30,732 nt of DNA from a virus, in IMG/VR virus record IMGVR_UViG_3300042482_000320, positions 1 through 30,732 of that record. One strand, 5' to 3'. The notes below the pieces were generated by a model. The model was not told where the DNA came from and ran no database searches. It saw only the letters and a list, made by a program, of their open reading frames with translations. Shown here one piece after another: positions 1 to 30,732 of this stretch. The first letter of the stretch is position 1. Each line of letters begins with the position of its first letter. A program made the position numbers and the translations under genes.

Positions 1-127
1 TTTTTTGTTTTAAATTTTTTGTTTTTAGTGATTTGTGATTAAAAATATGCTTCGTCAACTGACCCTCTAATGTTAATTTCTCGTACTGCTTCCTCAAAAT
101 TCGTATATGTTACGTCTTCGTCTTCTT
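1..127. repeat. 127-bp terminal direct repeat, left copy
   Basis: Bases 1-127 are identical to 30606-30732. The repeat cuts through the 56-aa gene at 39-209 in mid-frame, which a genuine functional terminus would rarely do. The length equals a common maximum assembly k-mer, so I read it as the overlap of a circular assembly graph. The molecule is therefore complete at 30,605 bp and either circular or circularly permuted. A true 127-bp terminal repeat is the less likely alternative. Confidence 0.93.
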
Positions 128-209
128 GCAAATCGTTAACATAAGTTACTGTTACTTTACCGTTTTCTTTGAATATCATCCAAAGTTGTTGCTTTCTGTA
201 TTCATCCAT
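39..209 (-). CDS. small acidic hypothetical protein (56 aa)
   Basis: This ORF starts with ATG at 209 (MDEYRKQQLWMIFKENG) and ends with TAA at 39. It is rich in Asp and Glu, with an acidic run LQEDEDV at residues 27-33 and a C-terminal half that looks helical. I recognise no domain. The gene straddles the circular junction only as sequence: the second copy of its 3' part at the window end would otherwise be mis-joined in frame to the next gene (30367-30603). It is followed 22 nt after the leader motif TCACTAAAAAC by that gene. Early-block location suggests a host-takeover or regulatory role, but nothing in the sequence shows one. Confidence 0.75.
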   Translation of the reverse strand: MDEYRKQQLWMIFKENGKVTVTYVNDLQEDEDVTYTNFEEAVREINIRGSVDEAYF

Positions 210-213
210 AATT

Positions 214-300
214 TTAGTAAAAAAATCGAGTTAAAAAATATAATGCAATAAACCCTATTGCATAGACTTGATACTTCTGTTTTGATAAAAATGTTTTCAT
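214..300 (-). CDS. possible 28-aa single-span membrane miniprotein
   Basis: A 28-codon ORF (MKTFLSKQKYQV at the start) ends 4 nt before the start of the next gene and begins 16 nt after the previous one ends, so it fits the operon spacing. Residues about 12-27 (VYAIGFIALYFLTRFF) would form one transmembrane helix after a basic N-terminus. An 8-bp perfect inverted repeat (ATGCAATA, 243-250, and TATTGCAT, 256-263) lies inside it and is followed on the minus strand by a T-rich stretch. The segment could therefore be a weak hairpin terminator rather than a gene. Both readings remain open. Confidence 0.45.
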   Translation of the reverse strand: MKTFLSKQKYQVYAIGFIALYFLTRFFY

Positions 301-316
301 AGTTTTAAAATTAAAA

Positions 317-568
317 TTAATATTCATAATCGCCAATATACAATTTGCCATTTACGAATGATGGCTCATATTCTTTATGGTCTTCCATCATATCGGTAGT
401 TTCCATAAAGTCCGTGTAATCTGCCAATTCTAGTTCGTGACATACGATTATAACCGGAAATTCGTCACCCCTCAAAGGATGTTCGTAAAATACTATTTCT
501 TGACCTTTAGAGTTTACCATTCTGTCATATTCAGTTGGGTTGTATTCCATTAATTTTTTGTAGTTCAT
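317..568 (-). CDS. hypothetical early protein (83 aa)
   Basis: Begins MNYKKLMEYNPTEYDRMVNS and ends GKLYIGDYEY. The acidic middle (LELADYTDFMETTDMMEDHKEYEP) resembles small early proteins I associate with phages of Bacteroidota, but I cannot name a family with a known function. There is no signal peptide, membrane helix or cysteine pair. It sits 11 nt after the 98-aa gene above it and uses an A-rich leader without a Shine-Dalgarno site. No regulatory signal is specific to it. Confidence 0.75.
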   Translation of the reverse strand: MNYKKLMEYNPTEYDRMVNSKGQEIVFYEHPLRGDEFPVIIVCHELELADYTDFMETTDMMEDHKEYEPSFVNGKLYIGDYEY

Positions 569-579
569 AATTTTAAAAT

Positions 580-876
580 TTAAAAAGTTACTGTAAAATT
601 TGTATCAACATAAAAGTATTTTCCCATTTGTGGGTCAATACCGGTTATTTTCCTAATGCTATAACCTATACCCCAAAAAGCTTTGTATACGCTTCCGGCA
701 TAACAAGGATTTCCACCTTCGGACATTATCCACATATATTCACCACCACTTTGATGGTGTTTATTTACTGTCGTTAATCTGGCACCGGCCAATAAAAGGT
801 CAATAATTCTTTGTTGTGGTTTTGTGAATTTGCTACGTTTTTCAACGAATAACTTTTCGATTTCAATTTGTGTCAT
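580..876 (-). CDS. hypothetical protein, first gene after the leader tract (98 aa)
   Basis: The protein starts MTQIEIEKLFVEKRSKF. It contains a Gly/Trp/Tyr-rich centre (HQSGGEYMWIMSEGG, then YKAFWGIGY). No family is recognised. It is the first protein-coding gene below the terminator at 1251-1286 and the structured tract at 905-1225, so it opens the early block. Two copies of the leader motif CACTAAAAA lie immediately upstream, the nearer one ending 7 nt before the ATG. The gene carries a perfect 9-base E. coli-type DnaA box (TTATCCACA at 726-734), possibly by chance. Confidence 0.75.
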   Translation of the reverse strand: MTQIEIEKLFVEKRSKFTKPQQRIIDLLLAGARLTTVNKHHQSGGEYMWIMSEGGNPCYAGSVYKAFWGIGYSIRKITGIDPQMGKYFYVDTNFTVTF

Positions 877-883
877 AATTTTT

Positions 884-904
884 GTTTTTAGTGAATTTTT
901 TTAG
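884..904 (-). promoter_or_regulatory. double copy of early leader motif (CACTAAAAA)
   Basis: Read on the minus strand, the 98-aa gene is preceded by CACTAAAAAA, a short spacer, then TCACTAAAAAC, 7 nt before ATG. The same TCACTAAAAAC with the same 7-nt gap precedes the gene at 24117-24338, and a copy with a 22-nt gap precedes 30367-30603. Weaker variants precede 29324-29512 and 27883-28326. At 24346 the motif lies downstream of the promoter, so it is more likely part of the mRNA leader (a translation-initiation element) than of the promoter itself. Confidence 0.5.
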
Positions 905-1225
905 TGTTTCATAGTTTTCTAATCATCGGTATGGACACACATCCATAGACACCGTTTTCTTCCTAGACCAATACTCACATATTGAAATCCGACAGTTAAG
1001 ACTTTTAAGTCCACCATCACGCATATACTACCTATTCGGGTTCATGGAACATTTGGCTTTCATCACTACTATGGTCGATGGACCTTTTCGCTTCCGGCTG
1101 ACTGTCGTTCGCAGTTCGATTTTTTAGGTCTGTTCTTGACCACCTATTCACAGAAAGGTACCACTTTTTGACTTGAATAATTCCCATCAAATCCGGCACA
1201 AACTTGCAAACAATTTTTTAATAAA
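905..1225 (-). ncRNA. candidate structured non-coding RNA or long structured leader
   Basis: This is the largest stretch without a convincing gene. It is noticeably richer in G+C than its surroundings and purine-rich on the minus strand. Paired elements are visible: hairpins at 927-954 (TATGGA/TCCATA plus CGG/CCG), 969-984 (CAATA/TATTG), 1000-1011 (GACT/AGTC), 1040-1050 (GTTC/GAAC), 1073-1084 (GGTC/GACC) and 1127-1141 (GGTC/GACC). A 7-bp long-range pairing, 990-996 (CGACAGT) with 1101-1107, closes a multibranch around three of them. It lies between an intrinsic terminator and the first early gene. I could not match it to a tRNA, tmRNA, group I intron core or known riboswitch. A 51-codon ORF (about 1032-1187, minus, MGIIQVKKWY...) overlaps but uses codons unlike the phage genes. 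Confidence 0.5.
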
Positions 1226-1250
1226 AAAAGCATTTATGAAAAAAAAACAC

Positions 1251-1286
1251 AAAAAAAAATGCCAGACGTATTAAACGTAGGCATTT
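1251..1286 (-). terminator. intrinsic terminator at the end of the late block
   Basis: On the minus strand a stem AAATGCC/GGCATTT (1280-1286 with 1257-1263), extended inside by ACGT/ACGT (1275-1278 with 1266-1269), is followed by a long T run that continues almost unbroken to about 1235. It lies 48 nt after the stop of the ninG-like gene and separates late transcription from the early leader tract. Confidence 0.8.
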
Positions 1287-1333
1287 CTCCCGTTTCACTA
1301 AAAACTTTATTAACTTAAAACAAAAAGTATGAA

Positions 1334-1771
1334 TTAATCAACTTTTGTAGAATGCAAATATATAGAATTTATATTTTTATAGTATTCTATTTTTTCAATT
1401 ATTTCAAAATCTTTAATTTTAAAAGTTTCTTTAGCTTTGTGCAATAATCCGATTGCAGTTCCTTCTTGGTAAATTTGGTCCAGATGAATTCCGAATTTAT
1501 ATTGTTCGCCATATTTCATTACGTTACAACCAACACATTGGACTTGACAGTTTATTTCATCCCATCGAGTAGAATAATGTTTCCTAGACTGAAAATGTCC
1601 ACATTGTAATTTATTCCAATCGTCTACTTTATCACAAGTGAAACAACTTGCTTTGCCATTAATAGAAAATCTGGTCCGGATGAAAATACTGAATTCTGCA
1701 TCTAGTTTTTTTATTAAATTACTTCTGCTAGTTTTTTTCTGTTTTTTGACTTTCGGTTGTGGATTGAACAT
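1334..1771 (-). CDS. ninG: NinG/Rap-like recombination endonuclease
   Basis: The 145-aa protein has the layout of the lambda NinG (Rap) family: a basic N-terminus, the helix LIKKLDAEFSIFIRTRF, a CFTC zinc knuckle (about residues 43-46), then QCGHFQSRKHYSTRWDE and NCQVQCVGCN (about 56-82), in which the paired Cys residues and the GHF histidine are the expected HNH-type metal and catalytic positions. In lambda the family acts on branched recombination intermediates; here it would resolve structures made by the phage ERF annealase and exonuclease. It is the last gene of the late block, followed by a strong terminator, and is preceded by a 63-bp pure A/T tract. The family call is firm; the reaction is inferred. 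Confidence 0.85.
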   Translation of the reverse strand: MFNPQPKVKKQKKTSRSNLIKKLDAEFSIFIRTRFSINGKASCFTCDKVDDWNKLQCGHFQSRKHYSTRWDEINCQVQCVGCNVMKYGEQYKFGIHLDQIYQEGTAIGLLHKAKETFKIKDFEIIEKIEYYKNINSIYLHSTKVD

Positions 1772-1782
1772 AAATAAAATAG

Positions 1783-1845
1783 TTATTAATTATTATATTA
1801 ATTATATTATATTATTATATTATATATTAATTATATTTATTAAAA
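1783..1845. other. 63-bp pure A/T tract, possible unwinding region
   Basis: Every base from 1783 to 1845 is A or T, far beyond the background of this genome. ATTAATTAT occurs three times (1785-1793, 1797-1805, 1826-1834). The tract sits in the 184-bp gap upstream of the ninG-like gene. Such a stretch can serve as a DNA unwinding element of an origin or as an upstream promoter element; no DnaA-box cluster flanks it, so the origin reading is only a suggestion. Confidence 0.45.
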
Positions 1846-1856
1846 CAAAAATAGCG

Positions 1857-1888
1857 CAAAATATACCTTTTAAGCAACGATAATTCAA
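1857..1888 (-). promoter_or_regulatory. weak host-like promoter candidate before the ninG gene
   Basis: On the minus strand TTG (1886-1888) is followed after 20 nt by TATATTTTG (1857-1865), close to but one base longer than the Bacteroidota -7 box TAnnTTTG. It would transcribe the A/T tract and the ninG-like gene. A short 5-bp hairpin with a T tail (ATACT/AGTAT, 1942-1955) just after the preceding gene may be a weak terminator. Nothing else is visible in the 1772-1955 gap. Confidence 0.3.
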
Positions 1889-1955
1889 TAAAGGTAACTT
1901 TACACTATTTTGATGTTTCGGTATCTTAAACCTACGTTAAAATACTTCCTAGTAT

Positions 1956-2156
1956 CTATTTGCTTAACTTGTGTGCAAACATTTTGATAATAGTTGTTGG
2001 CTTGATTAATTTACAAATAAATCTCAATATAAAACCGGCATTTGTTGTATGTGGACTTTCTGCATAAGTTTGCGCTGACTCATCTAATACATTTTTTATT
2101 GGTTCTGGAATGTCATTCAAGTCCGATAATTTTAGGCATTTTTTAAAAATTTTCAT
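1956..2156 (-). CDS. hypothetical protein downstream of the endolysin (66 aa)
   Basis: Begins MKIFKKCLKLSDLNDIPEP and ends with a moderately hydrophobic segment GFILRFICKLIKPTTIIKMF. That part is amphipathic rather than a clear membrane helix. Its start overlaps the end of the endolysin gene by 14 nt, so it belongs to the lysis module by position. A spanin-like or lysis-accessory role is conceivable, but there is no lipobox or clear membrane anchor. Confidence 0.65.
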   Translation of the reverse strand: MKIFKKCLKLSDLNDIPEPIKNVLDESAQTYAESPHTTNAGFILRFICKLIKPTTIIKMFAHKLSK

Positions 2157-2607
2157 AATGTGTTTTTCCGTTAATTCGTTTTGCTTTTAATACTTGTTTT
2201 CTGTTTTTTACGTTTGTATAGGATACATGTACCCAGTCCGGTTCCTTTGAATTTCCAAATTCCCATATTAGCTGGTCGAAATCTAAATTGTCTTTTATAT
2301 ATGAAAAAATAGCTTTATTCGATATTCCTTTTGCGCCAGACATATCGATATCCATAGCTTGACCGGAACAATGTTGGCTAGTAATCGACCCTTTTATTGC
2401 TTGGTTTAAAGCAAAGCTTCGATAGACTGAACTTACCTTAATTGGCATATCGAAATGTTGTCTAACTGGTTCAAAAACCTTTTCAGCTAGAAGCTTCATA
2501 TTTTCGATATGAGTTTTTGTCATACTGGTATTTGATATACCCATTTTTTCAGCCGTTGCCGAATAGGTACATTCTTTTAATGAAAGGTGTTTACTTATTT
2601 GCATCAT
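2143..2607 (-). CDS. endolysin, M15-family L,D/D,D-peptidase
   Basis: A 154-aa protein of the peptidase M15A (VanY/DacB-like) fold that cuts peptidoglycan cross-bridge peptides. The core is VSSVYRSFALNQAIKG (about 58-73), SQHCSGQAMDID (about 78-88; His79 and Asp86 as zinc ligands), QLIWEFG (Glu about 116) and WVHVSY (His127, third ligand). There is no signal peptide, so it depends on a holin. Its start overlaps the stop of the 55-aa membrane protein directly upstream, the normal holin-lysin arrangement. The N-terminal 55 residues are helical and lack a recognisable wall-binding repeat. The length is typical of single-domain M15 phage lysins. Confidence 0.85.
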   Translation of the reverse strand: MMQISKHLSLKECTYSATAEKMGISNTSMTKTHIENMKLLAEKVFEPVRQHFDMPIKVSSVYRSFALNQAIKGSITSQHCSGQAMDIDMSGAKGISNKAIFSYIKDNLDFDQLIWEFGNSKEPDWVHVSYTNVKNRKQVLKAKRINGKTHYENF

Positions 2608-2758
2608 TTTTTTTTGTTAAGATTTTATATATCATTATTGCAGTATAAACTATTGACAAACCCAATAGTATTAATTTCATCGTATTTTCTAAATTAGTAA
2701 ATGATAACCCAAAAATTGTTCCGTTAACTGCGTATACTTTAATTTGTTCTTGTGTCAT
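2591..2758 (-). CDS. holin-like membrane protein (55 aa)
   Basis: This small ORF starts MTQEQIKVYAVNGTIFGLSF and has one strong transmembrane segment at about residues 27-47 (MKLILLGLSIVYTAIMIYKIL) followed by a basic, polar tail (TKKNDANK). Residues 10-20 are mildly hydrophobic and might form a second, weaker span. Its stop overlaps the first codons of the endolysin, so the two are translationally coupled. Size, topology and position fit a class II or III holin that releases the lysin. No alternative start pair for an antiholin is obvious. Confidence 0.65.
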   Translation of the reverse strand: MTQEQIKVYAVNGTIFGLSFTNLENTMKLILLGLSIVYTAIMIYKILTKKNDANK

Positions 2759-2897
2759 TTTTATTTTGGATTTTTAAGTAAGCTATCATTTTTTTTATAT
2801 TATCTTCCTTGACATTGTATCGATTTTTTTCATTTTTTTGTACATTGTCAAGATTTTTTTCATTATTTTTTTTTGCCTTTGTAACCCTCATTGCCAT
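2739..2897 (-). CDS. Lys/Asn-rich small protein (52 aa)
   Basis: Starts MAMRVTKAKKNNEKNLDNVQ; a second in-frame ATG is at codon 3. The middle is an imperfect Asn-Glu-Lys-Asn repeat (NNEKN, QKNEKN) that follows from a DNA repeat of poly-A blocks, and the C-terminus is helical and basic. The stop overlaps the holin start by 20 nt. No family is recognised. The low-complexity composition means it could be a spurious reading of an A-rich spacer, but the overlap with the holin gene follows the pattern of the operon. Confidence 0.5.
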   Translation of the reverse strand: MAMRVTKAKKNNEKNLDNVQKNEKNRYNVKEDNIKKMIAYLKIQNKNDTRTN

Positions 2898-2952
2898 AGG
2901 ATTTTTTATTATCTTTTAATTTTTATGTAATAGTATAAAAAAGCATAATCGT

Positions 2953-2986
2953 GCCTAAAATGGGCCTTAAAATGCGTTAAATGGCC
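2953..2986. repeat. three imperfect 11-12-bp repeats after the connector gene
   Basis: Three adjacent units of the form G(C/T)(C/T)TAAAATGG occur at 2953-2963 (GCCTAAAATGG), 2964-2975 (GCCTTAAAATGC) and 2976-2986 (GTTAAATGGCC), ending at the stop codon of the connector gene. They are tandem rather than inverted and there is no T tail, so this is not a terminator. A protein or RNA binding site is possible. The remainder of the gap up to 2898 shows nothing. Confidence 0.35.
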
Positions 2987-3489
2987 TATAACACCCAAGG
3001 CGCTGAACTAGGTTTTCGGTCCGGAAACATGTCTGCATTTCTGTTCAACCAGTATTCTGGAAACATTTGAGACGCAAAAATTCCCATATAATCAACAAAC
3101 CTTTGCGCATAAAAATCGGAAAATGTTCGATGCTTTTGAACTAATAAATCAAGTTCATCCTTCGACGTACTTTCAGAATTATCTGTCCGATGTTTGAAGA
3201 CACCACCATTCCTAATTTGATAATTTGCGAAAGGAAGGTAATCTACCATCGCAAAATGTATTAGCATTGGTTGGATATATTCTGTAACCAAGTCCAAATA
3301 ATCGCCGGTTAAATTATTATTTTTTATTTTATTTGTTATCGAATTATACAACTGCGTTCCCAAATAATTCTGTATATGCATCTGTTGGGCGATTTTGATA
3401 AAATTTAGAAATAAATCCGTATCAACATTACCATTTAGAATAGTATTCTGTTTTAGGTCGTTCGGTGTTATGAATAATGTAGTTGCCAT
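2986..3489 (-). CDS. putative head-tail connector / adaptor
   Basis: A 167-aa, mostly helical protein beginning MATTLFITPNDLKQNTILNG. I start it at 3489, 2 nt after the portal stop; the longer start at 3516 would overlap the portal by 25 nt. The N-terminal 'FITPNDLKQNT..NGNVD.D.F..FIKIAQ..HIQNYLGTQLY' pattern, with its helical bundle and conserved YLGT, resembles gp6/gp15-like connector proteins that sit under the portal ring. Position directly after the portal supports this. The call rests on family resemblance and gene order; a minor structural protein of other function cannot be excluded. Confidence 0.6.
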   Translation of the reverse strand: MATTLFITPNDLKQNTILNGNVDTDLFLNFIKIAQQMHIQNYLGTQLYNSITNKIKNNNLTGDYLDLVTEYIQPMLIHFAMVDYLPFANYQIRNGGVFKHRTDNSESTSKDELDLLVQKHRTFSDFYAQRFVDYMGIFASQMFPEYWLNRNADMFPDRKPSSAPWVL

Positions 3490-3491
3490 AT

Positions 3492-5312
3492 TTATTTTGT
3501 GTGTTTTGCTATCCAATCTGGGTGATGTCCACCATATTCGTTAATGTCAATAGTTGGAATTTGTGCCGTATCCCATCCATTTGGGTTTGGGTTATAACCG
3601 GCAATCGAAGATACTTCTTCATTTGATGACAATGCTTTGTCTTCTACCGGTAACCCATTAGGACCTATTTTTCTTTGGTATAAGTTTTCATTCCAATAGT
3701 GATGGCAGTAAGGCCCCCCTTTGTACTCGAATAATGAATAATTTTGTCCATTGTGTCCAAATGAATTATTAACTCCAGAAAAACTGGCTTGGTCAATATC
3801 TTCTTTTCTATAAACTACTCCGTTTGCAGTTCTAGACATCATATTCACGCAAAATTCTCGTGATTTAGTACTTGAATAAGCTTGTGAATATTCATACCTA
3901 ACTTTATAATATTCTTCATCCAAAAAAGACTTTTCACTTGGATACGATGTTATTTCCCCACCGGTTTTTAAGTGAGTTCTTAAAGCCACTTCCTTTGTCC
4001 AGTCTTCTAGACTTTTGTTATTTTTATCGTATTTCCTAGTCGCAATTAATTCCCATTCTTCATTAACTGTTTCCCCAGTCAAATTTGTCAATATATCTTT
4101 AGCCAATTGAGTTCCCATATCTGGAATGGCTTTTAAGCTATTTTGGGATGGGTTTAAGACATTATTATCTTGAATTGGTGTTATCGTAGATTGTTCAAAA
4201 TCTAATGGCTGTAAAGTCTTAAAATATAGCTTTAAAGAAATATTATTAAAAGATAGTATTTTGTCAAAGAATTTAATCAATAAATTTTGAAATGGTCTAA
4301 TAACAGTATTGTCCATCAAAATAGACGCAGTTTTCAATTCATCTGCGTTATTCCCAAATCCGGTTGTATCTTTAATTCCTAAAAGCATTGGCGAAATTAC
4401 TCGATGCGCAACCATTATTTTACGCATACTTTCGTCAGATAAAAATTGATACTGGTTGTGTGCATCGCTTAATTGGACCGGCTCAATAGTTGACGATAAG
4501 GTATTATTGTCGTTGAAAGAAAGAATAAACCTTCCAGCGTTTGAAGTTCCAGAAAATTTTGCTTGAATATCCCTTTCGATTTGTCTTTGCTCATCTTCCG
4601 TAGGTGTTCCATTATTGAAATTGATTAACATCGAAGGCGCCATTCCATTCATAACATTGTTCAAATGGTAGTTGCTTATTTCTTCTTCTAACTCACAATA
4701 TTGTAACCCACCTTGATAATCAACTGGCGAATAATAATAGAACCCAGTTTTATAAGGTTTGATATATAAAATTTCTTCGCTTTGGTCACTTGTGCCAAAT
4801 GCCGGAATAGGTAATGGTTTTTTTTGATTATTTATTTCTTGCCAATTGTCTGCATAAAAATACGTTTCAATTTCCCCATCATCGTTACATTTCCCACTTC
4901 GTAAAGTTTCTACCGGCCAATGGTTACATTCTACTATTTTGGTCCGGTCTATAGAATAAACAACTTGAACTGCGCATTGGCCCATAGCTTTTAAATCGTA
5001 ACATAGTCTTTCAACTGTATCGTCATCAAACAAAAGCATAGTTTGAGCAAAGTCTTCCGGTTTCAATAATTTGTCAGTAGCATCTAATCCCTTACCAAAT
5101 ATCATTTGACTAATACCATTCACAATTGCGTTATTCGTAGGACTTCCATTTATACGGTCTTGTAAGTAACCAAAATAGTCGTTATCATCGCCATACGCAA
5201 CCCAATCTTTATTCTTAACCTCAACAATTTGTGGTGATGTATAAGTTGATAATTGGACCATACCTATACCACCCTTTTTAACTGGCGCTTTATTTATTAT
5301 TGGCTTTCTCAT
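3492..5312 (-). CDS. portal protein with an extra conserved C-terminal domain
   Basis: A 606-aa portal. The first ~380 residues carry a typical portal layout: N-terminal clip and wing strands (VEVKNKDWVAYGDDNDYFGYL), IFGKGLD, the SMRKIMVAHRVISPMLLGI segment and a helix of the stem and crown. From about residue 440 onward a distinct domain follows, with REFCVNMMSRTANGVVYRKE and KGGPYCHHYWNENLY; the CHHYW centre looks like a metal- or structure-forming motif also found in other Bacteroidota phage morphogenesis proteins. The start overlaps the 118-aa gene by ATGA. The portal forms the dodecameric packaging channel. It is unusual that it lies after the capsid gene and far from the terminase. Confidence 0.85.
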   Translation of the reverse strand: MRKPIINKAPVKKGGIGMVQLSTYTSPQIVEVKNKDWVAYGDDNDYFGYLQDRINGSPTNNAIVNGISQMIFGKGLDATDKLLKPEDFAQTMLLFDDDTVERLCYDLKAMGQCAVQVVYSIDRTKIVECNHWPVETLRSGKCNDDGEIETYFYADNWQEINNQKKPLPIPAFGTSDQSEEILYIKPYKTGFYYYSPVDYQGGLQYCELEEEISNYHLNNVMNGMAPSMLINFNNGTPTEDEQRQIERDIQAKFSGTSNAGRFILSFNDNNTLSSTIEPVQLSDAHNQYQFLSDESMRKIMVAHRVISPMLLGIKDTTGFGNNADELKTASILMDNTVIRPFQNLLIKFFDKILSFNNISLKLYFKTLQPLDFEQSTITPIQDNNVLNPSQNSLKAIPDMGTQLAKDILTNLTGETVNEEWELIATRKYDKNNKSLEDWTKEVALRTHLKTGGEITSYPSEKSFLDEEYYKVRYEYSQAYSSTKSREFCVNMMSRTANGVVYRKEDIDQASFSGVNNSFGHNGQNYSLFEYKGGPYCHHYWNENLYQRKIGPNGLPVEDKALSSNEEVSSIAGYNPNPNGWDTAQIPTIDINEYGGHHPDWIAKHTK

Positions 5313-5665
5313 ATTGTGATATATGTATTATTATTTATGTTTGGGAAGTTATATTCATTTTCGTTTATAGTAAAATTATCTGCATCTTGGTTAGTGCAAA
5401 AAATTCTGTCTTTATAAATTATTTCTTCGGTATCGTCAAAATATACTTTCATAGTAAAAAAAGTATTTTCTATAAAAAAATCAAAATCTTCAGCGCCAAT
5501 ATAATAAATATCTTTTATATTTTCTCGATAGGTTATTAATCGAGTATAAACTTCCTTTGTAGTTTCGTTGGTTATATCAACATATATGTCATTTTCATAT
5601 TCGTCTATTTGTCGAATAGGAATAATCGAAAATGTTTGTTCTTGGTTTGTGTTTACTATTGTCAT
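5309..5665 (-). CDS. hypothetical structural protein before the portal (118 aa)
   Basis: I place the start at 5665 (MTIVNTNQEQTFSIIPIRQ). An ORF start at 5710 would lie inside the terminator hairpin at 5699-5726, and the late-promoter motif ends exactly 5 nt before the ATG at 5665, as at two other genes. The protein is rich in beta-strand and aromatic residues (FDFFIENTFFTMKVYFDD) and ends in an Asn-rich tail. It resembles small structural proteins encoded near head-tail genes in Bacteroidota phages, but I cannot assign a role. Its stop overlaps the portal start by ATGA. Confidence 0.7.
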   Translation of the reverse strand: MTIVNTNQEQTFSIIPIRQIDEYENDIYVDITNETTKEVYTRLITYRENIKDIYYIGAEDFDFFIENTFFTMKVYFDDTEEIIYKDRIFCTNQDADNFTINENEYNFPNINNNTYITI

Positions 5666-5670
5666 ATTCA

Positions 5671-5695
5671 TATAACGTATTTTTTTTGAATTTTG
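5671..5695 (-). promoter_or_regulatory. late-promoter motif, copy C (CAAAAT-N12-CGTTATA)
   Basis: On the minus strand CAAAAT (5690-5695) is followed after 12 nt by CGTTATA (5671-5677, preceded by TA), then 5 nt to the ATG at 5665. It begins 3 bases beyond the T run of the terminator at 5699-5726, so a new transcript appears to start here for the portal module. Confidence 0.65.
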
Positions 5696-5698
5696 CAT

Positions 5699-5726
5699 AA
5701 AAAAAAACACCCAATAAATTGAGTGT
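5699..5726 (-). terminator. intrinsic terminator after the tail-tube gene
   Basis: On the minus strand ACAC/GTGT and CAA/TTG arms (5723-5726 with 5707-5710, 5719-5721 with 5712-5714, one mismatch) close a TAAA-type loop, followed by a run of nine T residues (5699-5707). The gap 5727-5772 upstream shows nothing else. Confidence 0.7.
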
Positions 5727-5772
5727 ATTTTCCGACCGAGTAATTCCCCAATCCCATTTGTTCAATATATCC

Positions 5773-6318
5773 CTATATTGGTGTTATTTGCTCTGGAATA
5801 TTAGTTCCATCTTGTTCTAGGATATTATTGGTAACCAAAGATGCAGTTACGAACTGCGCCATCAAAGGTTCTTGGCCCGTAATTGTCAAGGTGTAACCAT
5901 TTAAATCACCTAACGCAATTCCAGTAGTGATTGAGCCAGTTGTAGTTGTACCCCTAGTCATTCCAACTGCAAGATAATTTCCGTTGTTATCTTCGATAAA
6001 AACATGTGGTCTACCGGCGATAACATTTTTAAGTTCCGTTTGTGTCAATGGGTCAAGTTTTGTTAAAACCAATGTCAAAACTTGCTCAAAGAAAGTAGTT
6101 CCATTATCGTCACTTGAATTTATTGTTTGCTCTAATCCGGATGCACTTTTTACATCATATTGCAATAGAGCATAATTCCCAGTAAACGCAGTCACATAAC
6201 CAGTATTACTAATTGTCGCAGTACCTAATGTTCCATAGTCGGCTAAAAATACTCTTCGAATGCCACCTACGGCATCTTTACAAGCTAATTTTCGCCCAGT
6301 GTTTAATAAACAAGCCAT
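5773..6318 (-). CDS. putative major tail (tube) protein
   Basis: A 181-aa protein, beta-rich and low in charge, beginning MACLLNTGRKLACKDAVGGI. The segments FFEQVLTLVLTKLDPLTQTELKNVIAGRPHVFIEDNNGNYLAVG and TTTGSITTGIALGDLNGYTLTITGQE match the pattern of tail-tube proteins in phages of Bacteroidota: two strand-rich halves with a GD.NGYTLT motif near the end. A siphovirus needs one such protein, and no other gene here is a better candidate. It lies directly after the capsid gene and is followed by a terminator, consistent with high expression of the pair. A capsid decoration protein is the main alternative. Confidence 0.55.
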   Translation of the reverse strand: MACLLNTGRKLACKDAVGGIRRVFLADYGTLGTATISNTGYVTAFTGNYALLQYDVKSASGLEQTINSSDDNGTTFFEQVLTLVLTKLDPLTQTELKNVIAGRPHVFIEDNNGNYLAVGMTRGTTTTGSITTGIALGDLNGYTLTITGQEPLMAQFVTASLVTNNILEQDGTNIPEQITPI

Positions 6319-6342
6319 AAGTTAAATTTTTATATGTTAATA

Positions 6343-7284
6343 CTATACGAATGTTCCGTAAACTACTGCGTCTTGACCAAATCCAACTTGTAAACCTTGC
6401 GTCCATCTCATTACAAATCTTACGTTTTTCGAGCCGTCGATTTGAGCCATATCTATGGTTTGTACAAGATTTTGGTCATCAACTAAACCAGTTCCGAAAT
6501 ATAAGTTAGAAACGGTAGTCAATACCATCAAGTTACTATTTTGGTCTTTCAATCCGTTTGCAACGAAAACTGGAATTCCGTCGAAGCTTAATGCCCCACC
6601 AGAAGTGTACCAAGTTGTTCCTTGTGCGTTCAAACCATTTGCGCCAATGTTAGTAGCAAACCCACCTAAAGCCGATACGTATGCTTTCGCCACTTTCTGC
6701 GAAACGAATAATTTTAGGTCTTCCTTGCCATAGATTGCGTCTGGACAAGCCGTAACAACTTTTCTCATTTCTGCGATTACATTTGAAGCATCAACCGAAG
6801 TACTTGCTACAACTGTTGCACCATCTGCTTCCAATAAAAATGGAAAACCATCCGTAACATTCCAAAGATATTTTTCAGTTGACAAAGCCACTTCGTTTAA
6901 CATTCTTCCAATAAAGAAATCAGAAAATGAAGTTGGTAATACATCGAATGCAGAATAACCCATTTGAATGGCATCCCAATCCGACTGGAATGGTGTTTTA
7001 CAAAGTTCAATGTTAACTTGTTTTTCATCAACAACCAAAACTCTATCTTGTAAAGATACTTCGCCTAAATTATTGAAATCACATGTTGCATTCTGAATTA
7101 AATCTTCTGAAAAGAATTGCTTAATTACCTCTTTGTACTTTACATTTGGTCTAACTGTAACACCGTTATTAGCAATTGTGTTAGCACTTAATATTGCCGA
7201 AGCAATATAATTACCGGCAAATTCCCCAGCGTAAGTTGTAGTAATTGTCGGTTGACTTAAATTTGTTCTTCTTAAATTTTTCAT
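6343..7284 (-). CDS. major capsid protein (HK97 fold)
   Basis: A 313-aa protein in the size and composition range of HK97-fold capsid proteins. It starts MKNLRRTNLSQPTITTTYAG and has a long helix region around SDFFIGRMLNEVALSTEKYLW (spine helix) and the C-terminal half DLKLFVSQKVAKAYVSAL...GIPVFVANGL...NLYFGTGL that builds the A-domain and ends with the strand pattern FVMRWTQGLQVGFGQDAVVYG. It follows the scaffold gene by 6 nt and precedes the tail-tube candidate. The scaffold and protease elsewhere in the module imply a procapsid that matures by cleavage; no long N-terminal delta domain is visible, so the scaffold is separate. Confidence 0.85.
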   Translation of the reverse strand: MKNLRRTNLSQPTITTTYAGEFAGNYIASAILSANTIANNGVTVRPNVKYKEVIKQFFSEDLIQNATCDFNNLGEVSLQDRVLVVDEKQVNIELCKTPFQSDWDAIQMGYSAFDVLPTSFSDFFIGRMLNEVALSTEKYLWNVTDGFPFLLEADGATVVASTSVDASNVIAEMRKVVTACPDAIYGKEDLKLFVSQKVAKAYVSALGGFATNIGANGLNAQGTTWYTSGGALSFDGIPVFVANGLKDQNSNLMVLTTVSNLYFGTGLVDDQNLVQTIDMAQIDGSKNVRFVMRWTQGLQVGFGQDAVVYGTFV

Positions 7285-7290
7285 TTTTTT

Positions 7291-7845
7291 TTATCTGTTT
7301 ATGTTTGCCAATTTTGCGAATATCAAAGATTGTGGGTCAAACGATTTTGTTTTAATTTCTTTTGTTAGTTCTGTTGGTTTGTGTTTTGTTGGTCTACTAG
7401 CCGGTGTTGATGAAAGTTTTGCTTTCATTTCTGTTTGACCACCGGTTAAGGCATCAATTTTAGCTTGTAATTCATCCAGTTTTGGTTGCATCGCATCCAC
7501 TACGGCAGTCAAAATTTCTTCTAGTGTTGCCGGTACATCTGCCATTGCAGTTTCCTTTTTTTTACCAGCTTCTACTTCCGTTTCTGCTTCGCCACTTTCA
7601 GCACTAGCCGTAGCAATTTCGCCAATAACCCCGATTTCGTAAACCTCGATTACAGTTCCATCTGCCAAGGTATAAGTTCCTAATTCTAATGGGTCTTTGT
7701 TTTCACCATTGATTGCGAAAATAGGACTGCCAACCGTAAAGCTATCAGCTTCCACAACTGTTCCATTGTCTAATGTCGCTTGTTCAAGCTTTACTTTTCT
7801 GTTAAGTAAAGCATTAATACGACTTAAAATTTCTGTGTTTTTCAT
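7291..7845 (-). CDS. head scaffolding protein
   Basis: The 184-aa protein has an N-terminal strand domain with the pattern LDNGTVVEADSFTVGSP followed by LGTYTLADGTVIEVYEIG, then an acidic and Ala-rich linker (about 75-100), a predicted coiled coil (LEEILTAVVDAMQPKLDELQAKIDAL, about 107-132) and a basic C-terminus (TKEIKTKSFDPQSLIFAKLANINR). Such an N-domain / coiled coil / basic tail order with position directly ahead of the capsid gene is what scaffolding proteins of Bacteroidota phages show; the basic tail would contact the capsid shell. It would be cleared by the phage prohead protease encoded at 11243-11863. Confidence 0.7.
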   Translation of the reverse strand: MKNTEILSRINALLNRKVKLEQATLDNGTVVEADSFTVGSPIFAINGENKDPLELGTYTLADGTVIEVYEIGVIGEIATASAESGEAETEVEAGKKKETAMADVPATLEEILTAVVDAMQPKLDELQAKIDALTGGQTEMKAKLSSTPASRPTKHKPTELTKEIKTKSFDPQSLIFAKLANINR

Positions 7846-7848
7846 TTG

Positions 7849-8226
7849 TTATTTAATTTGTGATTTTAATACTATATCGCCATAATATAAGACGTCTTCC
7901 CAGTTGCTTGATAATTCGCCGAATGGATTATTATACCCAACACCATTATTATCTAATTCACTAGCAATTTCTTCAAATTCTGACTGTTGTCTATTCCAAT
8001 CGTTTTTATATTCGTTCATCGTGCTTTCTAATCCTTCCTTCAAACTTTCAATCTGGCCTACGACATAGTCAATTTCTGCATTTAAGCTAGTTGATGTATA
8101 AAAAAGTTCATCGCCTTTTGCTTTCACTCTTTCAATCGCTTCTCTAATTGCGTCTTCGACTGCGCCAAGTTCTTTTCTTTTTTTGAACTTCTGTAAATTT
8201 AGGAATACTTTACTTTGTGTTTTCAT
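7849..8226 (-). CDS. coiled-coil structural protein, paralogue of the next gene upstream (125 aa)
   Basis: A charged, helical protein: NLQKFKKRKELGAVEDAIREAIERVKAKGDELFYTSTSLNAEIDY, later EFEEIASELDNNGVGYNNPF. The same order of elements (Lys-rich helix, GA(I/V)EDAI, a GDxL turn, a long coiled coil, then ELD..G..Y.N) occurs in the neighbouring protein at 8233-8625, so the pair arose by tandem duplication. It lies between that paralogue and the scaffold. A head-assembly or scaffolding-accessory function is inferred from position only. Confidence 0.7.
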   Translation of the reverse strand: MKTQSKVFLNLQKFKKRKELGAVEDAIREAIERVKAKGDELFYTSTSLNAEIDYVVGQIESLKEGLESTMNEYKNDWNRQQSEFEEIASELDNNGVGYNNPFGELSSNWEDVLYYGDIVLKSQIK

Positions 8227-8232
8227 AATTTA

Positions 8233-8625
8233 CTAATTTCCTAAATTAAACGCTAAAGTATCAGCTTCGGATTTAGCTTGTTCATATCTTTCTTGTGCGT
8301 CATAAAGCACATTTTCGTAAGGTATTCCCAAACTGTCCAATTCTTGTGAAATATTCAAATAATTTTTTTCATATTCTCTAAATCCACCATCGGCTTCAAT
8401 CATAAAATTTGAAACAAATTCTGCCAATTCTGATGCTTTAGTTTTGGTATCTTCGATGTCTGAATTATAGTCATCGACTAAACTCATTAACATGTCACCG
8501 GCATCTTGTAATTCTTGTTTCACCGAAGCAATTGCATCTTCAATAGCACCAAAATTTTGTTGTCTTTGTGCTTGGATTTGTTTTAGCTTATTTATCGAAG
8601 CTATAACTCTAATTTGTGTTTCCAT
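8233..8625 (-). CDS. coiled-coil structural protein, first of a paralogous pair (130 aa)
   Basis: Starts METQIRVIASINKLKQIQAQ and contains FGAIEDAIASVKQELQDAGDMLMSLVDDYNSDIED, then ISQELDSLGIPYENV. It is nearly all helix and shares layout and key residues with the 125-aa protein downstream, 6 nt away. It is the first gene after late-promoter copy A, which ends 5 nt before its ATG, so it opens the scaffold-capsid-tube transcript. No enzymatic motif is present. A role in procapsid assembly is likely from context. Confidence 0.7.
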   Translation of the reverse strand: METQIRVIASINKLKQIQAQRQQNFGAIEDAIASVKQELQDAGDMLMSLVDDYNSDIEDTKTKASELAEFVSNFMIEADGGFREYEKNYLNISQELDSLGIPYENVLYDAQERYEQAKSEADTLAFNLGN

Positions 8626-8630
8626 AATTG

Positions 8631-8656
8631 TATAACGTATTTAGTTAATTAATTTG
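8631..8656 (-). promoter_or_regulatory. late-promoter motif, copy A (CAAATT-N13-CGTTATA)
   Basis: On the minus strand CAAATT (8651-8656) is followed after 13 nt by CGTTATA (8631-8637, with TA before it), then 5 nt to the ATG at 8625. It precedes the paralogous pair, scaffold, capsid and tube genes. Box 1 differs from CAAAAT at one position. Confidence 0.6.
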
Positions 8657-8670
8657 CATTTTCGTTTTTA

Positions 8671-8835
8671 TTATTCTGTTTTATTGTAGAAAGTTTTTGT
8701 CTCAAAATTATAGTATGGATTTTCAAAATATTCCATTAATTGTTCATCAACTGCCATTTGACTATCCAATAAATCAATTTCGATTATTGAGCCAAATAAA
8801 ACTTTACCAGTATTTTTATCTATTATAGTTTTCAT
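8671..8835 (-). CDS. hypothetical small protein after the fibre (54 aa)
   Basis: Starts MKTIIDKNTGKVLFGSIIEI and continues DLLDSQMAVDEQLMEYFENP, ending in TFYNKTE. The N-terminal strand-turn-strand (D-K-N-T-G-K-V-L-F-G) followed by an acidic helix is compact and looks like a small folded domain. The start lies 1 nt before the fibre stop, so it is coupled to fibre translation, and the gene ends just before late-promoter copy A. A fibre-assembly accessory is a guess from position; no family is recognised. Confidence 0.65.
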   Translation of the reverse strand: MKTIIDKNTGKVLFGSIIEIDLLDSQMAVDEQLMEYFENPYYNFETKTFYNKTE

Positions 8836-8836
8836 A

Positions 8837-11023
8837 TTAATTTGTTAAATTTATAGTGTTCGTATAAATAGTATCATTGACGTTGGTTTGTTGAATAGTA
8901 ACTATTAAATACCTAGGACTTCCAATTTCATAACTATAAAGTTCTGATGTTATTGTACTCGCTATTGAGTCAGTTATTGCTGATGATGTTGATAACAAAC
9001 CTTGCGTTAGAGTTGTACTAAAAACTGAAAACATCCTTTTTAAAACAATATATCTAGAAGTTGTAGCACTTGTAAAAGTCATTAATAATTGTGCTCCAGA
9101 AAGGTTATTACCGACATTTAAATATACTCTGACAGTTGCAGTTCCACTCGAGCCATATTTATCAAATCCAATACTTAAATTCATTGTGTCTTTTACTGCA
9201 AATGTATTCCCTTGTATTAATTGACTAAATACAATATTTTGAGTTAAATTTTGTGAGTTTTGAATATTCGAAACTTCACTAATAATATTTCTTTTTATAC
9301 CCAATAAAGACAAACTTTTATTTTTCCATAAATCTGAACTGGTTTCGTAAACTAATAAATCGTTATTGACCGGTGTGTTTATAAAAACATTATGCAATTC
9401 GTCCAACTCCCAACCATTCATTATTTTTACATAAATTTTCCCTTGATTAGCGTGTGCATATTCTACGTAACCCAAAACAACAATATGACCAGTTGCGCCA
9501 TTTGGTTTTATATTTGTCATTCTTCCAGCCGTTGTTGGCGATAAATAAAGTACATCGCCATCATTCCAAGTTTCACCTTGCAAACTTCCAGTCGTGTTCA
9601 CATCCAATAATTGACCAACTGTTAAAATAAATCCTTCTTGATTTGTAGCAATAGTTTCTGTAACTACTCCTAAAGTATCAGCGCTATTTAAGTCATTATT
9701 TGCTTGTGCCAAATCAACTGCTAGTCTTTGTCCACTTGCGCCAGTAACTCTAACAACTTGGTAACTGGCTTTTGTTAATGTCGTGTTTGGTTGAACTTTA
9801 TTTACTATCCTAGCCACTAAATCAACACCATTTTTCAAAGTTACATTTCCACCTTTTAATAATGTTTGCGAACTTCCTAAATCATTATTCCATTGTGTTG
9901 CGCCGACTACAAAACCGGCACCACTTGGACTAACATTTAGTGAAATATGGTCTGCATTTAAATTATAAGTTCCTAAATCTAAATCATTCGTTGCACCAGT
10001 ATAAGGTACAAAATTTGAAGCATCTGGAATAGTTGGTTTGTTTAATATTTCTTCAACCCCACCAGTTGCGTTCCAATCGCTATTAACTTGTGGTATAATG
10101 TCACTTATATCAGCAATACCAGTATAGTCTTTATTTTGCCATTCGGCAGTTCTTTCAGTATCTACATTACTAGAACTTAAAGTCATTGTTTTGTTACCAC
10201 CATTTGTTTTTGTTACTAATTGATGTGCTATTATAGGATTTGTTGTTTCAAAACCAGCGTTAGTTACTTGTTGTAAATTTGAAACAGACCCAGTTAAAAA
10301 TTCCCAAACTGCAGAACCTTCTGTCGGGTCAGTACAAACATAAATATCGCCATTGTCTAAAATCCATCTTGTATTTTGTACAAAACCTTTTGTCACATCA
10401 TCTGTTACTGTCGGTGTGTAAGTAAGGTTATGGGATACTTCACGAATGATTGTACCACCATCGTTCATTATATAAAGTCTACCGGCTTCCCATTTGTGTT
10501 CAAATCCCACACTACAAATTTGAGAAATACCTTTTGCGCCACCATTTCCGGCATCAATAGTTCCTTTTTTAAGCATTGAGCCATTGTCTAAAATAATAGC
10601 ATCGCCATTTGAAACACTTATATTTTCACCATCTGTTGTATTTCCTAAAGCTAAAGTTTCTGATAATGTTTGCGCTACGAAATCCGGTTTGTTTAGTATT
10701 TGTGCATCGCCAGACGTAGCGTTCCAATCTGCATTTACATTTGCTTGTGCGCCGGTTTCTATTCCTTCTAATTTTGTTTTTTCGATAGGACTAAATAATC
10801 CAGCGTTTGTTACATCTGCTAAAGGTATTGTTGCGCTTGTGCCATTATCGTTATCTATAACCCCATTTTCTGGGTCCGGTAAGTAAGATAGATTTGTTTG
10901 CCCACCACTTGCAATTAATTGAGATACTTTTACCTTTTTAGTTGTGTTATTGTTTACGATAGGTAACACATCGTTTTCATCTAGTTCAGTAACTAAATCT
11001 AATTGGCTTATTCTTTTATCCAT
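8837..11023 (-). CDS. tail fibre / receptor-binding protein
   Basis: A 728-aa Asn/Thr/Gly-rich fibre. The N-terminus (MDKRISQLDLVTELDENDVL followed by a TKKVKVSQL strand) is the attachment module of many Bacteroidota phage fibres. Two copies of a fibre repeat are present: DWNATSGDAQILNKP (about 99-113) and DWNATGGVEEILNKP (about 316-330). Further on FVPYTGATNDLDLGTYNL (about 338-355) is another common fibre motif. The last ~170 residues form a beta-rich globular tip (NLSIGFDKYGSSGTATVRVYL), the likely receptor-binding domain. It is trimeric by analogy. No enzyme motif or chaperone autocleavage site is seen. The gene overlaps its upstream neighbour by TAATG. Confidence 0.8.
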   Translation of the reverse strand: MDKRISQLDLVTELDENDVLPIVNNNTTKKVKVSQLIASGGQTNLSYLPDPENGVIDNDNGTSATIPLADVTNAGLFSPIEKTKLEGIETGAQANVNADWNATSGDAQILNKPDFVAQTLSETLALGNTTDGENISVSNGDAIILDNGSMLKKGTIDAGNGGAKGISQICSVGFEHKWEAGRLYIMNDGGTIIREVSHNLTYTPTVTDDVTKGFVQNTRWILDNGDIYVCTDPTEGSAVWEFLTGSVSNLQQVTNAGFETTNPIIAHQLVTKTNGGNKTMTLSSSNVDTERTAEWQNKDYTGIADISDIIPQVNSDWNATGGVEEILNKPTIPDASNFVPYTGATNDLDLGTYNLNADHISLNVSPSGAGFVVGATQWNNDLGSSQTLLKGGNVTLKNGVDLVARIVNKVQPNTTLTKASYQVVRVTGASGQRLAVDLAQANNDLNSADTLGVVTETIATNQEGFILTVGQLLDVNTTGSLQGETWNDGDVLYLSPTTAGRMTNIKPNGATGHIVVLGYVEYAHANQGKIYVKIMNGWELDELHNVFINTPVNNDLLVYETSSDLWKNKSLSLLGIKRNIISEVSNIQNSQNLTQNIVFSQLIQGNTFAVKDTMNLSIGFDKYGSSGTATVRVYLNVGNNLSGAQLLMTFTSATTSRYIVLKRMFSVFSTTLTQGLLSTSSAITDSIASTITSELYSYEIGSPRYLIVTIQQTNVNDTIYTNTINLTN

Positions 11024-11259
11024 TAGTTTATTTTATTTTCGATTAATAATCTTGAATTGTTTTCTTGCAAAAGATAAAAGTCATCTTCCAATAATATAAA
11101 TTCATTTATCCGGTTTATAATCCCTATTCCTTGTGCGTGAATTGTTCCATCACAACAATCAGAATTATATGTATTGTCCGGACATAAACAACCCCTACGG
11201 CCACCTTTAGGACTTGTTCGACTAGGTGTTTTCCAATCACTTTTACGATTGATGCGCAT
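11023..11259 (-). CDS. Cys-rich small protein before the fibre (78 aa)
   Basis: The N-terminal half is basic and carries GGRRGCLCPDNTYNSDCCDG, a tight four-cysteine cluster (CxC...CC, residues about 24-36), followed by IHAQGIG. The C-terminal half ends in a repeated pattern ILLEDDFYLLQENNSRLLIEN. The cysteine cluster recurs, as I recall it, in small proteins encoded next to fibres in Bacteroidota phages; it may bind a metal and help fold or anchor the fibre. The gene overlaps the protease gene by 17 nt and the fibre start by TAATG. Function is unassigned. Confidence 0.7.
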   Translation of the reverse strand: MRINRKSDWKTPSRTSPKGGRRGCLCPDNTYNSDCCDGTIHAQGIGIINRINEFILLEDDFYLLQENNSRLLIENKIN

Positions 11260-11863
11260 CGAGTATTTGTTTAATTGATAGTAATTCTAATCCGGCTATA
11301 ATTTCATCGCTTAAATCATCCTTAAAATCCTTTTTAGACAATGGTTGTAGTTTATCGGCAAAGTAACCTTCAATCGAAAAACCTTTTACAATTCCAGTTT
11401 TGATATAATCATTCCAAATTTCTTCATTTTCGACCTTGATACTGCCAACCCAAGTTCCTACCGGTAAATTTAATTCGTATAAATTAGATTTATCCTTCTC
11501 GGTATCTTCAATAATCCAACTTTCAACCATCGTTAAACCAGAAACCCTATTCATGTGTTCAAAAGTAGCGTTATTTTGATTGCCATTTTTGAAAAACATT
11601 TCCATACATTTCCGAATAGTATCTTTTGAAAACCAAATCATATATTCCCCATCTTCGTCACGTCTATAAATTTGTTTGTCTGGCACCAGTAAGGCACCCA
11701 TAATAATGCGCTTTTCTTTTGATACTTCGGCAAATTTAAATTCCTTTGGTTGTTCTTTTAAAGCTATCCAAGTTTCTTCTATGGCTGGACTTTCTACTAA
11801 AGAATAGGCATCTATTCCGGAAAGTTCCATATTTTCGTCGATTATTAGTTCTATTACTTTCAT
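11243..11863 (-). CDS. XkdF-like prohead serine protease
   Basis: A 206-aa protein of the XkdF/S78-like prohead protease group, which degrades the scaffold during capsid maturation. Visible elements are IIMGALLVPDKQIYRRDEDGEYMIWFSKDTI (about 53-83), TFEHMN with His103 as the likely catalytic histidine, VGSIKVENEEIW (about 139-150) and IVKGFSIEGYF with Ser163 as the likely nucleophile. The N-terminal IDAYSLVESPAIEETWIAL is the typical XkdF beginning. Late-promoter copy B lies 5 nt before the ATG. It is encoded among tail genes, between tape measure and fibre, rather than beside the capsid gene, which is unusual. Confidence 0.8.
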   Translation of the reverse strand: MKVIELIIDENMELSGIDAYSLVESPAIEETWIALKEQPKEFKFAEVSKEKRIIMGALLVPDKQIYRRDEDGEYMIWFSKDTIRKCMEMFFKNGNQNNATFEHMNRVSGLTMVESWIIEDTEKDKSNLYELNLPVGTWVGSIKVENEEIWNDYIKTGIVKGFSIEGYFADKLQPLSKKDFKDDLSDEIIAGLELLSIKQILDAHQS

Positions 11864-11868
11864 AATTA

Positions 11869-11893
11869 TATAACGGTTTTTTTTAATATTTTG
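11869..11893 (-). promoter_or_regulatory. late-promoter motif, copy B (CAAAAT-N12-CGTTATA)
   Basis: On the minus strand CAAAAT (11888-11893) is followed after 12 nt by CGTTATA (11869-11875, here preceded by C instead of TA), then 5 nt to the ATG at 11863. It precedes the prohead protease. Confidence 0.6.
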
Positions 11894-11899
11894 TTTTTT

Positions 11900-13789
11900 T
11901 TATCCTAAAGTTGCATTTTGTACGATTGAACGATTAAGACCTTGTTGTGTACTTACGTCTTGACCTACAACGAATGCTTTAACTGGTTGTGTATTTTTAT
12001 TCATACTTTCAGCTATTTGATTAGCGCCACTTGGCCCAACTACGTTGAAACTTGGCGCAGATGGTGTACCAGCTGAAATTGTATTTCCACCACCACCCCC
12101 ACCACCTTTGGGAACTTTTACCGACATAATATTTTTAACGGCTTTGAAACCAGTTAATGATGCCATAGCAACGGCCGGAATTGCTTGTGGATAACCTAAT
12201 TTAACACCGGCAGAAATACCTTGATAGGTATTCATCAAAGCCGATGCTAATGCTAAAGTTTTTCCAACTCCAGTTTCTTTCCCAACAATGTCACTAGCTG
12301 ACGATAAAGCTTCTGATGTTTTACCTAGCAAAGCCATTTTTGCATTGTATTGTTCTTCATCTAATTTTTTCGATGCTTCCTTACTTTCCTTTTCAATTCT
12401 TAACTTTTCGCTTTCTGTTAAATTTTTGTCTTGTAATAACAAAGCTTCTCGGTCCAGAATAAGTTGCTTTTTATCCTCAAATGAAATTGTATCATCTTCT
12501 AGTTGTAGTTCTAGTTTTGCTATTTCTTCTTCCCTATCAGCTTCTTCTTTTTGCGTTTTAGCTTCTTTGTTTTGCAAATCAAAACTTTCTTTCAATAACC
12601 TTCTAGCGTTTTCCTTTTCTGTTTCCGTAGCGTTTATATTTGCTAAATCTACTTCTAGTTGCTTCATCGCTTTCTCTTGACTTAAAGCAAGTTTTTGCTC
12701 ATCGGTTGTAGCTTGTAAAGTTGCTTTGTCATCTTCTAGTTTTTTCTGTAAAGCCAGAACTTTATCAGCGTGTGCCTTATCTAAATCTAATTGCTTTTGT
12801 CTGAAATCGGCTTCGATTAATTCCCTAGCTTTTGCTTTTTCTTTAGCGCTTAATTTGATAGCATTAAGTTCTTCAATAGCACGTTCTTTTTGTCGATTAA
12901 GTTTGTCTTGTTCTGTTTTATCTTTTAAATTTTCTAACTCATCTTCATATTTTTTCTCTAGGTTTTTTAATGCAGTTAATTGTTGGTCACGTAATTGTTT
13001 TGCTTTCTCGCCATCGGCTTTTTGTTTTTCTAACGCTTTCTCGGTTGCTTGTTTTTCAGCTTCTTGTTCTTGTGTAAAAAATTCAGCTTTTTGGTTTTCT
13101 CTATTTCTATAATTAGCTTGTGATTGTGCATCTAACTTTTCATAATTAGCATCATTATCAGCTAAAGCTTTTTTTCGGTCTTCATCGGTTAAATCTTCAT
13201 TTCTTTGAATAGCTGAACGTTTTTTTTCATTCAACATAATTTCATCTGTAATTCGTTGTTTTTCTCTTTCAAAAAATTCTTGATTTCTTTTGTCGATTTG
13301 GTCTTTAGTTTCTCCGTTAGCTTTTGCATATTTAGTTGCTAAATCGTTAGCAAATTTTATACTTTCTGTATTTCTATCAAAAGCTTTGGATTGCTCATCT
13401 AGTGCTTTTGTCATCGAGTTTAACGCTTGTTCACTTCTTTTTTCTGAATTAAAAAAATCAGCTAGTATCGTAATTAATTCGCCCAATGCAATAACTAGAA
13501 GTCCAACACCAGTAGACATAATTGCACCTTTCAAACCTTTCAATGATAAGTTTGTTAGGTCAATCCCTTTTACTGCGCCAACAAACGCATCCGATAAGCC
13601 ACCAGTTGCTTGACTTAATTTTGATGTAAGCTGACCAGAATTCAAAATTTGTTTTCCGTAATCAACTGTCTTTTCATTTGTCTTTTTTACGTTACCATCT
13701 AGTTTATTAAAACTTTCGCCTAAAGTATTAATATTCGATGTGGCTTCGCTGGTTTGAACTTTTACCTTTACTTCTACTTCTTGTGCCAT
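11900..13789 (-). CDS. tail tape measure protein
   Basis: A 629-aa protein. Residues ~85-115 form a hydrophobic segment (KGAIMSTGVGLLVIALGELITILADFF), residues ~140-470 a long Lys/Glu/Gln-rich coiled coil, and then Gly/Ala-rich helices (ALASALMNTYQGISAGVKLG) and a poly-Gly linker before the C-terminus. This is the standard organisation of siphovirus tape measures, which set tail length and are ejected with the DNA. At roughly 0.15 nm per residue the tail would be about 90-95 nm. The highly repetitive coiled coil explains several long open frames on the opposite strand, which are not genes. Confidence 0.85.
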   Translation of the reverse strand: MAQEVEVKVKVQTSEATSNINTLGESFNKLDGNVKKTNEKTVDYGKQILNSGQLTSKLSQATGGLSDAFVGAVKGIDLTNLSLKGLKGAIMSTGVGLLVIALGELITILADFFNSEKRSEQALNSMTKALDEQSKAFDRNTESIKFANDLATKYAKANGETKDQIDKRNQEFFEREKQRITDEIMLNEKKRSAIQRNEDLTDEDRKKALADNDANYEKLDAQSQANYRNRENQKAEFFTQEQEAEKQATEKALEKQKADGEKAKQLRDQQLTALKNLEKKYEDELENLKDKTEQDKLNRQKERAIEELNAIKLSAKEKAKARELIEADFRQKQLDLDKAHADKVLALQKKLEDDKATLQATTDEQKLALSQEKAMKQLEVDLANINATETEKENARRLLKESFDLQNKEAKTQKEEADREEEIAKLELQLEDDTISFEDKKQLILDREALLLQDKNLTESEKLRIEKESKEASKKLDEEQYNAKMALLGKTSEALSSASDIVGKETGVGKTLALASALMNTYQGISAGVKLGYPQAIPAVAMASLTGFKAVKNIMSVKVPKGGGGGGGNTISAGTPSAPSFNVVGPSGANQIAESMNKNTQPVKAFVVGQDVSTQQGLNRSIVQNATLG

Positions 13790-13920
13790 TTTTTATTTTT
13801 TAATGGTTTAAGCGCTTCTTTGAATGTTTCTGGAAGCTTATATTTACCTTTTGCGATTGCGATTAATTCGCTATTGTGTTCAAAATCTAATTTCAAACAA
13901 TCTAAAATTTGTTTTATCAT
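13774..13920 (-). CDS. small protein directly before the tape measure (48 aa)
   Basis: The ORF runs MIKQILDCLKLDFEHNSELI to KKWHKK. Its start overlaps the stop of the tail hub gene by ATGA, and its end overlaps the tape-measure start by 16 nt, so it is locked into the operon by both junctions. It is helical and basic at the end (KLPETFKEALKPLKNKKWHKK). Tail chaperones are usually found in this slot, but here the chaperone pair is at 18633-19420. A tape-measure binding protein is a reasonable guess without direct evidence. Confidence 0.7.
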   Translation of the reverse strand: MIKQILDCLKLDFEHNSELIAIAKGKYKLPETFKEALKPLKNKKWHKK

Positions 13921-16514
13921 ATTGCAGTTTGTGATACGATTAATATTTCTTGATGTACTTTTATTCCATTTAATTTATATTCAATTAATATAAATGAACT
14001 CCTATCTAACCCAGTTGTATTTTCTGGAATTGTTACTTCCAATGTTATGTCGCTTATATTATTACTCGGGTCACCATGTATTAAGAAATCAATGCTTCCT
14101 TTTACACTAAAACTTTCATAGTCATTCAAATAAAGTTCTACATCAATAATCAATTCTTCTTTGTCAGTATCGATAGTTTGAAAACTAGCAAATCTATAAC
14201 CTACTGAATTAACTGCATCAACACCCCTATAATCTGTTAATAGTTCCAAATCAGTTTCGCCAGTAGTTAAATCAGTCGTAAATGAATTTATTAAGTATCT
14301 TTTATTTCGTATAACCAATCTATCGTTTAATGCAATTCCCAAAGGTATTCCAAAGCCATTTAAGACACTACTGCCTAACAAACTTGGTGGTAATAATGCT
14401 TTCACTTTTATCAATCTAGTTTTTATGTTATAAAGATTATCAATAAAATTTTTATAGTGTCTAAAGTATAGTCCTTGTGGCGCAAGTACATTTAACCAGC
14501 TAGATTGTTCATTACCAAAATTCATTGTCATTAACCCATTATGGTTTGGGTCTGTCGGTATGCTATCGTATTCGTTTGAAAAACGATTATAGTTAGTTAT
14601 TTGTGTTGGTGAGCCAGTTGAATTTGTCGTGTAAATTCTATCGGCACCAGTCAATGGTGTTACCAAACCATTACAATAAATGAGCATCGGTTTCGGAATA
14701 TAAGGTTTTAAATCTTTGTCAATTAAGGTTGCAGTTTGGAATTGAGTTCCTTGTTTCGGAACTTCAAATAATACATTTTCAAATGGTAGCTTAATATCGT
14801 AAGTTGAGTTTTCAGTTATCCTATTTGAATTGTAAATCAAATCGCCATAGCTTTGTTGATATAAGCTCTTAAAAGCCACATTTAAGACATTATTACTTTC
14901 AGCATAAGTAAAATTTATGCTTTTGAATAACTTTGGCTTATTTATGCTCATTTCATCTTCGTAAGTGTATTCTGTTATGTCTAAAGTTTTACCAGCATTA
15001 TAAAACATTTCTAAAGGTGCAAACTCATAGGTATTATTTTCTTTCGGAATAATCATTAAATTGAATGCCTTTATAATTCCAGTTAGGAAATCAATTATTT
15101 TCATATCTGGCATATAATTAGCCAAATTTATATTTGCCGTACCAGTATTCGTTGTTGCCGTATTTGCTCTTGAAACTGTATTTACCCATAAATTTGTTGA
15201 AGATGTGTACCAATATCTAGTATAAGTTATTGTGGCACTATACACAAATGGTGCGCCAGTATATGCGATTTTAAATGTATATATATGATTTGGTGTTGGG
15301 TCGTTTACCCTTCTTACTAAATCAATTTGCATTGTTTGAGTACCACTATTTGCAATTGCTGAAAATAAATTACCATCTTTATATGTATATAAGATATAAG
15401 AAAATGCGCTAGAAGTCGTTATTCTTATTGTAAATACATAATATTGAGTATTTGGTGTTGGGTTAAGTCCAAAATTCCAATTTGTTGTTAAGGTGTCGTT
15501 GTTTAAATTAAACTCTGGGAATGGTGCATTTGGTTCTGGATTAATTATTACAAAATTTATTCGTTCTTGGTCGGATAAATATTCCATTTTCAAACCTTTT
15601 TTTAAATATAAATACAATTTTCGCCATTGGTCTAAATTGAAAAAACTACCAGTAAAAGTAATACCATAGTTTGTTTGTATTTTTTGGAATATACTCGAAA
15701 CCTTTATAGCTGGAAATAACTCATTCCATTTAACTGCGCCAGTTGTTGTTGTTATGTCTGTTGCAGTTCCGTCTTGATAACTATATTTATTTGCATTTCC
15801 TATTAGTGGAAATTTAAATCCATAGTCTGTTGCGTCTGTTATAATTGACCTAACATTTGCTGATGTATATTGTAATGTTTGTGGGAAGCTTAAAGTTTGT
15901 AATTTGTCATCTTTTATTACATCTTTTAACTGAACTAAATTTCCATAAAATGTAATCGAATAACTTTCTATAAATCCATTCTTTTTGTCTGCTTTATCTA
16001 ATTGAATAGTTCCATTTTTAAATCTATGTGTATTTACTTCGATATAGGCATCATAACGCATTCTATGGTCATATCCATCGTCAACAGAACTTTCATACCA
16101 ATGCGATAAAATTTGATTGTTAGTCTTTGATGCTGGAATAGTAAATGTCTGCGTATAATCTGTATATAACTTTCCTATGTCGTTTGCGTTCCCAATTTGG
16201 GATGTCACACTTATTTTTTCATCGTTGAATAAATCTAGTCTTTTATAAACTCTTTTATATATTTCAAATGTATCATCAGTAACTATTGGTATTTCAGTTT
16301 CTAAAAATAAAGTGATATCATCATTCCCAGTTATCCAACTTATCATACCAATACTATTCCCAGAAGTTACTTTTACATAATAACCGGCATATTGATTGTT
16401 GGTCATAGTTAAGTTAGTTGCAATAAATAAAAATGGACTTGCGTAAGTACCAGTAGCAAAACCACTAATTTCTAAACTATTATTTGCTATATAAACTTCA
16501 ACGCTTAATTTCAT
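13917..16514 (-). CDS. large tail hub / tail-tip structural protein
   Basis: An 865-aa beta-rich structural protein rich in Asn, Thr, Tyr and Ile. The segment YTQTFTIPASKTNNQILSHW (about 116-135), followed by RYDAYIEVNTHRFKNGTIQL and a SYSITFYGNL strand, is a pattern I associate with large tail-tip proteins of Bacteroidota gut and aquatic phages. The C-terminal part (LNDRLVIRNKRYLINSFTTDL then GETDLELLTDYR) resembles the end of hub domains that form the ring under the tube. It precedes the tape measure and follows another tail protein with TAATG-type overlap. No lytic enzyme motif is visible. The name is by layout and context. Confidence 0.6.
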   Translation of the reverse strand: MKLSVEVYIANNSLEISGFATGTYASPFLFIATNLTMTNNQYAGYYVKVTSGNSIGMISWITGNDDITLFLETEIPIVTDDTFEIYKRVYKRLDLFNDEKISVTSQIGNANDIGKLYTDYTQTFTIPASKTNNQILSHWYESSVDDGYDHRMRYDAYIEVNTHRFKNGTIQLDKADKKNGFIESYSITFYGNLVQLKDVIKDDKLQTLSFPQTLQYTSANVRSIITDATDYGFKFPLIGNANKYSYQDGTATDITTTTGAVKWNELFPAIKVSSIFQKIQTNYGITFTGSFFNLDQWRKLYLYLKKGLKMEYLSDQERINFVIINPEPNAPFPEFNLNNDTLTTNWNFGLNPTPNTQYYVFTIRITTSSAFSYILYTYKDGNLFSAIANSGTQTMQIDLVRRVNDPTPNHIYTFKIAYTGAPFVYSATITYTRYWYTSSTNLWVNTVSRANTATTNTGTANINLANYMPDMKIIDFLTGIIKAFNLMIIPKENNTYEFAPLEMFYNAGKTLDITEYTYEDEMSINKPKLFKSINFTYAESNNVLNVAFKSLYQQSYGDLIYNSNRITENSTYDIKLPFENVLFEVPKQGTQFQTATLIDKDLKPYIPKPMLIYCNGLVTPLTGADRIYTTNSTGSPTQITNYNRFSNEYDSIPTDPNHNGLMTMNFGNEQSSWLNVLAPQGLYFRHYKNFIDNLYNIKTRLIKVKALLPPSLLGSSVLNGFGIPLGIALNDRLVIRNKRYLINSFTTDLTTGETDLELLTDYRGVDAVNSVGYRFASFQTIDTDKEELIIDVELYLNDYESFSVKGSIDFLIHGDPSNNISDITLEVTIPENTTGLDRSSFILIEYKLNGIKVHQEILIVSQTAI

Positions 16515-17626
16515 TAGATTATATTATTTATTAATTTATTTGCAAAGTCGAACTCCAAAGTATAGTTTATATTCTTTTCAGTTAAGTATGTTTTCTTTTG
16601 CATGGTGCTGGTTTTTATTATTAATGGTCTATAATATGTTAATGAAATATCTTCTTGTATAATTGTATCGCTTAACATTACGTCTTGAATTAACTCAAAA
16701 TAATCTTCTGTTATCCATCCAGTATTAACTTTCATGCTTCCATTTCCATTTATATTAAATGGCTTTGTCTGTCCTCTCAATTGTTCATAATTTACTTCTT
16801 TTTGCATTAATGCATAATCACTATTTTTAACATTGATTGAATTATAACTTGCTTTGAAGAATGCTAAATAACCCCAGCCACCATAATTATTTACATACCT
16901 TATATGTTCAACTGGGTATAATGGCTCACATATTTCTTCGGTTTCTATTTTATAATATGCCCCTTCATTTTTTCTACTTATTATTACAAAGGTACTATTG
17001 GCATAAACTAAAGGGATTGCATAATTAAAAAATGCATCTTCGCCATCATAAAAAGTTACCGAGTTTAAAAGTTGTTCGGATTTGTCAAACCATTCGGCTT
17101 TATATTCTTCCCCAGCATCTCTAACAATAAAATTATAAAAAGGAATAACACTAAAATCTGGATAATTGTTTTTCCAATAAACTTTTATATTTGGGTTTGC
17201 CATTAAGTAAAATGCTCCTGGTTCTGCTGGGTCATAGTTCATTCCTTGCTCTGGTGTCGAATAACCATTTACCCCGCAAAATTCCACTACATCAATTACT
17301 TGATTATCTACTGTATTTGAACTAAAATAAGTTTTATATTCCCCAATGCACCATTCTTCATTCCTTGCTAATGCTACATTTTGACTATAATATTCTGGAT
17401 AGAATTTATCAATGTATTCTAGAATAAAAGGCGATATATTGTAATTAGTTTGTGTTTGTGTTACCGATGCAATTCCCTCACTCATTATATAAGTTGGGTT
17501 TGTTGGTCTTGTCTCGCCTTTGTTCCAAAGTCTTAATTCGACTTTTGTACTTGTTTGACTATCTTCGTCAATTATAACTTGATAAGGACTTCTAGCTAGA
17601 ATTACTTTTATTCGATTTGCTGGCAT
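16514..17626 (-). CDS. tail structural protein (distal-tail-like)
   Basis: A 370-aa beta-rich protein beginning MPANRIKVILARSPYQVIID. The pattern RSPYQVIIDEDSQTSTKVELRLWNKGE...YNISPFILEYI resembles a tail protein commonly encoded between the neck genes and the large hub protein in Bacteroidota siphoviruses. It is aromatic-rich (YYSQNV, WGYLAFFKASYN) with no coiled coil or enzyme motif. It ends at the first base of the hub gene start (overlap at 16514) and begins 1 nt before the end of the upstream neck gene is cleared, so it is in the same transcript. Distal tail protein is the best guess. Confidence 0.55.
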   Translation of the reverse strand: MPANRIKVILARSPYQVIIDEDSQTSTKVELRLWNKGETRPTNPTYIMSEGIASVTQTQTNYNISPFILEYIDKFYPEYYSQNVALARNEEWCIGEYKTYFSSNTVDNQVIDVVEFCGVNGYSTPEQGMNYDPAEPGAFYLMANPNIKVYWKNNYPDFSVIPFYNFIVRDAGEEYKAEWFDKSEQLLNSVTFYDGEDAFFNYAIPLVYANSTFVIISRKNEGAYYKIETEEICEPLYPVEHIRYVNNYGGWGYLAFFKASYNSINVKNSDYALMQKEVNYEQLRGQTKPFNINGNGSMKVNTGWITEDYFELIQDVMLSDTIIQEDISLTYYRPLIIKTSTMQKKTYLTEKNINYTLEFDFANKLINNII

Positions 17627-17627
17627 A

Positions 17628-18173
17628 TTATTTTTTTATATTTGATTTGATTATAAAATTGACTGTATTTTTTACATCAAGCGCAAAAGCATCTTGTATT
17701 AAAATTGGCAAACTATTAATATTCTTTTTTACTGCATCTTCTAAAAATGGTGTTGGTGCGATACCTTGTCTATATACGCTTTCACGAACTGCGAATGGAT
17801 TTAAGCCACGTTTGGCACTCCAGTCGATAAAATGTTTAACGCTAGGTTTAACCCCTTCTTTAAAACTGAATGGACTATCCTTACCGTTTTGTTTCCACAT
17901 TTTACCCTTGTTGTTTGACCGGTTAAATTTGCTAGTCATTTTCCTAACTCCACCGGCACCCCTAACACCCTTCTCAACGAATGCGCCATAGTAACCCATA
18001 GAAATTCCAAGTTCAATACTTTGCTTATAAAAGATAGCGCCACTATTTTTTAAACTACTTTGTAACTTGCCAGTATCAACTTTGCCACTTGATGACAAAT
18101 TAGCTTTGGCATCCGAAATAACTTTATCCCCAAATCTGTCTAGCGCAGATTGTAATTCTTTTAGCTTTAGCAT
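17628..18173 (-). CDS. HK97 gp10-like neck / tail-completion protein
   Basis: A 181-aa protein with the HK97 gp10 signature: an N-terminal helix (LKELQSALDRFGDKVISDAKANL), KVDTGKLQSSL, the strand ELGISMGYYGAFVEKGVRG and a C-terminal PTPFLEDAVKK. Family members join the head connector to the tail tube or cap the tube before joining. The basic insertion (RKMTSKFNRSNNKGKMWK) is longer than in the family's smaller members. It overlaps the tail-terminator gene by 7 nt, the usual partner order. Confidence 0.75.
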   Translation of the reverse strand: MLKLKELQSALDRFGDKVISDAKANLSSSGKVDTGKLQSSLKNSGAIFYKQSIELGISMGYYGAFVEKGVRGAGGVRKMTSKFNRSNNKGKMWKQNGKDSPFSFKEGVKPSVKHFIDWSAKRGLNPFAVRESVYRQGIAPTPFLEDAVKKNINSLPILIQDAFALDVKNTVNFIIKSNIKK

Positions 18174-18643
18174 TTGTTTATATCGTTTGGAACTGAAATA
18201 GCTAGTGTGGTTGAAAAACCGGCTAACATATTTTCCATTTCTTTATTGATGAAATCCGATGTTGGCACCCCTTCTAATTCCCAACCATCGTTATAAATAG
18301 TTGATTGATAAATTCTAGAAACAAGTCGATTGATTACATAAAGCTGATTTGTCCAAATATAGATTAGATTGTCATTTCCGTATATTAAATTTTCCGGTAA
18401 TTCTTTTGATATTTCGACTATGTCTAAATTCAATATTGTCAAATTGAAAGTTAGTGTGCTATCGTTATGGGTCACGTTATCAAGTTCAATATGGGCCAAT
18501 GGGAATATAGTCAATTTCTGTAAATCCACTTCCGTTAATGTTCCAACTGATACGGTATTACAAAATGGATTTGATTTTAATTCATCCGTTAACGCTTCTA
18601 TAATTCTGTAAATTGCTTCGACCCCTCTAGTGTTATCTGCCAT
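18167..18643 (-). CDS. putative tail terminator protein
   Basis: A 158-aa alpha/beta protein: an N-terminal helix (GVEAIYRIIEALTDELKSN), strands FCNTVSVGTLTEVDLQKLTIFPLAHIELDNVTHNDSTLTFNLTILNLDIVE, a helix with the tyrosine-rich NQLYVINRLVSRIY and a final strand MENMLAGFSTTLAISVPND. This succession is that of gpU-like tail terminators, small ring proteins that stop tube growth. It lies between the frameshift extension and the gp10-like gene. Assignment is by pattern and position. Confidence 0.6.
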   Translation of the reverse strand: MADNTRGVEAIYRIIEALTDELKSNPFCNTVSVGTLTEVDLQKLTIFPLAHIELDNVTHNDSTLTFNLTILNLDIVEISKELPENLIYGNDNLIYIWTNQLYVINRLVSRIYQSTIYNDGWELEGVPTSDFINKEMENMLAGFSTTLAISVPNDINKC

Positions 18644-18896
18644 TTTTTTGTATTCGTTTTAGTTCGTTTCGTTCTTTTTTGTTTTTGGAAATCTTATAAC
18701 ATAAATTGTATAAGCATTTATGCATAGGTAACTTTTCTATCGCTTCATATTTTGTAATGTCGCCCCCAGCGAGTTCATCGATTGTTGCATACCAACCCCA
18801 GTTTCGACTAAAGAAAGTTGCTTCTGAAAAGTCATCGTGTTCTTCTGTTCCAAATGCTTCAGAATATAAGTCGTGCAATCCAGTCCTAAATTCCAA
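18633..18896 (-). CDS. -1 frame extension of the tail assembly chaperone (GT-type)
   Basis: This 87-codon frame has no ATG: its only start is TTG at 18896, inside a run of nine T residues (minus strand, 18895-18903). It overlaps the 3' end of the upstream gene by 160 nt in the -1 frame. Its product (FGTEEHDDFSEATFFSRNWGWYATIDELAGGDITKYEAI) looks well folded and conserved. The obvious reading is a programmed -1 frameshift on T-TTT-TTT that makes a fusion of about 262 aa when counted from the GTG start, the equivalent of lambda gpGT, which recruits tube subunits to the tape measure. Independent initiation at TTG is the alternative. Confidence 0.65.
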   Translation of the reverse strand: MEFRTGLHDLYSEAFGTEEHDDFSEATFFSRNWGWYATIDELAGGDITKYEAIEKLPMHKCLYNLCYKISKNKKERNELKRIQKNGR

Positions 18897-19420
18897 AAAA
18901 AAACCATCGCACCAACTACGGCATCCATCGGCATTTGTTTTAGCGCATCGTGATACGTATCGCCTTTGTATTCTTCGACCAAATACTTACCATTGAATTC
19001 CTTTGTTATAGGCCGGTAACAAACACCCATTGAAATTATCATCGTTTCCCAGTCTGATATATTAGAATTCAAATCTAAAAATTCGCCATAAGACATGTCA
19101 TCTAATTTTGGTATCCAGCCAAATGTAATATCGCCTACTTTGAATTTCATTACTAGGTCCGGTTCTTGTTTTAGGATTTCATCTATTCTTTCGCTAATTG
19201 TACTAATAAATGAATACTCGATATTCAAAGCTTCAATATGCGTAATGTTACAAAATATCTCAATTTTTTTTATTTCTAGGTAGTTTGGGTCCGGATGCTT
19301 TTCAGCTTCTTTAATGGCTTTCAAATACTCTAGGTATTTTGACAAAGTGATGTCTTTTAGTGAACTTGGAACTGATATTTTCATTTTATTATTTTGGTGT
19401 TTGCTTGGCATATCTGCCAC
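18737..19420 (-). CDS. tail assembly chaperone (G-type), frame 0 product
   Basis: The longest frame starts with GTG at 19420 (227 aa). A better start may be the ATG at 19384 (MKISVPSSLKDITLSKYLEY, 215 aa), because an 11-codon ORF beginning ATG at 19424 ends with TAA right before it. The body is helical and acidic, like tail chaperones of Bacteroidota siphoviruses, and the C-terminus (ETGVGMQQSMNSLGATLQNM) is a typical frame-0 end. Position ahead of the terminator, neck and tape-measure genes, and the -1 frame overlap, support the role. Late-promoter copy D lies just upstream, after the terL terminator. Confidence 0.65.
   Translation of the reverse strand: MADMPSKHQNNKMKISVPSSLKDITLSKYLEYLKAIKEAEKHPDPNYLEIKKIEIFCNITHIEALNIEYSFISTISERIDEILKQEPDLVMKFKVGDITFGWIPKLDDMSYGEFLDLNSNISDWETMIISMGVCYRPITKEFNGKYLVEEYKGDTYHDALKQMPMDAVVGAMVFFWNLGLDCTTYILKHLEQKNTMTFQKQLSLVETGVGMQQSMNSLGATLQNMKR
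18895..18903 (-). promoter_or_regulatory. slippery T9 tract for -1 ribosomal frameshifting
   Basis: In frame 0 the mRNA reads GTT TTT TTT TGG. Slipping back by one base on T-TTT-TTT continues as TTG GAA TTT AGG and joins the -1 frame that runs to 18633. Both frames look coded across the 160-nt overlap. I did not identify a clear stimulatory stem-loop. Confidence 0.6.
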
Positions 19421-19432
19421 TCATTTTTTATA

Positions 19433-19456
19433 TATAACGTATTATTTTCGATTTTG
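19433..19456 (-). promoter_or_regulatory. late-promoter motif, copy D (CAAAAT-N11-CGTTATA)
   Basis: On the minus strand CAAAAT (19451-19456) is followed after 11 nt by CGTTATA (19433-19439, preceded by TA), then 8 nt to the ATG of an 11-codon ORF at 19424. It starts 19 nt after the T run of the terL terminator, so it should drive the whole tail block. Confidence 0.65.
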
Positions 19457-19474
19457 TGAGTAATCTATTCAAAT

Positions 19475-19501
19475 AAAAAAAAGGATGCCTTAAACATCCT
19501 T
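19475..19501 (-). terminator. intrinsic terminator after the terminase large subunit
   Basis: On the minus strand AAGGATG (19495-19501) pairs perfectly with CATCCTT (19481-19487) around a 7-nt loop and is followed by eight or more T residues. It begins 4 nt after the terL stop and closes the middle transcript. Confidence 0.85.
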
Positions 19502-19504
19502 ATT

Positions 19505-20671
19505 CTACCTTATTGCATACTTTCCGTAGTTTGGTCTGGCCAACTTATCGTATAACGCATATCTTACCCCATCTATGGTATGATTGAAAGCGTCAACTGG
19601 AATATTTAGGATGTTCCCATTTTTGTCTTCGGACCATTTGTAATTTTTAAATTCCTTAATCATATTCAAGCTATCGACTGTAATATTAATTCTGTAACGC
19701 TTCATCATATCTATTCCGATGTTTACGCTTCCTTGACCTTTGGTTGCCGGTTTAATATTCCATCCCATCCGGTAAAGTTCTTCAATTGATTTTGGTTCTG
19801 AACTATCGGCATAAATTTCTTGTCTTCCGATGTTAAATTGTTTCAAATACGTGTCGATGTCTCGGTTTGTCAAACCGGTCTTGTATAAGTATTCCTTTAA
19901 AAATAAATCATCGCCTTGTTTCCAAACCCCTACCAAAGTTGTTGCGTCATTCGAGTAACCAAAGTCCATTCCAAAAGCCAAAAAGGTTGCAGTTTCTGGG
20001 ATGTCAAAACAATCTACAAACCTAAAAATAATTGATTTACTGGTTCCTATTTCACCCAGTCCGTAAATCTTCCAATAATTATCATCGATGTATTTCAGTC
20101 TTTCGATTTCCTTAATTGTGTCTTGGTCAAGAAACGGATTATCTAGGTAAGTTGTTATGAAGAAATCGACGTCTTCCCTTGGCTTAATCCTATCGTAAAT
20201 AAAATGGAATTCATCACTTGGGTTATAATCCATTACGACCCTTCCAGTCGTTCTGAAAATTAATTGTTGCCAGTCTTCGTAATAAATTTCATTCGCTTCG
20301 TTGATGTAAAGTAAGTCACGTTTCCGGCCCCTTAATTTTTGTGGCTGGTCCAAGGATATAAATTCAACCAGATTTCCATTTAGCAAATATTCCGAATTGG
20401 ATTTGTTGTGAAGTTCGACATTATATAAATCGTAGGTCTTTAGAATTTCAAAAAAATCACGCATACAACTGGACCTTAATGCCGGATAGGTTTTTCTACA
20501 AATCGTTATGGTAAGGCCTACATTTTCTGTCGTGTATTTGAATATAATCCACATCAGTATATTGTAAGTCTTACCACTTCTAGTTCCACCTTGTTCAATA
20601 ACTATTCTTTTTTTGCTATCGACTAGGTGTTCGAAAACTATGTTAGTCTGTATTTTTTTCTTTTCTGCCAA
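19505..20671 (-). CDS. terL: terminase large subunit (ATPase and nuclease)
   Basis: The packaging motor, about 388 aa, PBSX/Terminase_3-like. Walker A is GGTRSGKT (about 28-35), Walker B with the catalytic Glu is LLYINEANE (about 120-128), and the coupling motif region follows (TTGRVVMDYNPS). The C-terminal RNase H-fold nuclease shows FGMDFGYSND (about 233-242), IYADSSEPKSIEEL (about 287-300) and NHTIDGVRYALYD near the end, each with the expected acidic residue. It overlaps the small-subunit gene by 29 nt and ends at a strong terminator. The headful or cohesive-end mode cannot be decided from the sequence; a circularly permuted assembly leans to headful. Confidence 0.95.
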   Translation of the reverse strand: MAEKKKIQTNIVFEHLVDSKKRIVIEQGGTRSGKTYNILMWIIFKYTTENVGLTITICRKTYPALRSSCMRDFFEILKTYDLYNVELHNKSNSEYLLNGNLVEFISLDQPQKLRGRKRDLLYINEANEIYYEDWQQLIFRTTGRVVMDYNPSDEFHFIYDRIKPREDVDFFITTYLDNPFLDQDTIKEIERLKYIDDNYWKIYGLGEIGTSKSIIFRFVDCFDIPETATFLAFGMDFGYSNDATTLVGVWKQGDDLFLKEYLYKTGLTNRDIDTYLKQFNIGRQEIYADSSEPKSIEELYRMGWNIKPATKGQGSVNIGIDMMKRYRINITVDSLNMIKEFKNYKWSEDKNGNILNIPVDAFNHTIDGVRYALYDKLARPNYGKYAIR

Positions 20672-21014
20672 TTATTTCGATTTCAAATTGTTTTAGTTCG
20701 TGTCGGTTATCAGTTTCCATAAACTGCATAGATAACTTTTTACGTTCGTCATCATCGCATAAAACCTTAAACGCAGATATTTGTAAAGTTGGGTTATCGG
20801 ATGAAATCCATTTGTTTAACATATACCCCACGGCCTTGGTTTTGTTCAATGTAATGGCTTCTTTTATGCTTTCCGATTTTTCCAATTCCAAGTTATAGAA
20901 CTGGGAAGATTTCAAATCTAAATAGTGTGTAAAAATATGCTGAATTTTCATTATCTTATTCCTTTCGATAACTTCGATTATTTCAGCTTCGTGTTGTTGT
21001 TTTGTTTTTGCCAT
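20643..21014 (-). CDS. terS: putative terminase small subunit
   Basis: A 123-aa all-helical, charged protein ahead of terL with a 29-nt overlap. The N-terminal half (AEIIEVIERNKIMKIQHIFTHY) could form the DNA-binding helix bundle, and KTKAVGYMLNKWISSDNPTLQISAFKVLCDDDERKKLSMQFME resembles the oligomerisation part of small terminases from Bacteroidota phages. It would recognise the packaging site and load TerL. It is placed immediately after the modification cassette (1-nt gap), suggesting co-expression of DNA modification and packaging. Family assignment is mostly positional. Confidence 0.65.
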   Translation of the reverse strand: MAKTKQQHEAEIIEVIERNKIMKIQHIFTHYLDLKSSQFYNLELEKSESIKEAITLNKTKAVGYMLNKWISSDNPTLQISAFKVLCDDDERKKLSMQFMETDNRHELKQFEIEIIGRKEKNTD

Positions 21015-21015
21015 C

Positions 21016-21783
21016 TTATATTCCTTTGAATGCTTTTAGTGGATAGAAAACAAGTGAATTTCTATATCCCCCATCGAAGGTTGGAATAATTGGCGTAACC
21101 CCATGCATATTTCGCCAAGCTGGATAAACTAGAATACTATTATCTTTTTGACCAATGGTTGCGTTATAATCCGGTATATGTAAGTCACCACCTTTTGAAT
21201 TATGCTTCTTACAAATAATTACATTTACGGCCCCTTGGATGTTTCCGGCATCCCTATGAATTGGCGCAGATATATTATAGTTAGAAATCGAACTTGTGAA
21301 CAGATTTCCAAACTTCCATTTGTCCGGTACATCCTTGAAAAGTTCCATTTGTTGTTCGTATTGATTTGGTATTATTTCCTTTATAAGTTGTTCGCTTTCT
21401 TTTGCCAAAAGCAACATCGCTTTGATAAAGGTCTGGGAAGATTTTACAGAATGTACGCTTGAAATACTTGCGTATGGCCTTCTCATTAATGGCTTTGGTG
21501 GAATGGAACCTAATATGGTCGAATATTGTAATACTTCCTTTTCTGTATTGTGTAATCCACTTGACCGTTTCATTTCTGTTTTTGGCACGTTTTTGCTTCT
21601 CAATTCTGAATTGGCCAAGTCTGCCAACTTACACATTTTTTCTGGCATTTGAGTTAGGTAAAATCCAATCGGCTCACCATCGAAATAAAAAATACTGTCT
21701 TCGGTTACATTTGGCTCAATGTACGGACAATTGTCACCAATTTTTACGTTATGGTCAATCTGTTTTAAATCTATTCTTTTCAT
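21016..21783 (-). CDS. TET/JBP-like 2OG-Fe(II) DNA dioxygenase
   Basis: The 255-aa protein shows the double-stranded beta-helix pattern of Fe(II)/2-oxoglutarate oxygenases: HRDAGN with His176 and Asp178 as iron ligands, GGDLHIPDYNATIG (about 198-211), NMHGVTPI with His227 as third ligand and GGYRNSLVFYPL with Arg241 to bind 2-oxoglutarate. The HRDAGN spacing, and the upstream YSTILGSIPPKPLMRRPYASISSVH stretch (about 87-111), match what I remember of phage TET/JBP-family proteins, which oxidise 5-methylpyrimidines in DNA. It follows the FkbM-like gene by 3 nt and precedes terS by 1 nt. No C5-cytosine methyltransferase is visible, so the substrate (thymine, host-made 5mC or something else) is open. 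Confidence 0.7.
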   Translation of the reverse strand: MKRIDLKQIDHNVKIGDNCPYIEPNVTEDSIFYFDGEPIGFYLTQMPEKMCKLADLANSELRSKNVPKTEMKRSSGLHNTEKEVLQYSTILGSIPPKPLMRRPYASISSVHSVKSSQTFIKAMLLLAKESEQLIKEIIPNQYEQQMELFKDVPDKWKFGNLFTSSISNYNISAPIHRDAGNIQGAVNVIICKKHNSKGGDLHIPDYNATIGQKDNSILVYPAWRNMHGVTPIIPTFDGGYRNSLVFYPLKAFKGI

Positions 21784-21786
21784 AAT

Positions 21787-22476
21787 TTAATTTTTATAAC
21801 AAAAAATGTTTGTACATGCTCTAGCTATATTTCTCGGTAAGCTTTCATCCGGTAGTTTTAAGATACTGCCATCTTCAATAATCCTTTTGTACATATTTTT
21901 TTGTCTGGTTAGTAGTATTCGTAATCTATTTATATTTCGGTCAATATCCAAACTCCATTCGTAAACCAGTTTATCAAAAATTTTATTTGAATTTTCTAGG
22001 ATAAGCATTTCGGCCCCTTCTATATCCATTTTGCAACAATCGAAGTTTTTAGCTTCTTCATCAAAATTTATACAAGGAACCTTAATACCTTTGTTATTCC
22101 ATTTCTTTACTATTGAGTTTCGCCAAACTGCATTATTATTACCGATGAATAAAACGGCTTCTTTTCTGTCGTTATGAACTAATGCCACTTGTTTTATTTC
22201 GGCTTTGAAATTATTTAGTTCTAAATTTTTTTTAATCATCTGGCAGTTGTTTGGGTCCGGTTCGTAAATTGTTACCTTCCCACCGAGTGCGCAAACTAAT
22301 AAAGCAAACGCACCCACATTTCCACCGCAATCCATCCAATTGTCATTTGGGTCAATTGTCATTCCTTTTCGTAAATAAACCTTATTCCCTAAAACTTCTT
22401 CAAAGGTTTTTAAATCGCTATAACCTTCTCGATAATAAAATTTGATGCCGTTTATTTTACCTTCTGAAATCTTCAT
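21787..22476 (-). CDS. FkbM-like SAM-dependent methyltransferase
   Basis: A 229-aa class I methyltransferase. Motif I is DCGGNVGAF (49-57), the acidic ribose-binding residue lies in YEPDP (71-75), and KMDIEGAE (149-156) is the FkbM family hallmark. FkbM enzymes are mostly O-methyltransferases acting on sugars or hydroxyls. Flanked by a ParB-like protein (ATGA overlap) and a TET/JBP-like dioxygenase, the economical hypothesis is methylation of the hydroxyl made by the dioxygenase on a DNA base. It lacks the NPPY or PC-motif of known DNA base methyltransferases, which fits an O-methyl rather than an N- or C5-methyl product. No direct evidence shows the substrate. Confidence 0.75.
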   Translation of the reverse strand: MKISEGKINGIKFYYREGYSDLKTFEEVLGNKVYLRKGMTIDPNDNWMDCGGNVGAFALLVCALGGKVTIYEPDPNNCQMIKKNLELNNFKAEIKQVALVHNDRKEAVLFIGNNNAVWRNSIVKKWNNKGIKVPCINFDEEAKNFDCCKMDIEGAEMLILENSNKIFDKLVYEWSLDIDRNINRLRILLTRQKNMYKRIIEDGSILKLPDESLPRNIARACTNIFCYKN

Positions 22477-23045
22477 AGTTTTTCCTTTTCTGATTTTAGG
22501 AATTCAATTATCATTCCACCAATGTACGCATCCCTTTCACGCCAGAATTTAACCAGTTCAGAAGCTTCTTGATAGTGTTCTGCTTCAAATTCGATTTGTA
22601 TCGCTTTCTTTACACCATTGGTCATATCTTCTAATTGGTCTGAAACATCATCATCGTTCAAGATATCGTAATCGATGTCCGGTTGTGTTTGCCAGACATC
22701 CAAACCCCAGTCAGTAATTTCAGCTTCATCCCATTCGTTTGCCAAAATATTCCAATCCCAATCACCACCGGAAATATTATCTTTTATCAAAAATTCCCTT
22801 TGCTTTTCTTCTGTCAAATCTGCTATTATAATCGGTATTTCTTTTAATCCAGCTTCAACACTAGCTTTATAACGCATATTCCCACCTAGTATTATCATAT
22901 CTTTATTCACGACAATGGGCCGGATTTCTAACATTTCTGGAAAGTCTTTTATTGACCTTACTAACTTTTTAAATTTGTCATCCTTGATTAACCTTGGATT
23001 ATTCGGATTTAGTTTTACGCTGGATATTTTTACTATTTTATTCAT
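22473..23045 (-). CDS. ParB-like (ParB/Srx fold) protein
   Basis: The 190-aa protein begins with a ParB N-terminal domain: KISSVKLNPNNPRLIKDDKF, IRPIVVNKDMIILGGNMRYKA (GGNMRYKA about 54-61 in place of the GxRR box), IPIIIADLTEEKQREFLIKDN and GDWDWNILANEWD. It lacks the ParB HTH and centromere-binding parts and there is no ParA, so it is not a partition protein. Such solo ParB domains often occur beside DNA methylases in phages and act as CTPase or nuclease-like modules. It is coupled by ATGA to the DnaA-like gene above and the FkbM gene below. A targeting or quality-control role in the modification cassette is inferred. Confidence 0.75.
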   Translation of the reverse strand: MNKIVKISSVKLNPNNPRLIKDDKFKKLVRSIKDFPEMLEIRPIVVNKDMIILGGNMRYKASVEAGLKEIPIIIADLTEEKQREFLIKDNISGGDWDWNILANEWDEAEITDWGLDVWQTQPDIDYDILNDDDVSDQLEDMTNGVKKAIQIEFEAEHYQEASELVKFWRERDAYIGGMIIEFLKSEKEKL

Positions 23046-23413
23046 AAGTTACTGTTTACGCATTGTTCTATTATTTTTATTTGATTATCGTCTAGTTGAT
23101 TAATCGCTTTAATCAAAGCAAACCTTGGCGAAATTAGGCCTAATATATTGTCTCTAATATAAGATAAATGTGGCTTTCGTGAAATTACTTCGTCATACAT
23201 CCTTTGCGAATGCAAAACAGTCGCATGGTCGTAACTTCTGCCATTTTCAATTATCGTGTCTCGGACTTCGAACAAAGTCATTTTGAAATCGTTTCTCAAA
23301 ATATAACAGTATAAGCTTCGTGCGTCAACTACTTCTTGGGTTCTTCTTTTGTCGTATACGTTTATTCTTGTGGCTTTCTTTATTTCTAACGCTACAAATT
23401 CGGGTTTTGTCAT
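23042..23413 (-). CDS. stand-alone DnaA domain-IV DNA-binding protein
   Basis: The 123-aa protein is essentially only the C-terminal DNA-binding domain of DnaA: VVDARSLYCYILRNDFKMTLFEVRDTI followed by GRSYDHATVLHSQRMYDEV, where DHATVLH is the DnaA box-recognition signature (DHTTVLHA in bacteria). There is no AAA+ ATPase domain. It could bind DnaA boxes at the phage origin, or mask host boxes. It sits between the FEN-type exonuclease and the ParB-like gene with ATGA overlaps on both sides. Two perfect 9-base DnaA boxes occur in the genome (726-734 and 12186-12194). Confidence 0.8.
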   Translation of the reverse strand: MTKPEFVALEIKKATRINVYDKRRTQEVVDARSLYCYILRNDFKMTLFEVRDTIIENGRSYDHATVLHSQRMYDEVISRKPHLSYIRDNILGLISPRFALIKAINQLDDNQIKIIEQCVNSNL

Positions 23414-24120
23414 TCTGTTCTTAATTTTAAAAGGTTAAAGCACTCCAAAAACTTTTCTCGTGCTTTATTTCGATAGATTTTTTTATATAGACTAAAAGTT
23501 GCCTTTATATAGGAATAGTCGCTTAAACAGTCCTTAAATGCTTTTTTACAATAAGCTTCGCCATAACCTTTACAATAATTTACATTGTCAGCACTATCAC
23601 CGGCAACCATCTGGACCCAAAAATTTCTTTTAGCATCGGCTTCCGATATATCGTAAAAGCATTGTTTTTTATAGTGATAATCGTAAATTAGGCAAGGAAA
23701 TTGTTTGTAGTCTTTGTCTATACTTACAATCATAACTTGGTCTCGGCCAAATTCAGTTGATAATTGTTTCCAGTAAGTTGCTACGACATCGTCTGTTTCA
23801 ACCCCTTCACCTTGAATTGCATTGTAGCTTTCATATACATAATTTTGCAGTTCTTTTAAAATTGGTGGTCTGTCGCTTTCTTTTCTATTCGCTTTATATG
23901 TTTTGGATATTTGCTTCCTAAAATTCCCTTTTGCACCGGCAAAGGTTATTACTTTGTCTAGTTCGTGAGTTTCTTCGATTTTATTTATGATGGACATAAA
24001 TACATCGTCAAACTTTAATTTTGCATCATCAATAGTATGATACATTTCGTCATCCGGATTAATTCTTTTTTTGTAACAACTACTCCAGATTAAGCTATCG
24101 GCATCAACTAAAACTATCAT
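23410..24120 (-). CDS. 5'-3' exonuclease, FEN/T5 family
   Basis: A 236-aa PIN/FEN-fold nuclease. Acidic metal ligands are visible in VLVDADSL (Asp6, Asp8), the arch region carries RKQISKTYKANRKESDRP, EGVETDDVVATYW supplies the Glu/Asp cluster, IVSIDKDYKQF the next pair, and VAGDSADNVNYCKGYG matches the helix-three-turn-helix GDSxDN motif. Family members remove RNA primers and resect 5' ends. Here it probably acts in replication together with the ERF annealase and helicase. Coupled by ATGA to its neighbours on both sides. A full set of expected metal-binding residues suggests an active enzyme. Confidence 0.85.
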   Translation of the reverse strand: MIVLVDADSLIWSSCYKKRINPDDEMYHTIDDAKLKFDDVFMSIINKIEETHELDKVITFAGAKGNFRKQISKTYKANRKESDRPPILKELQNYVYESYNAIQGEGVETDDVVATYWKQLSTEFGRDQVMIVSIDKDYKQFPCLIYDYHYKKQCFYDISEADAKRNFWVQMVAGDSADNVNYCKGYGEAYCKKAFKDCLSDYSYIKATFSLYKKIYRNKAREKFLECFNLLKLRTE

Positions 24121-24338
24121 ACCGTAACCAGTCTAGTTATTTCTTCAATCTGTTCTTTTACTCGTTTATCGGTTTCGGCTCTAGCTTCGTAAACCAATCG
24201 AATAATATGTGGCAAGTCCGTGAATAGTGTTTCACAATTCCAAACTAGGGAACCGAATTCACCATCAAGGTATAATTCACCATTTGACTGGCTCAAACAT
24301 TCAGTTTCATTAATGTACATTTGTTTTCTGTTTTTCAT
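24117..24338 (-). CDS. hypothetical first gene of the middle operon (73 aa)
   Basis: Begins MKNRKQMYINETECLSQSNG. The centre (GELYLDGEFGSLVWNCETLF) is strand-rich and the C-terminus (LPHIIRLVYEARAETDKRVKEQIEEITRL) is a charged helix. No family is recognised. It is the first gene below the canonical Bacteroidota promoter at 24367-24396, has the TCACTAAAAAC leader motif 7 nt before its ATG, and overlaps the exonuclease gene by ATGA. Confidence 0.7.
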   Translation of the reverse strand: MKNRKQMYINETECLSQSNGELYLDGEFGSLVWNCETLFTDLPHIIRLVYEARAETDKRVKEQIEEITRLVTV

Positions 24339-24345
24339 TTTAAAA

Positions 24346-24356
24346 GTTTTTAGTGA
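24346..24356 (-). promoter_or_regulatory. leader motif TCACTAAAAAC
   Basis: It lies between the promoter at 24367-24396 and the ATG at 24338, with a 7-nt gap to the ATG, identical to the spacing at 884-894. Its position inside the expected transcript favours a role in translation initiation. Confidence 0.5.
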
Positions 24357-24366
24357 TTAATTATTA

Positions 24367-24396
24367 CAAAGGTATTCTTTTTTTCTTATCTACAAA
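24367..24396 (-). promoter_or_regulatory. canonical Bacteroidota promoter for the middle operon
   Basis: On the minus strand TTTG (24393-24396) is followed after 18 nt by TACCTTTG (24367-24374), an exact match to the -33/-7 consensus TTTG and TAnnTTTG of the host primary sigma factor. It would drive the unit from the 73-aa gene to terL, ending at the terminator at 19475-19501. This is also the best sequence evidence for the host phylum. Confidence 0.8.
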
Positions 24397-24399
24397 TTT

Positions 24400-24813
24400 T
24401 TAGTATTTATTAATTATACTGGCTTGGCTTTCTGAAAGCATATAACAAGACTTATCGACTAATTTTGAAACGTCAATTTTTTCTATTTGTTTACAGTTTA
24501 TCAAAACCGGTTCCGGTAGGTCCAAGTTATCAAGGAAATATAAATAGTTACCTCGACAATCAAAAACGTAATAAAATCGCATACAATTTTCTGCCATTAG
24601 CTTATCATATTTGAATTTCTCTAATATTTTTGATGGATAATATTTATGTCGTAATTTAAACTCCATCACGCAATCAAATCCTTTCGGTGTTTTCCCTTTA
24701 GCATCGTAGTGTTCAAATTCACCACCGGTCCAAGTTAAATCCCAGCCATCCAAATTTAACAAAAGGATTATCCCTTGTTCCCATTTGTGATGGGAATTTT
24801 CTGTGATAATCAT
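24400..24813 (-). CDS. putative PD-(D/E)XK nuclease-like protein
   Basis: A 137-aa protein. HHKWEQGIILLLNLDGWDLTW is followed by EHYDAKGKTPKGFDCVMEFKLRHKYYPSKILEKFKYDKL, in which Asp (GFDCV) and E-F-K (MEFKLR) fit the D...ExK catalytic core, and a following Lys/Tyr helix matches the fold. A third segment MRFYYVFDCRGNYLYFLD supplies a strand. This could be a Holliday-junction-resolvase or recombination-type endonuclease. The call rests on a short motif, so it is tentative. It ends the early block, 4 nt upstream of the middle promoter, and overlaps the gene above by ATGA. Confidence 0.5.
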   Translation of the reverse strand: MIITENSHHKWEQGIILLLNLDGWDLTWTGGEFEHYDAKGKTPKGFDCVMEFKLRHKYYPSKILEKFKYDKLMAENCMRFYYVFDCRGNYLYFLDNLDLPEPVLINCKQIEKIDVSKLVDKSCYMLSESQASIINKY

Positions 24814-25025
24814 AAGTTAGAATATATTTCGTTCAAATCGTCAATGTAAGCTTGGATGTATTCAGAACAACATGTTCCTACGTAAACGATGTCGTGTTCA
24901 AATACCCTAGAATGTATTTCGCAAATAGTTCTGTATTCATCGTTTTTAATGCTTCGCCTTCTTACTTCTCTAAATTTGCCCCACCAAAGGAAATCATCGG
25001 TTGACATTTTGAATTCTTTTTTCAT
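24810..25025 (-). CDS. hypothetical protein (71 aa)
   Basis: Starts MKKEFKMSTDDFLWWGKFRE; a second start, M7, is possible because the gene above runs to 24994. It is rich in Arg and Glu, then strand-rich (EYRTICEIHSRVFEHDIVYVG) with a CC pair (TCCSEY) and an acidic C-terminal helix. No family is recognised. Coupled by ATGA to the nuclease-like gene below. Confidence 0.65.
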   Translation of the reverse strand: MKKEFKMSTDDFLWWGKFREVRRRSIKNDEYRTICEIHSRVFEHDIVYVGTCCSEYIQAYIDDLNEIYSNL

Positions 25026-25173
25026 CTTCTATTTGTTTTAACTTTTCATAAATCATAGTTTCGATTTCTTCATATTGTTTTGCCGTAATGTCATTTGGAC
25101 TGAATACTTTGAAATTTATATTATAGTATTCGGTTCCGTTTTCTTTTGATATTATTCGTTCTGATATTATCAT
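24994..25173 (-). CDS. hypothetical small protein (59 aa)
   Basis: The ORF reads MIISERIISKENGTEYYNIN, then FKVFSPNDITAKQYEEIETM and a charged helix. Its start overlaps the stop of the 60-aa gene above by ATGA, and its end overlaps the next gene, so it is a member of the chain of tiny coupled genes. The strand-then-helix layout with Asn and Glu richness is typical of early phage proteins; function is unknown. Confidence 0.65.
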   Translation of the reverse strand: MIISERIISKENGTEYYNINFKVFSPNDITAKQYEEIETMIYEKLKQIEDEKRIQNVNR

Positions 25174-25352
25174 ATTCGATTTATTAAAAATTTATTGATA
25201 CAGTCCAGTTCAGATTGATTATAATCGTTGAATTTACTGGCTAAAAATTCATCGTATAGTTCTGTTGCAGTTTCCCAAACTTTGTCTAGGTCTCTGTCGT
25301 TACCTTCTAGCAATTGACTTGCTATGCAGAAAATTGAATAAGATTTGTCCAT
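25170..25352 (-). CDS. hypothetical small helical protein (60 aa)
   Basis: Begins MDKSYSIFCIASQLLEGNDR and is predicted to be nearly all helix (DKVWETATELYDEFLASKFNDYNQSELDCINKFL). It contains two cysteines but no known motif. It overlaps the gene below by ATGA and follows the 48-aa CGCD-motif gene by 5 nt. Confidence 0.65.
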   Translation of the reverse strand: MDKSYSIFCIASQLLEGNDRDLDKVWETATELYDEFLASKFNDYNQSELDCINKFLINRI

Positions 25353-25357
25353 AGTCG

Positions 25358-25504
25358 TTATTTTCTTTTAATTTCAAAGTTTAACTTTTTTTGTCTGGCA
25401 TCGCATCCACAATTTGGATAAAACTTTTTTACTATCGCTTTTATACCGGTTACCCTAAATATAAACTCTAGTACATCGCCTAATCTAATTTTATACGTTT
25501 TCAT
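25358..25504 (-). CDS. small basic protein with CGCD motif (48 aa)
   Basis: The protein MKTYKIRLGDVLEFIFRVTG, then IKAIVKKFYPNCGCDARQKKLNF, ends in basic residues. The NCGCDARQKKLN motif recurs, from memory, in small phage proteins of Bacteroidota and may bind a metal or nucleic acid. Its start overlaps the stop of the 38-aa membrane protein by ATGA. No function known. Confidence 0.65.
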   Translation of the reverse strand: MKTYKIRLGDVLEFIFRVTGIKAIVKKFYPNCGCDARQKKLNFEIKRK

Positions 25505-25617
25505 ATCAAAAATTCTTTTACTATTATTAGAAAAGTAATAATTATTACAAAAAATATTATTAGTTCTTTTACTGTCTTTTTTATAAACTCCAGTTCTTTT
25601 TTGTCTTGTGGTGTCAT
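25501..25617 (-). CDS. 38-aa single-span membrane protein
   Basis: MTPQDKKELEFIKKTVKELI is a charged N-terminal helix followed by one hydrophobic segment of about 17 residues (IIFFVIIITFLIIVKEF). It would be anchored with a basic-acidic N-terminus in the cytoplasm. It ends in an ATGA overlap with the CGCD gene and starts 1 nt before the stop of the 89-aa membrane gene is passed. Its place in the coupled chain makes it a likely gene despite its length. Confidence 0.6.
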   Translation of the reverse strand: MTPQDKKELEFIKKTVKELIIFFVIIITFLIIVKEFLI

Positions 25618-25618
25618 A

Positions 25619-25888
25619 TTATATAAAAAATGGTCTAATTGTTATTACTCCAACTGCAAAACCTAAACTAAATGCAGTTGCTATTATTGTTCTTTCTTTA
25701 AAAGTTTTTGCGTCTATTGTGTAGTGATTTAGTGGCAAACAAAGGAATGGATTTATACCAACCATAAAAACCATTCCGGCCCAGTTTTTGTCAACTAGAT
25801 ATTTAAATCCAGCTATACTATTGGCTTCCAAAACTATGGCAGACACAAAAACGATTAGTAATTTCCACCAAGTTATAGTTTGCGTCAT
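25619..25888 (-). CDS. small multi-span membrane protein (89 aa)
   Basis: Three hydrophobic stretches are visible: WWKLLIVFVSAIVLEA (about 7-22), WAGMVFMVGINPFLCLPL (about 36-53) and IIATAFSLGFAVGVITI (about 68-84). The first and third are confident membrane helices. It is not beside the lysin, so it is not an obvious holin; an early membrane-altering or superinfection-exclusion role is possible but not shown. Overlaps the gene above by ATGA. Confidence 0.65.
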   Translation of the reverse strand: MTQTITWWKLLIVFVSAIVLEANSIAGFKYLVDKNWAGMVFMVGINPFLCLPLNHYTIDAKTFKERTIIATAFSLGFAVGVITIRPFFI

Positions 25889-26097
25889 AGCTTTTCTATT
25901 TCTTGTTTAACTTCTTTCCAATAATCATAAATCATAGGTTTAATTCCAGATGAAGCATAATAATGGCTTTGTATTATTTCATCAACTGCTATTAATGCAC
26001 ATTGTTTGGCTGATTGAATTGGTTTAATATCTTTTTCTGCTCTACTATGTTTAATAAATTTAACAACTAACTCGTTTGCTTTTTCTTTTGGTGTCAT
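25885..26097 (-). CDS. small helical protein, paralogue of 26264-26455 (70 aa)
   Basis: MTPKEKANELVVKFIKHSRA is followed by SAKQCALIAVDEIIQSHYYA and ends YWKEVKQEIEKL. The order K-E-K-A-x-E-L, an I/V-D-E-I-I helix, and a final YW.EV..EI.K repeats in the 63-aa protein two genes upstream. It seems a common small-protein family in these phages, with unknown function. The start overlaps the stop of the DpnD-like gene (TAATG). Confidence 0.65.
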   Translation of the reverse strand: MTPKEKANELVVKFIKHSRAEKDIKPIQSAKQCALIAVDEIIQSHYYASSGIKPMIYDYWKEVKQEIEKL

Positions 26098-26267
26098 TAG
26101 GTTACATTTTTAAATTCAACACTATCTAAATTTGCGTAATCTAGTAATATTACATCGTCTTTGTAATACATCCTTCTTACAATTTTTTCGGCATAATCTT
26201 CATCACTCGCAGTTACAGTTATAACTTTGGTAAAAGTTTCTTTAATTTCTATTTTATATTCCTTCAT
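26097..26267 (-). CDS. DpnD/PcfM-like small protein (56 aa)
   Basis: The sequence MKEYKIEIKETFTKVITVTA followed by SDEDYAEKIVRRMYYKDDVI and ending in VEF resembles the DpnD/PcfM family of small phage and plasmid proteins: two strands, a helix, and a third strand. The family's function is unknown. The start overlaps the stop of the gene above by ATGA, and the stop overlaps the next start as TAATG. Confidence 0.7.
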   Translation of the reverse strand: MKEYKIEIKETFTKVITVTASDEDYAEKIVRRMYYKDDVILLDYANLDSVEFKNVT

Positions 26268-26455
26268 AAGTTTTTAATTTTTTTAATTTCTAGTGATACT
26301 TCATTCCAGTAATTACATCTGGCAGTTTCATTCAATTTTCTGCTTTGGACAATAATTCCATTTACTACTTCTTTTATATATTCAAAGGAATATTTGCTTA
26401 AAAGTAACTCGGCTCGTTCTTTTGCAGACATTTGGTCATATAAGTCATATTTCAT
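26264..26455 (-). CDS. small helical protein, paralogue of 25885-26097 (63 aa)
   Basis: MKYDLYDQMSAKERAELLLS leads into KYSFEYIKEVVNGIIVQSRK and a final NYWNEVSLEIKKI. Shares the AKE+A+EL start and YW.EV..EI.K end with the 70-aa protein, so the two appear to be diverged duplicates separated by the DpnD-like gene. It overlaps the sigma-like gene by 11 nt. Function unknown. Confidence 0.65.
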   Translation of the reverse strand: MKYDLYDQMSAKERAELLLSKYSFEYIKEVVNGIIVQSRKLNETARCNYWNEVSLEIKKIKNL

Positions 26456-26981
26456 TTTCGATTTGTTGTTTTATTATTTGAATGGTGTTTCGTAAACTCC
26501 AATATGAAATTCCTACTTCTTTACTTAAATCCATTATTGATTTATTTTCTATAAAAATTTTATCGTAAATAAACTTGATATATGATAAATTTGCTTTCGT
26601 TCTTGTGTAAGTTTTAATATTATCAATTTCGGTGTTTATATTTTCTTCCCAAGATTTCACTTTGTATAACTGGATATTGAATTCAGTTTCGGAATAATCT
26701 TCCACCGGTAAATCAATTTCTTCAATACTGACTATGATGTTTCTTGATTTTTTACGATTATTATCGTAGAACATATTTTTCAACGTGACATAAATAAAGA
26801 AGTAGTTTATTTCATTTTCATTATACATTAGGTCGTTATCCTTCCTTTGACTGTAATCATAAATTTTTAGATACATTTCTTGAACATAGTCCTCGGCTAT
26901 TTCTGGATTGCATCCAAAGGATATAATATATTTGAGCCAAATATTGTGCTTTTCTGAAAGTATATCTAAAATTGTTTTCAT
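26445..26981 (-). CDS. phage sigma-70-family-like factor
   Basis: A 178-aa protein with the two-domain layout of small (ECF-sized) sigma factors. Region 2 is recognisable in NPEIAEDYVQEMYLKIYDYS (about 25-44), where AEDYVQE is the core-binding helix, and in NYFFIYVTLKNMFYDNNRKK (about 59-78). Region 4 with a helix-turn-helix is in KSIMDLSKEVGISYWSLRNT (about 148-167). The linker between them is acidic. The protein probably redirects host RNA polymerase to phage promoters. It is coupled by ATGA to the helicase gene. The four CAAAAT-N11-13-CGTTATA sites are its natural targets. Confidence 0.65.
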   Translation of the reverse strand: MKTILDILSEKHNIWLKYIISFGCNPEIAEDYVQEMYLKIYDYSQRKDNDLMYNENEINYFFIYVTLKNMFYDNNRKKSRNIIVSIEEIDLPVEDYSETEFNIQLYKVKSWEENINTEIDNIKTYTRTKANLSYIKFIYDKIFIENKSIMDLSKEVGISYWSLRNTIQIIKQQIENEI

Positions 26982-27889
26982 AGGAAATTTAATTGACTTT
27001 CTTTAATAATTCGTAAAATGGATTTACCTTCTATACTAAAACCAACATTGTTTTGTAAAGCTACAATTTCAATCGGTTTGTCAATACTGGTTGGTCTGCC
27101 AAAGGTTTCTGTTTCTTTGACCTTCCTAACGTGTATCATAGTCGTAGTGTATAATTGTGGATGTAATGTAAACCGATGAATTACTAAAAAATCATCGGCC
27201 CTATTCACAAATTTTCCACCACCTTCGACATCAGAAGCCATTGGTGGAACCGGATGTCCGGCATAAATATGGTCTTGTTTGTATATAATTCTCAATGCGT
27301 TTGTATTTGCGTGGGTGTTTAACCACATCGAAACCTTATTAGCTTTACAAAACATTCTCAATTCAGTACAAACTTGATAGTCATATTCATGCCCCCCTAA
27401 ATGCTTCATTAGGTCGTTATCCTTCGCCAAAGCATTATATGGGTCTAAAAGTATACCATCGTAACGAAAGTCCTTTAAAACGTCTTTAAACATCGAAATA
27501 GCACTATTGTAATTATACATAACATTGTTATCTACAAATTTAAAATGTTTATTGATAAAATCGGTGTGAGTTTTGAAGTTACTTTCAGAAATTAAATTGA
27601 TGGGTGTTTCGTCTAGGAATTCCACCAACTTACGAATTAATGAATAGCTATCATTTTCCGTACTGCATATTAGCCATTTTAAGTCATGCTTCAAGGAATA
27701 ACAAAGCATCAAATATAATACGCATGTCGTTTTCCCAACATTTGCGTGACCAAGTACAATATTGAAATTCGATGGCTTAAACCGGATGTATTCGTCAATT
27801 TCCGGTATATCCAGTTTTAAACCTTCTTTTAGCTTTCCTTTTCTTATCGACTGCAGAATTTCCAATTGTTTTTTATAGTCTATTAACAT
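26978..27889 (-). CDS. RecA/DnaB-type replicative helicase
   Basis: A 303-aa P-loop ATPase of the RecA fold: GHANVGKTT (about 47-55) as Walker A, a conserved KWLICSTEND strand with the DnaB-type glutamate (about 71-80), GILLDPYNAL (about 145-154) as Walker B and SMWLNTHANT (about 187-196) as the sensor strand. FVNRADDFLVIHR and VRKVKETETFGRP fit the arginine-finger and C-terminal region of DnaB-like helicases. There is no primase or N-terminal DnaB domain, so it relies on host DnaG or on a different loader. It follows the 147-aa gene with a 7-nt overlap. Confidence 0.75.
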   Translation of the reverse strand: MLIDYKKQLEILQSIRKGKLKEGLKLDIPEIDEYIRFKPSNFNIVLGHANVGKTTCVLYLMLCYSLKHDLKWLICSTENDSYSLIRKLVEFLDETPINLISESNFKTHTDFINKHFKFVDNNVMYNYNSAISMFKDVLKDFRYDGILLDPYNALAKDNDLMKHLGGHEYDYQVCTELRMFCKANKVSMWLNTHANTNALRIIYKQDHIYAGHPVPPMASDVEGGGKFVNRADDFLVIHRFTLHPQLYTTTMIHVRKVKETETFGRPTSIDKPIEIVALQNNVGFSIEGKSILRIIKESQLNFL

Positions 27890-28326
27890 ACTTTATTGAT
27901 GTTAATTAAACCCCACAAAATACTAATTTTTACAGTCTTTTCTTTTACAACTGGCATAGGTCTTCTAATGTTTGTTTTTATCTTATCTGTAATTACTTTC
28001 TGTTCTTCTACTGGCTTAAAAATTTCTTTATTTCTTCTAGCGTTTGTTCTGGCTCTTTGATGATTTAGTATATCATTCGCCATTTCTAAAGAAGGTCTTT
28101 TACCAATCCATTTAAAATTCCTAGGACTTATTTTTTTCATAATTTTTAATTCTAGTACGCTTACCATTAAACCCCTAGCGACCTTATGTTTTTCTGCCAA
28201 GCCGTTAAAAGATAATTCTGTACTGTCTTTTAAAGACAAATTTACATCCTTCAAAAATGCTAGATATCTGAATTTTGCATTACTTCTTACTACTACTTTG
28301 AATAATTCTGTTTGTTCGTTTTTCAT
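27883..28326 (-). CDS. putative DNA-binding replication accessory protein (147 aa)
   Basis: I start it at 28326 (MKNEQTELFKVVVRSNAKFR): the longer ORF start at 28422 would span the terminator-like hairpin at 28359-28380 and overlap the SSB-like gene. The middle (LAEKHKVARGLMVSVLELKIMKKISPRNFKWIG) looks like a winged or plain helix-turn-helix and the end is strongly basic (RRPMPVVKEKTVKI). Its place between an SSB-like protein and the helicase suggests a replication accessory or helicase loader, but there is no sequence proof. A weak TCACTAA leader motif precedes it. Confidence 0.6.
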   Translation of the reverse strand: MKNEQTELFKVVVRSNAKFRYLAFLKDVNLSLKDSTELSFNGLAEKHKVARGLMVSVLELKIMKKISPRNFKWIGKRPSLEMANDILNHQRARTNARRNKEIFKPVEEQKVITDKIKTNIRRPMPVVKEKTVKISILWGLININKVC

Positions 28327-28353
28327 TTTTTTGTTTTTTAAAATTAGTGAATT

Positions 28354-28380
28354 GAAAAGGCCGGACATTTCTGCCCAGCC
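28354..28380 (-). terminator. GAAA-capped hairpin, weak terminator or attenuator
   Basis: On the minus strand a 9-bp stem (28372-28380 with 28359-28367, two G-T pairs) closes a GAAA tetraloop and is followed by TTTTC. The short T run suggests partial termination between the SSB-like gene and the replication genes. Apart from the leader of the next gene, the 28327-28387 gap holds nothing else. Confidence 0.6.
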
Positions 28381-28387
28381 ATAGTTA

Positions 28388-28744
28388 TTAAAATGGTAAA
28401 TCTTCGTGTTGTTCTTCTGCATATTCCATCATATTCTCAACGCTTTGTCGGTCCGGCATAAACTTATTAGAATTTAATTCTGCTTCACCTTTACTAATCT
28501 TCCAACCTTGGATATTAGCATAGTATTTTCCCTTCCATTCACTTCCTTGAATATTAATTCCGATGTCTACAAAATCGCCAACTTTATAAAAATCTAACAA
28601 TTTGCATTTGTCTTGTGTGAAATCCACCGGAATAGTTTGTGGATATTGTGCATCGGTTTTTATAACGATTTGTCTTTTCTTAAAACCTTTGGCACCGAAT
28701 TCTTCGGTATTCCCAATTACGATTATAGTTCCTTTTAATTCCAT
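28388..28744 (-). CDS. SSB-like OB-fold protein (DUF3127-like)
   Basis: The 118-aa protein begins MELKGTIIVIGNTEEFGAKG and continues FKKRQIVIKTDAQYPQTIPVDFTQDKCKLLDFYKVGDFVDIGINIQGSEWKGKYY, a five-strand OB-fold pattern found in DUF3127 proteins of Bacteroidota. The C-terminus is acidic and ends in DLPF, like the protein-interaction tail of bacterial SSB (DDIPF). It would coat single-stranded DNA and recruit partners. It is coupled (TAATG) to the ERF annealase above, a functionally matching pair. Confidence 0.75.
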   Translation of the reverse strand: MELKGTIIVIGNTEEFGAKGFKKRQIVIKTDAQYPQTIPVDFTQDKCKLLDFYKVGDFVDIGINIQGSEWKGKYYANIQGWKISKGEAELNSNKFMPDRQSVENMMEYAEEQHEDLPF

Positions 28745-29319
28745 TATCTTAATAATTTTTCTTTTACTTCTTTGGTTAATAAATATTTCTTTTCAATTGT
28801 GTCAATAGTTCCACCACCGGCAAGGTAATCTAATGCCTTATTGTAAGCTTCCGTATGTTCAACTAATAAAGGTTTGCTTTGGTCCTTTTCGTGCTTATTA
28901 GTTGCGTCTGGGTCTGCCGTATCGTCAATCAAAAGTAGATTTCCTAAAGCATATTTTTTGCCGTAGCTGGATGTACTGCCGTACCTTTGTGGTGTGGCCA
29001 TTCCTTTTTGTTCTAAATCAACCCCAACAACTGCTGAACAGTCAATTCTGTCTTGGCTTTCACAATCCCAAATAGTTGCTACGCTTTCCATTATTGGTGG
29101 GTTTGCGTTTACTAATCGTTCGTTTACCGTAAAGTAGACTTTATACTTTTCGTTCATCGGTTTTAACGCTTCTAAAATGCTTTCAGCACTTCGGAAATAA
29201 TAATTTCCAAACTTGTTATAAGACGTTTTTTTGGCTTTGAATTCGAATTGAATAATCGATAATTTTTGCTTCAAATCCATGCTTGGCGCTTCGTTGAACG
29301 CTACAATAGTTTTACCCAT
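28744..29319 (-). CDS. erf: ERF-family single-strand annealing recombinase
   Basis: I start it at 29319 (MGKTIVAFNEAPSMDLKQKL, 191 aa), since the longer ORF to 29358 overlaps the previous gene. The ERF core is clear: KKTSYNKFGNYYFRSAESIL (about 31-50), then PQRYGSTSSYGKKYALGNLLLIDDTADPD (about 114-142), with the SYGKKYAL box of the superfamily. ERF proteins anneal complementary strands and drive phage recombination or circularisation. The partner exonuclease is probably at 23410-24120 and the SSB is the next gene. The C-terminal helix (about 150-190) is variable. Confidence 0.85.
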   Translation of the reverse strand: MGKTIVAFNEAPSMDLKQKLSIIQFEFKAKKTSYNKFGNYYFRSAESILEALKPMNEKYKVYFTVNERLVNANPPIMESVATIWDCESQDRIDCSAVVGVDLEQKGMATPQRYGSTSSYGKKYALGNLLLIDDTADPDATNKHEKDQSKPLLVEHTEAYNKALDYLAGGGTIDTIEKKYLLTKEVKEKLLR

Positions 29320-29323
29320 AATT

Positions 29324-29512
29324 TTAATGTTTAAAGTTATATAAATAGTTATGTCCATATATTATTTCGGCATCGTGGACCTCGATGTTGTTCGTCAATC
29401 GTTCTACTTCGTCTAATAGTCTTAAATTTTCCATTCTCAAAGCTTCATTAGAAGCTGAAAGGAATGCAACCAATTCCTTTGTTGAACAATTTTCATTTTC
29501 TTTGTTACTCAT
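29324..29512 (-). CDS. coiled-coil small protein (62 aa)
   Basis: MSNKENENCSTKELVAFLSA is followed by a heptad-like helix ASNEALRMENLRLLDEVERLTNNI, a short dimerising coiled coil. The product is acidic and has no enzymatic motif. It lies 4 nt before the ERF start. A variant of the early leader motif (CACTATAAAC) lies 9 nt upstream of the ATG. Function unknown; a regulator or adaptor of recombination would fit position. Confidence 0.65.
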   Translation of the reverse strand: MSNKENENCSTKELVAFLSASNEALRMENLRLLDEVERLTNNIEVHDAEIIYGHNYLYNFKH

Positions 29513-29523
29513 AATTTTATAGT

Positions 29524-29715
29524 TTATAGTGTTCGTAAATACAATTCATAAATCAACTGACTGTCGTTATTCAATTCTTCAATTTCATCGTTTGTTAATG
29601 GTCTGCCTTCATAATCGGCAGAAACCAAATACATATCGCAAAAGTCTGGATAATCATTCCAGTCGATGCCATCGAGTTCGACATTATCGAATAATTCTAT
29701 TAGATATTTTTTCAT
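29524..29715 (-). CDS. acidic small protein (63 aa)
   Basis: Begins MKKYLIELFDNVELDGIDWN and carries YPDFCDMYLVSADYEGRPLT with an acidic helix at the end (NDEIEELNNDSQLIYEL). The low pI, and the pattern '(D/N)YPDFCDA/M', make it look like a small early protein that occurs widely in Bacteroidota phages; a DNA-mimic type inhibitor is possible but speculative. Its start overlaps the gene above by 32 nt. Confidence 0.65.
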   Translation of the reverse strand: MKKYLIELFDNVELDGIDWNDYPDFCDMYLVSADYEGRPLTNDEIEELNNDSQLIYELYLRTL

Positions 29716-29866
29716 CCTTAAAGGTTTTTATATTAATTTTTGCTATTTTCTTTTCACTCAAAACCGGCTTAATATGGAATATGATTTCGATGTGAGTAAG
29801 TTCCTTATCCCTTTGAAATACGTTATACATTTCTTCGTATATCAATTTGAAATCTTCGAATTTCAT
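29684..29866 (-). CDS. hypothetical small protein (60 aa)
   Basis: MKFEDFKLIYEEMYNVFQRD is followed by a strand pair (THIEIIFHIKPVL, KIAKINIKTF) and a basic tail. Its start overlaps the stop of the gene above by ATGA, but its end overlaps the following gene by 32 nt, more than is usual here. It may be real with a long overlap. No family recognised. Confidence 0.55.
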   Translation of the reverse strand: MKFEDFKLIYEEMYNVFQRDKELTHIEIIFHIKPVLSEKKIAKINIKTFKDEKISNRIIR

Positions 29867-30090
29867 TCGTGTGAATTTAAAAGATGAATTTCGATAGTAT
29901 CTATAAAAAAATCAGTCAGTATATCCATTACTTCCGTATCGTTTAGATAAATACTATTTATTTCTACAGATGGTGACGAACTTGGATACCCACTTCCGTC
30001 ACCATAATACATAACACCTTGCTCACCGGCATAGTAATCATATTCGATTTCAAAAGTGAGTTCGCCAAATTTATATATTCCGTATTCCAT
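29863..30090 (-). CDS. hypothetical early protein (75 aa)
   Basis: MEYGIYKFGELTFEIEYDYY is followed by AGEQGVMYYGDGSGYPSSSP, then VEINSIYLNDTEVMDILTDFFIDTIEIHLL. The strand, Tyr/Gly loop, strand, helix order with 'EYDYYAGE...PS.EI..I' recalls small proteins common in Bacteroidota phages. Its start coincides with the last base of the gene above (30090). Function unknown. Confidence 0.7.
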   Translation of the reverse strand: MEYGIYKFGELTFEIEYDYYAGEQGVMYYGDGSGYPSSSPSVEINSIYLNDTEVMDILTDFFIDTIEIHLLNSHE

Positions 30091-30365
30091 TATTCATTTA
30101 AGTCTATAAGTTTATAAATTCCTTTGTCTATTTTCGCTTGTGTTTCCTTGGTTGTTTCCCCAAGGAATAAGTTTCTATACTTTGCAGTAGTTTTAGAATA
30201 ATCCCAGTAATAACTATCGAGTAAAACAACCCGATTTCCACATTCAAAAAATGTTTTAATTATTATACTGTCGTAGCTTTTGAAATAGGTCGCTTCTGGT
30301 GTGTGAATAATAAACTGGTTGGCAACCTTTGTACCTTTGCTGGATGTCATGTTTGATACTTTCAT
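30090..30365 (-). CDS. hypothetical early protein (91 aa)
   Basis: I start it at 30365 (MKVSNMTSSKGTKVANQFII), since the start at 30398 would overlap the upstream gene by 32 nt. The recognisable SSKGTKVANQFII...FKSYDSIII...YYWDYSKTTAKYRNLFL pattern belongs to a small-protein family frequent in phages of Bacteroidota and of unknown function. The conserved Ser-Lys-Gly-x-K and WDYS-x-TT-x-KYR suggest nucleic-acid contact. It starts 1 nt after the previous gene ends. Confidence 0.75.
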   Translation of the reverse strand: MKVSNMTSSKGTKVANQFIIHTPEATYFKSYDSIIIKTFFECGNRVVLLDSYYWDYSKTTAKYRNLFLGETTKETQAKIDKGIYKLIDLNE

Positions 30366-30366
30366 C

Positions 30367-30603
30367 TTATTTCTTGTGTAATGCAATTCTACAATCATCT
30401 TTTTTGTACTCTACCCATTCTGGATTATCATTATAAATATAATTTCCTTGAGTAAATCCTTTTGAAATTAAATGGTCTTCCACCTTTACGGTATAAAATC
30501 CGATTAATGAAAAATCATAATCGGTAATGTTCATTGAAAAAAATAAATCTAAATCAAGTCCTAGACTTATCAGCGTTCCTAAATTGTTGTTTAATTTGTT
30601 CAT
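30367..30603 (-). CDS. hypothetical early protein (78 aa)
   Basis: The start is at 30603 (MNKLNNNLGTLISLGLDLDL). A longer frame running to 30702 is an artefact of the duplicated terminus, since on the circle the preceding bases belong to the 56-aa gene at 39-209. The upstream sequence contains TCACTAAAAAC 22 nt before the ATG. The product is amphipathic with FFSMNITDYDFSLIGFY and no known domain. Confidence 0.7.
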   Translation of the reverse strand: MNKLNNNLGTLISLGLDLDLFFSMNITDYDFSLIGFYTVKVEDHLISKGFTQGNYIYNDNPEWVEYKKDDCRIALHKK

Positions 30604-30605
30604 AA

Positions 30606-30732
30606 TTTTTTGTTTTAAATTTTTTGTTTTTAGTGATTTGTGATTAAAAATATGCTTCGTCAACTGACCCTCTAATGTTAATTTCTCGTACTGCTTCCTC
30701 AAAATTCGTATATGTTACGTCTTCGTCTTCTT
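30606..30732. repeat. 127-bp terminal direct repeat, right copy
   Basis: Identical to bases 1-127; see the left copy. One of the two should be removed to obtain the 30,605-bp circular map. Confidence 0.93.

Follow-up and report, generated by a model that had tools for sequence, protein, structure and literature searches.

The window analyzed here, by which we mean a whole stretch of 30,732 bases from an IMG/VR record, is a linear metagenomic sequence, possibly a fragment, and carries a three-gene cassette encoding a solo ParB-domain protein, an FkbM-family methyltransferase and a TET/JBP-family dioxygenase, with the terminase genes next door. We propose that this cassette would constitute a post-replicative DNA hypermodification system, in which the dioxygenase and then the methyltransferase, targeted by the ParB-domain protein, may lead to 5-methoxymethyluracil. 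We lean toward this route without great confidence; every chemical step, the role of the ParB protein, the protection of phage DNA and the timing are inferred. What has been shown is that chance cannot account for the cassette: the TET gene occurs in hundreds of viral contigs, gene order is kept, and the ParB, FkbM and TET genes are under purifying selection, with median pairwise dN/dS of 0.10-0.13.

Layout of the cassette and identity of its genes

All five genes lie on the minus strand. The first cassette gene encodes the solo ParB_N-domain protein (22473..23045) and is followed by the FkbM-type SAM methyltransferase in what we call the exchangeable slot (21787..22476; phrog_28597), the TET/JBP 2OG-Fe(II) dioxygenase (21016..21783), a small TerS-like ORF at the position of the terminase small subunit (20643..21014) and TerL, the terminase large subunit (19505..20671; PF04466, PF17288 and phrog_2). 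The ParB and FkbM genes share a 4-nt overlap (ATGA), the FkbM and TET genes are separated by 3 nt, the TET gene and the TerS-like ORF by 1 nt, and the TerS-like ORF overlaps TerL. A first-pass annotation, made from the sequence alone, had claimed the coordinates of the three cassette genes, the overlap, both short gaps and the adjoining terminase, all of which held. It had also claimed terS directly after the TET gene; the gene position held, and the TerS label is inferred only from position and conservation before terL without a supporting family match, the sole match being a weak one to phrog_3258, of unknown function (E 0.002). On the other side of the cassette, an ORF at 23042-23413 overlaps the start of the ParB gene by 4 nt and shows a sub-threshold match to a DnaA C-terminal HTH (23.5 of 31.5 bits). 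Two other genes of the window, one SSB-like (DUF3127) and one of ERF type, give a weak hint that the phage host, which is unknown, may belong to the Bacteroidota.

The dioxygenase is a member of the TET/JBP family, as shown by profile, PDB profile search, predicted fold and ligands, while its oxidation of a 5-methylpyrimidine is inferred. The gene passes the cut-off of PF12851 Tet_JBP (40.7 vs. 34.9 bits), relatives in the MED4 phages and actinophages scoring 26.8-32.2, under the cut-off, and a profile built from 30 TET relatives matches human TET2 in the PDB (E 3e-4). The AlphaFold2 model (pLDDT 87.7) has human TET2 as its best PDB match (Z 18.5 over 236 residues), followed by NgTET1 at Z 17.8, vs. 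about 14.8 and less for FTO and AlkB; Foldseek and VIA likewise placed TET2 and NgTET1 structures on top (Z 17.5-18.5), ahead of FTO and AlkB. An alignment of 30 rows, mycobacterial and rhodococcal phage relatives among them, shows no variation at the iron and 2OG ligands H176, D178, H227 and R241, and the HxD..H..R motif is present in all 127 distinct TET relatives. The HRD...H...R ligands claimed by the first-pass annotation accordingly held, as did its assignment of the three genes to the ParB, FkbM and TET/JBP families (by Pfam, PDB profile search and comparison of the TET fold); a match of the dioxygenase to a non-nucleic-acid family, which it had named as a refuting outcome, did not occur, the matches being to PF12851 and TET2.

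Proteins of this TET/JBP type carry the label queuine tRNA-ribosyltransferase in RefSeq and PHROG 6059, as seen in L081:12350-13132, L082:14934-15716, L084:813-1730 and relatives. The TET fold and ligands rule this label out for the dioxygenase, and it is likely a misannotation that has spread over many phage records.

The slot gene is shown to encode an FkbM-family methyltransferase, whereas SAM-dependent O-methylation is inferred. It scores 55.1 bits against PF05050 (cut-off 22.7), the PDB profile match of its product is 2py6, 'Methyltransferase FkbM' (E 0.003), and the pattern of DxGxNxG and DIEG motifs is found in 70 of 71 FkbM copies, the remaining copy differing only in having FEPD in place of YEPD. 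The model is a Rossmann methyltransferase (pLDDT 87). Because its fold neighbors are generic Rossmann methyltransferases only (Trm5, RlmLK and RumA, of RNA and small-molecule types), the substrate cannot be read from the fold, and the FkbM family in general methylates varied substrates.

The first gene scores 41.5 bits against PF02195 (cut-off 26.3), and almost every locus with sufficient sequence has a relative of it upstream of the slot. No ParA family member was found among the ORFs put through family scans, which were not aimed at ParA, and a PADLOC scan of the cassette yielded nothing informative. We surmise that the ParB-domain protein is likely a DNA-binding or targeting partner of the enzymes, a role that is inferred.

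Conserved gene order and the exchangeable slot

The order of ParB, slot gene, TET and terminase is conserved across viral contigs. Searching viral contigs with the TET of the window returned 279 relatives, 80 of which were kept, and an alignment-based scan placed TET in at least 589 viral contigs. Of 80 loci in which the sequence extends far enough, 77 have TerL some 0.3-1.5 kb downstream. The slot could be resolved in 78 loci collected through TET alone: 33 have FkbM there, 32 a TAGT-like glycosyltransferase and the other 13 a kinase set. Four of the five glycosyltransferase representatives, plus a further group scanned separately, pass the cut-off of PF20691 TAGT (TET-Associated Glycosyltransferase); a sixth glycosyltransferase-like group (L057) had no Pfam match. 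Among the proteins encoded near slot kinases, two score above the cut-off of PF18724 ADDT (amino acid:DNA transferase); some of the 13 kinase sets include ADDT, and one of the 33 FkbM loci also has kinase and ADDT genes. The slot classes are not strictly exclusive, since a single operon at L001:2655-6765 (the same contig as L089) has FkbM, ADDT and a P-loop kinase alongside TET, together with an FAD-oxidase-like protein and a ParB that diverges at its N-terminus.

Two further slot contents were noted by eye. The slot protein of L213:4096-4998 and L216:1790-2692, 301 residues long, resembles a GT-B glycosyltransferase, and its L213 copy is without a Pfam match; at L038:4483-5496 and L020:4514-5530 a 338-residue protein beside the slot kinase looks like a thymine pyrophosphorylase and has no Pfam match.

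Exchange of the slot gene is shown by the TET tree, on which slot class switches at least 27 times among 127 distinct TETs, and sister TETs often differ in their slot (e.g., TAGT in L033 vs. FkbM in L138). Slot labels are nonetheless clustered on this tree vs. shuffles, none of the 500 shuffles being as low, either for FkbM or for TAGT. Internal support of the tree is modest, and FkbM loci are over-sampled, one scan having been FkbM-driven; if only the strongly supported branches are counted, FkbM still needs 8 changes and TAGT 13. That same FkbM-driven scan, which was independent of TET, yielded 68 distinct FkbM copies followed by 900 bases or more of sequence, and TET lies beside every one of them. 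In 22 FkbM-bearing records that were searched, no TAGT was found above the cut-off, a single record having a weak match at another position; as a control, this search found all four TAGT records, three above the cut-off and one below. Because the other slot families are expected to act on a DNA hydroxymethyl group, FkbM probably O-methylates that group, and we infer that its role is most likely that of the other slot enzymes, i.e., tailoring of the hydroxymethyl group. The first-pass annotation had claimed a hydroxymethyl base followed by O-methylation; slot swaps with TAGT, or with kinase and ADDT, support this claim, with the chemistry still inferred.

Substrate and proposed pathway

The choice between thymine and a host-made 5-methylcytosine (5mC) had been left undecided by the first-pass annotation, and a cultured phage-host pair favors thymine. 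The ParB-FkbM-TET trio is present in two Prochlorococcus phages, MED4-117 and MED4-184, and P-HS2 shows the same matches as MED4-184 at the same positions. The absence of a PF00145 C5-methyltransferase is shown for both MED4-117 and MED4-184 and for the genome of their host, Prochlorococcus MED4, in which the best partial match reached 14.4 bits (E 0.019). This genome (G077) was recognized by published primer positions (1,457,449, 1,141,081, 537,779 and 1,464,652; PMC7852597), all of which matched, and a search of it with the TET of the window returned no match. Since no source of 5mC is known for the MED4 infection, TET would have no known 5-methylpyrimidine other than thymine to act on there, and we consider thymine the best substrate candidate, favored by the MED4 pair without an enzyme assay. 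The argument is drawn from relatives with 56% TET identity to the window, whose own host is unknown. The window itself has no C5-methyltransferase, as the first-pass annotation had claimed for the phage, a statement that holds only for what may be a fragment. No thymidylate synthase homologue (PF00303) was found in any of 25 records, MED4-117 and MED4-184 included. Overall, PF00145 is present in 6 of 48 related records, and it is possible that some relatives use 5mC. The idea that FkbM itself might be the missing C5-methyltransferase was ruled out: loci with TAGT or kinases lack FkbM, most records lack PF00145, and TET is still kept.

We postulate the following sequence of events. Acting on thymine in the DNA of the phage, the TET/JBP enzyme would hydroxylate its 5-methyl group, giving 5-hydroxymethyluracil; the FkbM enzyme would then move the methyl group of SAM onto that hydroxyl, yielding 5-methoxymethyluracil in DNA; and the ParB-domain protein would, most likely, bind DNA and direct both enzymes. 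The product would protect phage DNA against nucleases of the host, and the neighboring terminase genes suggest that the system may act late. The first-pass annotation had proposed that the modified base is made at packaging time and guards against restriction; both points remain inferences from location and from the known functions of DNA hypermodification. Against this two-step reading, there is no biochemistry, FkbM substrates are varied, and the FkbM of L001/L089 may possibly act on another group. A bolder reading, which in our judgment could as easily fail as hold, is that a whole group including culturable Prochlorococcus phages contains 5-methoxymethyluracil, formed from thymine on the DNA polymer by the TET/JBP and FkbM enzymes, with the cap set by swapping the one gene that lies between ParB and TET.

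In a cytosine version of the pathway, TET would oxidize 5mC made by the host or the phage and FkbM would convert it to 5-methoxymethylcytosine. In its favor, PF00145 is found in the 6 related records mentioned above and in 43 of 147 Prochlorococcus genomes, and the phage TETs studied so far are reported to act on 5mC beside C5-methyltransferases (Burke et al. 2021; cited in PMC12730594). However, 42 of the 48 records are without PF00145, as are MED4-117, MED4-184 and their host, and the ADDT and kinase family of the slot or the actinophage operons belong, as far as is known, to thymidine hypermodification; we regard this version as unlikely. Somewhat less likely again is the proposal that FkbM methylates another group, e.g., the carboxylate of 5-carboxyuracil formed by further oxidation, or a sugar or amino adduct carried by the base. 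TET enzymes can oxidize past the hydroxymethyl stage, and FkbM does sit with ADDT, oxidase and kinase in L001/L089, both of which would favor it; on the other hand, FkbM is the sole slot gene in the remaining FkbM loci, the 22 FkbM records searched lack a TAGT above the cut-off, and the slot alternatives to FkbM need a hydroxymethyl group. Least plausible, and in our view very unlikely, is that FkbM is an unrelated accessory gene, e.g., a methyltransferase for the host surface or a metabolite, that entered the operon by chance. FkbM-type genes do occur in other settings in some phages, which speaks for this view: Rhodococcus phage Trina has a distant relative, and the 6 kb or so around it include no annotated TET. 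Against it, all 68 copies of this FkbM subfamily adjoin TET, and the FkbM position is otherwise filled by DNA tailoring enzymes.

Relation to known systems

TET-based hypermodification with tailoring enzymes is known already; as far as we have searched the literature, what is new is FkbM as the tailoring enzyme. That search found no report linking TET, JBP, FkbM and phage (Iyer et al. 2013 and Burke et al. 2021 lay outside it), and the eLife MetaGPA paper makes no mention of FkbM. To our knowledge, 5-methoxymethyluracil is not known as a natural DNA base. If our reading is true, O-methylation would join the known phage ways of decorating hydroxymethyl bases, and the product would be, as far as we found, an undescribed natural DNA base; the claim is directly testable in the cultured P-HS2/MED4 pair. 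Thymine, rather than 5mC, as the substrate of a large group of phage TETs would bear on the origin of TET/JBP enzymes, the frequent slot swaps between ParB and TET suggest that the identity of the cap is under changing selection, and the enzymes could serve sequencing chemistry.

The proposed pathway resembles base J synthesis in kinetoplastids, which relies on JBP1/2 and a glucosyltransferase, in that thymine is hydroxylated in DNA and the hydroxyl is then modified, but base J is capped with glucose, whereas a methyl cap is predicted here. Thymidine hypermodification of the dUMP hydroxymethylase type (SPO1, M6 and ViI) likewise tailors a 5-hydroxymethyluracil intermediate on DNA; in the window type, without a thymidylate synthase homologue, this intermediate would instead arise on DNA by TET. 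The cytosine system of Burke et al. 2021 also places a TET/JBP enzyme within a DNA modification cluster but reportedly pairs it with a C5-methyltransferase, which the window, MED4-117 and MED4-184 lack, thymine being the best candidate here.

Closest in arrangement are operons of actinophages (CaiB, Tonitrus and Serendipitous), which have a ParB-like gene first, a homologous TET, tailoring genes and then terminase; they differ in tailoring by glycosyltransferase, kinase or amino acid:DNA transferase in place of FkbM, and their TETs are only 24-29% identical to that of the window. Actinophage ParB-TET/JBP operons are reportedly covered in the prediction work of Iyer et al. 2013, and the CaiB genome announcement shows the same arrangement, described as base/nucleotide modification genes (PMC9302106). 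Rhodococcus phage Tonitrus has the order ParB, TET, ADDT, Ploopntkinase3 and terminase, interrupted by small genes. In Mycobacterium phage Serendipitous the order is a gene that aligns with ParB yet has no Pfam match, TET, TAGT, a PIG-L deacetylase-like gene, Ploopntkinase3 and terminase. Its gp4 (L084:2504-3091) is the PIG-L (GlcNAc de-N-acetylase) protein adjoining TAGT, which raises the possibility that a DNA-linked sugar is deacetylated in this phage.
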